Positions 1 through 60,622 of a stretch of 60,622 bases of DNA are shown piece by piece. Within the stretch, counting starts at the first letter, position 1. Every line of letters begins with the position of its first letter. The stretch comes from a virus. The translations under genes and the position numbers were made by a program. The stretch spans positions 1 to 60,622 of IMG/VR virus record IMGVR_UViG_3300042301_003480; one strand, 5' to 3'. The notes below the pieces were generated by a model. The model did not search any database. It was not told the DNA's origin and saw only the letters and a list, made by a program, of their open reading frames with translations.

Positions 1-97
1 CGATGTCCCACAGGGTGGTCAACGCCTTGTGGCCCAGCCGTGCGGCGTCGAACTCGCCCTGTTCGTCGGGCAGGTTGAAAGAGAGGGTGGCTTTCAT
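1..97 (-). CDS. Small phage protein, partial (cut by window start)
   Basis: The first 32 codons are visible, from an ATG at 97 reading leftwards off the window. The N-terminus (KATLSFNLPDEQGEFDAARL, then GHKALTTLWDI) closely matches the protein at 59529-59738 and a widespread phage family with an N-terminal FxLPDEQ motif and a downstream LWE(F/I)D motif. Function unknown. It appears to be a second version of the 59529-59738 gene and is part of the evidence that 1-507 is an alternative allele of the right end. Confidence 0.7.
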   Translation of the reverse strand, partial: MKATLSFNLPDEQGEFDAARLGHKALTTLWDI

Positions 98-166
98 TTG
101 GGGTGTGTATCAGGAGTGATACGTTTCGCTGCACACAACATGCGGCTTTCTGCAATCTTCCGTAGG

Positions 167-218
167 CTCTTTATCTAACGCCGCACGTTATCACGTTCCG
201 CAGAAACACTGGTTCTCA
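167..218. repeat. Intergenic module shared with right end, short version
   Basis: This contains a 19-base block (167-185) identical to 60019-60037, the core CGTTATCACGTT, and an 18-base element (201-218) identical to 762-779 and 60125-60142. In the right-end copy the same blocks occur in the same order but further apart. On the minus strand the 18-base element begins with the stop codon of the preceding gene. Confidence 0.8.
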
Positions 219-473
219 TCTTGACTTCCACCGCATGACTTTTGCTTCGCGCTCCCGACGCATCGCGTCTAGTACATTTGCCATCGCAAGCAGGTCAGAC
301 ATCTCTGACGCATCGGTTAGTTCTTGTTGTCCGCGCGCTCGCTCGGCGGCGTGAAGCCGGAGGCTTACTGCACCGTGCATCAACGCCCGTATTTCCGCGT
401 CGATCACCATTGTGATCGCCTGCCCGTGAGAACCACGCGATGCAGCGGACACCTCATCAGCCTCGTTTGTCAT
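216..473 (-). CDS. Small accessory protein, unknown
   Basis: 85 aa, start preceded by AGGAG at good spacing. Soluble, Arg/Glu-rich and probably helical. Its N-terminus (SAASRGSHGQAI) is weakly similar to SLASAGSHGDAV in the protein at 60140-60472, which holds the equivalent position in the other version of this locus. The stop lies in the 18-base repeat 201-218. Function not recognised. Confidence 0.6.
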   Translation of the reverse strand: MTNEADEVSAASRGSHGQAITMVIDAEIRALMHGAVSLRLHAAERARGQQELTDASEMSDLLAMANVLDAMRREREAKVMRWKSR

Positions 474-507
474 GGTCGCTCCTGTGTTCGATGCCGCTGA
501 TCGCTGG

Positions 508-634
508 CGTTCTCACTTTGTCCGTTCCAAGAGACGCTCCAGCACCTCGTCGGCAGCACTATGGAGCCGACTCATCTTGTAATCCTCAAACACAGAGCGA
601 GCAAGTCCGATGGCCGTCCGCTCCTCGTCGGTGA
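508..634. repeat. 127-base exact repeat, copy 1 (matches window end)
   Basis: Bases 508-634 are identical to 60496-60622; the base before differs (g at 507, a at 60495) and the second copy ends at the window end. The repeat covers the 3' part of the 513-737 gene. Exactly 127 bases is a common maximum k-mer overlap in short-read assemblers, so this is probably the closure point of a circular or lasso-shaped assembly graph rather than a biological duplication. Confidence 0.95.
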
Positions 635-737
635 GCCGCAGCCTGGCAACCTCTGCCTCTAGTTGCTGCACTCGCTCCATTGCCTGGATGAGCGCATCCA
701 GATCGTCGGGCATCATCGGCGGTATCAAATCACTCAT
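513..737 (-). CDS. LTDEER/LLERTK-family small protein
   Basis: 74 aa, start preceded by GGGAG. The N-terminal half is a heptad-like helix (LDALIQAMERVQQLEAEVAR), followed by LTDEERTAI and the C-terminal signature LLERTK. The same LTDxER..AI...LLERTK ending is present in the proteins at 1280-1525 and 60140-60472. Function unknown; I associate this type of protein with Planctomycetes and phage genomes but cannot confirm that here. Confidence 0.7.
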   Translation of the reverse strand: MSDLIPPMMPDDLDALIQAMERVQQLEAEVARLRLTDEERTAIGLARSVFEDYKMSRLHSAADEVLERLLERTK

Positions 738-776
738 GTCATGTCTCCCTTTCTACGCCCACAGAAACACTGGTTC

Positions 777-959
777 TCAGTTCTTCCGTTTGGCTCTCCG
801 CGCGAACACCGGCACAACCGTTGCCCCGATGACGCGACGCCAACCAGCAACCAACACGCGGTTCTTTGACCGCCGCAAAACCTCACCAGAGCAGTTCTCT
901 ACCAACTCCCAAGACACCGGCATCTCGCTCTTTGCGCTTCCGCACTTTGGACACGGCAT
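777..959 (-). CDS. Small basic protein with N-terminal CPKCG motif
   Basis: 60 aa, start preceded by AGGAG at 7 nt. It begins MPCPKCGS, half of a zinc knuckle; a single later Cys (ENCSG) does not complete a second CxxC pair. The C-terminus is strongly basic (RRAKRKN). It could be a degenerate zinc ribbon. The stop overlaps the 18-base repeat 762-779. Confidence 0.55.
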   Translation of the reverse strand: MPCPKCGSAKSEMPVSWELVENCSGEVLRRSKNRVLVAGWRRVIGATVVPVFARRAKRKN

Positions 960-1004
960 CTCGCTACTCCTTTGCCCTTGAGAACCAAGCGATCCTGTTC
1001 GTTC

Positions 1005-1283
1005 TCAGAATAGTCTCTTCGCCAACCCGCGCAACGCATCGGCGTGTGCAGCGACCTCTGGGGTGTCTTCCTCGTCCCACTCGTCGGCCTCTCTCGCCGC
1101 CCATGCAACTGCGAGTTGCTCCGCTTCGGTGAGCGTGGGCGAGCGGCACAGCGGGACGACGCCGTGATTGCCCGTCACAACCGCGTCAATCGCCTTGGCT
1201 TCCTCTTCGACGGCGTAGACATCGTAGATGCGGTCGCCGTCCGCGAGCAGGACCGCCCACGCTATCGGCTCGTTGTGGCTCAC
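1005..1283 (-). CDS. Small phage protein, IAWAV..DG..IYDVY family
   Basis: 92 aa. It contains IAWAVLLADGDRIYDVYAVE, then VPLCRSPTLTEAEQLA, then an acidic stretch. This arrangement recurs in hypothetical proteins of environmental phages. Its ATG overlaps the stop of the 1280-1525 gene (ATGA), indicating coupling. The stop is followed by a 7-bp dyad, TGAGAAC at 979-985 and 1001-1007 on opposite strands. Function unknown. Confidence 0.65.
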   Translation of the reverse strand: MSHNEPIAWAVLLADGDRIYDVYAVEEEAKAIDAVVTGNHGVVPLCRSPTLTEAEQLAVAWAAREADEWDEEDTPEVAAHADALRGLAKRLF

Positions 1284-1525
1284 TTCGTCCGCTCCAGTAG
1301 CGTCCGCAGCGTGGCGGGGTCACCGCATGTCTTGGCGTCAACCAGCTCGGCGGCTCTCTCAATCGCCTCCCGCTCCGCGTCGGTGAGCCTCGCTCGTTTC
1401 AGTGCGTCTGCCAATCTGTGAATCATGCAGTCGCGGTGCCACATATGGCAGCCGGCACTATGCGTTTTGATCGCCCTCGGCTGGGCGTCACTCCACTCAC
1501 GGTAGTCGGCAAGGATGTCAGGCAT
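1280..1525 (-). CDS. LTDAER/LLERTK-family small protein
   Basis: 81 aa from the ATG at 1525; the frame stays open to 1612 but that segment has no ribosome-binding site. It contains HMWHRDCMIH (His/Cys cluster), then LTDAEREAIERA and the terminal LLERTK shared with 513-737 and 60140-60472. It overlaps the 1005-1283 gene by 4 nt. Function unknown. Confidence 0.65.
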   Translation of the reverse strand: MPDILADYREWSDAQPRAIKTHSAGCHMWHRDCMIHRLADALKRARLTDAEREAIERAAELVDAKTCGDPATLRTLLERTK

Positions 1526-1620
1526 TTTCCGCTGTCCTGTCAGGCGATCCCGGCGGGTTCGGCTTGCCGGATTATCGGGCCGGTGCCTGCCCGCCGGGAT
1601 CGCTGTTGCCACTCGTCGGT

Positions 1621-1679
1621 CGCCCCAATCGTATCGTATATGATACGAAAAGTGGTGACTTTTTCTTACGACTGGGGCG
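1621..1679. promoter_or_regulatory. Nested inverted repeats (operator, terminator or cruciform)
   Basis: The outer arms CGCCCCAATCGT (1621-1632) and ACGACTGGGGCG (1668-1679) pair at 11 of 12 positions. Inside are CGTATC...GATACG (1630-1647) and GAAAAGT-GGTG-ACTTTTTC (1647-1665). It fills the gap between the 2OG oxygenase-like gene and the LLERTK gene, both minus strand. It may act as terminator plus operator or promoter; no direct evidence of function. Confidence 0.6.
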
Positions 1680-1699
1680 TTACTTTCCGTCCTCTAGCG

Positions 1700-2401
1700 T
1701 CATTGGGTCGCCGCGTACCTGACCAGCCGATCCCGGAAGTCCTTCACGCCGTCGCGGGTGTAGTTGGTCGGCAGTAGCGGGTTCACGGTGTTGTTTTGGT
1801 CTGCGATCTCTATGGGTGTGTATGAGAGCCTGACGAAGCACCGGCGGCTGCCGGCAGTTTCTGGCGGGCGTCTATGGATGACATACGGGTCAAGGACATA
1901 GCAAACGCTGGAGATGGTTCGCACAATCAACGCCGGGTCGATCCGCTCCTGAATCAGTAAGTGCAGGTTGTGGAATAGCGGATCGAAGTCTTCGGGGATG
2001 TCTACGCTTCCTTTGTAATACTCGGTTCCGCAAAAGTCTGACCAGATGTAGTTTTGCTCTGGGAGGTGGTGGTACTGCAACGAGAACCCGTCAACGTGCC
2101 ACTCGTCATCGCCCTGGCTGGCGACCATGCCATTGCGGACGGTGAGGTACAGAAACGGATGTCGGGCAATGTTCGCCTGCCGGGCCTCGGCCATGCCGAT
2201 CATCGGCAGCACCCATTGGAGCGAATGGGGCAACCGCAGCCCGTCGAATGGGCGGCGAATGAGCATCCGCAGGATGTGCTGCTCTTGCCTGGGGTAGTCC
2301 AGAAACAAATGGCCAAGAGATTCAGGGGCGTTGGCACCTTGAGCAAACGCCCGCAGGTCGATAGCACGCGCGGCTCGGCACTGGATACTCATGCCCGCCA
2401 T
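1700..2401 (-). CDS. 2OG-Fe(II) dioxygenase-like protein
   Basis: 233 aa from the ATG at 2401; an open frame to 2521 is probably untranslated. It shows the double-stranded beta-helix signature: His102-x-Asp104 (EWHVDGF), distal His176 (DPYVIHRR) and Arg191 (CFVRLSY), matching the iron and 2-oxoglutarate ligands. Such enzymes hydroxylate proteins, nucleobases or small molecules; the substrate cannot be predicted. The fold assignment rests on motif spacing only. It lies downstream of a micro-ORF and the structural genes. Confidence 0.6.
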   Translation of the reverse strand: MAGMSIQCRAARAIDLRAFAQGANAPESLGHLFLDYPRQEQHILRMLIRRPFDGLRLPHSLQWVLPMIGMAEARQANIARHPFLYLTVRNGMVASQGDDEWHVDGFSLQYHHLPEQNYIWSDFCGTEYYKGSVDIPEDFDPLFHNLHLLIQERIDPALIVRTISSVCYVLDPYVIHRRPPETAGSRRCFVRLSYTPIEIADQNNTVNPLLPTNYTRDGVKDFRDRLVRYAATQ

Positions 2402-2445
2402 CGTACCGACCTTGGCAAACGAGTCTACGCCTGTTTCGGCCGCCT

Positions 2446-2544
2446 CTAGCGTCTGCTGGCGATCCAGACTACGAGCGCCTGCCCGGCGAACAGCACCGCC
2501 AGCATCGCGACGCCGGGCCAAGTGATTTCGTCCATGCCCGCCAT
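2446..2544 (-). CDS. Membrane micropeptide (32 aa)
   Basis: 32 aa, starting MAGMDE and dominated by one hydrophobic segment (VAMLAVLFAGQALVVWIA) before a terminal RR, so a single-pass membrane peptide. About 60 bases around its start resemble the region around 2390-2440 (shared GCGAGTCTACGCCTGTTT and MAGM start), suggesting local duplication. It could be a holin- or spanin-like accessory; function unknown. Confidence 0.5.
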   Translation of the reverse strand: MAGMDEITWPGVAMLAVLFAGQALVVWIASRR

Positions 2545-2598
2545 CCTATCGCCGCCGTCCAGCGAGTCTACGCCTGTTTTCGCCCCTCCGTCGCCTCC

Positions 2599-2615
2599 CT
2601 CGCGTGGCACGCGAG
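2599..2615. promoter_or_regulatory. 17-bp palindrome CTCGCGTG-n-CACGCGAG
   Basis: Perfect 8-bp arms with a one-base centre, in the 145-base gap between the genes at 2446-2544 and 2690-3007. The short centre favours a protein-binding dyad over a terminator. Apart from an ATTAGT-containing string near 2665, I see nothing else in this gap. Confidence 0.4.
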
Positions 2616-2689
2616 ATCATCAGCGACGGCAGGGCCATCTGTCCCTACGCATGGCAGGGCAGTCTGTCGTCACATTAGTGCGTCTAGCG

Positions 2690-3007
2690 TCAGAGCGGCG
2701 ACGGATCGGCTGGCAGCAGCGCCACCGCGTCGGCCCATGGCATGACCGTCACCGCCTGCCCTAACACTGCCTTGTCCGCGGCCTCCCACATCGCATGGAG
2801 CAAGCCGCCCGGCCCGACTTCAGTCAGAACGTCCGCGCAGAGCATCAGCCGCCCATCGGTCAGCACGCGAGGCAAGGGGACGCAGTTGGTGGAGCCGTGC
2901 AGGCCGTGCAGTTCCGCGAGCCTGCCAGCCAGTTGCGGCGTAAAGACGAGAGCCAGCGACTTGGCGGCTTCGTAGGAGATCGGCAGCGTGAGGTCTGCGA
3001 GCGTCAT
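2690..3007 (-). CDS. Hypothetical phage protein
   Basis: 105 aa, mixed helical, no transmembrane segment. It includes MLCADVLTEVGPGGLLHAMW and a Pro-rich tail. The start codon overlaps the stop of the 3004-3870 gene (ATGA), so it is translated from the same late transcript. Not recognised. Confidence 0.65.
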   Translation of the reverse strand: MTLADLTLPISYEAAKSLALVFTPQLAGRLAELHGLHGSTNCVPLPRVLTDGRLMLCADVLTEVGPGGLLHAMWEAADKAVLGQAVTVMPWADAVALLPADPSPL

Positions 3008-3870
3008 ACGTTTCGGCCCAGGGAGGTCTGCAATGCCTGCATGGCGGCGTAATAGGCCGACACCTGCGTGTCCGTCATGCTCGCGCCGATGCTGTACGAC
3101 AGGATCCTGTGGTTAGAAAACAATTGCGGCGTTCCCGCTGAATTGCTGGCATGGACAAACCAGCTATTTGCGTGTGTTGCCGGCGTTGTGTTGGCTGTTC
3201 CTGTCACTTTGCTTGTGGCATTGTTGTACGTCGTAATCGCAGTGCTGCTCGTCCGAGTGATCGTCCACAGTCCGCCTGGGAGGGTCGTTACACCGGCCGC
3301 GAAGGTGTCGTCGGTGTTTGCAGTTCCGCCCCATACGGCGCGTACCTGGACGAGGCTTGCGCCCGACAAGCGATGAGTGACCTGAAACTGGTGCGATGCG
3401 CTCGCTGTACCTAACAACGCGCGGCTACTGCCAGCGGCTAACGACGGGATGTATGCCGACAGGTGACCTGTTGCAATCCCAGGAATCGCGGCTGGCGTCA
3501 GTCCAGTAGAGAGGTACTTACTGGTGCCGTCGCCCAAGAGTCCGCCGCTCGCGCCCGTCTCGGAAAAGTCGCCGCTCACAAACGGCCCGTTGTTCGTGTC
3601 GGTGGTTCCGCCGTACTGCGTCCCGCCGAGTGACTGCCCGCGATAGAGCGGCACCAGACACGCCTCAAGGCCCGTGCCGCAGAAGAGATTCAGCCGGTAG
3701 AAGCGGTCGCGGATGCCCGCCAGGTCGATGGCGGCGCAAAAGGCGCTGACGGCTCGCATGGTCGAAGCCGACACGCTGCCTCCGTTGGCGACAACTGCCG
3801 TCCTCCAGGCGTTGGCTTCCGGGTGGACGCCAGAGGCGAGCGGACGCAAGAGGCGGGGATTCATCGGCAT
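3004..3870 (-). CDS. Lectin-like/LamG-like structural protein
   Basis: 288 aa from the ATG at 3870 (a second ATG is at 3864). The N-terminus MNPRLLRPLASG followed by a helical AVSAFCAAIDLAGIRDRFY segment and NLFCGTGLEACLVPLYRG is recurrent in environmental phage structural proteins; the rest is Gly/Ser/Thr-rich beta structure with HLSAYIPSL and WTITRTSST, like concanavalin/LamG folds. Probably a virion surface or receptor-binding protein. It is coupled to the neighbour at 2690-3007. Confidence 0.6.
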   Translation of the reverse strand: MPMNPRLLRPLASGVHPEANAWRTAVVANGGSVSASTMRAVSAFCAAIDLAGIRDRFYRLNLFCGTGLEACLVPLYRGQSLGGTQYGGTTDTNNGPFVSGDFSETGASGGLLGDGTSKYLSTGLTPAAIPGIATGHLSAYIPSLAAGSSRALLGTASASHQFQVTHRLSGASLVQVRAVWGGTANTDDTFAAGVTTLPGGLWTITRTSSTAITTYNNATSKVTGTANTTPATHANSWFVHASNSAGTPQLFSNHRILSYSIGASMTDTQVSAYYAAMQALQTSLGRNV

Positions 3871-3908
3871 CGGCGCGTCTCTAGAGTGGTGATGTAAGGT
3901 CGGAGGGG

Positions 3909-4238
3909 TCAGCCCTTGGCCATAACCGTCATGGCACAGGTCGTCCCGCCCACAACGACGGGCACCACGTAGTTCACGGCAAAACAGGCGTCCGGGACCG
4001 GGAGAATCCCCACGGTCACCGCCGAGGTCACCGCCGCACCGTCTGCAAAGATCGCCCGCGGCGTCACGGACGGGTCTACAGTCCCGTGCCAGTTGATCTG
4101 CGTGCAGGAATTGGTGGCGGCGATCATGACGCACGCCCCGCCAAAACGGCCGAAGGGAATCATCCCTGCCGTTGTGGCTGCCGAGGAGTTGGCCGTAATC
4201 ACCGAGCCGGGAGAAAAGTGCCGTGCAATCTCGTTCAT
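3909..4238 (-). CDS. Small beta-rich protein, possible decoration protein
   Basis: 109 aa, rich in Val, Ala and Gly, four Cys, no charged helices, as in small beta-sandwich decoration proteins. The ATG overlaps the stop of the upstream 4235-4765 gene. The portal-proximal position fits a head-completion or decoration role, which is inference only. Confidence 0.6.
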   Translation of the reverse strand: MNEIARHFSPGSVITANSSAATTAGMIPFGRFGGACVMIAATNSCTQINWHGTVDPSVTPRAIFADGAAVTSAVTVGILPVPDACFAVNYVVPVVVGGTTCAMTVMAKG

Positions 4239-4765
4239 AGCCGTCCCTTTACCTTGTAGGCGTGTTTTTCAATGATCTTCTCACGCAGCTCCCCGGTCTT
4301 GGCGGTCGGGTTCTTGCGCTTCTCCTTGCGAAGTTCGTCTTTGATGATGGATTCGGCCAGAACCACGCGCTTCGGCGGGGCCTCGCCGGGGTCGTAGTTC
4401 ACGCTGCCGGTTACGTGCAGGCGCCTCTTGCGGGCCACACTCAGAACGTCGTCGTTGCCCGTGACCCACGCGGCCGGGTCTTTCCAGCCCCGCTTGTCGG
4501 CTATCCCGGCGCAGTAGTATTTGCCCGAGATATTGATCCCCGCCTGGCGGGCTTCCCGCGCGACGTACTGAGCCTGACGCTTCGGCATTTCGTCCAACTG
4601 CTCGTTGTTCTGCCGCCCCTCCAGGAAGGCCCTGTCAGTGCCCTTGGTCCCAGGCGGCTGCTGAAGGGCAACCATGGCCGCCCAGCGCTCCCCGTACGGG
4701 AGCGCCTTTTCGTACGCGCTCTTGGCCCAGATGCCGGCGGCTTCGATCTCAGGCGGGTATGTCAT
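4235..4765 (-). CDS. Conserved portal-adjacent phage protein
   Basis: 176 aa. Segments such as AQYVAREARQAGINISGKYY, DPAAWV, DDVLSVARKR and VNYDP resemble proteins commonly encoded beside portals in environmental phages. The C-terminus is strongly basic (KDELRKEKRKNPTAK). Six bases separate its ATG from the portal stop. Function unknown; nucleic-acid contact in the head is possible. Confidence 0.65.
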   Translation of the reverse strand: MTYPPEIEAAGIWAKSAYEKALPYGERWAAMVALQQPPGTKGTDRAFLEGRQNNEQLDEMPKRQAQYVAREARQAGINISGKYYCAGIADKRGWKDPAAWVTGNDDVLSVARKRRLHVTGSVNYDPGEAPPKRVVLAESIIKDELRKEKRKNPTAKTGELREKIIEKHAYKVKGRL

Positions 4766-4771
4766 ATAGGA

Positions 4772-6751
4772 CTATTGGCCTTGGGGAGGGGCTTCGGGAG
4801 GAGGGCCAGGAGGAGGTGGCGGAGGTGGAGGGACCATGTATCGGCTGATATCCACGTTCATCGCCTTGCCCCAGTCCTCCAGCATGGCGTTGAAGATTTG
4901 CGGCTGTCCCGCCTGGAGCATGCCCTGCGCCACCGGCATCATGATCTGCATGGCGTTGTTCATGTTCTCCACCTTGGTGGCGATATTCGGCTTGCGTGCC
5001 GAGCCCGCCTCCACCCGGTAGGAATACTCCCGGACAATCGACTCCGGGTCTTCGCCCTGGACATGCATCTGCCAGGCTTGTGCAGCCATCGGTCCAAGAA
5101 CGGGCGCAACGTCTTGGGGGTAAATCAACCATCGGGCCAAGAGCGCTTCCTTCCTGGCCACCTCAGACAGGGCGTCCTCCAGGATGTTGGCGTAGTCGTC
5201 GGGCCTCACGGAAATCTGCTCAGACTTCACGGCGGCTTCTGCTGCCGACCTGAAGGAGGCCCTGGTCATACCGTAAATTAACTCTGTCAGACCGACGCGG
5301 CGGTCGAACAGGTCCGTCACGGCCTGGATGATGTTGTACATGTCCTGGGTGACACCAGGCATCTGGAAGACCGAGATCACATCATTGACTGACCGACCGA
5401 CAGACTCGCTGATTTCAACGATGTTGAAACCGCCCTCGTTCTTCTCCAGGATCTTGGCCTTGAGGTCCGGGTCGGCATGCTTGGCAACACCAATCAGCGT
5501 CTGGCTGGAGGTCGCAATCCGGGTCGCCAAGAACGACATCGCCCAGTTGATGAATCGCAACTCTCCAATTCCCGGACGAATCAGGGAGATCGGCCAGGAA
5601 TACCCGGGCTTGCCATGCCACGCCAAGGGGGTGAACGGCCAGCCGCTTGGCTCTGCCCAGAAGGGGATGGGCCACTGGGCCGCCATGAACAGCGCTTGCG
5701 GAATCCCCGTCTCGTCCACTTCCTCTTGCAACATAGCCGGAGGGATGTTCAGTGGAAAATCAACACCCTCCGCCACAACTATGTAGCAATTCGGACCAAG
5801 GGCATCGAACTTTCCTCGCAAGTCTTGGTCGGCGTCCTTGAGCCTGTCTCCGAATCCCGTCTTGGAGTAAATCTCCCAGTAGACGATCAGGTCGTTCGTC
5901 TTGCCGGTCTTCTTCTCATGCTGATAGCCACGCTCGGTGGAGTCAGCCTGGCGAGAATAGGATTCGACCGAACCCTTCAGGTCTTCCCGGGACAAGCCGA
6001 ACTTGGCGGCCACTTCATCGATGGGCTGGATTCTCCGCCTGGCCGCCCAGCGGATGTCCTCAAACTCATCCGCATCCGGATCCCAGACCAGATTGTCGAT
6101 GGTGTCGTAGAACGACCCGGCCATCCGCGTCTGCCCGCCGGGAGGGGTGTACAGCTCATGCCACCACACTCCCGCGCCTTTGATGAACGCTTCCTCCACC
6201 ACTTTGCGAGAGTGGTGCTTGAGGTTCAGTTCATTGGGGGTGTAGTTGAGATAATCTTCCAGGAGCTTGGCAATGACCTTCCGCCGCTCCAGCATCATCT
6301 GCTGCTGCTGGAACATCTGCTGGTACTGCATCATCCCCGGGTCGGGCATCATCACCGGCTGGCCATCCGGACCCATGACAGGCTGGCCGTCAGGCCCCAT
6401 CTGCGGGACCGGAGGCTGGGGAAAGATACCCAAGAGCTGCGGCCCGATGACCGGGTAGTCCTTGGGGGTCACCGTCCTGGTCGGATTGCGGTGATGGATG
6501 ACTGCCGTAAACAAACGGACGGCCTCCCAAACGCGGTTGACCATCATCCGGAACGGCGGCGGATCGATGCCCTTGTTGTACCCACGCTCTCCGCGGGAGT
6601 AGGAGTCCTTCCACATGAAATCGGGGTCGCCGGCAAAGAACCCCATGGCTTCGTCTGCATCGGCCTGAAACGCAGATTTATACTTCTGCGCCTGCTTCAA
6701 ACAGCTCAGCCAGCGCGCCACCAGTGGCTTTATCGGATTTTCCTGGCTCAT
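4772..6751 (-). CDS. Portal protein
   Basis: 659 aa, the usual size for podovirus-type portals, which form the dodecameric DNA gate at one capsid vertex. It has the characteristic helical, aromatic-rich N-terminus (MGFFAGDPDFMWKD), a VNRVWEAVRLFTAV segment, a Gln/Met/Pro-rich insertion near residues 125-160, and a C-terminal polyproline tail. Order TerL - small protein - HNH - portal on one strand supports the call. The ATG overlaps the HNH gene stop. Confidence 0.85.
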   Translation of the reverse strand: MSQENPIKPLVARWLSCLKQAQKYKSAFQADADEAMGFFAGDPDFMWKDSYSRGERGYNKGIDPPPFRMMVNRVWEAVRLFTAVIHHRNPTRTVTPKDYPVIGPQLLGIFPQPPVPQMGPDGQPVMGPDGQPVMMPDPGMMQYQQMFQQQQMMLERRKVIAKLLEDYLNYTPNELNLKHHSRKVVEEAFIKGAGVWWHELYTPPGGQTRMAGSFYDTIDNLVWDPDADEFEDIRWAARRRIQPIDEVAAKFGLSREDLKGSVESYSRQADSTERGYQHEKKTGKTNDLIVYWEIYSKTGFGDRLKDADQDLRGKFDALGPNCYIVVAEGVDFPLNIPPAMLQEEVDETGIPQALFMAAQWPIPFWAEPSGWPFTPLAWHGKPGYSWPISLIRPGIGELRFINWAMSFLATRIATSSQTLIGVAKHADPDLKAKILEKNEGGFNIVEISESVGRSVNDVISVFQMPGVTQDMYNIIQAVTDLFDRRVGLTELIYGMTRASFRSAAEAAVKSEQISVRPDDYANILEDALSEVARKEALLARWLIYPQDVAPVLGPMAAQAWQMHVQGEDPESIVREYSYRVEAGSARKPNIATKVENMNNAMQIMMPVAQGMLQAGQPQIFNAMLEDWGKAMNVDISRYMVPPPPPPPPGPPPEAPPQGQ

Positions 6752-7407
6752 CCCGCAGCCTGCCTCTCGTCGCCCACCAGTCCCTCAAGCTCCCTGACCC
6801 GCTCTCGTAGCGAACGCAACTCGCGCATCACATCAACGTGCAGTAGCTTGTGGTCCGACCCAGAAACCACCGCCAGATTCTCTGGCCGATTGTCGTCCTT
6901 AACGCCGTTGATGTGATGCACATGCTCGTCATCGCCAAGCATTCGGCCAAGCTTTTCCGCCATTACCAGGCGATGCTCCAGAACGTAGCCGTTTTTCCCA
7001 GACATAGGATGGTTGCGGCGAAGCAGATAGATGTACCCGCCCGCAGTAGATGTCCTTCCGCCCTTCCAGATCGGATTGTTCTCGCCCGCCAGACGCCAGC
7101 CTGGCGGGCGAGAAATTCCGAGCTTGCTGAGGCGGCGACTCACTGGCGAACGAGTCACCCCGTACATATCCGCGATCTCGTAGCTGCTCTTTCCGAGCCC
7201 TATGTACAGATGCCGAAGCTGCTGTTCGTCCAAGGCGTCCATGGCCCGGCGTCTGTCCCGAACGGCATAGCCACCCTGCCGCAGATGCCGCGACAGGGTG
7301 TTTACGCTCTTCGGCATGCCGTCCATGCGGACGATCTTATTCAGCGACAGGCCCTCGTCGTTGTGGAGTCGGTTGGCCTCGGCAACGTCAAAGGACACTT
7401 CTGGCAT
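6748..7407 (-). CDS. HNH homing endonuclease with N-terminal HTH
   Basis: 219 aa. Residues 1-110 contain helix-turn-helix-like repeats (LSLNKIVRMD, SSYEIADMYGVTRSPVSRRL), then NNPIWKGG and the HNH core (LEHRLVMAEKLGR, EHVHHINGVKDDNRPENL). A C-terminal coiled coil follows. It is a free-standing endonuclease gene between terminase and portal, typical of selfish homing genes. A hairpin/RBS element precedes the start (7421-7435). Confidence 0.88.
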   Translation of the reverse strand: MPEVSFDVAEANRLHNDEGLSLNKIVRMDGMPKSVNTLSRHLRQGGYAVRDRRRAMDALDEQQLRHLYIGLGKSSYEIADMYGVTRSPVSRRLSKLGISRPPGWRLAGENNPIWKGGRTSTAGGYIYLLRRNHPMSGKNGYVLEHRLVMAEKLGRMLGDDEHVHHINGVKDDNRPENLAVVSGSDHKLLHVDVMRELRSLRERVRELEGLVGDERQAAG

Positions 7408-7414
7408 TCTGGTT

Positions 7415-7435
7415 CTCCTACCGACTAGTGTCCGG
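7415..7435 (-). promoter_or_regulatory. Conserved hairpin plus Shine-Dalgarno element, copy 1
   Basis: The minus strand reads CGGACACTAGTCGGTAGGAG just before the HNH start. This is 18/20 identical to the element at 54269-54288 and related to 59417-59437. The GAC/GTC arms can form a small hairpin ending at the TAGGAG ribosome-binding site. Function (promoter, RNA-processing site or translational control) is unknown. Confidence 0.5.
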
Positions 7436-7756
7436 TTAAGCCTTTTTCGGGGCTGTGGCGGCCACCTTCTTGTCCAGGAGGCTGACTTTCTCGCTCAGAA
7501 TGGAGATCGTCGGATCCTTGGGCTTGTGTTCCCAGTAGCCGTACCGCTTCCAATCCGGGAACTCGTTCACTCCCGGATCGGTCAGGTGGTGGACCGAGGG
7601 CTTCACCACGCCGCCCAGTTCGCCCGCAATCGCCCAGAGGGTGAGGGTGCGGGAGGCCAGGACCGACACAAACGCCGGGACCGGGGTGGCCCCTTCATGG
7701 GCGTAGAACAGCACAATGTCGCCCAACTCAGCCTTGGGCATGTCAAAGGAACTCAC
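7436..7756 (-). CDS. Conserved terminase-adjacent phage protein
   Basis: 106 aa from the GTG at 7756, chosen because it has AGGAG 6 nt upstream and overlaps the terminase stop as GTGA. The sequence KAELGDIVLFYAHEGATPVP and LTLWAIAG recurs as a small protein near terminases in environmental phages. A C-terminal heptad (ISILSEKVSLLDKKVAAT) suggests oligomerisation. Function unknown. Confidence 0.7.
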   Translation of the reverse strand: MSSFDMPKAELGDIVLFYAHEGATPVPAFVSVLASRTLTLWAIAGELGGVVKPSVHHLTDPGVNEFPDWKRYGYWEHKPKDPTISILSEKVSLLDKKVAATAPKKA

Positions 7757-9441
7757 GGCAATCTCCTGCTGGGCCCGAGGATTACGTGGGGGTCGGTGGA
7801 CTCCCGCTGGCGGCGCTTGCGCTCCGACAGCCACTTCACCCACCAAGGATCGGGACCGTAAGTCCGTGGGGGTGCGTGGTATTTGGGTTCGTAGGCGCAG
7901 AGGTACTCAAGCGACTGGCAGGCGTGAACCTCGCCGCGGGTCTGCGGCTGGTCGGTCACAAAGACCTGCCCGTTGACCGTCGTCGTCTTCTTGCGATACC
8001 GCTTCAGTTCCCGAATCAGGTTGGGGCAGGAACCCTCCAGGATCTTGAGCCTGGTCGTCCCGTCGCCCTGGATATGGAGCAGTTGACGAACGATGGACGT
8101 TCTGGCCGGGATGTCATCGGAGCCCGGGATAAACCCATGCCCGCCGATGGTGAAGCGAATCTTCCGCTTCTTCAGCTCTTCGGAGTACAGCTCATGCGGC
8201 AATCGTCCTGAACCAAGATCACGGAGCAAACCACCGTGCATGTCCATGATCGCCGCGTGAATGTGCTGACTCAGAACCTTCACCCCAAACTGCTCGCCCC
8301 AGATCAGCGCGTTGCAGTTCCGGATGTACAGTTCGTCATACACAACCAGGAATCGCTCATGCGGCGGGACTGCGGCGAATAGCGTTGCCATCACCGCATG
8401 GCCAGGGTCAATCGCCACATACCGCGTCCAGTCAGGCGGAATGACCCCATCCTTCAACTCCGCCCGCGGCAGGATATGCACGCTGCGGTTGAACGTCGGG
8501 TACATGAGCGTGGATTCGGTGGTGAACTCACCCTCGGCACGCATCCGGACTTCGTCGGCGCCCAGAGCGGACCAGCGTTCGATGTTCTTTCGCTTTTCCT
8601 CAGAATCAATAAAGTCGTTGTCCAAAAATCTGAACGTGAACTTCTTGATGATTGGATTCTCTTGCCCCTCCTCCACCGCTCGGTCGGCACGTTCGCACAG
8701 GCCAAGGAGCGCATCGTTCCGGGACCAGGGCATGGCAGACCAGACGAAGCGACCCTTGCGGTCTGCCAAACGCGCCTGAGATTCACCGACGAACGCTTCG
8801 TTTGTAACGTCCTCGTCAATCCAAATTAGGTCGGCCTGGTAGCCTTGGGGGGGCTCTCCTTCTGAGGAGAAACACCAGATCGTCCAGCCGTTCGTCAGCT
8901 CCAGCTTGTTGAGGTAGCCGGCGTTCTTCAGCACCCAGGAGACATCCTTCACCAGCCGCGGCGGGATCAGCGGGGGAGCGGGCTTGCTCTTGCTCTTGTC
9001 ATCACCCGGGCGGATGGATCTCCACTGGCCCGTTTTCTCATCCTTGATGATCCGAAACGCCCCGGCTTTGAGGAGAATCGGATAAATCACCAAGCCAATG
9101 TGGGGCCAGTTCCGGCCGATGATTGCGAGGTTGCCGCCTTCTTTGGGGTACTTGCCGTATGGATCCTGCCCCGTAGCTGCGCGGGCCGCTTCCACCGCCA
9201 CGGCCAGAGTTTTCCCGCCTCGGTTACCACCCAGAACAATCCGCTCCGAGGCCAGGCACTTGTGGAACTCATCCTGGTGCGGCATGGGTTCATACAGCCG
9301 GAGCGACTCTAGCCGCCGCTCCGTGAGGGCGGTCTGGACATCCTTGAGCTGCCCTAGCTGATGCTGGGTGACGTTCCCCAGCGGACCTTCAGGAGTCGGT
9401 GGGGGCGGAATTTGGCGGGGGTGTTTCTTCATATTCGCCAC
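7753..9441 (-). CDS. Terminase large subunit
   Basis: 562 aa packaging motor. Walker A GGNRGGKT at 71-78, Walker B LIWIDED ending at about 210, and the RNase H-fold nuclease acid in YVAIDPG (Asp344) are all present. It couples ATP hydrolysis to DNA translocation through the portal and cuts concatemers. The start is GTG at 9441 or ATG at 9432; neither has a strong ribosome-binding site. It follows the putative small subunit and overlaps the small CxxC gene at 9389-9571. Confidence 0.95.
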   Translation of the reverse strand: MANMKKHPRQIPPPPTPEGPLGNVTQHQLGQLKDVQTALTERRLESLRLYEPMPHQDEFHKCLASERIVLGGNRGGKTLAVAVEAARAATGQDPYGKYPKEGGNLAIIGRNWPHIGLVIYPILLKAGAFRIIKDEKTGQWRSIRPGDDKSKSKPAPPLIPPRLVKDVSWVLKNAGYLNKLELTNGWTIWCFSSEGEPPQGYQADLIWIDEDVTNEAFVGESQARLADRKGRFVWSAMPWSRNDALLGLCERADRAVEEGQENPIIKKFTFRFLDNDFIDSEEKRKNIERWSALGADEVRMRAEGEFTTESTLMYPTFNRSVHILPRAELKDGVIPPDWTRYVAIDPGHAVMATLFAAVPPHERFLVVYDELYIRNCNALIWGEQFGVKVLSQHIHAAIMDMHGGLLRDLGSGRLPHELYSEELKKRKIRFTIGGHGFIPGSDDIPARTSIVRQLLHIQGDGTTRLKILEGSCPNLIRELKRYRKKTTTVNGQVFVTDQPQTRGEVHACQSLEYLCAYEPKYHAPPRTYGPDPWWVKWLSERKRRQRESTDPHVILGPSRRLP

Positions 9442-9571
9442 AGAAATCAGTGGGCATCGTCTCGGGGAATCGGTCCCAAGCTCTCTGCCCGATGAGCGTC
9501 GGCGGATACCGGCGACACTCCCCGTGCATCTCCTCCGCCACTGGAATCCACCAACGGCAATCCTCGCACTT
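9389..9571 (-). CDS. Small CxxC zinc-binding-like protein
   Basis: 60 aa from the ATG at 9571, with GAGGTGG directly upstream. The pattern KCEDCRWW...GECRRYPP...WDRFPET.PTDFCGEYE has four Cys in CxxC...C...C spacing and matches a recurring small protein in phages and bacteria. It overlaps the 3' end of the TerS-like gene by 125 bases in another frame and the terminase start by 53 bases. Probably metal binding; role unknown. Confidence 0.7.
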   Translation of the reverse strand, partial: KCEDCRWWIPVAEEMHGECRRYPPTLIGQRAWDRFPETMPTDFCGEYEETPPPNSAPTDS

Positions 9572-10073
9572 CATCCACCACCTCAAAGTGTTTCATCGTC
9601 ATCGCTGCTTCGATCACCTGCCGCCGAAGCTCGGCTTCCAGCTCTTCCTCAGTCATCAGCTCCAAGGGCTTCTTGGCTCCACCCATGGCGGTGTTCGTCG
9701 TCACCAAGCGGACCACGCTGTCCAGCATCTTCGTCCTGAAAGCCCCACCTACAGGCGCATCGTAGAACTGCTTCATGTACAGATTGGCAAACCCCCGGAC
9801 GCCCCCGAAATACTCCATGAGTACTTCCAGGAGTTCCGAGGAGTGGGGGATGTTCGCCCCGCCAATCCTGGCCGCCGCCACAAAGTTTTTGACGGCCCCC
9901 TTTTCGATCTCTTCCAACTTGCTGTTCCGCTTGCCCTTGCGGTCAGTGCGGATCTTCTTGTTCCGGCACTTCCGGCAGCGGGCGTGGAAGCCATCCTTGG
10001 ACTTGTGGTAGTAGGCGGTTGTCGCGGGCCACGCTAGGCCGCACGCTATGCAGACCTTCTCAGCTTCCGACAC
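9447..10073 (-). CDS. Probable terminase small subunit with zinc ribbon
   Basis: 208 aa from a GTG. The N-terminal zinc ribbon has Cys8-x2-Cys11 and Cys33-x2-Cys36 (CIACG, CRKC), followed by a helical region (residues 60-150) and EEELEAELRRQV. Position immediately before the large terminase and the size fit a DNA-binding small terminase. The last 40 residues look like a by-product of the overlapping 9389-9571 gene. The assignment is by context. Confidence 0.55.
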   Translation of the reverse strand: MSEAEKVCIACGLAWPATTAYYHKSKDGFHARCRKCRNKKIRTDRKGKRNSKLEEIEKGAVKNFVAAARIGGANIPHSSELLEVLMEYFGGVRGFANLYMKQFYDAPVGGAFRTKMLDSVVRLVTTNTAMGGAKKPLELMTEEELEAELRRQVIEAAMTMKHFEVVDEVRGLPLVDSSGGGDARGVSPVSADAHRAESLGPIPRDDAH

Positions 10074-11463
10074 TCGCCACCCAGACGCTTCCAGTCACCA
10101 CGGGCTTCAAGCCGCTGCCCCGCACGGCCGCCTCCACGCCGTGGAAAACGAAGTAGTCATGTCCCGCCAAGAAGTATTTGGCCTTGCTCCGCCAGCCCCG
10201 GATGTCAGCCTCCACGGAAGCCTCGTCATGCTCGGCGTCCAAGTAGACGATGTCGAACTTGCCATCCGGGAACGTGGCGGCAATGTCCGGAGATCGGCCG
10301 ACCACATGGTCGATTGAGTAACCAGCCGTGTTGCGCAGGAACACCTCCAAGGGCTTCCCCCTGGAACCGTCGTACGCCTTGCAGCCGCCGTCGTTCTTGG
10401 AGCCCTCCCACGTATCGATGCAGGTCACCTTGGCGCCGGCCTGGGCCATGATGATCGCACTACGACCCGCCCAAGACCCAACCTCGCAGACATGCGGCGG
10501 GCGGCCGTGCTTAGTGGTGAAATCCTTCACCAACTCTTCCAGGGCTGCGACATCCTTCTCGGGCAGTTCCATTCCCATTCCATCGAACACACGCTTCTCC
10601 GGGATCCGAATCGCCACCGGAGACTGAAAGTCCACCAGCTTCACGCCACTTTGGACGTTGGCTTCCCAGCAGTCCTTCATCTTCTTAGACACGCCCTCGG
10701 CTGTAATGACCTGGGGCTTGCCGACGCACTTGGGCTTCCAATGACCCGCCCAAGCATCCCAGTTGCAGTAGACCGGGTTGTAGCCCAGCCTCTGCGTGCC
10801 GATCATGGACAAGTCCCTGGTCATGGTTACGTCTTCAGTGCTTGCCTTGTCAGCGCAGAAGTGGTCCTTCCACTCGTAGTAAAACCAGGGCTTGTCGTCC
10901 GTCGTCTTCGGCTCAGTGAGGTCAAAGGCCCGCATGTCGTACATGATCAGCCCGGTCGGCAAGGCCGCGCATTCCTGGATGCCCGCCAGCTTGATCGCCG
11001 TGTGGCGGTCGTACATCTCCAACTGGAAGTCTGGGTTGGGGTTCTCGCTGGCCAGGTTGTTCCAGCGAAACACGTACACGCACTCCACCGGGGGCGGGCC
11101 ACAGTACGGAGCCCCGATCACACACGGCCCCTTGGGATAGTGGTTGACCAAGAAGTCAAACGACGACTGGAAGAAGGGCTTGGCGTCCGGCTGGCCGTTG
11201 TTCAGGTCCGGCTTCATGTCCGAATCGACCATCACCAAAACATCCACGCCGTGCTGCCGGGCCTGGAGGACAGCCCGGTTTCTGGTCATGGTGATGGGCG
11301 TGTCGGCCAGGTTCCAGATGCGGATGTTCTCCACCCGCGGATCCCGGGAGAGATCAACGACAAGGGGAGTCATCCACTCCCGGATGTCCGGCACCTCAGA
11401 GGAGATGCCGCCGTTGCCACCGTAGCTAAACGTAACGATTCCGACGTTGAACTTCTGTTGCAC
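10060..11463 (-). CDS. Glycosyltransferase-SAM methyltransferase fusion
   Basis: 467 aa from a GTG with AGGA upstream. Residues 1-250 resemble a GT-A glycosyltransferase: NVGIVTFSYGG at the start, MTRNRAV and a D80-S-D82 motif. Residues 300-467 form a class I methyltransferase: VCEVGSWAGRSA (325-336), VTCIDTWEG (Asp350), and FDIVYLDAEHD (Asp409). Such enzymes modify glycans or glycosylated proteins. Its place between small terminase and capsid genes suggests virion or cell-surface glycan modification; target unknown. Confidence 0.75.
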   Translation of the reverse strand: MQQKFNVGIVTFSYGGNGGISSEVPDIREWMTPLVVDLSRDPRVENIRIWNLADTPITMTRNRAVLQARQHGVDVLVMVDSDMKPDLNNGQPDAKPFFQSSFDFLVNHYPKGPCVIGAPYCGPPPVECVYVFRWNNLASENPNPDFQLEMYDRHTAIKLAGIQECAALPTGLIMYDMRAFDLTEPKTTDDKPWFYYEWKDHFCADKASTEDVTMTRDLSMIGTQRLGYNPVYCNWDAWAGHWKPKCVGKPQVITAEGVSKKMKDCWEANVQSGVKLVDFQSPVAIRIPEKRVFDGMGMELPEKDVAALEELVKDFTTKHGRPPHVCEVGSWAGRSAIIMAQAGAKVTCIDTWEGSKNDGGCKAYDGSRGKPLEVFLRNTAGYSIDHVVGRSPDIAATFPDGKFDIVYLDAEHDEASVEADIRGWRSKAKYFLAGHDYFVFHGVEAAVRGSGLKPVVTGSVWVASVGS

Positions 11464-11500
11464 TGTGGTCGTCCTGGGGGGAGGGAAGACAGAGTGGACA

Positions 11501-11506
11501 AGTATA
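11501..11506 (-). promoter_or_regulatory. Possible -10 element (TATACT)
   Basis: TATACT lies on the minus strand about 38 bases before the GTG of the glycosyltransferase gene, in a 63-base gap. No convincing -35 hexamer is visible. Weak candidate. Confidence 0.25.
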
Positions 11507-11526
11507 CACCAAGCCGCCGGTTAGTG

Positions 11527-13212
11527 CTACCGCTTCCGGGGCTCCATGCCAGTGATTCCCTGGCCGGTCTTGGCGTTGCCGGCGCGGGCCATGTTCGCCA
11601 GCGGGCTTCCGCTCGCCGCCCATGAGTCGTCTCGGCCGCGGGACTTCCACTGCTCGGCTACCATGGCCTCGTAGACCCGCTGGTGCGCCGGGGACAAGGG
11701 CTTGGTCTGCGTGTTCGTCGTCGCCCTAATCTGGTTCCACTGGTCGGTGGCTGACGGCCCCTTGGGGGTAACAGCCCACTCCTTCTCCAGCTTGGCCCGG
11801 GCGGCAGCACGTTCCTGCTCCTCATACACACCCTGCTTTTGTTGCAGCCCCTGCATGGTGGCGGCCTGGTCAGGCATGGGCATTTCACGGTTCACCCAGG
11901 CGGCGGCGTCGGCCGGCGACATTCCATAGTCCCGCTGAAGGGCCTGGGAGGCTTGGGCTCGCTCGGTAATGCGGCCCTTGAGCTGCGTCACGGCGGCGTT
12001 TACGTCCTGCTGGCGTTGCCACGCAGCTTGGGTATTCGGGCGACTCAGGCTCTGGGCCAGGCCAGCCAGATCCTGGTACTGAGACACTGCCCCACGGATA
12101 TCCGCAGGCAGGCCAGCCAGTGCTTCCGGCCGGACCAGCGTCCCGCCTTGGCTGTTGTTAATCAGCCCCAGCATCAGCTCGTCCGTGGACGCTCCAGGCT
12201 GGAGGTTGGCACGGCGGTACAGGTCGTTCACGGCCTCCTTCTGCTTGATCTCCGTCTGCTGCTGGCGGAACTGCTCGGCAGTCGGCGGGCGATTGCTGGG
12301 GCGGGCGACCGGCATGTACGGAGTGGACGAGCCGTAGGGGTCTTGGGCGGGCTGGGCCTGGCCGGGGTAGGTAAACCCGCCGCGTGCGTCTGGAACCTCT
12401 GGCTTCCCGCCGGCCATCCGTACGTCCGGCATGCCGGGGCCAGACTGGTAGTAGTCCACTACTCCGTCGCTGTCCGCGTCCAGCATGTCCCGGGGAACAA
12501 TCGCACCCTCTGCAAGCCCGAGCCCGTACCGCCCATGAGGCTGCGGCCTTTGAATCAGGTCGCGGATGTTGCCGCCCGGGTCTTGGGGCTGCTGGGCAAA
12601 CGGATTCTGCCAGCCCTGCTGGAGCATCTCCATGCCCTGGTTGTAGGCCATCTGTGGGTTCAGGGATCCGAACTGCCCCTGGCCCATCATGCCCTGGCGT
12701 TGCTGGTTCAACGCCTGCGCCATAGCTCCTGTCTGGGCCATCATGGCGTTGGGGTCGGTGTACTGGTTGCCCATCCAGTCCGTGCCGCCAGCGAACTGGA
12801 AGGAGGGCATCTGCTGCTGGAAGGCGGGGGCCTGTGCAGGCTGGCTGGGCGCCTGGGCCTGCTGGGTAGCAGGGCTGTAGGCTTGGTACGGTGCGGGGCT
12901 ATTCGTAGCGCTCGGCCCGGCTGGCGTTGCGGGACGGCCCTGGCCTGCGGGCTGGCTGTAGAAGGAGTGCATCTGCCCGCCCTGGACGTTGGGCGTGTTG
13001 CTCACGGGCTGCCCGTATGCCGTGGAGTTGGCGTAGGGGCTCTGCTGAGACTGGGCCCGGCCAGGGTTGGTGCCCTGAACGATGGCCCCGCCGGCGGCTC
13101 GCCTAGTGCCATCGTAGGGGCCGGTGATGCCCCCGGCGTTGCGAGTCCTGCCTGCCTGGCTGCGGGGCTTCGGCTTCCACGCATTCAGGTCCATGCCGTT
13201 TGGGGAAATCAT
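11527..13212 (-). CDS. Gln/Pro/Ala-rich virion-associated protein
   Basis: 561 aa. Residues 40-250 are low-complexity Gln/Pro/Ala/Gly/Met (for example QQAQAPSQPAQAP and MMAQTGAMAQALNQQ); the C-terminal half is helical and charged. No known domain. Position between the capsid genes and terminase suggests an assembly or internal virion protein. Start overlaps the stop of the 58-aa gene upstream (ATGA). Confidence 0.65.
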   Translation of the reverse strand: MISPNGMDLNAWKPKPRSQAGRTRNAGGITGPYDGTRRAAGGAIVQGTNPGRAQSQQSPYANSTAYGQPVSNTPNVQGGQMHSFYSQPAGQGRPATPAGPSATNSPAPYQAYSPATQQAQAPSQPAQAPAFQQQMPSFQFAGGTDWMGNQYTDPNAMMAQTGAMAQALNQQRQGMMGQGQFGSLNPQMAYNQGMEMLQQGWQNPFAQQPQDPGGNIRDLIQRPQPHGRYGLGLAEGAIVPRDMLDADSDGVVDYYQSGPGMPDVRMAGGKPEVPDARGGFTYPGQAQPAQDPYGSSTPYMPVARPSNRPPTAEQFRQQQTEIKQKEAVNDLYRRANLQPGASTDELMLGLINNSQGGTLVRPEALAGLPADIRGAVSQYQDLAGLAQSLSRPNTQAAWQRQQDVNAAVTQLKGRITERAQASQALQRDYGMSPADAAAWVNREMPMPDQAATMQGLQQKQGVYEEQERAAARAKLEKEWAVTPKGPSATDQWNQIRATTNTQTKPLSPAHQRVYEAMVAEQWKSRGRDDSWAASGSPLANMARAGNAKTGQGITGMEPRKR

Positions 13213-13385
13213 CGATCCTCCTGCGGTTCCGTAGTCATGGGTGCCCCCTGGTACTGGAGCATCCGCAGACGCTCCATGTCTTCGTAGGGCTGATCAGCGC
13301 GTGATTCGGCAATCAACTGCCGAAGGAAGTCCAGGTTCTGGATCGCCGCCTGATCGTTCATGAGCGAGTAAAGAAGTTCATCCAT
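13209..13385 (-). CDS. Small helical protein (58 aa)
   Basis: Short open frame beginning MDELLYSLMNDQAAIQNLDF, followed by an acidic helical segment and ending in EPQEDR. The TGA overlaps the next start (ATGA), which supports it being real despite a weak ribosome-binding site. Possibly a small scaffold or assembly peptide; not recognised. Confidence 0.55.
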   Translation of the reverse strand: MDELLYSLMNDQAAIQNLDFLRQLIAESRADQPYEDMERLRMLQYQGAPMTTEPQEDR

Positions 13386-13394
13386 ATATGGAAA

Positions 13395-13425
13395 CAGCCG
13401 GCGGAGGTTGCCCCCCTGCCGGCTG
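13395..13425 (-). terminator. Hairpin after capsid gene block
   Basis: Perfect 8-bp arms CAGCCGGC (13395-13402) and GCCGGCTG (13418-13425), which extend inwards through a GGAGG/CCCCCT pairing with one mismatch. On the minus strand it is followed by only TTT, so it may be a weak or attenuating terminator between the capsid/decoration genes and the downstream genes. Confidence 0.5.
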
Positions 13426-13451
13426 CCCCCCGAACCCCCGAAGGGGATGAA

Positions 13452-13712
13452 TCAACCTATGGTGCTATTCACCAGTCCTACGCTCGCCAGGCAGGCGTGC
13501 AGGGCCGTGACAGTGCTGGTGGTGCATTGCTGCCTCACCGCCCCAGCCGCCCCCAGAAAGCCCACCGTACCGCCCGTCACGCCGATCCGGGTGGTGGTCG
13601 CGCCCACAGTCAGCGCGCTGGCAGTGCCAGTCGCATGCTGAAGGACATCCGCCACCCGGCCGCCGATCTCCTCGTCAGCCAGACCGACAATCAACTTGGC
13701 CCGAAAACCCAT
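13452..13712 (-). CDS. Small Ala/Gly/Thr-rich structural protein
   Basis: 86 aa, beginning MGFRAKLIVGLADEEIGGRV and then Ala/Gly/Thr/Val-rich beta-prone sequence without charged residues. It lies 8 bases after the decoration-like gene and before the hairpin. Probably a minor head or decoration component. Confidence 0.55.
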   Translation of the reverse strand: MGFRAKLIVGLADEEIGGRVADVLQHATGTASALTVGATTTRIGVTGGTVGFLGAAGAVRQQCTTSTVTALHACLASVGLVNSTIG

Positions 13713-13720
13713 TGCTCACC

Positions 13721-14275
13721 TCAAATCTGGACGACGTTGGCGACGATGCTGACGTTGTTGGTCGTACCCGACACCACCCGACCGAGCCGGCCGACCTGCG
13801 GGGCGACGGTCACGCTGACCGTGGCGCCGAGGCCGCCCGTGCCGGCCGAGTCCGTGGAGTTGGTGGTATGAGCAGTGGCCGCGGCCACAATGTCACCCAC
13901 CGCCACCGTCTGGCTGACGAGCAGCTCAGTCGGACCAGCGACCGTCACCCAGAACACATCGTTCGCCGCCACACCAGCGGTGGGCAGGAACTCATCGACC
14001 ACACCCGCAACCGCATCGTTCGTCAAGCGGGTGTAACCGCTGACGGCCGAGTAGCTGCCGGCCGCAAACGCCACAGCCCGCTTGGGGGCCAAGGCAACGC
14101 CGGAACTGTTGCGAACAGCGATGCAGGTCTTCAGGCGATTGCTCCGGATCTTGCCCGTCTTGGGGTCAACGTCCGGAAACACCTTCACCGCACCGACCCA
14201 ACCACCACCGTCAGCGGCGGACGAGACGCCCAGCGTCTGACCAAGAGCGAACGGCGGATCAACATACAGACTCAT
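13721..14275 (-). CDS. Capsid decoration/head protein
   Basis: 184 aa, Val/Ala/Thr/Gly-rich beta protein with segments typical of small head decoration proteins (CIAVRNSSGVALAPKRAVAF, VAANDVFWVTVAGPTELLVS, QTVAVGDIVAAA). It lies 18 bases downstream of the major capsid gene, the usual place for a cementing protein. Inferred from composition and context. Confidence 0.65.
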   Translation of the reverse strand: MSLYVDPPFALGQTLGVSSAADGGGWVGAVKVFPDVDPKTGKIRSNRLKTCIAVRNSSGVALAPKRAVAFAAGSYSAVSGYTRLTNDAVAGVVDEFLPTAGVAANDVFWVTVAGPTELLVSQTVAVGDIVAAATAHTTNSTDSAGTGGLGATVSVTVAPQVGRLGRVVSGTTNNVSIVANVVQI

Positions 14276-14293
14276 CTTCGATGTTCTCCTGGA

Positions 14294-15406
14294 TCAGACA
14301 ATGAGCTTAAAGAAGTTGCGCGGCGACTTGAACTTCAAGTTGCCGAGCGTGGACACCACGTACCTGAACTGTTGCGTCAGCTCGTCGTAAAACGGTCCCT
14401 CGCTCACCATGAGCTGGGACTCCATGCAGAGCAACTCAATGTTGCCGACCGCCAGGCCGTAGCCCGTGTTAGCCGGAACCGAGTTCTCCGCCGACACCTC
14501 AACGCCGTCCAGCTCAAACACATCCGTGAAGCCGTAGCTTCGCAGACCGTTCTGCCGGCTGACGATCACCCGCTCCTTGGCGTCCAACGTGTTGAGGAAG
14601 TCGATGAACAGCCTGCGGTCAAGCAGGACCATGTCCACCTGATCTTCCTTCGTATCGTTGCGACGGGTTTGGTGAAGCGCCTCGCGGACAGCCTTCACGC
14701 AGTTGTCCTTCCAGGTGCTGGCACCGAAGTAGGACGAGTCCGCATTCACAATCACAGGCGAGTAGAAGTCAAACTCAGGATCGCTGACGCCGTTGGGCCA
14801 GAAGCCCACCGGAGTCGCACTGCCACCGTACGCACCCAGGACGGTCGAAAGACCGGCGTAGGTGTCGTTGGGGTAGAAGAACGGATCCGCCGCATTGGCC
14901 GACCGCGGCGAGGCCCCAGTGACCGTGGAGTCAATCGTCTGGGTCGCGTTCATGAACGACTCAATGCCGTGGAAACGAAGCTCGTTGCCAGTGGCATAAC
15001 CGTCCTGAACCCACTCCTTGGCCAGGTACTGCTCCATCGAAGTGAGAAGGCGGGAAGCCATCTTACCTGCGACGTTTACAAGTGCCTGGGCCGAGCGGTT
15101 CTCCAGCATCTCACGCTTGTAAATAGCGTCAGTAACCTGGGCCCCCCGGTACTCCAGCTCCAACTTCTTCCAGAGATTCTCGCGGGCAAAGTTGCGAGGA
15201 GTCTCTCCGTTGTTGCCGGACGGATTGTGATTTCGATACTGAATTTCCCAGTCGAAACCGCGCCCCGACATGTTGGTCCGGATCTGACCGGCACCTTCCA
15301 AGGCGGCAAAAAACTTATACTTCCGCAACGACGAAATCTCCTCCTCGCGGAGATGATTGACAATCGTCGTTGCAATACTACGAGCCCAATCAACACTGCT
15401 GCTCAT
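14294..15406 (-). CDS. Major capsid protein
   Basis: 370 aa. Contains an N-terminal helix (ATTIVNHLREEEISSLRKYK), GFDWEIQYR, a helical ALVNVAGKMASRLLTSMEQY region, and DMVLLDRRLFIDFLNTLDAKERV followed by a beta-rich C-terminus, consistent with an HK97-like fold. Scaffold - capsid - decoration order supports it. The start overlaps the scaffold stop as TGATG, coupling their translation. Confidence 0.8.
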   Translation of the reverse strand: MSSSVDWARSIATTIVNHLREEEISSLRKYKFFAALEGAGQIRTNMSGRGFDWEIQYRNHNPSGNNGETPRNFARENLWKKLELEYRGAQVTDAIYKREMLENRSAQALVNVAGKMASRLLTSMEQYLAKEWVQDGYATGNELRFHGIESFMNATQTIDSTVTGASPRSANAADPFFYPNDTYAGLSTVLGAYGGSATPVGFWPNGVSDPEFDFYSPVIVNADSSYFGASTWKDNCVKAVREALHQTRRNDTKEDQVDMVLLDRRLFIDFLNTLDAKERVIVSRQNGLRSYGFTDVFELDGVEVSAENSVPANTGYGLAVGNIELLCMESQLMVSEGPFYDELTQQFRYVVSTLGNLKFKSPRNFFKLIV

Positions 15407-16410
15407 CAGATGACTCCATCAGTTACGAGCTGGCTTTTCAGCCGGTCTTCAAAACTCATCCTCTGGCGCGGTGCCCGAGGCTCACTGGTTCCTGCACTCC
15501 GATTCGGGGTACGGGTTGCACGCTCCCGAAGGAACTGCATGTTCTGTTGTGCCACCGGGTCAGCCGGGGGTGCCGGTGGCGCGGGTGCCGGCTCGGCGTA
15601 ACCCTGCGCCGGTGCAGATGACAACTGCTGATAGCGCATGTTCAGCAGGTCACGCTGGAGCATGGAAGTGGCGTACTTCCAGCGGGCCTCGGGGTTGGAA
15701 ATCCCGATCTCGGAAGCCTGCTGGATGTACGCCTGGATGGCCTGGCCTTCCCGACTCACGTTTCCGGCCTGGTCGTACAACCAGTCGGAGTTCTGCTGTT
15801 CCAGGGACTGAACGTAGTTCTTCGCCGTGTACTGCCCGAGCTGGGCCTGAACAAGCTCTTCGGCCTTCTGCCGAGCCACATCCTCAATGAAGGGCTTCAG
15901 CGTGTTCTCGGGGTCGGTGACGAACTTGCGGGCGAAGTCGGCGGTGTACGCCTGGTACTTCTGGAGGGCGACCTTGGCCTCATAGGGAGCGTCGGGAGCG
16001 ATGATCTCCTTGCCGGTGGACGGGTCGCGGATGATCCAGGACTTGTAGGAATCATCGACCGAGGGCGGGTTCCACCACTTCGGCTTCTCGGCCGGCTTCG
16101 GAGCCTGGGCCTGCGCCTGGGCGGCCTTCCACTGCTCGTACGCCTGCTTGTTCTGGAGGTATTCCGTGGCGTGCGGAATGATGTTTTGGTACTGCTGGAG
16201 CTGCCGCTGGGCCTCGCCGTACCCGTTGTATGCCTGATACAGGTTGCGGGCGATGGCCAGATCGTCTTGGCCGGCAAAATCGGGAAGCGACTTGAAGGCT
16301 TCGTAGGGGGTGGTGAACCCACCGTGATCCGCACTGCGCGGAGCGTCCGACACCGGGGCTTCGGGAGCCTCCGATACTGGCGCGTCGTTGAGGAGTTCTT
16401 CGTCAGCCAT
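15406..16410 (-). CDS. Scaffold protein
   Basis: 334 aa, acidic N-terminus, extended Gln/Ala-rich helices (YQAYNGYGEAQRQLQQYQN, KAAQAQAQAPKPAEKPKWW), Pro/Ala-rich linker near residue 285 and a short basic C-terminus (PRAPRQRMSFEDRLKSQL). This is the usual design of scaffolds, whose C-terminal basic helix binds capsid protein. It lies directly upstream of the capsid gene. Confidence 0.75.
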   Translation of the reverse strand: MADEELLNDAPVSEAPEAPVSDAPRSADHGGFTTPYEAFKSLPDFAGQDDLAIARNLYQAYNGYGEAQRQLQQYQNIIPHATEYLQNKQAYEQWKAAQAQAQAPKPAEKPKWWNPPSVDDSYKSWIIRDPSTGKEIIAPDAPYEAKVALQKYQAYTADFARKFVTDPENTLKPFIEDVARQKAEELVQAQLGQYTAKNYVQSLEQQNSDWLYDQAGNVSREGQAIQAYIQQASEIGISNPEARWKYATSMLQRDLLNMRYQQLSSAPAQGYAEPAPAPPAPPADPVAQQNMQFLRERATRTPNRSAGTSEPRAPRQRMSFEDRLKSQLVTDGVI

Positions 16411-16496
16411 GGTCGTCCTAGATCGGGGGTTGGGGGGATCTAGAAGACCAATGCCTCGCAGGGTGCGATTTTGTTACGGCTCGCCCAATAGTCGTT
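16411..16496. other. Divergent gap between scaffold and secreted gene
   Basis: 86 bases separate the minus-strand scaffold start from the plus-strand gene at 16497. Both directions must be served by promoters in or near this gap, but I see no convincing -10/-35 pair. Confidence 0.4.
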
Positions 16497-17105
16497 GTGC
16501 GAGTGCTAGCGCTGGTTCTCTGTGCTGCGGTGTGCAGCGGGGAAGAACTCCCCGTGCTGTGGAATCCCCCTTCCGGTTTTCCGCCCACGCTCAGAGACAT
16601 AGCCTCCCGGTTACCCCGAGATACCGACGCCAAGGAAGCGTGCCTGATCACCTACACGCATGAGGGTTCCCACTTTCTCTGCCGGGGGAAGAAGGGGTAT
16701 CACTGCGTCTATGTCGGGGAGGGGAAGCGGTGGGAAATTCCCACTCCCCCACTGGTCACGGAGGAGGTGTTTGCGGCCTTCCCCGGAGAGATGAGAGGGA
16801 CGACGCTGTACCGCATCTACCTCCGGCAAGGACAGACGGAATACTGGTCTGCCCAGCCGCTGATGATCTTGGATGAGTGGCGGGCCTACACCGTTGGGTC
16901 ACAGACCAGGCAGGAACTGGACATGACTACCCGGGCCGAGTCAGTTCGATACCTGGAGTCGTTTACCGTGTACGCCAAGGTGTTGTATGACCTGGCCAAA
17001 GAGATCGAAGGCTACGACATCAGCGAACTGCGAGCGTTCTGCCGATGGAACCTGGAGGAGTGCCGGAAGATTCGGGACTTCCAGAGCGAAGTGGAGTTTG
17101 ACTAG
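16497..17105 (+). CDS. Secreted zincin-like metallopeptidase candidate
   Basis: 202 aa from a GTG (MRVLALVLCAAVCSG), a signal peptide likely cut after AAVCSG. Residues His55-Glu56-Gly-Ser-His59 form an HExxH motif (ITYTHEGSHFLC), and a downstream LDEWRAY (Glu127) could give the third zinc ligand, as in gluzincins. The family (CRGKKGYHC, QTEYWSAQPL) recurs in environmental phage and bacterial genomes. It is the only plus-strand gene inside the late minus-strand run, so it resembles an inserted 'moron'. No ribosome-binding site is obvious. Confidence 0.65.
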   Translation: MRVLALVLCAAVCSGEELPVLWNPPSGFPPTLRDIASRLPRDTDAKEACLITYTHEGSHFLCRGKKGYHCVYVGEGKRWEIPTPPLVTEEVFAAFPGEMRGTTLYRIYLRQGQTEYWSAQPLMILDEWRAYTVGSQTRQELDMTTRAESVRYLESFTVYAKVLYDLAKEIEGYDISELRAFCRWNLEECRKIRDFQSEVEFD

Positions 17106-18547
17106 CGCTGCTCTTGTCCCAGGCGGTCGATGAGCTGATCCGCCCCGATCCCAATGGCTACTGCTGCGGGGATGCCTTCTTGGAGGATGCGGCGGCGCAT
17201 TTCGTCGGACATGAGGTAGCGTCTGGCAGGAGGCGGCACGCCATCTGAGAACTGCATCTCTTTCCTGGCTTCCATCCAGGCCCTCCTGGCCGCCGCCTCG
17301 CGTTCAGCCAAAAAGACAATGCGCGGCATATCGTTCGCGTAGACCGGGGTCGCCCGCTCGGCAAGCTCCGCCGCACGCTTTGCGATTATCTCCGGGCCTT
17401 CGTTTGTGATGTATGAATTCACAAGGTTCCGGTATGCGCCATCCGCCCGGTCGGGTATTGCCTGCATTGCTTGGTTGCGAAGTGGAGACAACTCCTTATC
17501 CCACGGCTCAAGCGTCCAGCCGGAGTGCGTGGATGGCGCATCCTCCACCAGTCCGCCCATCTTCCGCCCCAGCCGCTCCAGCGCACCAGGCACAACCTTG
17601 CCGTAGAAGTGTTCGTAGTTCTCAATGTTGCCGCCGACCTTGTCGGCTATTGCTCTAGGCGAGGCGACTTCGATGGCGCGGTGGCCTTTGCCCGCGGCCT
17701 CTAGGGCGATGCGTTTGATGAGGATGTCGGCCCAGGCGTCTTCTAGGGGGAAGGGGAGCGCCTCAGCGCCCGCGTTTGGAAGGCTCCACTCCTCGGGGCC
17801 GGCATACGACCCAGCCTGAAGTTCACGCTGCTTCCTGTTGTGAATCCCCAAGTCCGACTGGAGTTCATTGATTCGCAGGGCATCGCCATGGGTGTCGAAT
17901 CGGGCGTGGGCCACGGCGTCCTTAGTGTCACCCGACCAATGGCTTCCGTAGTTGACGCGAGGCGCGACCTGAAACACAGGATCAGTCCCGGCATCGGGGG
18001 GCGCAAGCAACCGCTCGGCACCCGGCTGCGTCAACAGAAGCTCTGTGTAGTCCTGCCCGCCGTGGCCGTACTGTTCGTACCGTGGCTTCCCGTGCGACAC
18101 GCCTTGCCCCAGCCTGGACACTTCTCCGGTGTCTGGAAATTGGTAGTCAGGCACAGGCCGCGTGTCATCCGGCAGCCTCACCGACGTGTCGGTTTCGGCG
18201 TCATAGCGATACGCCGTGCCGCCAGTCGGAACATGCTGGATTTGCGGCCTGCCGCCCAGGATCACTTCTCCGTGCGTATACACCGGGCTGCGTTCTTTGA
18301 CCCGTGCCAGGAGTTCTTCTCTCGGCACTACATCCCGGCCGGCGATGACCGAATCTAGGTCAGTCTCTTTCAACTCCCAGCCTGGAACGCCGTCCTTGTA
18401 TCGCTTCAGGAGGCCAGGAAGCTCTTGGGTGCGGACGTTCTCGGGCATGGCCTGGATAGCACGCTCTAGGCGAGAATAGATCCCGGGGCCTGGGTTGTAG
18501 GTCAGGAGGCCGGCAATGGCGCGGCCGTAGTCGTCTGGATTTGCCAT
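17102..18547 (-). CDS. Polyvalent/ejection-type virion protein
   Basis: 481 aa. The middle region (YGSHWSGDTKDAVAHARFDT, INELQSDLGIHN, PFPLEDAWADILIKRIALEA, IENYEHFYGKVVPGALERL) matches a domain I recognise from large phage polyvalent proteins that are packaged and ejected into the host. N-terminus PGWELKETDLDSV also recurs there. Its 3' end meets the zincin gene tail-to-tail with a 4-base overlap. Confidence 0.65.
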   Translation of the reverse strand: MANPDDYGRAIAGLLTYNPGPGIYSRLERAIQAMPENVRTQELPGLLKRYKDGVPGWELKETDLDSVIAGRDVVPREELLARVKERSPVYTHGEVILGGRPQIQHVPTGGTAYRYDAETDTSVRLPDDTRPVPDYQFPDTGEVSRLGQGVSHGKPRYEQYGHGGQDYTELLLTQPGAERLLAPPDAGTDPVFQVAPRVNYGSHWSGDTKDAVAHARFDTHGDALRINELQSDLGIHNRKQRELQAGSYAGPEEWSLPNAGAEALPFPLEDAWADILIKRIALEAAGKGHRAIEVASPRAIADKVGGNIENYEHFYGKVVPGALERLGRKMGGLVEDAPSTHSGWTLEPWDKELSPLRNQAMQAIPDRADGAYRNLVNSYITNEGPEIIAKRAAELAERATPVYANDMPRIVFLAEREAAARRAWMEARKEMQFSDGVPPPARRYLMSDEMRRRILQEGIPAAVAIGIGADQLIDRLGQEQR

Positions 18548-19590
18548 TACTGACTCGCCCCGTACCTGGCAGACTCAAGCAATCCCGTCAACACAGCAGG
18601 AGGAAGAACGAACTCGTTCGCCGCTGCCCGGCCCACACCCCGGAGGGCTGCGTTTCTTGCCGCCGGAGTGGCGGCTCGCATGGCCGTTTTTGCCCCCTGC
18701 ACCATCGGGCCGATGGCGGTGGTGAACGGATCCAAGGGGGCTTCGATCACCGCGCCCAGTATTTGGCGAGCCACGCCGGGCGGCATGCCCGCATCGCCCA
18801 GCATTTCGTCGCCGTAGACCGCTCCGTTTTGCTCGGCCGGCATGCGTGCCCGCAACTGCTCCCACGCGCGGGTCGGGTTCCCTTCTGACCCCAGCATGAG
18901 CGGATGGTCGAACCGCATCGCCTCCACAAAACGCTGCTCATCTGCCCACTGGGGATTTGGGTCTTCCCCGCGGAAGGCGTTGTACAGGCCGCCAGTCGCC
19001 TTGTTCATTTGCTTGGGCTGAACCTGCGCTGCCTTGTCCAAGTCCAAGAAAGGACGAACGATGTTGTTGCCAATCGCCGCAAAGGGGATGTTCATCACCT
19101 CCACGGCATTGGTGACGGGCTGGCCGGTCGCCAGGAATCCCCGGTGGCGATAGGGGGCGATAGGCTCGTATGCGCCGCGCGGCTTCGTTTCCCACGTTTC
19201 GCCCCAGAAGCTGCGATCCCGGATGGGCTCGGGGTTGGGGCCGTAGTGTTGCGCGGCAGGCGATTCCCCATACCTTGCCGGCTGCTCTTGCTGGATGGAC
19301 TGAAGCCGGCGCATCAACAGGTCGTATTTCGTAGCCTGCTGGTATTCCGGATCGGTCATCACCTGATAGCCGAGAACCCCGGGGTGGTCGGCAACCACGC
19401 TGGCCATGGAGGGGTATTCGGCATCGGGAAGATCCTTAACCTCCTCCGCCGCAGCAAAGATGCGTTCATCGACGCCAGCGCCCAGCGGGTAGATGCCGGT
19501 CTGCCGGCCAACATCCGCTGCGGCCTGCACTTCATCGGGCGTGCCCGTGCGGGTGAACGGCACCCGTTTTCGACCGTTGCGCTCGCCCAC
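18547..19590 (-). CDS. Virion-associated protein, unknown
   Basis: 347 aa from a GTG overlapping the upstream stop (TAGTG). It is Ala/Pro/Arg-rich with alternating helical segments and no transmembrane segment beyond a weakly hydrophobic VMNIPFAAIGNNIVRPFLDL. It shares strand and coupling with the ejection-like neighbour and may be ejected with it. Not recognised. Confidence 0.6.
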   Translation of the reverse strand: MGERNGRKRVPFTRTGTPDEVQAAADVGRQTGIYPLGAGVDERIFAAAEEVKDLPDAEYPSMASVVADHPGVLGYQVMTDPEYQQATKYDLLMRRLQSIQQEQPARYGESPAAQHYGPNPEPIRDRSFWGETWETKPRGAYEPIAPYRHRGFLATGQPVTNAVEVMNIPFAAIGNNIVRPFLDLDKAAQVQPKQMNKATGGLYNAFRGEDPNPQWADEQRFVEAMRFDHPLMLGSEGNPTRAWEQLRARMPAEQNGAVYGDEMLGDAGMPPGVARQILGAVIEAPLDPFTTAIGPMVQGAKTAMRAATPAARNAALRGVGRAAANEFVLPPAVLTGLLESARYGASQ

Positions 19591-19862
19591 TACCAGCTCC
19601 AGTTACAGGACCAATACCCGGGCTTCAGCTTGTCAGTCTTCTCGTCGCAGTTGTGTCGGGCTTTGAAGTTGGCCCTCCGACCTTCATCCCCGTGGCCGGG
19701 CTTGGAGCCTTCCTTGTAGTGCCCCATGCTCGCATCGCCAAAGCGGACCAGACGCTCCTCGTCCCCGACCTTGGCGCGGACGACGAACTTCTTGCCGCCC
19801 TGCGTGTCCCTGACCGGACGGTTGGGGACCAGCTTACGAATCTTATCCCCGTCCCTGTCCAC
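19590..19862 (-). CDS. Small Cys/Trp protein, KFVVRAKVGDE..VRFGD family
   Basis: 90 aa from a GTG. The pattern KKFVVRAKVGDEERLVRFGD, then RRANFKARHNCDE and YWSC near the C-terminus is a distinctive family found across phages and some large viruses. Function unknown; Cys/His residues suggest metal binding. It overlaps the upstream 54-aa gene by 20 bases. The opening DRDGDKIRKL resembles DKDGDRVRQL in that neighbour. Confidence 0.7.
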   Translation of the reverse strand: MDRDGDKIRKLVPNRPVRDTQGGKKFVVRAKVGDEERLVRFGDASMGHYKEGSKPGHGDEGRRANFKARHNCDEKTDKLKPGYWSCNWSW

Positions 19863-20007
19863 TCAGCTTCCTCCACTGCTTCTTGTCGGGGTAGTCCTTG
19901 TCGCCGGGCTTGGCGGGAGCTTCTCCCCGTTCACGCTTGGCACGGATGTTGTCCCACAGCCCGCGCCGCAACTGGCGCACCCTGTCCCCGTCCTTATCGG
20001 TTGTCAT
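19843..20007 (-). CDS. Small basic protein (54 aa), GLWDNI.AKRERG family
   Basis: Starts MTTDKDGDRVRQLRRGLWDN, continues RAKRERGEAPAKPGDKDYP and ends QGRG. This LWDNI.xKR pattern is common in small phage proteins beside the VRAKVGDE family. It overlaps the genes on both sides (20 and 14 bases), indicating coupling. Function unknown. Confidence 0.65.
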   Translation of the reverse strand: MTTDKDGDRVRQLRRGLWDNIRAKRERGEAPAKPGDKDYPDKKQWRKLSGQGRG

Positions 20008-20299
20008 AGTGGACGGTGGTGTTGCCCTGCGCGGGGATCGCCGGCGGGTCGAACTGATACCCCGAGCCGCGGGCCTGGGAGGCGCTGAGCTGATCCAAGA
20101 GCTTGCGGATCAACGCACCTTGGGGGTCGTCGGCAGATGCATCCGCCGCGAGCTGGTTATGCACCTGCTGCGTGCGGGAAAACTCCCCCGGGCCCATGTA
20201 CATCATGCCGGAACCGGAATACACCGGACGGCCAGCGGCATCCAGGCCAGCGCCTGAGTTGGCGATAAACCGATTCAGACGGTCATTGGGGCGGTCCAT
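19994..20299 (-). CDS. Hypothetical virion-region protein
   Basis: 101 aa, beginning MDRPNDRLNRFIANSGAGLD, Gly/Ser/Met-rich in the middle with a helical LIRKLLDQLSASQA segment. It overlaps the upstream stop (TAATG). Not recognised. Confidence 0.6.
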   Translation of the reverse strand: MDRPNDRLNRFIANSGAGLDAAGRPVYSGSGMMYMGPGEFSRTQQVHNQLAADASADDPQGALIRKLLDQLSASQARGSGYQFDPPAIPAQGNTTVHYDNR

Positions 20300-20652
20300 T
20301 AGCTTCTCCCGGGTCGCCAGCCGGATTGGCGGGCTAGTTTGACTCGTTGCAATAAGGCATCCAGTTCTGCGCCTTGCCCTTGGGCCATCATGGAGGCACC
20401 GGCGGCGACCGGCCGCCCAAAGCGGCGCTCGTATGCCTGGCGGGCGCGCTCCATGCGAAGTTGCCGCAAGGCGTCTTCCGCCTGGAGCATCCCCGGGGCC
20501 GGGAGGTCGGTGATTTGCATCTGGCCGATGCGTTGCGTGACCGACTGGCCTTGGGGGATGCGCAGGGGTGGCGAAATGCGCTGCGGCATGGGTGGCCGCT
20601 GCGGCACGGCAGGCCAGCTCCTCACATCGGCATCAACTTCTTCCGGCGTCAT
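20299..20652 (-). CDS. Hypothetical Pro/Gln/Arg-rich protein
   Basis: 117 aa from the ATG at 20652, which has GGGAG 5 nt upstream; an alternative ATG lies at 20664. N-terminal Pro-rich segment (QRPPMPQRISPPLR), then a charged helix (LRQLRMERARQAYERRFGR). Same operon as its neighbours. Not recognised. Confidence 0.6.
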   Translation of the reverse strand: MTPEEVDADVRSWPAVPQRPPMPQRISPPLRIPQGQSVTQRIGQMQITDLPAPGMLQAEDALRQLRMERARQAYERRFGRPVAAGASMMAQGQGAELDALLQRVKLARQSGWRPGRS

Positions 20653-20666
20653 GTTCACTCCCATAC

Positions 20667-21083
20667 CTAACCATTGCCCTTCTTCCTCGCCCGGCGAATC
20701 GCAAGGCGGATCAATGTCTTCCCTGCCAAGGAGAGGTAAGGCAACTTCCGTTTCTTCGCCTCCTCCGCCAGCCAGCCGTCAATCTCGTCAATGTGTTCCT
20801 CGCACCAGTCGCAGCCCTTTTCGTCCATGATCTTTGCTCGCTTGTTACAAGAGCAGTTGGGCTTGGCGACGATGCCGATGGTCCGCAAGAGGGCCTTCAG
20901 TTCCGTTCCTGGGCCGGGAGGTGGGCCGCCGTACTTTTTCCGCAGCCGGTCATACTCATGCCGGGGGATGAAGACATGCGTGTCCGTGGAGCGAGCAACG
21001 CACTGCATCACCTCGGCCTCATAGCCCGGGATCTGCTCGCCTCGCTTGGCAATCGCCGCCCGGGACACCATGGCGTGACTCAT
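20667..21083 (-). CDS. Conserved Cys-containing phage protein
   Basis: 138 aa from the ATG at 21083, which overlaps the upstream stop (ATGA). The core GPGTELKALLRTIGIVAKPN, CSCNKRAKIMDEKG, then CDWCEEHIDEIDGWL and a basic C-terminal helix is a family widespread in environmental phages. The CxC and CxxC pairs could bind a metal. Function unknown. Confidence 0.7.
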   Translation of the reverse strand: MSHAMVSRAAIAKRGEQIPGYEAEVMQCVARSTDTHVFIPRHEYDRLRKKYGGPPPGPGTELKALLRTIGIVAKPNCSCNKRAKIMDEKGCDWCEEHIDEIDGWLAEEAKKRKLPYLSLAGKTLIRLAIRRARKKGNG

Positions 21084-21763
21084 GGAGGCGGCTCCTCGGC
21101 CTGGCATTCGTAGTAGTCAACATCCACCTCCACGCACTCGCAACCGTCACAGCAAGACCCGGGGTAGTCGGGGTCGCAAACGCCGGAGCAGGTGCGCTCC
21201 GGATTGCAGTCGCCAGATACCCCCAGCGAGTTCAGGTCCAGGGACCAGTCGCCGCCCGGGGAAACACCGTCCCACCACGCCAGCTCATCGCACTCACCCT
21301 GCTGCTCCGTGGCGCAGGTCTTGCAGATGCGCTTGCCAAGCTCACTGAGCCCAGATTGCTGAAATCCCGATGGGCACGCATCCCCAACGCCTTCGCCATC
21401 CCAAACGACCTGGGCAGAGTAGTGGCAATATCCCGTGGCGCACTCCCCGTCGCAGCACTGTTCGCCCGCCGGGCAGTCGCCATTGTTCTCGCACGGGGTA
21501 GGACAAGGGTCAGCCTGACAAGTCCCATCACAGCAGTTAGGCCGCTCCTCTGGGCAGTAGCCCACCGCAGACACGCCGTCGCACTTCTCGCACAGGGAGG
21601 GGTTGGCCGGAGGGTCGCAGGGGCACTCATCCTCGCCCTCGCAAGTCGTCCCTACGCCCTGGAACAAACCACCTGCGTCTTCACAGTCGGCGCATGTCTC
21701 TTCGGTACACACGCCTCCATTGCAGCATGCACCCGTCGTTGTACAGCAGCGACAACAGCCCAT
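21080..21763 (-). CDS. Disulfide-rich protein with 37 cysteines
   Basis: 227 aa from the ATG at 21763 (frame open upstream; start uncertain). About one residue in six is Cys (37 by my count). Repeated units such as GACCNGGVCTEETCADCE and NNGDCPAGEQCCDGEC resemble disulfide-knotted, granulin-like or EGF-like modules; no signal peptide is visible. A surface-exposed virion or host-interaction role is plausible. It is the first long gene in the virion-protein operon after the regulatory region. Confidence 0.65.
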   Translation of the reverse strand: MGCCRCCTTTGACCNGGVCTEETCADCEDAGGLFQGVGTTCEGEDECPCDPPANPSLCEKCDGVSAVGYCPEERPNCCDGTCQADPCPTPCENNGDCPAGEQCCDGECATGYCHYSAQVVWDGEGVGDACPSGFQQSGLSELGKRICKTCATEQQGECDELAWWDGVSPGGDWSLDLNSLGVSGDCNPERTCSGVCDPDYPGSCCDGCECVEVDVDYYECQAEEPPP

Positions 21764-22176
21764 CAGCAGTCCCAGTCCAGCCAGTCGATTTCGTCCGTCA
21801 GAGACTCCATACCGACCATTGCGACACAGAGGCCCCCAGCAACGCACAGGACGGCGATTGGAGTCAGGCGACACGCAGGAGACGGGGAGGAAACAACGGG
21901 CGGGAGACGGGAAAATGAGGGGCAGAGACACGTGGGGGATGGAGGGGTGAAAAAATCCAGGGGTGGATATGACCTGTAATGCGTGACGCGATGGGGGGCC
22001 TCGGGGGGTGTGTCGCTTGTCCCCGGCCCGTGCCGTAACCCCTTGCCCCGTCTAGGGTTACGATTGCGGGAACCATGCCGTTCTCAACCTTACGATTTTG
22101 CAAGGCGGCCCGGCGGCCCAAAATCGGCCGGGCCGGTTGTCGGCATGCATCGCCCCCCCTCCCCCATCAGCGCATG
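21764..22176. other. Non-coding stretch with two GC-rich dyads
   Basis: No credible gene. It holds GTAACCC...GGGTTAC (22035-22061, 7-bp arms, 13-base loop) and CGGCCCGGC...GCCGGGCCG (22106-22135, 9-bp arms, 12-base loop). It probably contains a promoter for the Cys-rich gene and downstream virion genes, since a terminator lies just upstream at 22177-22209. Confidence 0.5.
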
Positions 22177-22209
22177 AAAAAGCCCGGGAGGCTTCTACCC
22201 CTCCCGGGC
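22177..22209 (-). terminator. Rho-independent terminator
   Basis: A perfect 10-bp stem (22182-22191 with 22200-22209), 8-base loop, followed on the minus strand by TTTTT (22177-22181). It lies 25 bases downstream of the 22235-22771 gene and separates that gene from the virion operon. Confidence 0.9.
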
Positions 22210-22234
22210 CTACCGTGCCGATGGTAGCGGTCTG

Positions 22235-22771
22235 CTACTCCGCTGCGAACCCACAAGCCTCCCGTACCAGTTCCCTCACGCCGGGGAGCCCGATACGCTT
22301 GGCGAGCCTATAGGCTTTCCGTCCTAACGCTGGGCTCCTCCCGATACGCTCAATGGCTTCCGCGACCATCGCGGGAGTGTAGGCCGCCCGTTCACGGATT
22401 CGCTCTTTCCGGGCCAGCATTCCCTCCGTGGTCGCCCGGTTGGCTTGGCGTCTGGCCCCCGTAAAACCCTGCCACCGGCTTTTTTCCATATACCGCCGGA
22501 TTCCTGCCATCGCGGAAGCGTGCGCCCCTCGCGGTATACGATCCGTCCGCAGTTCAAGCCATTTCATATAGGCCACACTTGCGGCTTCGCTCGCTCGCTC
22601 TTTCATTCCCGCCCGTTCGATTTTCGTCCGGGCTTCCGGGAGGAAAAAACGGTAGGCCGCCCGTTCGAAGTACGCCACTACCGCCAAATGGTATTCGGCC
22701 GGTAGGTCGCCCGGTACATACTTTTCCCGGGGCCAGACGCAGTACATACCCTCGCTTGCCATTGCCAGCAT
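22235..22771 (-). CDS. Putative regulator, sigma-like helical protein
   Basis: 178 aa from the ATG at 22771 (GAGGG 7 nt upstream). Highly helical and basic. EAASVAYMKWLELRTD, SAMAGIRRYMEKSRWQGFTG and TPAMVAEAIERIGRSPALGR recall regions 2 and 4 of extracytoplasmic-type sigma factors, but the match is distant. It is a single-gene transcript between its own leader hairpin and a strong terminator, opposite the early plus operon, as expected of a regulator. Confidence 0.4.
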   Translation of the reverse strand: MLAMASEGMYCVWPREKYVPGDLPAEYHLAVVAYFERAAYRFFLPEARTKIERAGMKERASEAASVAYMKWLELRTDRIPRGAHASAMAGIRRYMEKSRWQGFTGARRQANRATTEGMLARKERIRERAAYTPAMVAEAIERIGRSPALGRKAYRLAKRIGLPGVRELVREACGFAAE

Positions 22772-22798
22772 TGTGATACCCTCGCTTTCACGGTTGCC

Positions 22799-22817
22799 CC
22801 CGGGATAACCTCCCGGG
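22799..22817 (-). promoter_or_regulatory. 5' leader hairpin
   Basis: Arms CCCGGGA (22799-22805) and TCCCGGG (22811-22817) around a 5-base loop, between the candidate promoter at 22828-22855 and the start at 22771. It could stabilise or attenuate the regulator mRNA. Confidence 0.45.
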
Positions 22818-22827
22818 CGACTCTTTG

Positions 22828-22855
22828 AATGTACCATATACCATCGGTAGAACAA
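22828..22855 (-). promoter_or_regulatory. Candidate promoter for regulator gene
   Basis: On the minus strand TTGTTC (22850-22855) and TACATT (22828-22833) are separated by 16 bases, a reasonable sigma70-type pair. The start codon lies about 57 bases downstream. Confidence 0.4.
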
Positions 22856-22887
22856 GCCCCGGAATATAGGCCGAAAAATATTTCGCA

Positions 22888-22916
22888 GATTTTTTTAGGC
22901 CAAGTGTGCATATACA
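22888..22916 (+). repeat. Direct repeat, copy 1 (T-run plus AAGTGTGCATATACA)
   Basis: A GATTTTTTT run, 5 bases, then AAGTGTGCATATACA (22902-22916). The same 15-mer, preceded by GATTTTTT, recurs at 23110-23124. Both place a TACAAT/TACATA hexamer about 17 bases after the T-run. Possible tandem early promoters or origin iterons. Confidence 0.6.
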
Positions 22917-22920
22917 TATG

Positions 22921-22949
22921 CAAGCGAGCGAGTGTGAATCGCTCGCTTG
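22921..22949. promoter_or_regulatory. Inverted repeat CAAGCGAGCGA/TCGCTCGCTTG
   Basis: Perfect 11-bp arms with a 7-base loop. The right arm sequence is repeated at 22974-22985 (TCGCTCGCTTTT), so two alternative hairpins can form, the second followed by TTTT. It lies between divergent transcription units. Confidence 0.6.
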
Positions 22950-23095
22950 TGGGAGTGTATGTGCGAGTGTCAATCGCTCGCTTTTCCCCACACTTTCGAC
23001 TCTGGCCCGCATTCTACGATGCGGCCTGCTGTCCCGTTACACTGGCCCGGATTCTGCGGCCAGCGCGCGGCCGGGAAAATCGCACAATGTGCCAA

Positions 23096-23124
23096 GATTT
23101 TTTCCGGTGAAGTGTGCATATACA
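23096..23124 (+). repeat. Direct repeat, copy 2
   Basis: GATTTTTT followed 6 bases later by AAGTGTGCATATACA (23110-23124), repeating 22888-22916 at a distance of 208 bases. The palindrome GCACAATGTGC lies just upstream (23082-23092). Confidence 0.6.
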
Positions 23125-23150
23125 ATGGCGAGCAAGCCGCAAGCGAGGGA

Positions 23151-23164
23151 GTATACGGTATACT
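23151..23164 (+). promoter_or_regulatory. Palindrome GTATACGGTATAC with TATACT
   Basis: A 13-bp palindrome with a one-base centre; its right half forms a TATACT hexamer (23159-23164) 31 bases before the first plus-strand gene. No matching -35 is obvious. It could be the early promoter -10 overlapped by an operator. Confidence 0.4.
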
Positions 23165-23194
23165 ATCCGCATGCGGGCAGCGTAAGGGGGTTCC

Positions 23195-23539
23195 ATGTCA
23201 AAAGTGGATCACTCCCTGGTAGTGATGGCAGCTCTTGCCGATCCATTACGGAAGCTCCGTGAGGGAGGGACTGTTGCGGTCCCCTCTGATGAGTTAGCCG
23301 TGCGGGCGGTGCGGGGTTGTCTGAATACCAGGACGGGCGGCTGGCGGGCTTCTAAGCCTGCCGATGAGGCCGCCGGGTTGTTGTGGACGCTGGTCAAGTT
23401 CCATCGGTCTGGGGGCAGTCTTTACGGCTGGCCCTGGTTCGCGGATGAGGCCATGCGTGACCAGCTTGACACTCTCGCCGTGGTTCTGCTCGGCGGGCAG
23501 TCGTCTGCCGCTGCCGCTTGGCAGCGTGCGCTGGGTTGA
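23195..23539 (+). CDS. First early gene, unknown
   Basis: 114 aa, start preceded by GGGGG. Soluble, with TGGWRASKPADEAAGLLWTL and a Trp-rich GGSLYGWPWFADEAM segment. It leads the plus-strand block immediately after the regulatory region. Not recognised. Confidence 0.65.
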   Translation: MSKVDHSLVVMAALADPLRKLREGGTVAVPSDELAVRAVRGCLNTRTGGWRASKPADEAAGLLWTLVKFHRSGGSLYGWPWFADEAMRDQLDTLAVVLLGGQSSAAAAWQRALG

Positions 23540-23681
23540 CGGGATCCGATCCCGGGCAGTGTGACAGGGCCGCTGGGCGTGCCCGTGCGGTTGGCATGAA
23601 TAAGAGCATGCCGCCAGCCGTGCTTCACTGTCCGGGTTCGGCTGCCGCTTCTGGTAGTCGGTTCTTTTCACGGAGGTGCGT
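23540..23681. other. Gap with two short dyads
   Basis: Immediately after the stop is CGGGATC-C-GATCCCG (23540-23554), and at 23593-23612 GGCATG...CATGCC with an 8-base loop. Neither is followed by a T-run. The 3' end carries GGAGG for the next gene. No gene seen. Confidence 0.45.
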
Positions 23682-24431
23682 ATGCGTCTGGCATATGCAC
23701 CGGCCAACGCCAAGCTCCGCCGTCTCGCGGAGCGCTTGTGCATCAAGGTCTACTCCTTTGACATGCTGTCAGGTGTGACCTGCCCCGCAGCCAAGGACTG
23801 CAAGTCTTGGGCTGAGGAGTATGGACGCGGCAAGCGCAGGATCAGAGACGGCAAGCACACGTTGTTCCGGTGCTTTTCGGCCTCGCAAGAGGCTCAGTAC
23901 ACGGATGTGTACAAGTTCCGTAAGGCCAACATGGATGCGGCCCTGTCGCTTGCGGCAGAGTCACCCATGAAATGTGCCTCGGCCCTGGTTGAGGCTCTGC
24001 CTGACCGGGCAGCGGTGATTCGCATCCATGTGGCTGGGGATTTCAAGATCCTCAACTACTTCGATGCCTGGCTGGAAGTGTGTGAGCGTAGGCCCGACAT
24101 GCGGTTTTACGCCTACACCAAGATGCTTTCGTTCTGGCAGAAGCGGCGGGACATCCTGCCTGCGAACCTGGCCCTGACTGCCAGCAGGGGTGGCCGATTC
24201 GACCATCTGATCGACAGTGAGGGATTCCGTGAGTCGGTAGTGGTCTATAGCGAGGCCAAGGCCAAACGGCTGCGGCTGGCTATCGACCATGACGACCACC
24301 ATGCGTATTCGCTCACGGGTGGTTCATTCGCCCTGCTGATCCATGGGACACAACCCAAGGGCAGCGAGGCAGGCAAGGCCGTTCGGGCCTTGCGTGGGGC
24401 GGGCTCCTACAACCGAAAGGTCAAGGTGTGA
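23682..24431 (+). CDS. GP88-like phage protein
   Basis: 249 aa from the ATG at 23682, with GGAGG 5 nt upstream. It shows the landmarks of the phage gene product 88 family: FDMLSGVTCPAAKDCKSW, FRKANMDA, a RIHVAGDF motif, and FYAYTKM followed by LTASRGGRFD. Biochemical function of the family is not established to my knowledge; conserved Cys/His and Asp suggest an enzyme. Largest protein of the early block. Confidence 0.75.
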   Translation: MRLAYAPANAKLRRLAERLCIKVYSFDMLSGVTCPAAKDCKSWAEEYGRGKRRIRDGKHTLFRCFSASQEAQYTDVYKFRKANMDAALSLAAESPMKCASALVEALPDRAAVIRIHVAGDFKILNYFDAWLEVCERRPDMRFYAYTKMLSFWQKRRDILPANLALTASRGGRFDHLIDSEGFRESVVVYSEAKAKRLRLAIDHDDHHAYSLTGGSFALLIHGTQPKGSEAGKAVRALRGAGSYNRKVKV

Positions 24432-24432
24432 C

Positions 24433-24570
24433 ATGCGACGAATCGTAGATGCTTACTACTCCAACGACCTCAAGTGTTGGGTTCGTCTGGAAAGACAGGC
24501 GGATGGCGAGTGGTGCCATACGTCTGGCTTTTCGTCCCGAGAAGCGGCCATGCGTGGCCAGGAGGTGTGA
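24433..24570 (+). CDS. Small protein (45 aa)
   Basis: Starts MRRIVDAYYSNDLKCWVRLE and ends REAAMRGQEV. It begins 1 base after the GP88-like stop, with AAGG upstream, and is followed one base later by the next start. Unknown. Confidence 0.6.
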   Translation: MRRIVDAYYSNDLKCWVRLERQADGEWCHTSGFSSREAAMRGQEV

Positions 24571-24571
24571 C

Positions 24572-24820
24572 ATGCCGATGAGCCTGACAAGCCGCCTTGT
24601 GCATGCGGCTGACGATCTGCGTGAGCTGCGGGTGGACCTGCACAACCTTGCAATCCGGCTACTGGAAGACGATGCGGGCCTATCCGCAGAGTCGTACTGG
24701 CTGCTGGATCAGGTGTTTCAACGGGTAGGTGGGCTTGCAACCCTCACTGCCCGCAAGCGTGGCGACGGGCGGTTTTATCTCTCCCCTATGGCAAAGGTGA
24801 CACATGCCGGAGCTGACTGA
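24572..24820 (+). CDS. Small helical protein (82 aa)
   Basis: From the ATG at 24572, with GGAGG upstream. Helical N-terminus (LVHAADDLRELRVDLHNLAI) and basic middle (ATLTARKRGDGRFYLS). Unknown; part of the coupled early block. Confidence 0.6.
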   Translation: MPMSLTSRLVHAADDLRELRVDLHNLAIRLLEDDAGLSAESYWLLDQVFQRVGGLATLTARKRGDGRFYLSPMAKVTHAGAD

Positions 24821-25007
24821 CCTGGAGCAGGGCAGGTGCTTTGTCCTGCTCAGTGATGGTGAGACATGGGACACGGTGTTGGACTGCGTGGTGCGGTTCT
24901 CCACCGCAGAGCAAGACGCAGAGCATGAATGGGGTGACCGGATCGAAGGATACCGGGATATCTCCATCGAAGAACTGGTGCGGCATTACCTAGCAACCAA
25001 GGGGTGA
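24804..25007 (+). CDS. Small acidic protein (67 aa)
   Basis: Begins MPELTDLEQGRCFVLLSDGE and contains EHEWGDRIEGYRDISIEELV. It overlaps the previous gene by 17 bases, with AGGTGA before its ATG. Unknown. Confidence 0.6.
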   Translation: MPELTDLEQGRCFVLLSDGETWDTVLDCVVRFSTAEQDAEHEWGDRIEGYRDISIEELVRHYLATKG

Positions 25008-25010
25008 ACC

Positions 25011-25310
25011 ATGGCCTACAACGGCTGGACCAACTACGAAACGTGGTGCGTCAAGCTCCACATGGACAACGACGAATCCTCCCAGCGGTACTGGGACAGG
25101 CAGGCCAAGGAGGCCGTGCGGGATTTTGAAGGGCCGGAGGGGTGCATCGATGTGCTGGTTGACTGGCTGGAGGACTGGCACAAGGAGGACATGCCCAAAG
25201 TGAAGGGTGTGTATGCCGACCTGCTCAATGCGTCTCTGTCGGAGGTGAACTGGCATGAGATTGCCAGGAATCTGGTGGAGGAATACCGGGAGGAGGTGAG
25301 CGATGCCTAG
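25011..25310 (+). CDS. NGWTNYETW-family phage protein
   Basis: 99 aa. The N-terminus YNGWTNYETWCVKLHMDNDE with a following YWDRQAKEA helix is a recurring signature of small phage proteins. Acidic and helical, one copy here. Function unknown. It overlaps the next gene by 8 bases. Confidence 0.75.
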   Translation: MAYNGWTNYETWCVKLHMDNDESSQRYWDRQAKEAVRDFEGPEGCIDVLVDWLEDWHKEDMPKVKGVYADLLNASLSEVNWHEIARNLVEEYREEVSDA

Positions 25311-25557
25311 CCCATACGACGAGCTGTACCGGATCGTCTGGTTTCACCTTCAAGGTGACCGGCCCCGCGTTCGGCTGCGAGATGTGCGTGAGGCTATCGG
25401 CCAAGCCCACTATTCCGACCGGCGGGACGGGGTTGTGGTGACCAATGACAACGCCGGATTGTTCCGCATGTACCGAAACAACGTGTCGCCTGACCCGCAT
25501 CGCCTGATTGCTGCGGCCAAGGCATACGGAAAGGAGGTGGCCAATGCGACTGGCTGA
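25303..25557 (+). CDS. Small basic protein (84 aa)
   Basis: Contains RVRLRDVREAIGQAHYSDRR and a terminal helix. Overlaps genes on both sides by 8 and 14 bases. A winged-helix-like DNA-binding role is possible but not supported by a clear motif. Confidence 0.6.
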   Translation: MPSPYDELYRIVWFHLQGDRPRVRLRDVREAIGQAHYSDRRDGVVVTNDNAGLFRMYRNNVSPDPHRLIAAAKAYGKEVANATG

Positions 25558-25735
25558 ACTGGAGGAGTTCATGTCCCTGGCCGGCGACGAGGAGCATGGG
25601 TGCTACCCCTGCCGACATGGGCATACCGCATGCTCCGACCGCACGGGTGGCCGGTGTTCTGATGAGTTGTGGCAGCGACAGTGCAGCGATGAGTCCGATG
25701 ACGATTACCAACAGCGACTGGAGGACAACCAATGA
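25544..25735 (+). CDS. Small Cys-containing acidic protein (63 aa)
   Basis: From the ATG at 25544 with AAGGAGG upstream. Four Cys (GCYPCRHGHTACSD, GRCSDE), a fifth near the end, and an acidic tail. Possible zinc binding. ATGA overlap with the next gene. Confidence 0.6.
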   Translation: MRLAELEEFMSLAGDEEHGCYPCRHGHTACSDRTGGRCSDELWQRQCSDESDDDYQQRLEDNQ

Positions 25736-25932
25736 GTTACCGACCGATGGTCTATGTGCAGGGCGAATGGGCTGGCAATGGGGTGCGGTTTGCTACCCCG
25801 GAGGAGGCCGAGGCGTCTGCCCGCAACCTCGCGGCCCGGTGGTTTCTGGTGGACGATATCCGGGTGGATGAGTCGGAGGATGAGGTCAACTATGCCTGGG
25901 ATAACGGGCTGAAGGAGGTGGTGCATGCCTGA
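25732..25932 (+). CDS. YRPMVYVQGEWAGN-family small protein
   Basis: 66 aa. SYRPMVYVQGEWAGNGVRFA followed by TPEEAEASARNLAARW and a DES motif matches a small family recurrent in actinobacterial and environmental phages. Function unknown. Overlaps neighbours by 4 and 8 bases. Confidence 0.7.
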   Translation: MSYRPMVYVQGEWAGNGVRFATPEEAEASARNLAARWFLVDDIRVDESEDEVNYAWDNGLKEVVHA

Positions 25933-26260
25933 AGCGAACGGGACTACCTATGACTCTGGCACCAAGCTGGAGATCATTGCCCTGCTAGAGAAGTGCCGGA
26001 TGCACAGGATTCGCATTCGTATCAGGTACGGCGACGAAGACGGCCAGGATTGGGGCGACTCATGCGGCATGGAGGGGTACATCAGCCGCTCCTGCGGGCC
26101 GTGCAAGGTGCCGCTGGTGATTTACAACAGCCGCACCATCGGCGGGCCTGCGATCCTCACGGCCCGGATTGTCCGCATCGAAACAACCAAGGGCAAGCGA
26201 GTTCTGTACACGCACCCTGCCTATCGCCGGAAGGAGACTGCCCATGTGCCCTCAATGTGA
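25925..26260 (+). CDS. Conserved small phage protein (111 aa)
   Basis: Contains RIRIRYGDEDGQDWGD, GYISRSCGPCKVPLVIYNSR and GGPAILTARIVRIETTKGKR; this RYGD...GYI.RS.G..K.PL family recurs in phages and looks beta-rich (OB- or SH3-like). Function unknown. Overlaps the next gene by 17 bases. Confidence 0.7.
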   Translation: MPEANGTTYDSGTKLEIIALLEKCRMHRIRIRIRYGDEDGQDWGDSCGMEGYISRSCGPCKVPLVIYNSRTIGGPAILTARIVRIETTKGKRVLYTHPAYRRKETAHVPSM

Positions 26261-26375
26261 CTGCTGCGAGGTGGCCTGGGCTGCCCCGCTTGGTTCTCTG
26301 TGGCATGCCTGCTGTAGGGCATGTGGATGGGTGTATACTATCGACGCGGAGGAGTTGGTCGATGACATCAGGTGA
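26244..26375 (+). CDS. Zinc-ribbon micro-protein (43 aa)
   Basis: From the ATG at 26244, preceded by AAGGAG. MCPQCDCCE and HACCRACGW provide two CxxC knuckles 20 residues apart, a compact zinc ribbon. Probably binds nucleic acid or protein. Too short for many gene finders but supported by overlap on both sides. Confidence 0.6.
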   Translation: MCPQCDCCEVAWAAPLGSLWHACCRACGWVYTIDAEELVDDIR

Positions 26376-26670
26376 CCTCGCCAAGATGGCCCGAGCCGCA
26401 GCCGTCATTGAGTTAGTGCTGGGCCGTGACTTTGTGTGCTATACCCGGTCGGAGTTCGATGGTGAGTATGGCAAGGGTGCCTTGCTCATCTTGCAACACT
26501 ACCGGGGTGATCCGCTCTGGCCGTATGTGAACTACGACGGCCAGCAGTATGAGAAGATCGAACAGTTGGCCGATGCGTTGTCGGCTGCTGGCTTCTGGGT
26601 GGAGGACTGCACCGGGTGGTACTCCGGTGTGTATGAGAAGGAGGCGGTGAATGAAACATCAGTATGTTGA
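26362..26670 (+). CDS. Small acidic protein (102 aa)
   Basis: From the ATG at 26362 with GGAGGAG upstream. VIELVLGRDFVCYTRSEFD, then a Tyr-rich central part and CTGWYSGVYEKEA. Unknown. Overlaps the next gene by 20 bases. Confidence 0.6.
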   Translation: MTSGDLAKMARAAAVIELVLGRDFVCYTRSEFDGEYGKGALLILQHYRGDPLWPYVNYDGQQYEKIEQLADALSAAGFWVEDCTGWYSGVYEKEAVNETSVC

Positions 26671-27049
26671 CGCAACTACCAACCGCTACCGCGAGTGGCT
26701 GGCACAACGAGCGAAAGATAACTACGCGGAATTGCCAAGGCTGGACGAGATTGAGCGGTGGCTTGGCGAGGATGAGGAGTATCGCGATCCCCTGCGTGCG
26801 TTGTCGCAGTTGTGCGTTGGGCTACGCGAGGCGGAGCGGCCGGGCATGATTCAGTGGATCGCCTGCGAACTGATCAGCGAACTGGAGAGCGAGCGTGCGT
26901 TTGGCCGCAAGGCCGAGTCGTTCTTTTCCGCCATGATCAGTCGATGCGGGGTCGAAGACTTTGACGTTGTCATGTTCGACAAGTCGCACCGCAAGTGCGG
27001 CACGTTGCATGACCACCACACCCAGGAGACTGCCGATGCCACAGATTGA
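26651..27049 (+). CDS. Hypothetical helical protein (132 aa)
   Basis: Contains RLDEIERWLGEDEEYRDPLR, LREAERPGMIQWIACELISE and a His/Asp-rich C-terminus (LHDHHTQE). No recognised domain. Coupled to the next gene by a 14-base overlap. Confidence 0.6.
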   Translation: MKHQYVDATTNRYREWLAQRAKDNYAELPRLDEIERWLGEDEEYRDPLRALSQLCVGLREAERPGMIQWIACELISELESERAFGRKAESFFSAMISRCGVEDFDVVMFDKSHRKCGTLHDHHTQETADATD

Positions 27050-27224
27050 CTGGACTGCTGACGAGGCCGAGGAGGTGCGGCAACTGATGCTGGACCGCTT
27101 GGATCGCATGAAGGAACAGTCTGAAAAGGCCACGGATCCGCAAGACATCAGCCAGTGGACCTACTTCATCCATGAACTGCGGGGTATCCTCGCCAAACTG
27201 GAGGCTGCATATGCCAACCATTGA
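27036..27224 (+). CDS. Small acidic helical protein (62 aa)
   Basis: From the ATG at 27036. A mainly helical peptide (DEAEEVRQLMLDRLDRMKEQ) with a terminal LRGILAKLEAAY. Similar in design to the next gene, possibly paralogous. Unknown. Confidence 0.55.
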   Translation: MPQIDWTADEAEEVRQLMLDRLDRMKEQSEKATDPQDISQWTYFIHELRGILAKLEAAYANH

Positions 27225-27387
27225 ACTGACCGACGAGCAGGCCGAGGAGTTGCGTGACCTTCTGGCGTCTGAGATTCAGTACGTTGCTGACGTTTACGCA
27301 GACGACGAGGCCAACCCTGACGCAGTGCAAGAGCAGCACCGTGCGTCTGTCCTGTCCGACATCCTGGAACTACTGGAGGTTGCGTGA
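27211..27387 (+). CDS. Small acidic helical protein (58 aa)
   Basis: From the ATG at 27211. IELTDEQAEELRDLLASEIQ and SVLSDILELLEVA; it resembles the preceding protein in the TxDEAEE/TDEQAEE opening, so the pair may be tandem duplicates. Its stop overlaps the methyltransferase start (TGATG). Confidence 0.55.
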   Translation: MPTIELTDEQAEELRDLLASEIQYVADVYADDEANPDAVQEQHRASVLSDILELLEVA

Positions 27388-28076
27388 TGCGTGTGCTGGA
27401 CCTGTACTGTGGAGCCGGGATGGCGGCAGATGGGTACTACGATGCCGGCTTCGATGTGGTGGGGTGGGATGTGAGGTTCCAGCCCAGTTACCCCTTTCAG
27501 TTCCATCGGGGCAGCGCCTTGGATGCGTTAGAGGATCGGCAGTATCTGCGTGAGTTCGACCTGATCCACGCATCGCCGCCATGCCAAGCCCACACTAGGG
27601 CCAAGCACCTGCGGGAAGCGCAGGGTGGCAAGTGCAAGTACGACGATCTGCTCACCCCCACCCTAGAGCTGCTGCGTGACTGCGGCGTGCCGTGGGTTGT
27701 GGAGAATGTGGTCGGCGCACCTGGGATGGAGGGTGCGGTGATCGAATGCGGCTCGGCCTATGGGCTGCGGGTCCGCAGGCATCGCCTGTTCCTGGCGTCC
27801 TTCCCCTTGGTTGGATCAGGCTGCAAGCACAAGGAGCAGGGCAAACCCGTGGGCGTGTACCACACCATGGGCGACACATGCAAAGGGGTGTGCAGTAAGA
27901 CCGGCAAGTTGGTGATCGGCGGGTCCACTGCCAAGACGGTGGAGGAGGGACGCGCAGCGATGGGCGTGACCCGGGCAATGACTTGGAACGAACTGAAGGA
28001 AGGCTTCCCGCCTGCGTACACTCGCCACGTTGGCGAGCAGGCGATGGCCTATCTGTTGCAGAAGGAGGTGGCGTGA
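27387..28076 (+). CDS. C5-cytosine DNA methyltransferase
   Basis: 229 aa from the ATG at 27387. Motif I VLDLYCGAGMAADGYYDAGF (SAM binding), motif IV SPPCQ with catalytic Cys66, and motif VI VENV (106-108) are in order; the C-terminal YTRHVGEQAMAYLL resembles motif X. It is short for the family, with little room for a separate target-recognition domain. No restriction enzyme neighbour, so an orphan enzyme probably protecting phage DNA or altering regulation. Confidence 0.9.
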   Translation: MRVLDLYCGAGMAADGYYDAGFDVVGWDVRFQPSYPFQFHRGSALDALEDRQYLREFDLIHASPPCQAHTRAKHLREAQGGKCKYDDLLTPTLELLRDCGVPWVVENVVGAPGMEGAVIECGSAYGLRVRRHRLFLASFPLVGSGCKHKEQGKPVGVYHTMGDTCKGVCSKTGKLVIGGSTAKTVEEGRAAMGVTRAMTWNELKEGFPPAYTRHVGEQAMAYLLQKEVA

Positions 28077-28315
28077 TGCCATTCCCAGATTCGGAATACC
28101 CCAGCATCCTGCGGGGGAGAGACAAGAGAGAGAGCCAGCGGCTGATGGCGGCGGCGCCGGACATGCTGGCCGCCCTAAAGATGTGGATGGAACTAGAGAC
28201 TACGTGCGATGGTCGCCGCCCTTGTTATTGCGACGATCCAGAAGTAGCGCAGCACGGCAAGTGCTATGCATGCGTGGCCGATGCAGCCATTTCCAAAGCA
28301 GAAGGGAGGGAGTGA
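28076..28315 (+). CDS. Small protein with AAAPDMLAALK motif
   Basis: 79 aa. RLMAAAPDMLAALKMWMELE followed by four Cys near the C-terminus (RPCYCDD, GKCYACVAD). The AAPDMLAAL motif is widespread in small phage proteins, and the neighbour has AAAPEMLAALR, so they share a module. Its last base is the first of the next ATG. Confidence 0.65.
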   Translation: MPFPDSEYPSILRGRDKRESQRLMAAAPDMLAALKMWMELETTCDGRRPCYCDDPEVAQHGKCYACVADAAISKAEGRE

Positions 28316-28620
28316 TGAGTCATACACCTGGACCGTGGACCGTGGAGTGGAGCGACGAGGAGGGAAACGATGGCGTGACCATCGAAGCGCCGGATGGTCC
28401 CGTTGCTTTCCGGGTGCTGGAGGTGGATGCCCGCCTCATCGCCGCAGCACCGGAGATGCTCGCTGCGCTGCGTGAGGTTGCGGATGGTTGCGCACGGCGA
28501 CTGCGGAAAGGCAAGGATCAAGGCGACCTGGACACGCTGCGGCTGTGCCGCACGGCCATCGAACAGGCGGAGGGAGTAACCACGGAGGGAACCAATGGCA
28601 AGAAGCGATCACTGGACTGA
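28315..28620 (+). CDS. HTPGPW / AAAPEMLAAL family protein
   Basis: 101 aa. SHTPGPWTVEWSDEEG at the N-terminus and DARLIAAAPEMLAALREVAD in the middle are the two hallmarks of a very common small phage family; the C-terminus is basic. Function unknown. Overlaps the next gene by 26 bases. Confidence 0.8.
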   Translation: MSHTPGPWTVEWSDEEGNDGVTIEAPDGPVAFRVLEVDARLIAAAPEMLAALREVADGCARRLRKGKDQGDLDTLRLCRTAIEQAEGVTTEGTNGKKRSLD

Positions 28621-28732
28621 TGACCTAGTTGACCGTGCCATCCGCCTGCTTGTGCTGGCGGAGGCTGCTGTGAAGGACGTTTCGCCGGATCTTTACCAGG
28701 AGATCCGGCGTTTTCTTTTGGAGGACGCATGA
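28595..28732 (+). CDS. Small protein (45 aa) with terminator inside its gene
   Basis: Starts MARSDHWTDDLVDRAIRLLV and ends RRFLLEDA, with GGAGGG upstream. Helical. The 3' third of the gene encodes the strong hairpin at 28683-28719 and its stop overlaps the next ATG. Unknown. Confidence 0.6.
   Translation: MARSDHWTDDLVDRAIRLLVLAEAAVKDVSPDLYQEIRRFLLEDA
28683..28719 (+). terminator. Intrinsic terminator inside a coding region
   Basis: CGCCGGATCT (28683-28692) and AGATCCGGCG (28701-28710) form a perfect 10-bp stem with an 8-base loop, followed directly by TTTTCTTTT. It lies wholly inside the 28595-28732 gene and just before the next ribosome-binding site, so active translation could prevent hairpin formation. 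Confidence 0.8.
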
Positions 28733-28911
28733 TCACAGTGACTTTGACTCTCACGCAACTCGCCTATCTGCGGGCTGCGGTGGAGCGGGACATGGAGGAT
28801 GCCCGAGACATCGTCATGTTCGGGGAGGATGAGTACGCCGAGGCTGCGTATGCCGCGGCGTTGGATATACTGCGGAAGCTGCCGACTGAGGCAGAGGCAA
28901 TCCCGTTTTGA
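28729..28911 (+). CDS. Small acidic helical protein (60 aa)
   Basis: Starts MITVTLTLTQLAYLRAAVER and contains DARDIVMFGEDEYAEAAYAA. TTGGAGG precedes the ATG. Unknown. Confidence 0.6.
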   Translation: MITVTLTLTQLAYLRAAVERDMEDARDIVMFGEDEYAEAAYAAALDILRKLPTEAEAIPF

Positions 28912-28921
28912 GGAGGGAGTG

Positions 28922-29140
28922 ATGCGTAGCAAGACACGCCAGACTAAGCGCGAGCATGCCCTGGAGGTCTGCGAGCAGCACCTTCAGATCCAACTGGAGC
29001 GGCTGCGGCTAGAGCTTGGGGCCGTGCGTGATGCCACTTGGCGTCTGGGCGTTTGCCCCGAGCATCGCATCTGGCCGCAGGCGATTGAGGAGTTTATCGA
29101 CACGGGGGTCATGCCCTATGGCCCCGACCAAAGGAGGTGA
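28922..29140 (+). CDS. Small basic helical protein (72 aa)
   Basis: From the ATG at 28922 with GGAGGG upstream. Basic N-terminus RSKTRQTKREHALEV and a long helix (EQHLQIQLERLRLELGAVRD). It may bind nucleic acid; unknown. Confidence 0.6.
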   Translation: MRSKTRQTKREHALEVCEQHLQIQLERLRLELGAVRDATWRLGVCPEHRIWPQAIEEFIDTGVMPYGPDQRR

Positions 29141-29143
29141 GTG

Positions 29144-29416
29144 ATGGCTGACTTCTGGAATCAAGGCCCCGAGATCGACGGCATACCCGGCAAGGTTGGC
29201 GACATGGTGTTCTGGGTCGGCAACTCCCGGGTGCCGTGGTGGATTGCGGAGTGGCAGCCGCAGAATGGCAAGGTGTTCGCCATCATCAACGCCCTCGGTG
29301 ACGTTGGCACTGCACCGGCGGGGGAACTGAGCCGGAACTTCCGCGATGCACACGCTGGGCCAGTGTCAAGTTTTCTTGCAGAACAACATGACACACCACA
29401 TAGAGGAGGTGAGTGA
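29144..29416 (+). CDS. Small phage protein (90 aa)
   Basis: Start at the ATG 29144 after GGAGGTGAGTG. Contains GKVGDMVFWVGNSRVPWWIA and VFAIINALGDVG, beta-rich. The leader and first codons (GGAGGTGAGTGATGGCTGAC) are identical to those of the next gene, although the proteins are otherwise unrelated. Unknown. Confidence 0.6.
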   Translation: MADFWNQGPEIDGIPGKVGDMVFWVGNSRVPWWIAEWQPQNGKVFAIINALGDVGTAPAGELSRNFRDAHAGPVSSFLAEQHDTPHRGGE

Positions 29417-29652
29417 TGGCTGACGCCTGGAACGTATACGGCGGCCTGCGGGAGTGGGAGCGCGACCCACTGTACGCTGAAGCCCGCGCGCGGGTGCTGC
29501 GGTCGCCCCGGCTTCGGACGCACATGGCCATCATCCTGTCGGATGGATATGCAACCGACGAGGATCACCTGCGTTGGGTGATCCGCGGGAAGGTGAGTGG
29601 GATTGTGGCGTGGGCCGATCAGATCAGGAGGGATAGCGATGCTGACGGGTGA
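29416..29652 (+). CDS. Small phage protein (78 aa)
   Basis: ATG at 29416 overlaps the previous stop (TGATG). Starts MADAWNVYGGLREWERDPLY, with an Arg-rich centre and HLRWVIRGKVSGIVAWADQI. Shares its leader with the gene at 29144. Unknown. Confidence 0.6.
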   Translation: MADAWNVYGGLREWERDPLYAEARARVLRSPRLRTHMAIILSDGYATDEDHLRWVIRGKVSGIVAWADQIRRDSDADG

Positions 29653-29860
29653 CAAGACGATTGCGAAGCGTGGGCTGCGGGCATGCCAGCAGTTCGCGTC
29701 TGCCACCGGGCGGGATATCGATGAGGATCAGGGCGTGATCATGCAGGACTTGGTGGTGAGCGTCCTGCATCTGTGTGACCAGGAGGGGTGCGACCCTGCT
29801 GCGTTTGTGCATAAGGCGTTGAAGAAGTTCTACGACACCTTGGTTGAGGAGACAGACTGA
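29639..29860 (+). CDS. Small helical protein (73 aa)
   Basis: From the ATG at 29639 (AGGAGGG upstream). Helical: RGLRACQQFASATGRDIDED, then VSVLHLCDQEGCDP and an acidic end. Its last base is the first of the next ATG (TGATG). Unknown. Confidence 0.6.
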   Translation: MLTGDKTIAKRGLRACQQFASATGRDIDEDQGVIMQDLVVSVLHLCDQEGCDPAAFVHKALKKFYDTLVEETD

Positions 29861-30066
29861 TGGCGTTCGGCAAGCACCGGAAGATTTGCTTTGACTACGA
29901 GCCCGGCCACAAGTACCCGTACGTTTGCTCTGCGTGGTGCGAGGTGGGAGGCATGAACATCGGGGATCGGTTCACCGAAGAGGTGGCCGATGTCCTCATT
30001 GAGGCATTCCGTGAGGACGGGATTGTGGTGGAAGTGGACGAGGCTGCGAATACACAGGAGGGATAG
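29860..30066 (+). CDS. Small protein (68 aa)
   Basis: Contains KHRKICFDYEPGHKYPYVCS and EEVADVLIEAFREDGIVVEV. Three Cys. Unknown. Confidence 0.55.
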   Translation: MAFGKHRKICFDYEPGHKYPYVCSAWCEVGGMNIGDRFTEEVADVLIEAFREDGIVVEVDEAANTQEG

Positions 30067-30069
30067 TTG

Positions 30070-30432
30070 ATGGATGACCTAGATGTTGTGCAATGGTTCT
30101 TCGATCTGGACCGTGTCGGTACGTGTTTCAACTGGCCGGTCAGTGTGCCGTCGCTGGTGACTGGCAAGCGTGCGATTGATGCGGCCGTCGCATCCAGGGC
30201 TTCGGCTGATGAGGTGATGGAGGCATACAAGAAGCTCGCCAGTGCGGTTGGCCCCACGGTGATGACCTCGCTGCTGCAAAGCGACGACGCCTTCCCCGAG
30301 GTCAATCATTCCGGCAAGCCAACCCCGCCGGCCGATGGCAGGGTGACGTTGTATGTCGATCCCAATGGTAAGCGGGTGTTGGCCGAGGTTGTGTTGACCT
30401 ACGGTGTGCCATCCAAGTTCAGTGTTGCATAA
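30070..30432 (+). CDS. Hypothetical protein (120 aa)
   Basis: From the ATG at 30070. DDLDVVQWFFDLDRVG, a helical VASRASADEVMEAYKKLASA and a beta C-terminal segment (RVTLYVDPNGKRVLAEVVLT). Not recognised. Confidence 0.6.
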   Translation: MDDLDVVQWFFDLDRVGTCFNWPVSVPSLVTGKRAIDAAVASRASADEVMEAYKKLASAVGPTVMTSLLQSDDAFPEVNHSGKPTPPADGRVTLYVDPNGKRVLAEVVLTYGVPSKFSVA

Positions 30433-30443
30433 GGAGATACCCC

Positions 30444-30518
30444 ATGGGCACGGATGCCCCGGTGATTCTGGAACTGGTGATCGTTGTCCTTCGTATCCTT
30501 GTGGAGATCATTCGATGA
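30444..30518 (+). CDS. Membrane micropeptide A (24 aa)
   Basis: Starts MGTDAPVILELVIVVLRILV and ends EIIR; one hydrophobic helix. AAGGAGATACCCC precedes the ATG at good spacing, and the stop overlaps micropeptide B (ATGA). Confidence 0.55.
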   Translation: MGTDAPVILELVIVVLRILVEIIR

Positions 30519-30589
30519 GCGAAGTTGCTGACTTCATGGTGGCAGTAGTTGTTATCGGTGGCATTTTGTTCTGGTCTTCCTACAGGTGA
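30515..30589 (+). CDS. Membrane micropeptide B (24 aa)
   Basis: MSEVADFMVAVVVIGGILFW followed by SSYR; a single transmembrane helix. It is coupled to micropeptide A and followed 3 bases later by the serine recombinase. Tandem tiny membrane peptides could form a holin/anti-holin-like or exclusion pair. Confidence 0.55.
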   Translation: MSEVADFMVAVVVIGGILFWSSYR

Positions 30590-30592
30590 CTC

Positions 30593-31363
30593 ATGCTGTA
30601 CGGATACTGTCGGGTTAGCACGGACATGCAGGACGCCTCATCAGAGGCACAGCGGGCGGCGCTGGAGGACTACGCCAAGCGTACCAACCAGACCCTGGCC
30701 GAGGTGTTTGTCGATGAGGATGTCAGCGGGTCCGTGCCCCTGAGAGATAGGCCAGCCGGCAAGCGGATGTGGGACCGGCTTCAGCGTGGGGATACCGTGG
30801 TTGTGACTACCAGGGACAGAGGCTTCCGTTCCCTGGTTGATGCGGCCACCACCCTCATGGCCTGGAGAGAGCAGGGCATCCGCCTGCATATCTGCGACTT
30901 CCCCATCGACCTATCCACGGACGAGGGGGAGCTGGTGTTTCTCCAGGGTGCGGTGTTCTCCCAGTACGAGCGGAAGCTGATCGGCCGCCGGATCAGGCGG
31001 GGGATCGAACACCGCAAGAAGACTGGTCAACCGTACGGTGGGACCAGGCCATGGGGCTGGATCCGCAAGGAGCAGAAGTGGGTGCCGCTACCCAAGGAGC
31101 GGGCTCACGGCAACCGCATGCTCACCATGCGCCGGGCGGGCTGCTCCTGGTACACTATCGCCGTCGCTTGCATGGATTGTCAGAAGCCCGCGGTGAGGAA
31201 GAACGGTTCCGGGTACTACCACGTTGCCGATGTTCGCACTCTTGTACGTGCGGCCGAAGCCGAATATCCAAAGCTAGCGCCAACTTTCTGGCGAGATCCC
31301 GACTGCGAACGGAAGCTAGTCGAACTGAAATCTGTTGCTCCTCTGCTATTCGTCGCAGAGTAA
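30593..31363 (+). CDS. Serine recombinase (resolvase/invertase family)
   Basis: 256 aa. YGYCRVSTDMQDASSEAQRA contains the catalytic Ser9 in the family RVST..Q motif; VFVDEDVSGSVPLRDRPAGK, VVVTTRDRGFRSLVDA and YERKLIGRRIRRGIEHRKK complete the resolvase domain and E-helix. The C-terminus (residues 140-256) is short and basic, without the large-serine-integrase zinc domain. Likely DNA inversion or dimer resolution, possibly integration. Its 3' end overlaps the opposite-strand sigma-like gene by 209 bases. Confidence 0.88.
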   Translation: MLYGYCRVSTDMQDASSEAQRAALEDYAKRTNQTLAEVFVDEDVSGSVPLRDRPAGKRMWDRLQRGDTVVVTTRDRGFRSLVDAATTLMAWREQGIRLHICDFPIDLSTDEGELVFLQGAVFSQYERKLIGRRIRRGIEHRKKTGQPYGGTRPWGWIRKEQKWVPLPKERAHGNRMLTMRRAGCSWYTIAVACMDCQKPAVRKNGSGYYHVADVRTLVRAAEAEYPKLAPTFWRDPDCERKLVELKSVAPLLFVAE

Positions 31364-31772
31364 GCGAGTCTTCAAACCTGCTCTGCGCAAGCTCCTGCTC
31401 CTCTTCAGGCAGGTCTTCGATGGCCAGGCGCAGGTAGTCGGGATGCTCCATCACTGGCAGGAGTTGCTCTGCCTCCGTGAGGGAGAGCTTCCATTCGCAC
31501 GGCTGCCGGGTGGACCGTTTGATCCACTTGTACATGGCGTTCATGATCGCCCGTGCGAAGTAGGCTTTCGGGTACGGCAGCCTGCTCTGATCGTACGTGC
31601 GGGCCGCCTTGGTCAGGGCCAGGAATCCCTCTGACTGGAGGTCGGGGAACAGCACGCCACGCTGCCAGCTCGGGCGGGTCTGAACGAAAAACTTGGCCAG
31701 CATTGAGGCCAAGGGCATGTACTCAACGACGTACGCTTGTCGTTTCTTTGAGAGCTTGGATCTGACTCGCAT
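31155..31772 (-). CDS. Sigma-factor-like protein
   Basis: 205 aa from the ATG at 31772 (31793 is possible). FPDLQSEGFLALTKAARTYD and YPKAYFARAIMNAMYKWIKR match sigma70 region 2; LPEEEQELAQSRFEDSLTLR and RRIAEEQQISVRLASVRSRD resemble region 4. It could redirect host RNA polymerase to phage promoters. The last 70 or so residues are Arg-rich and lie opposite the serine recombinase gene, so the functional protein may end earlier or the tail may be non-specific. Confidence 0.65.
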   Translation of the reverse strand: MRVRSKLSKKRQAYVVEYMPLASMLAKFFVQTRPSWQRGVLFPDLQSEGFLALTKAARTYDQSRLPYPKAYFARAIMNAMYKWIKRSTRQPCEWKLSLTEAEQLLPVMEHPDYLRLAIEDLPEEEQELAQSRFEDSLTLRRIAEEQQISVRLASVRSRDLARKLALALDIRLRPHVQECEHRQRGSTRNRSSSPRASDNPCKRRR

Positions 31773-31947
31773 GTTCGTTGAGTCGATGTTCATGCTCGCG
31801 CAGTATCTCGCGTAGCTCATCGACGACATCGGGCAGGTCTTGCACCGACGATGCGATCACCGCCACCTTGGCGTGGATCGAAAAGGCCCACGGTACGACG
31901 GCGCATACGCCCGTCAGGATCACCATCCACACCTCAATCTCCATCAT
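31723..31947 (-). CDS. Membrane-anchored coiled-coil protein (holin/XhlA-like?)
   Basis: 74 aa (ATG at 31947 or 31944, GGAGGG upstream). The N-terminal hydrophobic helix (VWMVILTGVCAVVPWAFSI) is followed by an acidic coiled coil (VVDELREILREHEHRLNEHA). This design is seen in holin accessory and XhlA-like proteins. It overlaps the sigma-like gene by 50 bases. Confidence 0.55.
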   Translation of the reverse strand: MMEIEVWMVILTGVCAVVPWAFSIHAKVAVIASSVQDLPDVVDELREILREHEHRLNEHASQIQALKETTSVRR

Positions 31948-32173
31948 CGGCCCTCCGAATCATGCTCACTAACATCAGCCCTGCGTACGGATGCAGGGAT
32001 CCCTCTTCCACATGCAGCTTCACCATTCGTCGGGCTCGGTCGGCTTCGTCGGGCGGGTACTGGTAGATGTGAGTGTGGCCGTCGTAGACGGCGATAGCTC
32101 TGCTAATGCGTCGAACGCCACGCTTTGAATCTGTTTCAAATCCTGACGATTCAAAATCCATTTCGTAATCCAT
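31934..32173 (-). CDS. Hypothetical acidic/basic protein (79 aa)
   Basis: Starts MDYEMDFESSGFETDSKRGV and contains AVYDGHTHIYQYPPDEADRA. The protein-like composition argues it is real although the upstream gene runs 154 bases into it in another frame. Unknown. Confidence 0.5.
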   Translation of the reverse strand: MDYEMDFESSGFETDSKRGVRRISRAIAVYDGHTHIYQYPPDEADRARRMVKLHVEEGSLHPYAGLMLVSMIRRADDGD

Positions 32174-32394
32174 GCGCTGATGACCGAGATCAGAATGGGC
32201 AGGACCAGGATGATGAACACCGACCCCACGTTGGGGTTGCCCAGGAGGAACGACTTCCGCATGGCCTGCCGTCGCTGCTTGCCGGCCAGTGGGCAGTAGA
32301 TCAACCCGAGCAGGGCGATCTCTTCGCTGTGCTTGCTCATGCCACGGGCGCCAGTGTCCCGCAGGCAGTCGTAGACTATCTCTTCGGCGCGCAT
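32020..32394 (-). CDS. Single-pass membrane protein
   Basis: 124 aa from the ATG at 32394. The N-terminal helical region (RAEEIVYDCLRDTGARGMSK) precedes one strong transmembrane segment (SVFIILVLPILISVISAWIT). The last 30 residues are Ser/Thr/Pro low complexity and coincide with the overlap onto the 31934-32173 gene. Possible lysis-region protein. Confidence 0.55.
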   Translation of the reverse strand: MRAEEIVYDCLRDTGARGMSKHSEEIALLGLIYCPLAGKQRRQAMRKSFLLGNPNVGSVFIILVLPILISVISAWITKWILNRQDLKQIQSVAFDALAELSPSTTATLTSTSTRPTKPTEPDEW

Positions 32395-32651
32395 GTCCCG
32401 TCTGGGCAGGTCTGATGAACGATCACGGACGGGTGCTTCACCGCCTTGCACTCGCAGTCCGGAGGGCAGGGGCAGGGAGTCTTGTGCCCGTCACCGTGGA
32501 TGATGAACCCACCCTTGCACACGCCGCAGCATTTCTTGGAGTGGGTGTCCACTTGCTGGGTGTGGATCACGTACGCCGCATGGACGGCCACCGGGCCCGT
32601 CATGTCGGGGGCAGGGAAGAACGACAGGAACCAGGCGAGCAGTTCAATCAT
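32376..32651 (-). CDS. Cys-rich membrane/secreted protein
   Basis: 91 aa from the ATG at 32651. The hydrophobic N-terminus (IELLAWFLSFFPAPDM) is followed by a Cys-rich segment (CCGVCKGGFIIHGDGHKTPC and CPCPPDCECK). This CCGLCKG..I.HGDGH pattern recurs in environmental phages. Probably metal-binding and envelope-associated. Overlaps both neighbours. Confidence 0.65.
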   Translation of the reverse strand: MIELLAWFLSFFPAPDMTGPVAVHAAYVIHTQQVDTHSKKCCGVCKGGFIIHGDGHKTPCPCPPDCECKAVKHPSVIVHQTCPDGTCAPKR

Positions 32652-33594
32652 GGCGGAGGAGTCCGATGGTGCCGTAGTCGGGGAGTTTCTGAGGCGGAAA
32701 ACCATCGACTGATCCGTATGCGTAGCAATCGCCGCCGCGGACGCACACCTCCCAGTCCTCTGCCTTGGTGACGATCATGCCAGGGACGTACTTCGGGTAG
32801 TCGGATGGCCACTCCTTGGGCGCCTGACACCATGGTCCCCAGCTATTTGCAATGAAGAACACATCGAACGGCCAGAACTTTCGGGTGAAGTCCATCCCAA
32901 CCGTAGCCATCGCGTGACTCCATCCGCCGGCAGCCCGAGGATGGATGTGATCCTTGTTGGGGGTGGGCGACCACGCAGCGAACTGTCCCGACGCTACGCA
33001 GTAGCCATTGAACAAGGCATCCACTGCGTCCTGGACGCGAGTGAGCTGTCGGATGATGCCGACCTTGTTCTGTCGGCAGAGCGCCTTCACATCTTCCGGA
33101 ACTCCACGCCCGCCCCAGCCTGCGCCGATGCTGGACTTGTAAACCGAGAGATCCACGGGCTCGTACTTCTTGCGAATGAGGAAGCCGACCTCGTTCTCAA
33201 ACGTCGCCGCTCGGGCAGGCGACATGCCCTGGCCGGTGTGACCGCGGGCACCATAGGTTGGTTCCGTGGCGCCACGCACAATGAAGTCTTCAGGCCGGCG
33301 CTCAACGAGGATCTGTGTCGCACGGCTTGTGTCTCGGGCATTCCGCGAGCAGTGGCTCGTACAATCTCCAGTAGTCTGGCGCTCAGTGAACGACAGCGGA
33401 TCCAGTGCTTGGGTGTACTGCCACAGCAAAGCACGCTGGCCCTGCCCGCTGCCCATGATGTTGGGCTCCGAATACACCGACTGCTTCTGTGATTCCGAGA
33501 ACAGGCCCCGCTCGCGCGGGCTATCGATGTACCCCTGCAAGCCCTCCTCGTAGGCGGAGAGCAACTGCATCGGATTGTCGAAGTCGTCACTCAC
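32644..33594 (-). CDS. Papain-like cysteine peptidase
   Basis: 316 aa. C1-type catalytic order is visible: oxyanion Gln73 and nucleophile Cys78 in RQTTGDCTSH, His227 in GGWSHAMATVG, and Asn250 in FFIANSWGPW. No signal peptide. Phage members of this fold could act as lytic or entry peptidases, or process proteins. It lies among membrane proteins and next to a subtilisin-like protease, suggesting a host-envelope target. Confidence 0.75.
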   Translation of the reverse strand: MSDDFDNPMQLLSAYEEGLQGYIDSPRERGLFSESQKQSVYSEPNIMGSGQGQRALLWQYTQALDPLSFTERQTTGDCTSHCSRNARDTSRATQILVERRPEDFIVRGATEPTYGARGHTGQGMSPARAATFENEVGFLIRKKYEPVDLSVYKSSIGAGWGGRGVPEDVKALCRQNKVGIIRQLTRVQDAVDALFNGYCVASGQFAAWSPTPNKDHIHPRAAGGWSHAMATVGMDFTRKFWPFDVFFIANSWGPWCQAPKEWPSDYPKYVPGMIVTKAEDWEVCVRGGDCYAYGSVDGFPPQKLPDYGTIGLLRHD

Positions 33595-34018
33595 TCTGCT
33601 TCTCCACCGCCCGACATCCGGCTGCGATCTTGCCCGCCATCACCGGGTCGATGGGCAAGTTGTCCAGCGGGTAATGCTCTGCCAGTACCTTCTCCACCGC
33701 CTTGTCCAACCCCGGGTATTTCCCGACGAGGTCGGTGCCACCAGCGGCCAGCCGGAGCGCGTCTGCATAGATGGCGCGCCACACGGCGGTGGTAGGTATC
33801 AGCTTGCCACCATCCCGTTCGATCAGGTCGGCCAGCGAAGCGTAGATGCTGGCGACTCGGGCCCGTTCCGCGGAGGAAGCGGAGGACAGGGCCACGGCGA
33901 CGGGGCCGGTTGCGGCTGACCGCTGGGGCAGGGACACAAATTGCAGGGCGGCAAACAACACCGCACCTGCCAAGAGTAAGTGCTTTACTGGAGTAGTGCT
34001 TGCAAGAGCTGCGTGCAT
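33587..34018 (-). CDS. Membrane-anchored/secreted protein
   Basis: 143 aa from the ATG at 34018. An N-terminal hydrophobic segment (VKHLLLAGAVLFAALQFVSL) acts as signal or anchor, followed by a helical domain (RVASIYASLADLIERDGGKL, AVEKVLAEHYPLDNLPIDP). Unknown; coupled to the papain-like gene. Confidence 0.55.
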   Translation of the reverse strand: MHAALASTTPVKHLLLAGAVLFAALQFVSLPQRSAATGPVAVALSSASSAERARVASIYASLADLIERDGGKLIPTTAVWRAIYADALRLAAGGTDLVGKYPGLDKAVEKVLAEHYPLDNLPIDPVMAGKIAAGCRAVEKQSE

Positions 34019-34182
34019 GCCTTGCGTACCTCGGGGCTGGAGTTTGAGTCTCGGATAGCCAGTACGGATTCGATCTGCTTCATGCTGCTTGGCTTTGCGG
34101 CTGGCCATTTGATGCTCGGGAAGTACACGTACGCCGCCGCCAAGGCGACGACAACCAGACTGACGATCTGCATGGTGTTCAT
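33985..34182 (-). CDS. Small membrane protein (65 aa)
   Basis: N-terminal transmembrane helix (IVSLVVVALAAAYVYFPSIK) then a soluble helix. The ATG overlaps the subtilase stop (ATGA). Together with 33587-34018 it forms a pair of overlapping envelope proteins, reminiscent of spanin arrangements but without lipoprotein boxes. Confidence 0.6.
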   Translation of the reverse strand: MNTMQIVSLVVVALAAAYVYFPSIKWPAAKPSSMKQIESVLAIRDSNSSPEVRKACTQLLQALLQ

Positions 34183-35123
34183 AGAATGCGGGCCCCGGGA
34201 ATGAAGATGGTTACCCCCTCAATGCTGGCGGTGGCGGTGTAGGTCAGGAGTTTGTGCGGATCCAGCAGGCCCCAGCCGTACTCGGGATCCCGGCCATGGG
34301 GACCAGCGTCTCGGCATGTCTCACTGAGTGCTTTGAGGGCGGCAGATGCGTCCAGCTTCTTGCCTGATTTCTTGGCGTCGGATGCCCACAACGCAAGCAC
34401 ACCCGTGACGAACGGCGCCGCCATGCTCGTCCCGGAAATGGTGGCGTATCCCTCCGCCAGCCAGGTGCTGGTGATGTCCTGGCCCGGCGCCGCCACCACA
34501 ATCTCTTTCCCCCGGGATGAGAACTGGCAGACGTTGCCTTCCTTGTCCACCGCACCCACGGCAATCGTCTCAGTGAACGCGGCCGGGTAGTTCACTGCAC
34601 CACCGTCATTCCCAGCGGCGCACACCACAATCACACCAGCGGCCGTAGCCCTGCGGATCGCCTCATGCACCCTGGCGTCCGGCCTGGCACACCCGAGGGA
34701 CATGCACACCAGATCCACCTTGGCCTCGCAGGCATGCGTGACTGCGGTGGCGACAGCCTCGTTGCTGCCCATGCCTGAGTGACCCAGCACCTTCATGCTG
34801 ATGAGCTTGGCGCCGGGGGCGATGCCCTTGGCCAGACCGGACTTCGCACCGATCACCCCGGCTACGTGCGTCCCATGACCGAGGGTGTCGTAGACATCGG
34901 AGTCCGACGAGAAGTTCCTGTAGTCAACCACCACATCCTTGAGTGCGGTGTGTGGCGCCACCCCGGAATCAATCACGGCTACGGTCACGCCTTCCCCCTT
35001 GGTGTGCTTCCACAGCCCGGGGATTCCATAGCCGGCCACAGCCCAGTCCACCCCCTCCTGTACCGAATGTGGTACATGCTGGAGATCAACACGGTAGGGG
35101 GGGAGGTGGACGAAGTCATTCAT
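34179..35123 (-). CDS. Subtilisin-like serine protease (S8)
   Basis: 314 aa from the ATG at 35123. Complete catalytic set: Asp52 (TVAVIDSGVAP), His83 (GHGTHVAGVIG), Asn172 (CAAGNDGG) and Ser233 (ISGTSMAAPFVTG). No recognisable signal peptide or long propeptide. Subtilases are unusual among phage genes. Flanked by membrane proteins, it may work in lysis or as a processed virion enzyme. Confidence 0.92.
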   Translation of the reverse strand: MNDFVHLPPYRVDLQHVPHSVQEGVDWAVAGYGIPGLWKHTKGEGVTVAVIDSGVAPHTALKDVVVDYRNFSSDSDVYDTLGHGTHVAGVIGAKSGLAKGIAPGAKLISMKVLGHSGMGSNEAVATAVTHACEAKVDLVCMSLGCARPDARVHEAIRRATAAGVIVVCAAGNDGGAVNYPAAFTETIAVGAVDKEGNVCQFSSRGKEIVVAAPGQDITSTWLAEGYATISGTSMAAPFVTGVLALWASDAKKSGKKLDASAALKALSETCRDAGPHGRDPEYGWGLLDPHKLLTYTATASIEGVTIFIPGARIL

Positions 35124-35445
35124 CGGGCGACAACGCTCGCAGGATGGCAATAAGAATCGGCAGGATGACCTGGATCAGGCTCTGCCAGTCAACACCCATG
35201 GCCTGGACCTCGGCGCCTAAGGCAAAGGCAGACACCTCATCCGACTCCCAGGTGTCCGAGGCCAGCAGCGTGCCGGCGTCCACACCCTCACGCTCAAACA
35301 CCGGGATCACCAGGCGGGCGATCTCATCCACCACCTCCCACTGGGAGATGTAGTTGCCGTCGCGGTTGAACTTCTTGGCCGCGGCAATCACGGCCAGCAG
35401 GAGTTCACGGTGCTTGAGCAACCAACTAATCACCTTGATATTCAT
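35116..35445 (-). CDS. Hypothetical protein with hydrophobic C-terminal helix
   Basis: 109 aa from the ATG at 35445 (AGGA 8 nt upstream). N-terminal SWLLKHRELLLAVIAAAKKF and C-terminal WQSLIQVILPILIAILRALS are amphipathic or membrane-interacting. Overlaps the protease start by 8 bases. Possibly a membrane-perturbing protein. Confidence 0.55.
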   Translation of the reverse strand: MNIKVISWLLKHRELLLAVIAAAKKFNRDGNYISQWEVVDEIARLVIPVFEREGVDAGTLLASDTWESDEVSAFALGAEVQAMGVDWQSLIQVILPILIAILRALSPDE

Positions 35446-35812
35446 GCGAATTTTCCTCATGGTCTAGCACCGCTATCGCCACAACCGCGTGGCCCGCAAT
35501 GTCCAGTAGCGTTTCCCGAATCTTGTCATACTGCCCATCGACTATTGCCCCCCGAAGGCCACCGCAGCGGCGAACCTTTTCCCCGATTCGGGCGAGCTGG
35601 TAAACCCACGGGGGAATGCCCTGTTCTGCCACGCCCAGGGCGTTGTCCAATGGTCCCTCCTCCCGGCAGCCGTAGTAACCTCGCTTCCGGGTGAGCAGGG
35701 TGTGCAATGTCTCACAGATATCAAGGTACGGATCACCACTCCTGCTGTCGGGCAGCCTGCTGTATTCGTCCGTATTCGCTCCAGAAACTGGGATGGTGGT
35801 ACGGGTCTTCAT
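35426..35812 (-). CDS. Nucleotide-modification-associated-like phage protein
   Basis: 128 aa from the ATG at 35812 (GGAGG upstream). The pattern RKRGYYGCREEGPLDNALGV, PPWVYQLARIGEKVRR and ETLLDIAGHAVVAIAVLDHE resembles phage all-alpha proteins related to the DUF1599 group, with conserved Lys/Arg and a terminal LLDIA.YA helix. Role in nucleotide metabolism is a family-level guess. Confidence 0.55.
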   Translation of the reverse strand: MKTRTTIPVSGANTDEYSRLPDSRSGDPYLDICETLHTLLTRKRGYYGCREEGPLDNALGVAEQGIPPWVYQLARIGEKVRRCGGLRGAIVDGQYDKIRETLLDIAGHAVVAIAVLDHEENSHEYQGD

Positions 35813-36077
35813 CGTTGTCCTCCGTGTCAATTAAGTACACCGTGCGGGCATGTGCCCACTCCTCCACAAACGTATCGATCAAGCCTACGCGATCTTGGGT
35901 TTCCAAGATACTGATGACTCCGCGTTCTTCGTCGTCGTCAAAGGTAAAAAACCCGAGGTGGTTTTCCATCCTCGCCGGAGGTCGGAGGTACACCCGGATC
36001 GGGTAGGTGATCGGGAACCGCTCCTCCGCCCACAGCTTGAGCCGCTTGAGCAATCGCTTTCGCCAGTCTTGGGGCAT
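35733..36077 (-). CDS. Metallopeptidase-like protein with degenerate motif
   Basis: 114 aa from the ATG at 36077. DRVGLIDTFVEEWAHARTVY aligns with the HEWAH zinc motif of small phage metalloproteases, but the first His is Glu (EEWAH). HHPSFWSEYGRI downstream supplies further His residues. It may be inactive or bind metal differently. Its 5' part overlaps the resolvase-like gene. Confidence 0.5.
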   Translation of the reverse strand: MPQDWRKRLLKRLKLWAEERFPITYPIRVYLRPPARMENHLGFFTFDDDEERGVISILETQDRVGLIDTFVEEWAHARTVYLIDTEDNDEDPYHHPSFWSEYGRIQQAARQQEW

Positions 36078-36360
36078 CGTCAAGCCTCACTATGAGCAGC
36101 CAGGGTTTGTTGTTCCGGCGGTGGAGTACGACCGGCGCGTTCTTCCCTGCATCTCGGACGGCCTGATCCATCCACACGTAGGGGTTGCCAGCCTCCACTC
36201 GCTTCACCTCTACATGAATGCCCGCCATGCCGGTGATCACATCCGGACTCTCTGTCCCGCCCGCAAATTGCTGGCCTCTCCTGGCGGCCACGCCGAACAC
36301 ATCCGTCCAGGCACGGGCTGCTTCCCGCTCCCCTCTTGCGCCTTTGGATCGACTATTCAT
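35938..36360 (-). CDS. Holliday-junction-resolvase-like nuclease
   Basis: 140 aa from the ATG at 36360. The N-terminal MNSRSKGARGEREAARAW, QQFAGGTESPDVI and GIHVEVKRVE show the E...PD...ExK layout of PD-(D/E)xK resolvases, and QAVRDAGKNAPVVLHRRN completes the fold. The last 45 residues overlap the next gene in another frame and look unstructured. It probably resolves recombination or replication intermediates before packaging. Confidence 0.7.
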   Translation of the reverse strand: MNSRSKGARGEREAARAWTDVFGVAARRGQQFAGGTESPDVITGMAGIHVEVKRVEAGNPYVWMDQAVRDAGKNAPVVLHRRNNKPWLLIVRLDDAPRLAKAIAQAAQAVGGGAVPDHLPDPGVPPTSGEDGKPPRVFYL

Positions 36361-36599
36361 TTCCGCATCCTCGCCAAGGGGCCATTGAAGGAGATCGCAT
36401 CCAACTCCTGGAGATCCTGGAACTGCTCGGCCAGGAGACGCAACGCTTCGCTGGGACGCTTCTTGTCCAGGACTTTGGCGTTCTGCCCCACCCAGGTGCC
36501 GACCTGGCTGGCGAAGGCGAAGTCTCTGTTGTCCCCGAGGGAGGGCCAGAAGAAGATGAACTTGTAGTTGTTGGTCTTGGCACTGCTCCCGATCAGCAT
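36357..36599 (-). CDS. Small phage protein (80 aa)
   Basis: Starts MLIGSSAKTNNYKFIFFWPS and contains a helical SEALRLLAEQFQDLQELDAI. The stop overlaps the resolvase start (ATGA). Unknown. Confidence 0.6.
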   Translation of the reverse strand: MLIGSSAKTNNYKFIFFWPSLGDNRDFAFASQVGTWVGQNAKVLDKKRPSEALRLLAEQFQDLQELDAISFNGPLARMRK

Positions 36600-36955
36600 T
36601 GGTCTGGCTCCTCGCTGGCAACCATCGTTCGTAGGATTTCCAGGTAGTGATCTGGCCGGGAGTCAGCCACATGGCGATCCAGCAGCCACTGGGTCAGAGT
36701 CTCTCCGCTCTGGATGTCGGCCAGATCCCCGAGCAGGCGGCCGTAGGAATCTCGGAACCACTCCCAGGTGATCAGCCTCAGTCGCTCGGCGTCGGCGTGG
36801 ATCTCAACCCAGTCCAGGATTTCCTGCTTGGCTTCTGGCTTGCAGGCCACGCCCTCAAGGACGAGGTAAACGTGTACGCTCGCCATCACCTGGGGGCAGT
36901 ACGTGCGAATCAGAATGGTGTCCGGTCTGGTGACGCGGATCACCTGGCAAGTCAT
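36593..36955 (-). CDS. Staphylococcal-nuclease-like (SNase) fold protein
   Basis: 120 aa from the ATG at 36955, overlapping the HNH stop (ATGA). CQVIRVTRPDTILIRTYC, VHVYLVLEGVACKPEAKQEI and FRDSYGRLLGDLADIQSGET follow the SNase OB-fold order. The usual RL.GIDAPE catalytic segment is altered, so activity is doubtful. Sits in a nuclease-rich operon. Confidence 0.55.
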   Translation of the reverse strand: MTCQVIRVTRPDTILIRTYCPQVMASVHVYLVLEGVACKPEAKQEILDWVEIHADAERLRLITWEWFRDSYGRLLGDLADIQSGETLTQWLLDRHVADSRPDHYLEILRTMVASEEPDQC

Positions 36956-37353
36956 GGCTTCCGGCATTTGCCGACGTTCCTCTCCCGCTCTTCCAAGTAG
37001 TAGGGGTCGATGGGCTGCGGGTCGTAGCCCAGGTGTTTCCGATGGCGCAACCATGCGAGGTACTCCGGGTCGTAGTGATCGGGATCGCATTCCTTCTTGG
37101 CCGTGAGGATCATGGCCTTGGTGATGTCAGGAAAGTTGCCGTCGATCTTTCCGTTGTGGTACACCCCATGGCAGCGCGAGCAGGTGGTCAAAAGATTCCG
37201 CCGGTCATGCTTGCGGGCTGACCCGCCGCAGATGTGGTGGATCTCCATTCGGCGCCGCATGTCAGACTCAGGCCACCAGCAGATGGCACAGCTACGGAAC
37301 TCCGCAGCGAACTCCTGGAACAGGAGCTTGTCTTCCTTGGTCAGCCGGGCCAT
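36952..37353 (-). CDS. HNH endonuclease
   Basis: 133 aa from the ATG at 37353. Zinc-finger HNH: CAICWWPES, EIHHICGGSARKHDRRNLLT and CSRCHGVYHNG, with two CxxC pairs. First gene of its operon, downstream of a repeat-containing promoter region. Could be a homing enzyme or a packaging-related nuclease. Confidence 0.85.
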   Translation of the reverse strand: MARLTKEDKLLFQEFAAEFRSCAICWWPESDMRRRMEIHHICGGSARKHDRRNLLTTCSRCHGVYHNGKIDGNFPDITKAMILTAKKECDPDHYDPEYLAWLRHRKHLGYDPQPIDPYYLEERERNVGKCRKP

Positions 37354-37422
37354 CCAGTTATTCGATCTACCCTCCAGGGCGAACGAAGTGTACCAGTGTT
37401 CACGCACTCACGCCACGGCAGG

Positions 37423-37508
37423 TCAAACGGTGGTGATGGGCGCATAGCGACTCCGAGAAATCTCGGGGTCGCCAGCAGCTCAAACGGCGGAGCCAGGGCT
37501 GCATAGCG
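37423..37508 (-). promoter_or_regulatory. Tandem repeat region, candidate promoters/operators
   Basis: TCAAACGG...GCATAGCG occurs at 37423-37449 and again at 37480-37508; on the minus strand each reads CGCTATGC then CCGTTTGA. Between them CGACTCCGAGA-AA-TCTCGGGGTCG (37448-37471) is an 11-bp inverted repeat with one mismatch. This precedes the HNH-led minus operon. Confidence 0.5.
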
Positions 37509-37701
37509 GGCGTGCGTAGTTGTTTTCGGGGTCCACGGCCTTTGCGTCCTTCGCCCCGTGCGGCGGGCCCTCGGCCTTTACATCCAGGGTCGGAGTCGTC
37601 AGCGCACCCTGCATTCCGCAAGCGAGACCCCATTATCGCTGTGCTTTCGCCTCGGCGTGTGGGCGGGGTCTAAATACACCCTTGGCAACAGAGCCTGTTA
37701 G
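37509..37701. other. Non-coding stretch
   Basis: No credible gene in about 190 bases. It carries a minus-strand GATAAT near 37630 that could be a -10 element, without a clear -35. Confidence 0.4.
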
Positions 37702-37884
37702 TTAGCGACGGTTCTCCAGTTCCGACCGGAGTGCCGAGATCACTGCGTCTCGGGCCCGAAGGTCACGCTGGAGGGATTCGATCTGCTCCAAGAGCCGGCC
37801 GGCGTACAGGGACATCTGCTCCGAGGAGCGGTGAGCCGCCCTCAGTCGGTCGATGTAGTCCCTGTTGCGGCGCTTCTTGGCCAT
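37702..37884 (-). CDS. Small basic coiled-coil protein (60 aa)
   Basis: Starts MAKKRRNRDYIDRLRAAHRS and continues as a coiled coil (RLLEQIESLQRDLRARDAVI). Basic N-terminus suggests nucleic-acid binding. Unknown. Confidence 0.6.
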   Translation of the reverse strand: MAKKRRNRDYIDRLRAAHRSSEQMSLYAGRLLEQIESLQRDLRARDAVISALRSELENRR

Positions 37885-37943
37885 AGTAACTATTGCCCGC
37901 GAGAGGCCCGTATTGGACCTGTGCGGGGCTTTGGTAATTTAGG

Positions 37944-38582
37944 CTACACCGGGTGGTCCGCCCCTGGATCGCCCGATCTGGGGCAAGCCTGGGCCTCGTA
38001 GATGTAATTGGTGTCCAGGCTGGCGTCGAACCCGGCGTCCTCGGCCTGCCAGACCTCCTCTTGGACGGTGTACTGTCGGGCTCGGGGGTCGGGGTTCCGG
38101 CCAATGAAGTACCCATCCCGCCAGGCGATCCGATTGGTGGGCAGGGCACACAGATTCCCGTCGTCCAAGGCCAGGACATGGGCACATTTGTTCTGCTCGG
38201 GCAAGTGAGTGAATCCCGGGCCCTGGTCGTCGGGAAGCCAGTCCACGGTAAACAGGTACACCCCGTCCTCAGTGCCACCTCTCAGGCCGCATCGGGCCTG
38301 ATGATCACGGAGGTAGTTGTAAACATGGACGGTCGGCCGGGCCGTGAAACAATCCCATAGCTGAAGCTCGCCCACGTTCCTTACAGGAGCGTCAGGGTGT
38401 AACGCCAGGGCGTGGATCGGGACGCCCCGGTAATGAGCGCCACTCTTGAGCATCACATGGAACGCCAGCGCTCTCCCCGGGTAGGACTGGATGGCAAACG
38501 CATACCCCTCCTCCATGCCCGACTGGCGGGAGACGAAAGGGAGTCGCACCCAGACACGGAGATAGGGGATGTCAGCGTTCAT
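37944..38582 (-). CDS. Conserved phage protein (212 aa)
   Basis: Beta-rich N-terminal half (RVWVRLPFVSR, GYAFAIQSYPGRALAFHVML, GVPIHALAL) then VYLFTVDWLPDD and CAHVLALDDGNLCALPTNRI with WRDGYFIG. This combination recurs in environmental phages. No catalytic motif is evident. Coupled to the small membrane protein upstream by 4 bases. Confidence 0.65.
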   Translation of the reverse strand: MNADIPYLRVWVRLPFVSRQSGMEEGYAFAIQSYPGRALAFHVMLKSGAHYRGVPIHALALHPDAPVRNVGELQLWDCFTARPTVHVYNYLRDHQARCGLRGGTEDGVYLFTVDWLPDDQGPGFTHLPEQNKCAHVLALDDGNLCALPTNRIAWRDGYFIGRNPDPRARQYTVQEEVWQAEDAGFDASLDTNYIYEAQACPRSGDPGADHPV

Positions 38583-38722
38583 TCAGTCATTAACCACAGG
38601 CCGATATTCGCCACACCATACGAACTCCAGAGTATGAGTCCAGCGAAATTCCCTTTGAGCCCCTGCTCCGCACCCACATAGAAGTAGATGCACATCGTCA
38701 CCAGGATCAGCGGCTTGCTCAT
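38579..38722 (-). CDS. Small two-helix membrane protein (holin-like)
   Basis: 47 aa from the ATG at 38722. KPLILVTMCIYFYVGAEQ and AGLILWSSYGVANIGLWLM are two transmembrane helices joined by GLKGNF. This tiny KPLI...YGYVAVEQ type is widespread in phages and resembles a pinholin topologically. Coupled on both sides. Confidence 0.65.
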   Translation of the reverse strand: MSKPLILVTMCIYFYVGAEQGLKGNFAGLILWSSYGVANIGLWLMTE

Positions 38723-38805
38723 TTCGCCAGCCCCATCCCAATGTGAGCCCACAACGCTTCGACCAACTTGCGGAGCGCGGCCAGCTCTTGCCAGAGTTCC
38801 TTCAT
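38719..38805 (-). CDS. Amphipathic micropeptide (28 aa)
   Basis: MKELWQELAALRKLVEALWA followed by HIGMGLAK; its ATG overlaps the previous stop and its stop overlaps the holin-like start (ATGA at both ends). Possibly a membrane-active partner of the holin-like protein. Confidence 0.5.
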   Translation of the reverse strand: MKELWQELAALRKLVEALWAHIGMGLAK

Positions 38806-38942
38806 GCTTCACCCCATGTGCTTACAAGTTTTGCCTGGAGGCGGAGAAGTTCTGCCTCCAGCATCCGGATGCGTTTTCGCAACGTAGCGTTCTCGTTCTT
38901 CAACCTCTCCACCTCCGGAGACGAAGGCTCCTGTTTCTCCAT
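38802..38942 (-). CDS. Leucine-zipper micro-protein (46 aa)
   Basis: After MEKQEPSSPEVERL comes a regular heptad helix (KNENATLRKRIRMLEAELLR). It overlaps the C-terminal end of the preceding nuclease-like gene in another frame for about 134 bases. The ATGA chain downstream supports it. Unknown. Confidence 0.5.
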   Translation of the reverse strand: MEKQEPSSPEVERLKNENATLRKRIRMLEAELLRLQAKLVSTWGEA

Positions 38943-39429
38943 CGACTAGGTCCAAGTAATGGTGCGGATAGATCAGATCAATCAGTTCTTGGGCTGGGCG
39001 GAGATGAGACTTCGGCGCCACCAAGACCGGCACCTCATGGCCCCGCCCGCGGTCGAACGTAGTCTCCTCTGTCCATGTCTCGTCACGGTCCAAGACGCAC
39101 AGCCACACCCACTGGCCAGTCGGCTTTGAGAGATAGACGTAGGCAAAGTGACCGAAGCTCTCGCGGGCAAGACCCCGACAGTCGTCAACGAACACGGTGT
39201 CGTATGGGTAATCCTCGGGAGAGGTGAAGGACAGGGAGCGTTCCTTGATCTCCACCGAGAACAACAAGCAGGCGTCTGGTGTTTCGACATGATCCTTGTT
39301 CTTGCAGTGTTTTTGGATTCGTAACTTCAGACCGTGAGCCACCGCCCGGCCGAGGGCCCGAAGGCCATCGACCCAGCGGCGTTCAGCGGCCTGGCCAGTT
39401 TTCAAAGCCGATTGAAATGAACGATGCAT
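38809..39429 (-). CDS. PD-(D/E)xK nuclease-like protein
   Basis: 206 aa from the ATG at 39429. TGQAAERRWVDGLRALGRAV, then HVETPDACLLFSVEIKERSL (PD...ExK) and YPYDTVFVDDCRG fit a restriction-endonuclease-like fold. The last 40 residues coincide with the overlapping zipper gene. Role unknown, probably DNA processing. Confidence 0.55.
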   Translation of the reverse strand: MHRSFQSALKTGQAAERRWVDGLRALGRAVAHGLKLRIQKHCKNKDHVETPDACLLFSVEIKERSLSFTSPEDYPYDTVFVDDCRGLARESFGHFAYVYLSKPTGQWVWLCVLDRDETWTEETTFDRGRGHEVPVLVAPKSHLRPAQELIDLIYPHHYLDLVDGETGAFVSGGGEVEERERYVAKTHPDAGGRTSPPPGKTCKHMG

Positions 39430-39934
39430 TGCGGCCATCCCAGGCGAAGTGACGCATCCCGCCCTGCGTCTGGGCACTGATCGGACGACCCCTCACGGAC
39501 TGCGTCCAACCCTTGTCACGCCGAGCCCTGACTTCAGCGGCCCGGCGGTACAGCTCTTCGGGGCACGGGTCGTAGGGCAGCAGGCCCTCGTCCACGTACT
39601 CCAGGTGCTTGGTGATCGGCTCCTGCTGGCGAAGCCTCGCAGCGTCAGCCCGCACCTGGGTCGCCCATTCCGTTGGGCGTCCCCACATTTCCGCAATGTC
39701 CTCATCCTCCAGGCCCCAGTCGTTCATGACGCACAGCGCCAGCCGCTCGGGACTCGGGACAGAACCGACACTCCTGATCAGGCGCACTGAGCCCTTGCAC
39801 TGGGCAAAGGGAAGGTCAAGCCTTCTTGCCACGCTTGGGATCGACTCGCCGTTGACGATCACCCTTCGGTGCAGATCGGCGGCGTAAGCCAAAGCATGAC
39901 GCAATACGATTCCACAATCTTTTCCAGAACCCAT
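39383..39934 (-). CDS. Putative HTH DNA-binding protein
   Basis: 183 aa from the ATG at 39934, with AAGGAGGAG upstream. ESIPSVARRLDLPFAQCKGS and LEDEDIAEMWGRPTEWATQV are two helix-turn-helix-like units, followed by LEYVDEGLLPYDPCPEELYR. The same arrangement recurs in small phage regulators next to helicases. The C-terminal 47 bases overlap the next gene. Confidence 0.55.
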   Translation of the reverse strand: MGSGKDCGIVLRHALAYAADLHRRVIVNGESIPSVARRLDLPFAQCKGSVRLIRSVGSVPSPERLALCVMNDWGLEDEDIAEMWGRPTEWATQVRADAARLRQQEPITKHLEYVDEGLLPYDPCPEELYRRAAEVRARRDKGWTQSVRGRPISAQTQGGMRHFAWDGRNASFISIGFENWPGR

Positions 39935-40049
39935 CTCGCTTCTCCTCCTTGATGAACGCCTTGGGAAAGGCGTGCGAAACCTCAAACACCTCCGTGATTT
40001 GCTGGACCGTATCCTCCAGCAGTAGGTCAGACCGCTTTTGCGAGTTCAC
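39816..40049 (-). CDS. Small basic protein (77 aa)
   Basis: From a GTG (AGGAG 8 nt upstream). An N-terminal helical part (LLLEDTVQQITEVFEVSHAF) and a highly basic tail that overlaps the HTH gene by 119 bases in another frame. Coupled to the helicase by a 23-base overlap. Unknown. Confidence 0.5.
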   Translation of the reverse strand: MNSQKRSDLLLEDTVQQITEVFEVSHAFPKAFIKEEKRDGFWKRLWNRIASCFGLRRRSAPKGDRQRRVDPKRGKKA

Positions 40050-41538
40050 GCCTGCGGCTCCTTTCCTTGAGAAAGTTGTTCTTGATCCAGCCCTTGATGC
40101 CGGGGTTGGTGCAGGCCCACTCCACGTAGTGACCAGGGAGTTGGCTCATCATCAGCCCGCCGTACTTGCCCTTGAGCGGATTCATGTAGGTGCCGATGTT
40201 CCGGCTCCCGCCCGCGGCCAGCTCAAACTCCCGGCCAACCACCCGGCCCGCAGCCTGCCCGAGCATCTTCTGCCGGCGGGCTTCGATCTCCTGGGCGGCC
40301 AGGCGGCGCTCCAACTCCTTTTGAGCCAGGGCGTCCATCTGCTCCTGTGTCAGCGGCTCCTTCGCCGCCGCCTTCTTGACGACCTGCCGAATCTCCTTGT
40401 CGTCGGCCGTGCAGAACATGTCCACGGCTGTGACAAGTCGGTGATCAAGGCTTGCATCTGTGCAGTCAACAATCTTGAAGCGAGGCTTTCCAGATCCTGC
40501 GATCCGCTCAAGACGGCCGGGTGTATCCGAGCCTGCGTAGTCAACAACTCCGGCGAGAGGACGAGTGGCTCGTCCGATACACTGGAGCCAGAAAGACCGG
40601 GACTTAGTAGGCCGCCCCAGAATGAGGGTGGCTGTGGGAGGGTAGTCAAAGCCAACGGCAACAACTTGGCAGTTGACAAGAACCCGCGCCTCCCCAGTCT
40701 TAAACCGTCTGATGGCATCCTTGCGCTCCTCCTCGTCTTGGGTGCCGTACACATAAACTGCGGGAATCTGATAGTTATTGTTGAGGTAATGGCAGACCCC
40801 CTTGGCCGACGCCACCGAGGGCGTGAAGACCACGGTCGGCCCCTCCATCTCCTCCTGTGTAATCAGGGCGATGCGGTGCAGATTGGCCTCCTTTTCCACG
40901 GCCGCCTGCAACTGAGTCTGATTAAAGTCCCCGCCGCTGACCGTCACCCCCGAGAGGTCCAGGCCCTGCACCTGGGCCAGCTTGCAAACCGGCTGCACCG
41001 CCCAGCCGTTGGCGATGGCCCACTGCACATCTTTGTTTCCGATCTCCCGCTCATAGAACTCCCGCATCGGCGTGCCGTCCATCCGAAACGGCGTGGCAGT
41101 AAACCCAGCCACCATGGCGCCGTGATCCTGGAACCACCGAAACATCTCTAGGCAGGCGGGCGAGAACTGCATGTGAGCCTCGTCAACAATCACCAGCCGG
41201 ATGTCCTTGAACTTCTTGTACCGCCCGCGGATGAGGGTCTGCTTGCAAGCCACCACCACCTTCGGACTCCACCACTCATCCTCCTGGCTGCGGTACTCCG
41301 CCATCTCCAGGGCCGGGTCAACGCCGATGATGTCTCGTACCTTGTCTGCTGCCTGCCAGACCAGTTCCCGGAGCGGGGCCAGGATGAGTGTCCGGCCAGA
41401 GATACGGTTGGCCGTTTCGACAAACACCACGGTCTTCCCCGCCCCGGTGAACAGGCCCGTCAGCGTTGAGCGAACCCCCTCTGCGAGCGCACGCAGGTGG
41501 GCGTCAACGATCTCGGCTTGGTAGTCACGCAGTTGCAT
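40027..41538 (-). CDS. SF2 DEAH-box helicase with DUF3820-like tail
   Basis: 503 aa. Walker A TGAGKT (31-36), DEAH (119-122), TAT (147-149) and CIGRATRPL (motif VI region) identify a superfamily 2 helicase of the phage/RadD type. The C-terminus (MNPLKGKYGGLMMSQLPGHY, then VEWA) resembles the DUF3820 module. It probably unwinds or remodels DNA with the SSB and ERF proteins encoded just upstream. Confidence 0.9.
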   Translation of the reverse strand: MQLRDYQAEIVDAHLRALAEGVRSTLTGLFTGAGKTVVFVETANRISGRTLILAPLRELVWQAADKVRDIIGVDPALEMAEYRSQEDEWWSPKVVVACKQTLIRGRYKKFKDIRLVIVDEAHMQFSPACLEMFRWFQDHGAMVAGFTATPFRMDGTPMREFYEREIGNKDVQWAIANGWAVQPVCKLAQVQGLDLSGVTVSGGDFNQTQLQAAVEKEANLHRIALITQEEMEGPTVVFTPSVASAKGVCHYLNNNYQIPAVYVYGTQDEEERKDAIRRFKTGEARVLVNCQVVAVGFDYPPTATLILGRPTKSRSFWLQCIGRATRPLAGVVDYAGSDTPGRLERIAGSGKPRFKIVDCTDASLDHRLVTAVDMFCTADDKEIRQVVKKAAAKEPLTQEQMDALAQKELERRLAAQEIEARRQKMLGQAAGRVVGREFELAAGGSRNIGTYMNPLKGKYGGLMMSQLPGHYVEWACTNPGIKGWIKNNFLKERSRRRELAKAV

Positions 41539-41785
41539 GGGCCACCTCCCTTCGGAGGCTGGCCGCCTGCCTCATCAACGCAAGTGCAAACTCCTCAACC
41601 TTGTCAGCGGCCACCATGTCGGCCGCCTCGGGCGTGTCATGCCAAGCGGTGTCGAATCGCAGCATGTGATGTCCGCAGCGGACGAACGACTCGCCGCCGA
41701 CATCAACCACATCACCCTCATCGCGGAATACATGGGCACCACTCTCGCCAATCCGGTCATAGACCCAAGACCTGTACACCCTCAT
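41525..41785 (-). CDS. Small phage protein (86 aa)
   Basis: From the ATG at 41785, with GGAGG immediately upstream. Starts MRVYRSWVYDRIGESGAHVF; contains His/Asp-rich CGHHMLRFDTAWHD and a C-terminal helix. It overlaps the helicase start by 14 bases. Unknown. Confidence 0.6.
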   Translation of the reverse strand: MRVYRSWVYDRIGESGAHVFRDEGDVVDVGGESFVRCGHHMLRFDTAWHDTPEAADMVAADKVEEFALALMRQAASLRREVAHATA

Positions 41786-41811
41786 GTCAGCCTCCATGCT
41801 CCCTCCCAAAC

Positions 41812-41855
41812 AAAAAGACCCGGGACGGGGGTGGAGGGAGAGCCCCCGCCCCGGG
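41812..41855 (-). terminator. Rho-independent terminator after SSB
   Basis: 13-bp GC-rich arms (41819-41831 and 41843-41855) with one G-U pair, followed on the minus strand by TCTTTTTG. It lies 16 bases after the SSB stop and separates the SSB/ERF/exonuclease unit from the helicase unit. Confidence 0.85.
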
Positions 41856-41870
41856 CGGCGCGCACACTCG

Positions 41871-42203
41871 TCAGGCGAAGTCCGAGGCGAACTCGGGCTC
41901 TGCCTTTGTTTCCTTCTTGCCGGTCAGTTGCAGCGTCCGAACCTTCAGCACCTTCTTGCTGCGCTCCTGGCCGTCCTTCATCCACTTCTGGGTCTGGATC
42001 TCGCCCGAGCAAAACACCGAGGTTCCTTGGGCGACATAAGCCAGTGCCCCATTCGGCTCCCACCACTCACAATCGAAGAACTCCACGGAGTCCTTGTAGC
42101 CATTCACGGCTACAGAAAACTTGGCAACCTGCTTCTCCCCGACTTGTCGAATGTCCGGGTCTTTGGTCACGTTGCCGAGAATCATCACGCACTGGTAACC
42201 CAT
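41871..42203 (-). CDS. ssb: Single-stranded DNA-binding protein
   Basis: 110 aa OB-fold. VMILGNVTKDPDIRQVGEKQ, KFSVAVNGYKD, FFDCEWW, and YVAQGTSVFCSGEIQT follow the bacterial SSB order, and the C-terminus is acidic with a terminal DFA instead of DIPF. It protects ssDNA and recruits recombination proteins. Start overlaps the ERF stop (TAATG). Confidence 0.92.
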   Translation of the reverse strand: MGYQCVMILGNVTKDPDIRQVGEKQVAKFSVAVNGYKDSVEFFDCEWWEPNGALAYVAQGTSVFCSGEIQTQKWMKDGQERSKKVLKVRTLQLTGKKETKAEPEFASDFA

Positions 42204-42832
42204 TACTTGGCCTCCTTTTGCCAGACCTTGTTGAACTCTTCCTCACACCGCTTGAACACCTCGGGCGGGACCGACTTTTCCTTGGCCCGCAACCTGACCG
42301 TGTCCAAGTGTTTCTGCGCCTCGGCCTTCGTCTCGGCCTCGGCAATCGCCTTCTTGGCCCCCTGTTCGTAGGCCAGGGACTTGTACACATCGCCTGTCTT
42401 CGGGGCCGAGGACTGGACGGCATTGCCGTCGTCATCAGGCTCACCGCTGAACCCGCCCGTCAGGGCCATGAGCAGGGTCCGCTTGGCGTATGTCATCGCC
42501 GCACCGAACCCCTGCATGTCCCCCTTGGGATTGATCAGCGGAGCGCACCCCTGGATGTACTCACCGCTGGTATGCCGAAGCGTGCCCACCAGCACCCACT
42601 GCCCAGCCACCAAGCCTGGGCGAAAGTCAGGCAGGCACAATCCATGCGCAGTGAGCGGACCCCGAAGGGACTCGCAGCACTGCTGGTAACTAGCAAACCG
42701 GGACTTAAAGTGCGGGTTAGCACTGTCCAGCTTTACCGCCTGGTACTCAGCCTGGGCCTTGGCCAACGCCTCGGTCAGCTTGCCCGTAGCCGGGGACGAT
42801 GACGGCCCCAGGATTTCCGTGTGATCAGTCAT
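42203..42832 (-). CDS. ERF-family ssDNA annealing protein
   Basis: 209 aa from the ATG at 42832 (the frame is open upstream but shadows the exonuclease). LTEALAKAQAEYQAVKLDSA, SRFASYQQCCESLRGPLTAH and GFGAAMTYAKRTLLMALTGG are hallmark ERF segments. It anneals complementary ssDNA in phage recombination and concatemer formation, working with the exonuclease and SSB on either side. C-terminus is a Lys/Glu-rich helix. Confidence 0.85.
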   Translation of the reverse strand: MTDHTEILGPSSSPATGKLTEALAKAQAEYQAVKLDSANPHFKSRFASYQQCCESLRGPLTAHGLCLPDFRPGLVAGQWVLVGTLRHTSGEYIQGCAPLINPKGDMQGFGAAMTYAKRTLLMALTGGFSGEPDDDGNAVQSSAPKTGDVYKSLAYEQGAKKAIAEAETKAEAQKHLDTVRLRAKEKSVPPEVFKRCEEEFNKVWQKEAK

Positions 42833-43689
42833 AGTTCGACAACCTCCTCCTGCCGCATGGCCCACTGCGGGAAGGCCATCTCCTGAATCTCCTCCGCATC
42901 CGCGGGCACATACATCCCCGTCGAACGCCGCAGTCGGACCTCTTCCATAGTGCTGATCAAACGCCTGCCAGCAGCCGCCACCATCTCCTCCGGCAGGACG
43001 AACGCTCGGCAGGCGTAGGGGGGCATGGTCTGGACGAAGACAAAGGGCATGCGGAACGGCGGATAGCCAATCGCATACGCACCCTGCTGGTACAGCCAGT
43101 CCTGTTCCAGGTAGCCGTAGTCCAGCGCACTGCGGTGGATGCGATCCCACGGCGACGAGGTGGTCTTGAGATCCCACCACTTGTCATCACAACAAGCGTC
43201 CGGACGAACCTTCAGCTTGTGACCGTACGCCTCAAAGAACACAGACAACTGCGTCCTGGTGGTCTTGGTCATCAGCTCGTAGACCGCATCGTTCCCCCGC
43301 ATGGAGTCCAGCATCTTGCCGTACTGCCACTTCTTGTCGGCAGTGATGCAGATGCCGGTCTGGCCCGCAGCCCATTCCTTGTACGCCTTGGTGCTGCGTG
43401 AGCCGTTGGCCCCGAGAACCTCGTCGGGCGGAACCACAACGACATCATCAAACCGCTTGCCGCCCAAGATGGCCGTAACGATCTCGTCAAACTCGCTGCC
43501 CGTGGTGGTCGCAGAGTTCCCCCCAAAAAGGGAGTGGCCCGTGTCCATCCACAACTGGGCTTCCCCGCCGCCCTTCTGCACCGAGCAGAGGAACGAACGG
43601 CCGTCGAAAGGCTTCTTCTGGTGGTAAGCCTGGTTCGACATCCCCGTGACCGTCACGGGCAGGTCGTCCCAATTAATCTCGCTGTCCAT
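42829..43689 (-). CDS. PD-(D/E)xK exonuclease (recombination partner)
   Basis: 286 aa from the ATG at 43689. LKVRPDACCDDKWWDLKTTS gives the D...(D)LK active site, QQGAYAIGY follows as in RecE/Cas4-type nucleases, and AYHQKKPFDGRSFL opens the domain. Gene order exonuclease - ERF - SSB is a classical recombination cassette in which the nuclease resects dsDNA. Confidence 0.8.
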   Translation of the reverse strand: MDSEINWDDLPVTVTGMSNQAYHQKKPFDGRSFLCSVQKGGGEAQLWMDTGHSLFGGNSATTTGSEFDEIVTAILGGKRFDDVVVVPPDEVLGANGSRSTKAYKEWAAGQTGICITADKKWQYGKMLDSMRGNDAVYELMTKTTRTQLSVFFEAYGHKLKVRPDACCDDKWWDLKTTSSPWDRIHRSALDYGYLEQDWLYQQGAYAIGYPPFRMPFVFVQTMPPYACRAFVLPEEMVAAAGRRLISTMEEVRLRRSTGMYVPADAEEIQEMAFPQWAMRQEEVVEL

Positions 43690-43702
43690 GCGTATAGTCC
43701 TC

Positions 43703-43966
43703 CTAGTGAAAAGCCCCGTCCGTGGGGCGAACGCGATCCCTCTTGCCCCTCCATGGGCGAACCAACTCCAAATACGCTTTGCCAAACTGTCCAAGGGAGA
43801 ACAGCAGGCACGCAGTGCCGAAAGCAGAGAGGTAAACGCAGACCGTCAGACAGACGATCCAGGCCGCGCGGAGAATGGGCCAGCGGCGGTAGGTGAGCCA
43901 GACCGCGAGGCAACTAACCAACTGAGCTAGCTGCCCGCGGCCCTGAGTTTGCCGGTTATACCGCAT
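43703..43966 (-). CDS. Membrane protein (87 aa)
   Basis: From the ATG at 43966. Two hydrophobic segments (LAQLVSCLAVWLTY and AAWIVCLTVCVYLSAFGTAC), basic C-terminus. First gene of the recombination operon, divergent from the integrase gene. Unknown. Confidence 0.5.
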   Translation of the reverse strand: MRYNRQTQGRGQLAQLVSCLAVWLTYRRWPILRAAWIVCLTVCVYLSAFGTACLLFSLGQFGKAYLELVRPWRGKRDRVRPTDGAFH

Positions 43967-44023
43967 CTCCAGCCGACTTGAAGCCCCCAAGGAGGGCGGC
44001 ATACTGGCCCGCCCGGTGTCCCC
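43967..44023. other. Divergent promoter gap before recombinase
   Basis: 57 bases between divergent starts. No recognisable -10/-35 pair; the recombinase ATG lacks a ribosome-binding site. Confidence 0.35.
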
Positions 44024-44851
44024 ATGACCATCCTTGATCTCGCCAGAACCTACTGCAACCGCGTCGGCGGAAGTCCCGGCTACCTTGAGCAGCTTGAGGT
44101 CTTCGTTCGCCGTCTGCCTTGGCAGGCTCGGGACTTGACTCCCGATCTCTGTGACGACTACCTGACCAAAGCTCTGGCCCATCTCGCACCCTCCACGGTA
44201 TACAACCACCGCCGCATGCTCGGCCGTCTGCTCGCCTTCGCTGCCGCTGAAGGAGTGGTGGACGCGAGTATACTCCGGCCCCTGCGCCGCGTCAAACGCC
44301 TTCCTCCCAGCCCAATTGCGTGGTCCCACGCCGAGATTCGCAGGCTTCTGGCGGTAGCCGCGAAGCTGACTGGGGGTGTGAAGTGCCCTCACAGCACGCT
44401 CATGCAGGCATGGCTGCTGGTGGCCTACTCCACCGGGCTGCGCCTGGCAAATTTGCTGGAGATTCAACATAGCCAAATCCGTGGCCACAGGCTTCTGATC
44501 CGTCAGTTCAAGACCGGGGAGCCGCATGTCTGCTACTTGGACGACCATGCCCTAGCAGCGATTGCCACGCTCCCGCGGCGAGGCCCGAGAGTATTCGGTG
44601 ACCTCATTTGCCGAGACAAGATTCTGGCCCAAATGCGCCGTCTTTGCAAGACCGCCGGAATGTCGGGCAGCACTAAGTTTCTGCGGCGATCCGGGGCAAC
44701 TTACGCAGAAATCGCAGGGAAAAATGCCAGTGGACACTTGGGGCACAAGACCCCCGGCATGAAGGTCTACTACATAGACAGGCTGCTGCTGGCGGAGGAA
44801 AAGCAGGAGGGGGCAACGGCCCCGCCGCTGGAGTTAGCGGACAGCCCCTAG
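44024..44851 (+). CDS. Tyrosine recombinase/integrase
   Basis: 275 aa. An N-terminal core-binding domain (residues 1-90) and a catalytic domain with Arg140 (AYSTGLRLANLLEI), Lys163 (FKTGEP), KFLRRSG (box II Arg221, usual His replaced by Lys218), His241 in GHLGHKTPG, and nucleophile Tyr249 or Tyr250. It may integrate the phage or resolve dimers. Convergent with the large virion gene, overlapping by 18 bases. No attachment site was identified. Confidence 0.88.
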   Translation: MTILDLARTYCNRVGGSPGYLEQLEVFVRRLPWQARDLTPDLCDDYLTKALAHLAPSTVYNHRRMLGRLLAFAAAEGVVDASILRPLRRVKRLPPSPIAWSHAEIRRLLAVAAKLTGGVKCPHSTLMQAWLLVAYSTGLRLANLLEIQHSQIRGHRLLIRQFKTGEPHVCYLDDHALAAIATLPRRGPRVFGDLICRDKILAQMRRLCKTAGMSGSTKFLRRSGATYAEIAGKNASGHLGHKTPGMKVYYIDRLLLAEEKQEGATAPPLELADSP

Positions 44852-47800
44852 CACTTCCAGCGGGTCCAGTGCCGTCTTCTTCCGCTCCCGGGCCCGCTTG
44901 GCGGCATCGCTCTGGAGAATCCGGTACAGCAGGTACATCTGCCGCTGATCTTCCGGCATCGACCGCAGGGCATCGTCCGGCACGGTGATGTTCTCGTACG
45001 TCCGGACGCCGGGGGTAGTCTCCAGGATCTGGTTCAGCATGCCCCGGGCGGCCTGCCGCTTGGTCCGCTCCTCGTCAACGTCGGTGAGCTTCACGCCGGC
45101 CAGGACGTTGAACGCTGCCTTGAGGCGGGCATCGGCGGGGTCCAGCCGGTCATCGTTGAACTGGCGGTACATGCTGATCCCGCGGGCCCCGAACGGGACG
45201 AAGTTGATGATCGCCTGCTCCAGCGGCCGACCGATGGGGCCAAGGTCTTGCTCTAGGACAGAGTACAGATCCGACATATCCCGGCCGGTGTAAAGCTGCC
45301 GGTTGGTGATGTACTCCAGCGGGGCTTTGATGAGGGGGTTGGCCTGCCCCAAGATGTTGCTGCCCGTCTTCTGAACGGTGTCTGCGAACCTGGCCGCGGC
45401 CGTCGTACCCACCCCCGGGGTGAACAGGTTCAGCGTGGACTCAAACGGCAGGTCGATGTTGGTGATGTACCGCTGCAACCCCTCTGCCGGCTCGCCTCCA
45501 AGGAGCGAAGGCCAGCCTTCCGGGAGAGGAATCGCAGCCGACTGTCGGAGGTACTCGGGGATGAAGTTGTCTTCGCTGGGCTCCGTGCCCCGGGTGACAG
45601 CGCGGATGGTTTGACCCTGCAATCCGCCTGGGCGGTACAGGGTGTTCTCCGCAATGCTGGGCAAAATGCCTTTCTGGAAACTGTAGAACGGCGCCACCCG
45701 CTTCATGACGTTGCGCTCAAAGCCCGTAAACGCTTCGGGCGAGTAGTCAACGAGCAGGCGACGAACCGTATCACCAGCCTCGGCCGGATCGACCCCCTGG
45801 CGGATGAGTGTCAGGAACGTGCCGATACGCAGCGCATCTTCTGACCGGCTCCCGACCGCGTCGTTCATGGCCAGGAGGGGATTGGTCTGGTACGGCCTGG
45901 GCTCTCTGGTAATCCCGACGCCTCGGAAAGACGCCAAGTCGCCAAGGAAGTTGCGCCATGTCCGGTTGGCCGGGTTCGCTCTGCGGCCCTGCTGCAATGC
46001 CTGGCGGGTCGATTCGGCAATCGTCGGCCCCGAGCCGACATACATGCCGCCCACCTTCCCGGGATCTTCCACGCCCGAGATGTCGCTGATCACATTGCCA
46101 GACGCAAGCCGCTGGCTGCTAGAGTCTGCGATGAACTGGCGCATCGCCTCATCGGAGGACAAGTTGCGGTACGGCGACCGCCCCCCCTGAATCCGGGAAG
46201 CCAGTGCCTCGTAGTTCCCGCCGCTCGCCCTGCCAGCGGCCCACGTATCCAGCGGATTGAAAGCCCCTTCGGTCGCCGCGTTGTACATGCCGCTGTACAG
46301 ATTACGAACATGAAAGGCGGGTGAGGCGAGAGCCCCGATCTTGAACGCACTGGTGAACTGATCGAAGGCGTTCATCAGGCCACGCTCCGGAAGAGCCAGG
46401 CGGCTCTGCGGAGTCAGGACACGCATGGCATCTACGAACTGGCGTGGGATCGACAGCTCATCTAACGGCAGGCGTTGCGCTGGAGGGGCCTGTTGCATCC
46501 AGCGGTTGGCGAAGTTCTGCGGGTCAAAGCCCAGTTCCCGGGCCGCGTCTGCAAGAGAGACACTCTGCCCGCCGACCACTCTTCCGGCCGGAGTCGGATC
46601 CACCCTGCGGGCGAGCATCGCAAAGAGCTGGTCTGCGTTTGCGAGGTTCTCCGCCTGGCCGCGCTCATATCGGAGGGCGTTGTTCCAGGACGGGGTGTCG
46701 AAGATTCCCAGCCCTTGGTCGGCAAACTGCGTGTCGGCCTTCATGACAAGCTGGCCGAGCTTCTCAAAGTTGGCGTTCACCTCGCGCTGGGCGGTGGCCA
46801 TCATCGCAGCCTGCTCGGCCGGCGTGGCGGCTTGATAAGCAGGGGAGTTCCGCACATTGTCCGTGATGTAGCGGTAGGGGTTGGTCTGGCCGTCAAAGGT
46901 AAACGCTGCGTTGTCGATTCCGCCGAGCGTGCGCAAGGCTCGCCGCAACCGGACGCGCCGGGCCTGGTCGGACGGTGCGGTGATTAAGTCCTGCTGAAGG
47001 GCCCGAGAATCCAAGCGGGGATCGACATTCCCCGTCAGGTAACGGAATGCCCGAATCCCACCTGGCAGATCGTAGGCAGGATCCCGGGAGCGGCCGAAGT
47101 TGTCTTGGACAGAGAATGCCCGCTCGTCCCGGCCCCAAGAGCGAAAGTCATACGGCTCGCCGCCAGGGATGTCTGGTGCAGAGGGGTCTAGGAAGCGGCG
47201 AAGTTGCCTGGGGATAAACCCACCAGCTCCGCGGGACTGCGCCACGGGGGTGGCAAGACCAGCCTCCCGAGCGGCAAGCACAGCCTCTGGCCCCAGGTCC
47301 GCAAACCGATCCCGGATCGCACGGAACTCAGGCACGTTCTCCAGGACATAATCAGCAACGTCGTCGCCCGTCGTCTTCAGCGGGGCACCCGTCAGCGTCG
47401 GGCCTTGGAGGGGACGAGACTCTACGTAATCAGCCAGCCGATCCCATAGCGTCTGGCTGTCGAACGTGCGGAGTTCTTCCGGGATGGCTGCTGCCCCGCC
47501 GGGGAGATACGTAGCCGGCAGGGCGTCCGGAACGGTGGCATTGCGGGCGTCATACTGGAGCAGGGCATAGGCCCGATCAACGGCCTCTTTGCGGTTTCTG
47601 GCGTCCCTCGCGGCGACACGCTTGGCAAACTGAAGATCATTCGTCAGCTCCATGTTGGAACTGACCGTCCCTAATCCGCCGACGTTCTGGTCGAACAACG
47701 CCGCGGCCGTGCGAGTCGCAGGACCAAGAACGGGAGCCATCTTGGTGAAGTTGCCGAACCTGTCCAAGCCTTCGGCAATCGCATCGCCAATCGCCCCGCC

Positions 47801-48562
47801 TCCGACCGAAAACCCGATGTTGGTTCCGGGGATCCGGAAGTCATCCAGCACCCCGGCGCGTTGCGTCATGCCTTCCACGGCATCGACGCCGAATCTCTCA
47901 AATTGAGACTGCAACCTGGCGGTAGCCGCAGCCTGGTCAGCCGGGTCTAGGAACGCAATCGCCCGCTCCGGAGTGATCCTGCGTTGATACTCACGGACTC
48001 GCGGTGTTGGGATAGCATCGGGGCGGAGCGGCAGGTTGTCTTGGAACCGCAGCGCATTGAGCCGGCCGGCAGAGTCAACGGCACTGTCTCGGAGCAAGCC
48101 GGCGGCCTTCATGGCCTTGCCAACCGGGCTCAATGCCCCGCGCCCAAGCATCGACAGCCCGAGCGTGCCGTAGGTGAGGGGATCTAAAAGTGTCTCAGCC
48201 AACACCCCGCCTGAGAAATTGCCCCAATTGTCTTGACGCCCCACCATGCCGTACTGACGCAGCAGCTCCCGGCCGGTCACGCGGTCTTCGCTGGATCCAA
48301 AGACGGAGAGAGGATCGCCAGCCAGGATGCCGCGGACCAAAGCGCCGGGGGTGTCCAGGAGATACCCCGCCGTAGCCAGGCCGGAAGACCCCATCTCGGC
48401 CAGCGTGTTCAGCCAGCCGCTCTTCTCCTCCTCGGGCATGAGGTCGGAGAGGGTGGGCTTGCGGCGTTCTGATAGCGGGTCGTCCGCGTCCAGGAGGCCC
48501 AGCCTGGCGCGCTCCTCCAGCTCCCCATACGGATCGTAGATGTCAAAGAGGGGGGAACGCAT
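44834..48562 (-). CDS. Very large virion/ejection protein
   Basis: 1242 aa from the ATG at 48562. Repeated Ala/Leu/Arg-rich helices, Gly/Pro breaks and stretches such as LATAGYLLDTPGALVRGILA and AFKIGALASPAFHVRNLYSG, then FERNVMKRVAPFYSFQKGIL. The length and position at the end of the tail operon fit an internal virion protein that enters the host with DNA, like podovirus core proteins. No lysozyme motif is seen. Confidence 0.75.
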   Translation of the reverse strand: MRSPLFDIYDPYGELEERARLGLLDADDPLSERRKPTLSDLMPEEEKSGWLNTLAEMGSSGLATAGYLLDTPGALVRGILAGDPLSVFGSSEDRVTGRELLRQYGMVGRQDNWGNFSGGVLAETLLDPLTYGTLGLSMLGRGALSPVGKAMKAAGLLRDSAVDSAGRLNALRFQDNLPLRPDAIPTPRVREYQRRITPERAIAFLDPADQAAATARLQSQFERFGVDAVEGMTQRAGVLDDFRIPGTNIGFSVGGGAIGDAIAEGLDRFGNFTKMAPVLGPATRTAAALFDQNVGGLGTVSSNMELTNDLQFAKRVAARDARNRKEAVDRAYALLQYDARNATVPDALPATYLPGGAAAIPEELRTFDSQTLWDRLADYVESRPLQGPTLTGAPLKTTGDDVADYVLENVPEFRAIRDRFADLGPEAVLAAREAGLATPVAQSRGAGGFIPRQLRRFLDPSAPDIPGGEPYDFRSWGRDERAFSVQDNFGRSRDPAYDLPGGIRAFRYLTGNVDPRLDSRALQQDLITAPSDQARRVRLRRALRTLGGIDNAAFTFDGQTNPYRYITDNVRNSPAYQAATPAEQAAMMATAQREVNANFEKLGQLVMKADTQFADQGLGIFDTPSWNNALRYERGQAENLANADQLFAMLARRVDPTPAGRVVGGQSVSLADAARELGFDPQNFANRWMQQAPPAQRLPLDELSIPRQFVDAMRVLTPQSRLALPERGLMNAFDQFTSAFKIGALASPAFHVRNLYSGMYNAATEGAFNPLDTWAAGRASGGNYEALASRIQGGRSPYRNLSSDEAMRQFIADSSSQRLASGNVISDISGVEDPGKVGGMYVGSGPTIAESTRQALQQGRRANPANRTWRNFLGDLASFRGVGITREPRPYQTNPLLAMNDAVGSRSEDALRIGTFLTLIRQGVDPAEAGDTVRRLLVDYSPEAFTGFERNVMKRVAPFYSFQKGILPSIAENTLYRPGGLQGQTIRAVTRGTEPSEDNFIPEYLRQSAAIPLPEGWPSLLGGEPAEGLQRYITNIDLPFESTLNLFTPGVGTTAAARFADTVQKTGSNILGQANPLIKAPLEYITNRQLYTGRDMSDLYSVLEQDLGPIGRPLEQAIINFVPFGARGISMYRQFNDDRLDPADARLKAAFNVLAGVKLTDVDEERTKRQAARGMLNQILETTPGVRTYENITVPDDALRSMPEDQRQMYLLYRILQSDAAKRARERKKTALDPLEVLGAVR

Positions 48563-48565
48563 CAA

Positions 48566-50158
48566 TCACCGCGAGGGGTAGGCGGGATTGCCAGAGAAGA
48601 AGTTGACGACGCCGGAGATTGGGCCGCTCCGCCCGCCGGGCCCACTGGCCGACATGGCCCCCAGGCCGTATGTGTCCACCAACCCCTGCCGCACGGTTGG
48701 GTCCGTGATTAGGCGTGAAAGGATGGCATCTAGTCGCACCGCATCAGAATTGTAGAAGCCGGTCCAGGACTTGTCCGCGTCGTAGGCCATCGCAGCAAGC
48801 GACTCTTCGGCCTCGGGGGTGTCGTAAATGTTGTCAGCAATCTGCCGCACGCCGGGGCCGTACTTGGCCTCCAAGGGTTGCAGCAGTAGTTCACGCGCGT
48901 CCTTGGCTTGGGCGTCTGCGAGCGCCTTCTGCTTGTCCTCCATCTCCTTCTTATCTAGTCCGTACTTGGCATCAAACTGCTTCATCCGTTCTTCGGCCTG
49001 CAAGCGAGACTCGGACAAGGAGGCTTCATGGCGGCGTTGCGCCTCGGCGCCCTGGCGCTCCATCGCGGCCATTTGCGCATCATGCTCCAGGCGGCGAGCA
49101 TCTAGGTCGGCCTGCAATTTGGCGACGACATCGCTGCTTGCCCGATTGCCAGACGCGGCTTGGGCATCGCGGTCCAGTTGCTTCTGCTCGGCATCGAAAT
49201 CCCGCTGGACCTTGGCGTTGGCTTCTGCGCGGGCAGCAGCGCGTTCCTCGGCTTCGACCCGCATGCGCTCTTGCGTGGCCGCGGAATCAACATGCGCCTT
49301 GGCATTAATCTCCGCCACCCGAATGCGAGGATCGTCGCCAGGCCGCCGTCGCCCCTGCATGCGCTGGGTCACAAGTTCGCGTTGTTCATTATTGAGGTCG
49401 TCGCGCCCAAGGTAGCCCATCGGGTTCTGGGCGAGCATCGCCCGCTTGGCCACCTCCGCCACCCGGGCGGCCTTGTCTTCGGCCCGCTTGTCCCGCACGG
49501 CGTCCCGCAGCCCCGTGTAGGCATCGCGGAACTGGTCGAAGTCGGGCGGCACGGATCGGTTCTGGCCATCAACCTGCCACGCGGCGCTCGCGGGGATGCC
49601 CCGATCTGCCGCCGCCTGGTCGTAGCCCTGTTGCACCATGGCCCGCGCTTCGGCCATCGACACGCCCGCCCGCTCCGCCATGCGGGCGATCCGCTGTTCC
49701 TCTGCGTAGGGACTGTGGCGACGAACATCCTCACGCTCTCGGCGGCGCTCGCGGGCTTGGAGTTGCTCGGAGGTCACATCGGCATTGCGGGCGCCGATGG
49801 GGCCAAACTCGGCCTCGTACGCCTGCCGCTGCTGGTCGTAGAACGGACCGCGCTCCTCAAAACTGCGCGCAGCCTCGGCCTCCCGCGCCGCAAGCAGAGA
49901 TTCGCTGCTCCCGGGCAGCAGATCCCGCTCCATGACAATGGGGGTGCCGGCGGCCTCAAGGTTATCAACATCGGCCCCATTGCCGTAGGAGAGATCCTGC
50001 CCCATGGCCATCGCCATCTCAGCATCGAAGGCCGCCTCTTGCTCATTAAGCGCAGGCCGACCATCGGGAGTGCGTGGCATGCCCTCCAGGGCAAGGGCCT
50101 GCTTTGCGCGCAGGATGCGCATGGCCTCTTCTCGCTCTACTGGGCTGATGCCTCTCAT
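48566..50158 (-). CDS. Coiled-coil virion protein
   Basis: 530 aa, highly charged with a long predicted coiled coil (EERAAARAEANAKVQRDFDA, KQLDRDAQAAS, ARRLEHDAQMAAMERQGAEA). Likely an internal or ejection protein in the operon with its neighbours. No domain recognised. Confidence 0.65.
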   Translation of the reverse strand: MRGISPVEREEAMRILRAKQALALEGMPRTPDGRPALNEQEAAFDAEMAMAMGQDLSYGNGADVDNLEAAGTPIVMERDLLPGSSESLLAAREAEAARSFEERGPFYDQQRQAYEAEFGPIGARNADVTSEQLQARERRREREDVRRHSPYAEEQRIARMAERAGVSMAEARAMVQQGYDQAAADRGIPASAAWQVDGQNRSVPPDFDQFRDAYTGLRDAVRDKRAEDKAARVAEVAKRAMLAQNPMGYLGRDDLNNEQRELVTQRMQGRRRPGDDPRIRVAEINAKAHVDSAATQERMRVEAEERAAARAEANAKVQRDFDAEQKQLDRDAQAASGNRASSDVVAKLQADLDARRLEHDAQMAAMERQGAEAQRRHEASLSESRLQAEERMKQFDAKYGLDKKEMEDKQKALADAQAKDARELLLQPLEAKYGPGVRQIADNIYDTPEAEESLAAMAYDADKSWTGFYNSDAVRLDAILSRLITDPTVRQGLVDTYGLGAMSASGPGGRSGPISGVVNFFSGNPAYPSR

Positions 50159-51732
50159 CCTGCTCTCCTAGCGGTAGTCCTGGCATTCGCCTGCTCGTCG
50201 GCCTGGCGATAGAGACGCTGCATTTCCGCCTGCGCTTGCGCTCGCTGGGCGGGAGGAATGCGACCGGCATTGAGGTCTGCCAGAATGCGACGGGCGCCGG
50301 ACAGAGGATCAGCGCCTTGCGGAGCGACACCCTTTCTGGCGGAGGCGTTGGTCTGCGCATCCGACATGTCGAACAGACGCTGAATCTCCTTCCGCATAGC
50401 CGCGGCTTCTGGCACCTCTCCGCCAGCCTTCGCCCGCATTTCGTTGAGCTTCTCCTGGAGTGCGTGGGCCTGATCCCGCGGGCTAATCGGCTCCGGCTCT
50501 TGCGTCATCACGGAGGGGGGAGGGGAGGTTTCGGCCGCCAGGTCGGCGGTGCTGGAAGGCTTGGGGCGGGAGGTGGTGTCTGGACCAGACGCCCCCTCCT
50601 CGTCGGCTACACCAACGGGGGACATAAAGTCGCTTCCAAGCCGCCACAGGCCCGCACCCGCACCGGCCACGCCAGCCGCCAGGGCCGCCTTCCAGTTGCC
50701 CCCGCCGCCACCAGCGGCCTGGGCTTGGCCGGCGGGAGGTTGCCGCGGAGGAGAGCCTCCCCTACTGCGCCGACTAATGGACTCAGCCAGTTGCTCCAAG
50801 GCGCGGCGCTCGGCTGCGGCATCAAGGGACTCCAGCCGCACAGGCTCCGCGGCCCGCGGCATGTTGTCAGGCCAGCCCAAGACACTGCCTTCATCCATCC
50901 CCATCATGTTGATGTCCGGCGCGGCGTCTGCCCGAAAGCTACTCCGTGGCGTCACCTCGCCAACCGGCACGCCAGCCGTCGTCCCGATCCTCCGCTGGGG
51001 AGGGCCGGGAATACGCTGCCGCGGCGTCACCCGCGTAGACAGCCCAGTCGGGCCAGGGACGATAACCCCAGAGCCAGTGGGCCCACCAACCGGCACGCCA
51101 GCCCCTCGGCCCCCAACCGGCACAAGGCCACCACCAGCCTGCGGCAAGCCGGCCCCTGGCAATACATCGGCCGCAAACCCGCCGGGAACCGACTCGGGCA
51201 AGCCAACCAGGGAAAGTTGACCATCCGGGAAACGAGGGGCCGGCAGCGGGAAAAAGCCCCGGCCCGCAACATCCTGCGTGACCGCCGAAGTATCTCCCCG
51301 CAGGGGCAACTGATACGCCCCGCGAGGGGCTAGGCTTTGGGCATTCAGAATGTCAATAAGCTCATCGCCACCCATGGTCGGGCCAAGCAGCGACTGGGCG
51401 TCTTCGACCTGCTCCATCGGCGCTTCACGGAAAAAGGGGCCAAGCTCTTCGGCAACACCATCCCGAGCCGCTTGCTCCACTGACCGGCGACCGGGCATGC
51501 CACGCTCGCCGTAGGCCATGGCCGCACGGTCCATGGCCGGCGGCTCAAACTCAGCAGAGATGCGAGCGAAGACTCGGTTGGGCGTGTCGGACGTAGCGGC
51601 CTCGGCCAGCAGGGCCTGGAGGCGAGGATTAGATGCGGCCTCTTGGGCGATATAGGAGGTGCGTCGGCTGGCCCCACCCATTAACTGGATGTAATCAGCA
51701 AGCCCTTGGGCGACGGCGGCGGGACTAGCCAT
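50155..51732 (-). CDS. Pro/Gly/Ala-rich virion protein
   Basis: 525 aa. Helical N-terminus (AAVAQGLADYIQLMGGASRR, LQALLAEAATSD) then a long Pro/Gly/Val-rich middle (GAGVPVGGPTGSGVIVPGPT) and charged C-terminal helices. TAATG coupling with the upstream gene. Structural, precise role unknown. Confidence 0.65.
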   Translation of the reverse strand: MASPAAVAQGLADYIQLMGGASRRTSYIAQEAASNPRLQALLAEAATSDTPNRVFARISAEFEPPAMDRAAMAYGERGMPGRRSVEQAARDGVAEELGPFFREAPMEQVEDAQSLLGPTMGGDELIDILNAQSLAPRGAYQLPLRGDTSAVTQDVAGRGFFPLPAPRFPDGQLSLVGLPESVPGGFAADVLPGAGLPQAGGGLVPVGGRGAGVPVGGPTGSGVIVPGPTGLSTRVTPRQRIPGPPQRRIGTTAGVPVGEVTPRSSFRADAAPDINMMGMDEGSVLGWPDNMPRAAEPVRLESLDAAAERRALEQLAESISRRSRGGSPPRQPPAGQAQAAGGGGGNWKAALAAGVAGAGAGLWRLGSDFMSPVGVADEEGASGPDTTSRPKPSSTADLAAETSPPPSVMTQEPEPISPRDQAHALQEKLNEMRAKAGGEVPEAAAMRKEIQRLFDMSDAQTNASARKGVAPQGADPLSGARRILADLNAGRIPPAQRAQAQAEMQRLYRQADEQANARTTARRAG

Positions 51733-52001
51733 TACTTCTTCCCCTTCTTCTTCGGAACATCCGGCAGTTCATCGTCGCCGTCGTACTCATAGTCATCGTC
51801 CGTGACCGTGGGAGCGGGATGCTTGCCGTGCATCTCCTCGTCCAGGTCAGCCAAGTCATTCTTGGCCGGCTTGCCGTTGAGCTTGGTAAGCAGCTTCTTC
51901 TCCTCCGCCTCGCTGGCAGTGAGGAGCTTCTTGACGAACTTCTTCATTCCGTCGCGGGTGAAGCCTTCCAGCATGTCGTCCAGATCCAAGTCCAGTTTCA
52001 T
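51732..52001 (-). CDS. Small charged protein (89 aa)
   Basis: MKLDLDLDDMLEGFTRDGMK, a Lys-rich helix, then an acidic DDDYEYDGDDELPD stretch and terminal KKKGKK. Similar small proteins precede large virion genes in related phages. Possible assembly chaperone. Confidence 0.6.
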   Translation of the reverse strand: MKLDLDLDDMLEGFTRDGMKKFVKKLLTASEAEEKKLLTKLNGKPAKNDLADLDEEMHGKHPAPTVTDDDYEYDGDDELPDVPKKKGKK

Positions 52002-52012
52002 TTCAACTCCTC

Positions 52013-52405
52013 TTACCCGAGCAATCCGAACAACGCGCCCATTTGCTGGAGCATGGCCATCTGGTCAGCGTAGGCGTTCTGCTGCTGCAATCCGCCAAGC
52101 GCCTGGCCGAACCGCTCGCGTGACACCTGGGAGCTGAGATCGGTCATGGCGTTGTACTGCTGGTCATCGATCTGGCCCTGATACGCGGCGGCGATCCCAT
52201 TGGCCATGTCTTGCGCGCCCTTAATCCCGGCCTGGTTGGTCTGCGCCCCACCCCGGGAAAACCCGGCGCGGTCATACTTCTTCATTTGATAGCGGGGGTC
52301 GCCGGCCGCCATCGCTTGAGCCATGGAGTTATTGAACGCACCAGACTGCTGGCGGGGCGTGTACCCCCGGGGCAGCCGCTCGTTGTCGATAGACACCTGA
52401 TTCAT
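52013..52405 (-). CDS. Gln/Ala/Met-rich virion-region protein
   Basis: 130 aa; LPRGYTPRQQSGAFNNSMAQ and a Gln/Ala/Met-rich helical C-terminus (LQQQNAYADQMAMLQQMGAL). Overlaps the upstream stop by 4 bases. Unknown; probably structural. Confidence 0.6.
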   Translation of the reverse strand: MNQVSIDNERLPRGYTPRQQSGAFNNSMAQAMAAGDPRYQMKKYDRAGFSRGGAQTNQAGIKGAQDMANGIAAAYQGQIDDQQYNAMTDLSSQVSRERFGQALGGLQQQNAYADQMAMLQQMGALFGLLG

Positions 52406-52707
52406 AGGAGGCCCTCCAACAGCATCCGCATCCGGCCCGTCTGAAGATCCCGTTCGTTGCCGCGTGCCTGATACATCTGCGACAGGCCATTCAGGGCCAG
52501 CTCACGCTGTGCTTGCGAGGCGGCCGACTCATACTCGTCCCGCTTCTTCTGTGCGTAGCGGTCCATGTCTACGGACTGGGCCTGCATCTGGGCATTGAAG
52601 ATGTCTTGGTGGTTCTGACCCGGATAGGGAGAGGGCTGCTTCGCCATCTCCGGGTATTGCGGAGTCGGGAACTGGGCGTTGGAGTGATAGTTAACCACGG
52701 CCTGCAC
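52402..52707 (-). CDS. Small Gln-rich virion-region protein
   Basis: 101 aa; Pro/Gln-rich N-terminus and a helical middle (QKKRDEYESAASQAQRELAL). Overlaps neighbours by 4 and 17 bases. Unknown. Confidence 0.6.
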   Translation of the reverse strand: MQAVVNYHSNAQFPTPQYPEMAKQPSPYPGQNHQDIFNAQMQAQSVDMDRYAQKKRDEYESAASQAQRELALNGLSQMYQARGNERDLQTGRMRMLLEGLL

Positions 52708-54262
52708 CTCTGGCGGGTCGGTTAAAACTGGCGAACAGATCCGACAACGCCCCGCCCGTCGGAGCCGGGGCTGGCTGCGGGAACCGGCCCATCAAGCCAC
52801 CAAGCCCGCCCAGGCTCTGCGTGAGATTCCCAAGGCCCTGCCCCACGCCGGCAGCCTGAGTGAGGCCGGAACGGAAGTCTCCGCTCATCCGGCCGCCCAG
52901 GTTGCGGAGGTCGCGGGACGATGAGAAAAATCCATCCCGGGCGTTGTTCACCATGGGGGCGAAGTTGGCCCGGTTGGCGTTGACGTTGCCATAGAACTGA
53001 TTCATGCCGCCCATCAACTGGCCGTACCCGTCACCCGCAAGCTGGCGGAAGTTGCCGAAGGAGTTCTGGAACATGTCCATCGGCATGCTGCGGGACGAGG
53101 CGTGCTGGGCGTCAATCGCCTGCGACCCTTGATCCAGCATTCGGTTGGTGTCAGCAAAGCTGCGGTTCAGGTTGGTGTATCCCTCGTCTACCTGTCCGCG
53201 GGCCGCGTCGTAGCTGCGTCCAAGACGGTTCATCCCCATGGCGTTGCCAGACGACAGGTCCGACAACACAGAGGAGTCCATCACGCCTCCCTGAAGGCCG
53301 CCCATGCCGGCAAAGCTGCGGTTGGCGATCCCAGCAAACTCTGGCCCGGGGCCACGGTAGGACGAGCCCCCCATGTCGCCACCACCGCCGAAGCCGCTGA
53401 AGGATCCAGAGGCCACCGGACCCGAAGGACTGGAGGCCCTGAACCCGCCACCGCCGCCACCAGAGCCACCGAAGCCCAGGTTGACATTGGACACCTGGCT
53501 GGCGCCCCCAAGCCCAGTCCCCAGTTGCGCCATCGACCCACCAAGCCCAGCCAGGGCCTGGTTGCGAGACTGGCCAAGCTGGGAGGTGGCCATCTGGTTG
53601 GAGCCCTGCATCGCCGCCAACGCTTGAGCATTGGCCCCAAAGGCGTTCGATGCCGCACCGCTGACGTTCGCCACAGCCGGCGACATAGCCCCGAAGGCGG
53701 CGGCAGCCGACTGGCCCATGTTGGCTCGGGCCTGGTTGTACGCCTGCTGATTGCCCAGCCACGCGCTCATGGCGCTGTTGCCCAACGCACCGTAGGAGGA
53801 CAGGGCCTGGTTGGCGATGTTCCCGGCGGCGAGCTGACGGGCGCTCTCCGACTGTGCCATGGCGGCCATGGCTGCGGCCCGCTCGTTAGCCTGGGCGTTG
53901 GCGATGCTCCCCATGGAGCCGGCGTAGGCCCCGTAGTTGTTGGCCGTAGCCCCGCCCAGACCAGCTAGGGCAGCGGAGTGCTGTCCTGATGCGTTGGCCA
54001 TGGAGCCGCCCAGGTTGCCATAGGCACCAGCAATTCCTGCAATGCCTTGGCCGTAGCCCTGGCCAATGCCAGCCATGGCGTTGCCGGCCCCCATGGCTCT
54101 TCCCGATTCAGCCTGACCAGCCGCGGCCGCCCGGGCGGCGTCCACCTGCGCAGCGGCGTTGACTTGCGCAGCCTGGAGGGCGGCGGCATTGTTGGCCGCG
54201 TTGGGGTCATAAACGTGCCGGATGACGCCGCCACCGGGTAGTTGTCGCTCACGGATCTGCAT
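52691..54262 (-). CDS. Ala/Gly/Met-rich large virion protein
   Basis: 523 aa, dominated by Ala, Gly, Asn, Gln and Ser. The first 220 residues are Ala-rich helical (NNAAALQAAQVNAAAQVDAA), then a Gly-rich zone and Met-rich segments. This composition is common for internal virion or tail components that unfold for ejection. Preceded by the 54275-54288 hairpin/SD element. Confidence 0.65.
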   Translation of the reverse strand: MQIRERQLPGGGVIRHVYDPNAANNAAALQAAQVNAAAQVDAARAAAAGQAESGRAMGAGNAMAGIGQGYGQGIAGIAGAYGNLGGSMANASGQHSAALAGLGGATANNYGAYAGSMGSIANAQANERAAAMAAMAQSESARQLAAGNIANQALSSYGALGNSAMSAWLGNQQAYNQARANMGQSAAAAFGAMSPAVANVSGAASNAFGANAQALAAMQGSNQMATSQLGQSRNQALAGLGGSMAQLGTGLGGASQVSNVNLGFGGSGGGGGGFRASSPSGPVASGSFSGFGGGGDMGGSSYRGPGPEFAGIANRSFAGMGGLQGGVMDSSVLSDLSSGNAMGMNRLGRSYDAARGQVDEGYTNLNRSFADTNRMLDQGSQAIDAQHASSRSMPMDMFQNSFGNFRQLAGDGYGQLMGGMNQFYGNVNANRANFAPMVNNARDGFFSSSRDLRNLGGRMSGDFRSGLTQAAGVGQGLGNLTQSLGGLGGLMGRFPQPAPAPTGGALSDLFASFNRPARGAGRG

Positions 54263-54268
54263 GCTGTA

Positions 54269-54288
54269 CTCCTACGGACTAATGTCCG
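54269..54288 (-). promoter_or_regulatory. Conserved hairpin plus Shine-Dalgarno element, copy 2
   Basis: The minus strand reads CGGACATTAGTCCGTAGGAG, a 5-bp-arm palindrome (54275-54288) abutting the ribosome-binding site 6 bases before the ATG at 54262. Matches 7415-7435 at 18/20. Confidence 0.55.
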
Positions 54289-54296
54289 AAAGGCGG

Positions 54297-55223
54297 CTAT
54301 GGGTAACCGGCCTTGGGCTTGAGCGTGTAGAGGATTTGCCCAAACACCTCCGGAGCCCGGTCGATTTGCAGTTGCACGTTGACGTTTTCTTCCACCGTAT
54401 CCACGCCGTCAGGGACCAGCTCGCAACTGTCGGCGTCAAAGCGATATTTCGGAACATCCACAGAAACAGTGGCCGCCTTCACGGTTACGTTCTGGACGAG
54501 GTTTACCTGGAAGCGGCCGTCCACCTGGCGGAGTTCGTAGCCGCCCCCAATCCCGGGCAGGCCGGGCAGGCCGGGAATGCCGGGAAGCCCAGCAACACCC
54601 GCCGCGCCGGCGGGGCCAGCAGCACCAGCCGCACCAGCGGCACCAGCCAAGCCCGCCGCACCAGCCGCGCCCGCCGGCCCAGCCACGCCCGGGGCTCCGT
54701 CCGCTCCAGCCGCACCTGCCAGTCCGGCGGCACCAGACACGCCCGGCTGACCATCCACGCCATTAAAGCCGTTGATCCCGTTGATGCCGTCCGAACCGAT
54801 CACGCCGTTGATGATGGTGGTGGGGAACAGGTTGGTGTTGTAGTTGGCGTTGGTGTTGAACAAAAACTCGTCGCCAGCGAAGTTGTTGTTCAGGGTGTTG
54901 AAGTAGTTGTTGTAGGTGGGGATGTCGATGAAGGAGTTGTTGTTGAACACCTGAGAAACATCAGTGAACTGGTTGATCAGGTTTTGATTCCAAACGCCGC
55001 CATCGCTGTACACCCCTGGCCCGAAAGAGCCTCCGCCGCCCTGGCCGCCGCCCAGGCCCAGCTCGTTCTGTGGCGTCCTGGTAGTGGGGCGGATCGCAAC
55101 TGGCCCCCGGTGTTCCAGGGGCTGGTTGCAGTTGCCCAACGCCTGCATCATCCGCCGCACGGCCATTTGGGGCATCACGCCCTGCATGGCCTGCGCTAGC
55201 GCCGGCATGGCCTGGGTAAGCAT
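54297..55223 (-). CDS. Collagen-like tail/virion protein
   Basis: 308 aa. N-terminal helix (MPALAQAMQGVMPQMAVRRM), an Asn-rich middle (NNYFNTLNNNFAGDEFLFNT), then about 25 Gly-x-y triplets (AGAAGLAGAAGADGAPGVAG, LPGIPGLPGLPGIGG) forming a likely triple helix, and a beta C-terminal domain. Such trimeric shafts serve as tail fibres or appendages. Start overlaps the nozzle stop. Confidence 0.75.
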   Translation of the reverse strand: MLTQAMPALAQAMQGVMPQMAVRRMMQALGNCNQPLEHRGPVAIRPTTRTPQNELGLGGGQGGGGSFGPGVYSDGGVWNQNLINQFTDVSQVFNNNSFIDIPTYNNYFNTLNNNFAGDEFLFNTNANYNTNLFPTTIINGVIGSDGINGINGFNGVDGQPGVSGAAGLAGAAGADGAPGVAGPAGAAGAAGLAGAAGAAGAAGPAGAAGVAGLPGIPGLPGLPGIGGGYELRQVDGRFQVNLVQNVTVKAATVSVDVPKYRFDADSCELVPDGVDTVEENVNVQLQIDRAPEVFGQILYTLKPKAGYP

Positions 55224-58018
55224 TACTTGACCCCCATGATGCGGACGCCAAACAGAGCCACTTGGTCAGCCGCCTGCGTGCCTGCGACCTGCACGGCAAG
55301 ATGCTGATCTCCGCCGGCGCTCCGCTCGCTCTTGCGGCCAGAGTAGTGCGCCACTGCCGTGCCGGTCGCCTCGCCCAGAGCAGACCGCGTCCGCTTCAGA
55401 TTGATCGTCGCCGGCCCGCCAGCGGTCACCGTAAAGCCTGTGCCAGTGTTGGACTGAATGGCATTCTGCCGGGCGGTGTCGGAGTTGTTGAAGTGCAGCG
55501 ACACGTTCAGGTTGCTGTCCCCCGTGGTGGGCTTGTACTGCACGGCGATGCCCCGGTCGGGTTCGTCGGTGAGCGACATGTTGCCAGTGCGGAGCGAGTA
55601 GGAGACACCCGTCCCGCCGTCCTGCGTCCCGGACTCCTTGCGCCACGCGCCATCGCCCCCGCCGGAAGTCAGTCGCAACTGCCCGCTGATTGTCGGCACG
55701 GAAGTTGCCGTGACTGCCGTGGCGTACGACTCTTCCCACCAGGCTTGCGTGGCAGTGCAGTAGCAGAGTGCCCGCACGGGCTCGGAGTCGGTGGAGCGGC
55801 AGTAATAGAACCGCACCGTGCGAGTCAGGGGGTCGCAGGCAACGTGGAACTTGTCCGACTTGGAGAAGTCGATGATCCGGTCCCGCCAGTAGTTATCGAC
55901 GGCGACAGAGATGCTCTGCTCGGAGTTGCCGTCGAAGGCGTACAGGCCCACGGAGTCCACCAGAAAGGCCACCCCTGACAAGACACCCCAGCAGCGGCTG
56001 TTCAGTACGCCACGGTGCGCGGCCAGCAGGATGGAGGCATCCAGGACGGGCTGGGCCACGTACATCATCTGGTAGATGTGCGAGGTCTGGCAGACCAGCA
56101 GCATGGAGCCGAAGGGGACGAGGGCCACAATCCTGTCTGGGAGCCCTGTGTTTTCTTGCAGCACCAGCTCATTGGCCGCCGGCACGCTTTCTGGCTCGTC
56201 AATCTCGGAGTAGTACAGGCTGTTGGGGGCCTGGCCAGAGGTGTCCACGGCGTACCAAGTGCGGTCCTGGAACATGACGCCCACGGCAAACTTGCCCGAT
56301 GGCACTTCAAATCGCCGGGCGTTGATCTGCCCGCTGGGAAGCGTGACCGGCATGAGGCCGTAGCCTTCCCGCTTGGGGTCGGTCAGGTCGGGGTCGCTCA
56401 GTGTGTCGGTGTAGGTGGTGGCCCAGTTGGGGTCGGTCTTCTGGATGGTGGCCACGCGGAACAGCACAACCGCCTGGTCGCCCGATGTCCTCCACAGCTC
56501 CATCGCCGTGACGCGGTCGTCCACGTAGGGGTGCGCAAACGTCCACAGCACCTGCCCGGATCCCGTCCCTGCCTCTAGTTCGACCAGATGGGAGATAGAG
56601 GAGGCAAGCGGCCCGCCCACCTCGGGGTCAGTGTTGTCGATGTAGCGGATGGCACACAGGTACTTCCCCCGCATGGGCTCGGCAACGCTAGCCTGTGCGC
56701 GGGCGTGCGTGTCGGCAATCAACGCGGTGGGCGGGGCCGTGTACTGACCTCCCCGGGCCACGGTCACGGATGCGATCTCGCCGGCCGTGTTGACCGTAGC
56801 CTCTAGCTCTGCACCGCCTCCGAAGGGATCGGTGGCGGCAGGCCGGACGGTGATGAACGGGGCAGTGAAGAACCCGCTGCCCGCGCTGGTCGCAGACACG
56901 GACACCACGGAGTACGTGACATCGCCGGCGGCCGCAGCGCCGGACCCCGTCCCCGCGCCGATGGTGAAGGTCGGCGTGGTGGTGGCACCAGAGCCGGGGT
57001 TGAGTACCTGGATGCTATCGACCAGCCCGTCGCCGTTGACCACCACGGAGCCGACGAAGCCCGTTAGGCCATTGCTGGTGTTCACGGCAATGGTCGGGGC
57101 CTGGGTTCCGGACTGCACGTACCCAGAGCCCCGGTTGGTAATCCGGAGGCCAGAAATGACCCCATTGACCCCCACGCCGAACGCAGCCCCAGAGCCCAGC
57201 CCGCCTGAAAACGACACGGTCGGGTTGGACTGGTAGCCAGAGCCAGGATCGGACACCCGCACGCCCACCACGGAGCCGTTGACGATCAGGGCCTGGGCCG
57301 TGGCCGGGCGGGTGGGCGTGCCGCCAGAGATCGTCACCGTGGGCACAGAGGAATAGCCCCGCCCACCGTCTACCATCTGGATGGACGACACTCGCTTGCC
57401 GGCGGAGGTGGAGCCCGCCGTGACCACGGGAGCCCGGGCGGGCTTGTGCAGACCAATGGGCTGAACCGACGCTGCCCCACCTGGCCAGCGGATGCCCCGG
57501 CCCATGCCGTCCACGCCGTAGACCGTGCCAAACCGCCCTTTGAAGAAGCTCATGGGACGCAGGACGCCCGTGTGGGCGTATGCCACCGCTGACGCCCCGG
57601 AACCCAGGTGCATAAGGGTCGCCGCGCCGGTCGTTGCCGTGGTGGCGGCGGTGAGTTGCGTGGTGTTGAAAAACACCGCATTGGCCGTCACGCCACCGCT
57701 GATGAGCTTGGGCCAAGACAGGTCTGTGACTGCCGACGCCAGCGTCACCGTCACAGAGGCGGTGCCTGCCGTGATGGAGGAAATCGTCACCCCGGCAGAC
57801 GGGACGGTAAACGACACAGTCGGGCTGGCCGTGTGCCCAGTTCCGCCGTTGGCAATGATCACAGAGTCCAGCCGCGTGCCAGCCATCACGGCCACGGCAG
57901 AAACGCCCGTCCCGCCAGCACCGCTCACCACCACCCCGGGGGCGGAGGTGTAGTCCTTGCCCCCGGTGACGATACGGATCGACGCCAGTTGCCCCGTGGT
58001 ACGGTTGCCGATCAGCAT
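55223..58018 (-). CDS. Tail nozzle-like protein
   Basis: 931 aa. The first 400 residues hold repeated beta units of the type GxGYxxxPTVxxSGG (for example GGRGYSSVPTVTISGG, GSGYQSNPTVSFSGG). The second half (LPDRIVALVPFGSMLLVCQT, YQMMYVAQPV, HRGVLNSRCWGVLSGVAFLV, YWRDRIIDF, VRFYYCR) resembles beta-propeller tail-tube B/nozzle proteins of T7-like phages. Follows the adaptor gene. Confidence 0.7.
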   Translation of the reverse strand: MLIGNRTTGQLASIRIVTGGKDYTSAPGVVVSGAGGTGVSAVAVMAGTRLDSVIIANGGTGHTASPTVSFTVPSAGVTISSITAGTASVTVTLASAVTDLSWPKLISGGVTANAVFFNTTQLTAATTATTGAATLMHLGSGASAVAYAHTGVLRPMSFFKGRFGTVYGVDGMGRGIRWPGGAASVQPIGLHKPARAPVVTAGSTSAGKRVSSIQMVDGGRGYSSVPTVTISGGTPTRPATAQALIVNGSVVGVRVSDPGSGYQSNPTVSFSGGLGSGAAFGVGVNGVISGLRITNRGSGYVQSGTQAPTIAVNTSNGLTGFVGSVVVNGDGLVDSIQVLNPGSGATTTPTFTIGAGTGSGAAAAGDVTYSVVSVSATSAGSGFFTAPFITVRPAATDPFGGGAELEATVNTAGEIASVTVARGGQYTAPPTALIADTHARAQASVAEPMRGKYLCAIRYIDNTDPEVGGPLASSISHLVELEAGTGSGQVLWTFAHPYVDDRVTAMELWRTSGDQAVVLFRVATIQKTDPNWATTYTDTLSDPDLTDPKREGYGLMPVTLPSGQINARRFEVPSGKFAVGVMFQDRTWYAVDTSGQAPNSLYYSEIDEPESVPAANELVLQENTGLPDRIVALVPFGSMLLVCQTSHIYQMMYVAQPVLDASILLAAHRGVLNSRCWGVLSGVAFLVDSVGLYAFDGNSEQSISVAVDNYWRDRIIDFSKSDKFHVACDPLTRTVRFYYCRSTDSEPVRALCYCTATQAWWEESYATAVTATSVPTISGQLRLTSGGGDGAWRKESGTQDGGTGVSYSLRTGNMSLTDEPDRGIAVQYKPTTGDSNLNVSLHFNNSDTARQNAIQSNTGTGFTVTAGGPATINLKRTRSALGEATGTAVAHYSGRKSERSAGGDQHLAVQVAGTQAADQVALFGVRIMGVK

Positions 58019-58281
58019 CAGGATGGCCCCTTACCGACACGGATGGCACCCGCAGCGTCCTGGTAGACCAGGCCGTTTTCGTCGGGGTATCGCATCGCAG
58101 ACCGGATGGCCGTTGTGCCTGCGGTGATGGAGGTAAACGACACGGCATTCAGTCCCGGCCTGCCGGTAAGCTGGCCGGGAGACAGCACCTGGAGGTTGAC
58201 CTGCGTCACCGCCGCCCCGGGAGGCAGGGTGTACGGCGAGGCATTAGTCACCAGGCCAACCCACTTGTCGATGACGATCAT
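58018..58281 (-). CDS. Split N-terminal domain of nozzle protein
   Basis: 87 aa. MIVIDKWVGLVTNASPYTLP, PPGAAVTQVNLQVLSPGQLT and GRPGLNAVSF match the usual N-terminus of nozzle-like proteins in related phages, but it stops at 58018 where the long protein starts (TGATG). So the domain is encoded separately and joined by translational coupling. Confidence 0.6.
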   Translation of the reverse strand: MIVIDKWVGLVTNASPYTLPPGAAVTQVNLQVLSPGQLTGRPGLNAVSFTSITAGTTAIRSAMRYPDENGLVYQDAAGAIRVGKGPS

Positions 58282-59414
58282 CCAACATCCGCCTGTAAGG
58301 GGCTACGCCAGCCGCCGTCATGCCACACATTCCGCGAGCGGCCAGAAAGCGGCGCAAGCTGGTCCTGCTCCATGGCGAGGCGGAGATCACGCTGGTACAT
58401 GGAAAACGCCTTGTCCTCTCCCGTGCCCCGGATCCGCGCCAGCCAGTAGTCGCAGGCAGAATCCATGGCTCCAGCCATATGCGAGGCGACATCGATGGGG
58501 TCGGTGATGAGGTACTTGGTGGGCGTCAGCAGCTCCAGCGAACCCTGAGTGGTCAGCTCTTCGTTGTCGTTAACGGACAGGATGAGCATCTCGGCCGTAT
58601 ACGGGGTGAGCGACTCTATCGGCCCCGGGTGGTTTGATGCGTCACCGATTCGCAAAATGGAGCCCGCCATGCTGGCTTGGAAGTTGGTGCCGGCGCCGTT
58701 AACATCCAGCACGGGGGCGACGTACTGCGAGGTGATGGTACCCGCCCGGGCGTTCGTTTCATGCCCGCTCCAGCGAATCGGCCGTGCCGTCCGGCGGTAG
58801 GTAAAGTCCAGGGTCTGGGTGCCGGTTGGATACCCAATGACCTTGATTGCCCAGCCGGTGGAGTCTGGATCTTTGACGACCGTCCAGTGGTAGGGCTCAC
58901 CAGAGGAGTTTGACACCCGCTCCAGCTTCATGGCCTGGTCGGGCGTCACATACAGACCGCTCCACCAGTTGTATTCGTCGGAGGGCTCGTCCAGGTTTCG
59001 GAAGTCACTGGGCAGGGGGTAGACCGTGCGGTACAGGATGTACGGAGAGGCGGTGACATTAGCCTTTAGCGACAGGGCGGAGTCCAAGACGATGACGCTG
59101 TTGGACGTTCTGGTGGCCACCCGGCAGATTTCCTCGCCCACCTTCAGGTAGGCGCCAGTGGCCGCCCAGGAGGGCCAGGTGCCACCCGTGAGCGTTACGG
59201 TGACGCCGCTGGAGGTGACGCTCCCAGTGTCGTACGGGGCCTGAAGAATGACCCGTCCGTGAACGTGGTAGTACGCCCAGTCGCGGATGGTCGTCAGCTC
59301 GTCGTACGCCCGGTGGATGGCCGTGCGAATGTCCCGCTGCTCGGCGTCCTGGGGACCGCCGTAGGAGGAGACGATCAGCGATTCGACAAGATCGAAATAC
59401 GTGGTGTATGCCAT
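58278..59414 (-). CDS. Tail adaptor protein (gp11-like)
   Basis: 378 aa. Helical start (AYTTYFDLVESLIVSSYGGP, RTAIHRAYDELTTIRDWAYY), beta middle (VTVTLTGGTWPSWAATGAYL, YPLPSDFRNLDEPSD) and C-terminal SACDYWLARIRGTGEDKAF helix follow the podovirus head-tail adaptor/tubular A plan. Overlaps the split nozzle domain by 4 bases. Confidence 0.75.
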   Translation of the reverse strand: MAYTTYFDLVESLIVSSYGGPQDAEQRDIRTAIHRAYDELTTIRDWAYYHVHGRVILQAPYDTGSVTSSGVTVTLTGGTWPSWAATGAYLKVGEEICRVATRTSNSVIVLDSALSLKANVTASPYILYRTVYPLPSDFRNLDEPSDEYNWWSGLYVTPDQAMKLERVSNSSGEPYHWTVVKDPDSTGWAIKVIGYPTGTQTLDFTYRRTARPIRWSGHETNARAGTITSQYVAPVLDVNGAGTNFQASMAGSILRIGDASNHPGPIESLTPYTAEMLILSVNDNEELTTQGSLELLTPTKYLITDPIDVASHMAGAMDSACDYWLARIRGTGEDKAFSMYQRDLRLAMEQDQLAPLSGRSRNVWHDGGWRSPLQADVG

Positions 59415-59416
59415 GG

Positions 59417-59437
59417 CTCTAGGGACTAATGCCCTAG
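59417..59437 (-). promoter_or_regulatory. Related hairpin element upstream of adaptor
   Basis: CTAGGG (59419-59424) and CCCTAG (59432-59437) flank ACTAATG; the minus strand carries CATTAGTCCCTAGAG before the ATG at 59414. It shares CATTAGTCC and TAG with the two other copies but lacks AGGAG and includes the stop of the upstream micropeptide. Confidence 0.45.
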
Positions 59438-59532
59438 AACGCGGACCTGAGAAACACCAAGGCCCCGGCCAGGGCCAAGGCCAGAAGACCGGCAGACAGG
59501 GCCATACTGAGGAGAAAAAGCCGCAGTTTCAT
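59434..59532 (-). CDS. Membrane micropeptide (32 aa)
   Basis: MKLRLFLLSMALSAGLLALA, continuing LAGALVFLRSAF; one transmembrane helix. Start overlaps the upstream stop (ATGA). Possibly holin-like or a tail-associated membrane peptide. Unknown. Confidence 0.55.
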   Translation of the reverse strand: MKLRLFLLSMALSAGLLALALAGALVFLRSAF

Positions 59533-59738
59533 GCTTCCAGCATCTCCCCGTCTATCATCCCCCGTATCTCCTCTGCCAGCCGTGCCGTCTCGTCGCTCGG
59601 CTCGCCATGCTTGAGCAGCGACCTGCACCGCTCGTCGATCTCCCACAGGGTGGTCAACGCCTTGTGGCCCAGCCGGGCAGCGTCGTAGTCGCCCTGCTCA
59701 TCGGGGAGCGTGAATCGGAGTGTCGCTACGGGAGACAT
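59529..59738 (-). CDS. Small phage protein, LPDEQ/ALTTLWE family
   Basis: 69 aa from the ATG at 59738, chosen by analogy to the homologue at 1-97; an open frame to 59804 exists. ATLRFTLPDEQGDYDAARLG then HKALTTLWEIDERCRSLLKH, a widespread phage family of unknown function, often next to tail genes. Confidence 0.7.
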   Translation of the reverse strand: MSPVATLRFTLPDEQGDYDAARLGHKALTTLWEIDERCRSLLKHGEPSDETARLAEEIRGMIDGEMLEA

Positions 59739-59790
59739 GTCAGATGTGATGTGTTGCGGAAACGGATTGCGGGCGACAACACGCAAACTG

Positions 59791-60009
59791 TCACTTTTCG
59801 CCACTATCTGTGCAGGCCGTGAACGTACACGCCAACTCCTGCATCGCCAGCGACTCCGGGTAGCCCTGGCGAATCAGCCACTCGGTCATATCGCCATCCG
59901 TCGCGGGATCGTACAGGCGCGGGAACCCGTACCTGTGACCGCCAGCCGGATCGACCCAGTACGGGCGTGAAAGCCACGCGGGCGGGATTGGTGTGGCAGT
60001 ATCGCCCAT
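59791..60009 (-). CDS. GHRYGFPRLYDPATDGDMTEW-type small protein
   Basis: 72 aa. PYWVDPAGGHRYGFPRLYDP followed by TEWLIRQGYPESLAMQE is a conserved small phage family (RYGFPR..D...DGD...WL...GYP). Function unknown. No equivalent gene is present in the left-end version of this region. Confidence 0.7.
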   Translation of the reverse strand: MGDTATPIPPAWLSRPYWVDPAGGHRYGFPRLYDPATDGDMTEWLIRQGYPESLAMQELACTFTACTDSGEK

Positions 60010-60018
60010 GTCTCAAGC

Positions 60019-60142
60019 CTCTTTATCTAACGCCGCAATAGCACCGGGCGACCGACATTTTCCCCGTGCGTCGGGCGGTGGCGGTGCGCGTTATCACGTT
60101 TGAGTCCGGGTTTATCGGGAGCCGCAGAAACACTGGTTCTCA
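60019..60142. repeat. Intergenic module, long version
   Basis: Contains the blocks also found at 167-218: CTCTTTATCTAACGCCGCA (60019-60037), CGTTATCACGTT, and the 18-base stop-codon element (60125-60142), here spread over about 124 bases instead of 52. Confidence 0.75.
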
Positions 60143-60472
60143 CTTCGTCCGCTCCAACAGCGAACTGAGTACTGCGGAGTCTACGCCGGCAGCCCGATAC
60201 ATCGCGCGAAATATCGCCTGCCGTTCCTCGTCGGTGAGCGTGGGCTTTGTGCCGCCGCCATCCACCCCGCGAGCCGTCGCATGGCCGGGCCGCAACCCAA
60301 GGGCATCGCGGAGCGTGGCCCACATGGCGTCGGCCTTGTCTCTCGGCACATCGGCCGACACCCAGCGGCCAACCTCGTAAAGGGCAAGGGCTGCAGCGCG
60401 AACCGCGTCCCCGTGAGAACCAGCGGATGCAAGAGACGGCTCGGCTTTGTCTTGCGTGTTGTCGTTGTCCAT
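60140..60472 (-). CDS. LTDEER/LLERTK-family small protein
   Basis: 110 aa from the ATG at 60472 (CAGGAG upstream). N-terminal PSLASAGSHGDAVRAAALAL, a middle helix, then LTDEERQAIFRAMYRAAGVD and terminal LLERTK as in 513-737 and 1280-1525. It occupies the locus that the 216-473 gene occupies in the left version. Function unknown. Confidence 0.65.
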   Translation of the reverse strand: MDNDNTQDKAEPSLASAGSHGDAVRAAALALYEVGRWVSADVPRDKADAMWATLRDALGLRPGHATARGVDGGGTKPTLTDEERQAIFRAMYRAAGVDSAVLSSLLERTK

Positions 60473-60495
60473 ATCTCGCCGCTCCTGATCCTTCA

Positions 60496-60622
60496 CGTTC
60501 TCACTTTGTCCGTTCCAAGAGACGCTCCAGCACCTCGTCGGCAGCACTATGGAGCCGACTCATCTTGTAATCCTCAAACACAGAGCGAGCAAGTCCGATG
60601 GCCGTCCGCTCCTCGTCGGTGA
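60496..60622. repeat. 127-base exact repeat, copy 2 (window end)
   Basis: Identical over its full length to 508-634; the window stops exactly at the end of the repeat. Joining here gives a circle of 59,988 bp. Confidence 0.95.
60501..60622 (-). CDS. LLERTK-family protein, partial (cut by window end)
   Basis: The last 40 codons (LTDEERTAIGLARSVFEDYK through LLERTK) are identical to the end of the 513-737 protein. If the molecule is circular this is the same gene as 513-737 seen twice. Confidence 0.85.
   Translation of the reverse strand, partial: TDEERTAIGLARSVFEDYKMSRLHSAADEVLERLLERTK

Follow-up and report, generated by a model that had tools for sequence, protein, structure and literature searches.

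To our knowledge, the phage lysis enzymes described so far target peptidoglycan, pseudomurein or their synthesis. In holin–endolysin cassettes, including those with SAR endolysins, a holin stands with a few envelope-targeted genes, the wall enzyme is either soluble or membrane-anchored, and the module is exchanged among the phages of one host group. The cassette described here is alike in all these respects, and in several phages it also has a terminase nearby; unlike those cassettes, it encodes a C1A-fold protease, accompanied by a subtilisin or trypsin-like protease, and searches turned up no peptidoglycan hydrolase. For archaeal viruses, a 2015 review proposed egress by a holin and a protease, with no gene known (PMC4456609). 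Both share the idea that a protein envelope is breached by a holin together with proteolytic enzymes, but that proposal was a hypothesis without a gene, whereas here a conserved gene set occurs in viruses of bacteria. We found no description of such a protease lysis cassette in the literature searched. We conclude that it is probably a lysis module of Planctomycetota phages and prophages, directed against a disulfide-linked protein wall.

The locus lies in IMG/VR record IMGVR_UViG_3300042301_003480, whose full 60,622 nucleotides we call the window. This is nearly a complete genome, given that its relatives are circularly permuted with respect to it. On the minus strand, positions 31723–36083 encode a holin, small membrane proteins, a papain-fold protease, a subtilisin and a metallopeptidase-like protein. 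These genes, with one flanking and one distant gene, are:

31155..31829, minus strand: sigma-70-like gene after the holin (Sigma70_r2 E 1.5e-6, Sigma70_r4 E 0.004)
31723..31947, minus strand: g053, holin by homology only, 74 aa (phrog_1296, E 1.3e-5), at the cassette end in relatives
32020..32394, minus strand: g054, small membrane protein with a hydrophobic segment in its sequence; order kept
32376..32651, minus strand: g055, hydrophobic N-terminus and Cys-rich domain (CCGVCKGG..HGDGHKTPCPCPPDCECK)
32644..33594, minus strand: g056, C1A-like papain-fold cysteine protease, 316 aa, as judged from catalytic residues, an AlphaFold2 model and dN/dS 0.04
33587..34108, minus strand: g057, helical protein with a membrane anchor; start either 34108 or 33961
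33985..34182, minus strand: g058, small single-pass membrane protein; order kept, cluster of 30 loci
34179..35123, minus strand: g059, intracellular-type (ISP) subtilisin (full-length Pfam S8 match, E 2.4e-51)
35116..35445, minus strand: g060, conserved protein with hydrophobic ends; order kept in relatives, cluster of 45 loci
35426..35830, minus strand: x35426, conserved protein (weak phrog_1485 match, E 2.4e-6; 37 loci; dN/dS 0.17)
35733..36083, minus strand: g061, metallopeptidase-like protein with a degenerate EEWAH motif, also in relatives (dN/dS 0.09)
about 16497..17105, plus strand: secreted zincin-like protein with HEGSH in its sequence; start codon uncertain

Relatives with papain identity as low as 57% still have these genes in the same order, and dN/dS against relative G002 is low (papain 0.04, subtilisin 0.09, g061 0.09, remaining cassette genes 0.13–0.36), so the cassette is more than a chance grouping. 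The sigma-70-like gene occurs near the cassette in 44 loci and is possibly a late-gene regulator, its membership of the module being uncertain. An initial annotation of this DNA had named a papain-like peptidase, a complete subtilisin, a degenerate metallopeptidase and several membrane proteins, with a secreted zincin-like gene elsewhere, and each of these is borne out: the papain at 32644–33594 with a conserved catalytic set and a C1A fold in the AlphaFold2 model, the subtilisin with a full-length S8 domain, the metallopeptidase-like gene at 35733–36083, the membrane proteins as g053, g054, g055, g057 and g058, and the zincin-like gene on the plus strand. The holin identity of g053 had been missed.

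As a single sequence, g056 gave no significant match in Pfam or PDB, and neither it nor two distant papains matched anything among 50,697 phage records; Pfam Peptidase_C1 matched weakly in 6 of 39 diverse relatives (best E 0.0012) and not in the window papain. Its fold assignment thus rests on an AlphaFold2 model (mean pLDDT 90.7), which aligned with C1A chains at Z 17–21, indicating a papain fold, and with xylellain (3ois) at Z 20.9 and rmsd 3.0 over 230 residues. Across the 39 relatives C78 and H227 never vary, and conservation is at least 90% for Q73 and N250 (NSW), giving the Q-C-H-N order of the C1A catalytic set. In this model g056 has the protease fold of C1A and retains the full catalytic set, both shared with papain, cathepsins and xylellain; unlike these peptidases, it has its own motif, ATEPxYG, and partners in g057 and g055. 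The g056-type papain is a new family.

Around the papain, envelope-targeted partners recur. The holin g053 has a single N-terminal membrane segment followed by a coiled tail, and holins of other families adjoin the cassette in L116 and L136; g054 has no family match in Pfam or PHROG. In distant cassettes the window-clade g057 profile picks out the protein at position −1, with E values as low as 4e-12, and the full g057 profile is present at 78 of 92 loci. Proteins related to g055 are elsewhere lipoproteins or are joined to thioredoxin (L116, L156). A motif of the form C..C..[HS]GDG lies +1 to +3 from the papain at 32 of 89 loci and at none of the control neighbourhoods, and a strict filter for secreted CxxC proteins retained 19 of 89 loci; a loose CxxC count was not specific as a partner marker, specificity being reached only with the GDG-type motif. 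Beside the papain of relatives stands a thioredoxin domain (L156, Thioredoxin_7, 32 bits against a cut-off of 27; weaker in L045); the window has g055 in its place, the thioredoxin partner being seen in relatives only. As to a possible spanin pair of inner-membrane protein and outer-membrane lipoprotein, L121, L133 and L158 encode g055-like proteins with lipobox-like starts, and L157 a g057-like protein with one; the window has none. We know of no counterpart of the helical anchor protein and Cys-rich or thioredoxin partner in endolysin cassettes.

The subtilisin g059 carries the triad motifs DSG, GHGT and GTSMA, and its best PDB matches are intracellular subtilisins, with which it shares the catalytic domain. 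A signal peptide is absent and a LIPY-type N-terminal segment is present (MNDFVHLPPYRV), with LPPY at residues 7–10 from the ATG start, where the inhibitory LIPY of intracellular subtilisins sits; judging from this segment, g059 is probably held inactive by it. Unlike known intracellular subtilisins, it is phage-borne and part of a holin-containing cassette, and in one distant phage a trypsin-like protease replaces it. The g061 motif reads EEW[A/S]H instead of HExxH in the window and all 11 relatives listed; its degeneracy is therefore a family trait, and we rejected g061 as an active HExxH metallopeptidase. The zincin-like gene adjoins the cassette in several relatives (L042, L072, L076, L080, L087, L089), and a Pfam search with the L080 homologue gave no match.

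Where these proteases act bears on whether they serve a purely cytosolic role, degrading host proteins during takeover or processing virion proteins during capsid maturation. Neither g056 nor g059 has a signal peptide, and intracellular subtilisins work in the cytosol (PMC6220982), both of which would suit such a role. Against it, homologous papains are membrane-anchored in L046–L049, L155 and L156, the cassette neighbours are envelope proteins, and L046 encodes a single fusion of an anchor, a g057-like helical domain, a papain and a thioredoxin-like end, the last so labelled because its C-terminus resembles L156 in sequence (mean pLDDT of the fusion model 68, low confidence except in the papain part). 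We therefore consider a cytosolic role highly improbable.

A whole-Pfam scan of the main window genes revealed no peptidoglycan hydrolase. Six-frame profile searches for GH24, Amidase_2, CHAP, M23 and SLT, which gave matches in control genomes, found none in 34 virus records (the window and 33 further); about two dozen small plus-strand window genes are covered by the six-frame searches only, and the absence in relatives applies to the five named families. We rejected a PHROG 'tail lysozyme' assignment: the match, in g084, covers only the extreme C-terminal region of that profile (824–901 of 932), and GH24 is absent. The initial annotation had recognised no lysozyme, amidase or CHAP domain and suggested looking for a hidden hydrolase; the Pfam and five-family six-frame searches of this near-complete genome uncovered none.

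The papain family is present at no fewer than 586 IMG/VR loci (at least 586), and the papain is nearly the sole gene common to otherwise unrelated phages of 32–170 kb, a pattern expected if phages of a single host group trade a lysis module. It travels together with a helical protein anchored in the membrane, a secreted protein that is either Cys-rich or a thioredoxin, and holins belonging to varied families. Such mobility between phages with different virion genes argues against an entry or ejection module, in which virion-packaged proteases would open the protein wall at infection and the holin would be merely adjacent. Proteases could serve against a protein wall on the way in as well as on the way out, and the papain of most phages lacks a signal peptide; the cassette, however, lies outside the window's structural genes, the partner proteins it encodes are either anchored in the membrane or secreted, and the holins next to it come from different families. 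Entry, the alternative offered in the initial annotation, is thus less well supported than lysis, and we consider it unlikely.

Terminase genes closely follow the cassette in L044, L047, L155 and L156, a usual position for a lysis cassette. The window phage also carries recombinase and integrase-like genes. Together with the existence of prophage copies and the fit of envelope-targeted proteins, these genes would accord with superinfection exclusion or surface change, whereby membrane-anchored proteases made by a prophage trim surface receptors. The holin and terminase neighbours instead point to late expression, and the cassette also occurs in phages of 97–170 kb (lysogeny genes being outside this comparison), making this explanation very unlikely.

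The phage and hundreds of its relatives are apparently viruses of planctomycetes. With the broader profile A5, papain-carrying contigs belonged to planctomycete MAGs and Singulisphaera, including prophage copies in Planctomycetota; the narrow profile A4 gave no papain match in genome contigs. We left further MAG matches (Lokiarchaeota, Flavobacteriales, Synechococcaceae) out of account because they might reflect binning errors. The Cys-rich YTV proteins are components of the planctomycete wall (PMC8567305), and all 13 papain-carrying genomes, among which some matches are weak or have unclear prophage context (L158), were YTV-positive, versus 42 of 392 planctomycete genomes overall (Fisher 4e-14, uncorrected for kinship). 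GT51 is missing from all 42 YTV-positive genomes, and thus from all 13 papain hosts. RodA/FtsW is absent in five of the 13, among which are four of the five genomes that match the papain best, and encoded in the other eight; that all hosts are peptidoglycan-free was accordingly not upheld. Lysozyme-sensitive sacculi have been reported in some planctomycetes (Jeske et al. 2015, PMC4432640), and for both reasons peptidoglycan may still need cutting.

The papain could be an unusual peptidoglycan peptidase, a new endolysin family cutting cross-link peptides. Murein peptidases are found among papain-like folds such as CHAP and NlpC/P60, some viral proteins of papain-like fold carry a lysin annotation (weak Foldseek rows), and RodA/FtsW is kept in those eight hosts. 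Yet the fold and the Q, C, H, N set are of C1A type, nearest to cathepsins and xylellain, and the absence of GT51 from all 13 hosts and of RodA/FtsW from five speaks against a murein target, which we regard as improbable.

Collectively, the best reading is that a protease takes the endolysin's place, with lysis itself being what we infer. Late in infection, the proteases would accumulate until the holin opened the inner membrane; most papains, and the subtilisin, would do so in soluble form, and the papains of L046–L049, L155 and L156 would be anchored in the membrane as SAR endolysins are. The papain, kept at the envelope by the anchored g057, would then cut the disulfide-linked Cys-rich protein wall. 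Reduction of the wall disulfides, of the catalytic cysteine or of both would be maintained by g055, or by thioredoxin instead, and a second cutting specificity would come from the subtilisin, whose place is taken by a trypsin-like protease in another phage. Since the window papain and subtilisin lack signal peptides, wall access would depend on the holin. We put forward more tentatively the general claim that Planctomycetota phages may lyse their hosts without an endolysin, a holin-released or membrane-anchored cysteine protease and a disulfide-reducing or Cys-rich partner dissolving the disulfide-linked protein wall. The earlier proposal of protease lysis of a protein-envelope host thus stands in part: the holin, the lack of a detected hydrolase, the YTV wall and the envelope-targeted partners favour it, whereas hosts devoid of peptidoglycan do not follow, given RodA/FtsW in 8/13.

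If true, this would be a new lysis strategy and a phage lysis enzyme family with a protein wall as its target, spread across hundreds of phages. The question can be tested because prophage copies of the conserved cassette lie in planctomycetes whose genomes are sequenced, one of them Singulisphaera acidiphila DSM 18658, with its papain near 5.23 Mb; possible uses include enzymes for opening planctomycete cells and a marker gene assigning uncultured phages to planctomycete hosts. The strategy would bear on how viruses exit protein-envelope cells and on the disputed basis of planctomycete wall integrity.

The initial annotation had pointed to a cluster of proteases and membrane proteins, and the cluster was recovered: a papain-like protease, a subtilisin, an EEWAH protein and transmembrane proteins all lie in one minus-strand cassette.

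31723-36083, minus strand: the cassette, transcribed in the order g061, x35426, g060, ISP-type subtilisin (intracellular subtilisin; g059), g058, g057, papain-like protease (g056), g055, g054, g053
g061, first in the cassette: EEWAH protein
g058, g057 and g054: transmembrane proteins
g055: Cys-rich protein with a hydrophobic N-terminus
g053, last in the cassette: holin (phrog_1296, E 1.3e-5)
31155-31829, minus strand, after the g053 holin: sigma-70-like gene

Gene order is kept among relatives down to 57% papain identity, and dN/dS is well below 1 in every cassette gene; the reading frames are real genes rather than chance. The sigma-70-like gene, conserved beside the cassette, is antisense to a serine recombinase gene (30593-31363, plus strand) and overlaps its 3′ end by ~200 bases, both genes being Pfam-supported. 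A secreted zincin-like protein (HEGSH; about 16497-17105, plus strand) was indeed found elsewhere, among structural genes; in several relatives its gene adjoins the protease cassette, from which it may have been displaced here.

Single-sequence searches of Pfam and the PDB did not detect the papain family. Its AlphaFold2 model (mean pLDDT 90.7) resembles C1A proteases, xylellain most closely (Z 20.9 over 230 residues), and Q73, C78, H227 and N250 are retained across a 39-member alignment. It thus has the fold and catalytic set of a C1A-type protease, yet the window protein is unmatched by Pfam; its proteolytic activity and substrate are what we infer.

The claimed lack of a peptidoglycan hydrolase held within the searches made. 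A Pfam scan found no such family among the window genes scanned, and six-frame searches with GH24, Amidase_2, CHAP, M23 and SLT matched 0 of 34 virus records, with control genomes positive; Amidase_3, NlpC/P60, M15, GH19, GH25 and others lay outside that set. The gene g084 (55223-58018, minus strand) was rejected as a lysozyme, its PHROG 'tail lysozyme' match spanning only profile positions 824-901 of 932; it matches the head-closure Hc2 family and, via repeats, several baseplate families. The window, 60,622 bases long and a single IMG/VR virus record, is close to a complete genome: G002 (60,286), G006 (61,865) and G008 (62,982) are circularly permuted relatives, and homologous genes span their ends. 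Gene absences are therefore interpretable. Its genes include a P22-like portal, a terminase, ERF, SSB and helicase, and also a serine recombinase and one that is integrase-like. A temperate lifestyle is probable, and a rival explanation casts the cassette as a surface module of lysogens.

A widened IMG/VR search placed papain at at least 586 loci, and in otherwise unrelated phages of 32-170 kb it is almost the sole gene in common with the window. A g057 profile from the window clade alone matches beside papain in distant cassettes (E down to 4e-12), the full profile matches in 78 of 92 loci, and a Cys-rich protein with C..C..[HS]GDG occupies a position from +1 to +3 at 32 of 89 loci but is absent from the control neighbourhoods. 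The latter appears lipoprotein-like at L121, L133 and L158 and is joined to thioredoxin at L116 and L156. At locus L046, one 651-residue protein unites membrane anchor, g057 domain, papain and a thioredoxin-like CPPC end, in the order of the separate cassette genes. Most papains are soluble, while those of L046-L049, L155 and L156 have N-terminal anchors, a division that parallels soluble and SAR (membrane-anchored) endolysins. Holins of another family than g053's adjoin the cassette at L116 and L136, and terminase follows closely at L044, L047, L155 and L156. The record G004 (IMGVR_UViG_3300049595_001870; 117,778 bases) has two diverged subtilisin-plus-papain regions, at about 9 kb and 66.5 kb, ~57 kb apart, and may be a double provirus or an assembly that merged two related phages; G036, a 97-kb phage contig with the cassette of L129, has a single 5,768-residue open frame (71707-89013).

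In the subtilisin, both the S8 domain and the D/H/S motifs are intact. At the N-terminus, MNDFVHLPPYRV, LPPY occupies the site of the LIPY that is inhibitory in intracellular subtilisins (PMC6220982), so the enzyme is probably made inactive in the cytosol; cytosolic roles for the proteases are a competing explanation. Since the subtilisin frame has one in-frame stop each in G001 and G006 (pseudogene or sequencing error) and the L045 cassette contains a secreted trypsin-like protease (Trypsin_2, E 3.5e-17), the second protease may be exchangeable, with papain as the constant element.

Bacterial-genome matches were mostly MAGs named Pirellulaceae, Planctomycetaceae, Pirellulales and Thermoguttaceae, together with Singulisphaera acidiphila DSM 18658. 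Among 392 Planctomycetota genomes, papain occurs in 13 and YTV proteins, reported as Cys-rich components of planctomycete wall preparations (PMC8567305), in 42; all 13 papain carriers are YTV-positive (Fisher 4e-14, kinship uncorrected and some papain matches weak). Phage terminase genes lie near papain at L155, L156 and L140, the context of L158 being less clear. Most Planctomycetales are reported to have lost peptidoglycan synthesis genes (PMC8567305), but lysozyme-sensitive sacculi are also reported from several planctomycete species (PMC4432640). Tests of host peptidoglycan synthesis were mixed: none of the 42 YTV-positive genomes has the GT51 polymerase, which 31 of the 37 YTV-negative genomes lack as well, but RodA/FtsW occurs in 8 of the 13 papain carriers and is missing from the other 5. 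Beside these results stands the alternative that papain is an unrecognised murein peptidase. Cassettes in MAGs assigned to other phyla, L136 and L138 (Lokiarchaeota), L137 (Flavobacteriales) and L131 (Synechococcaceae), are probably misbinned phage contigs; a wider host range is possible.

A literature search, planctomycete-phage phrase included, found no account of the cassette; most subscription journals were outside its scope and an earlier description is possible. Neither 'planctomyc' nor 'papain' occurs in the main text of a 2025 survey of viral lytic proteins (PMC12596118). Protease-based lysis or entry had been proposed at the outset. Computation shows the gene content, the fold, the neighbours, the match to the hosts and the absence of the tested murein hydrolases; lysis itself, with substrate, timing and redox role, is what we infer, and an entry role is a rival. 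On the best reading, the cassette is a holin-dependent lysis module that works like a holin-endolysin system, yet it is not classed with them, since the searches recovered no murein hydrolase, the enzyme that defines such systems. The cysteine protease would stand in for the endolysin and, assisted by one partner anchored in the membrane and another that is Cys-rich or a thioredoxin, would attack disulfide-linked wall protein.
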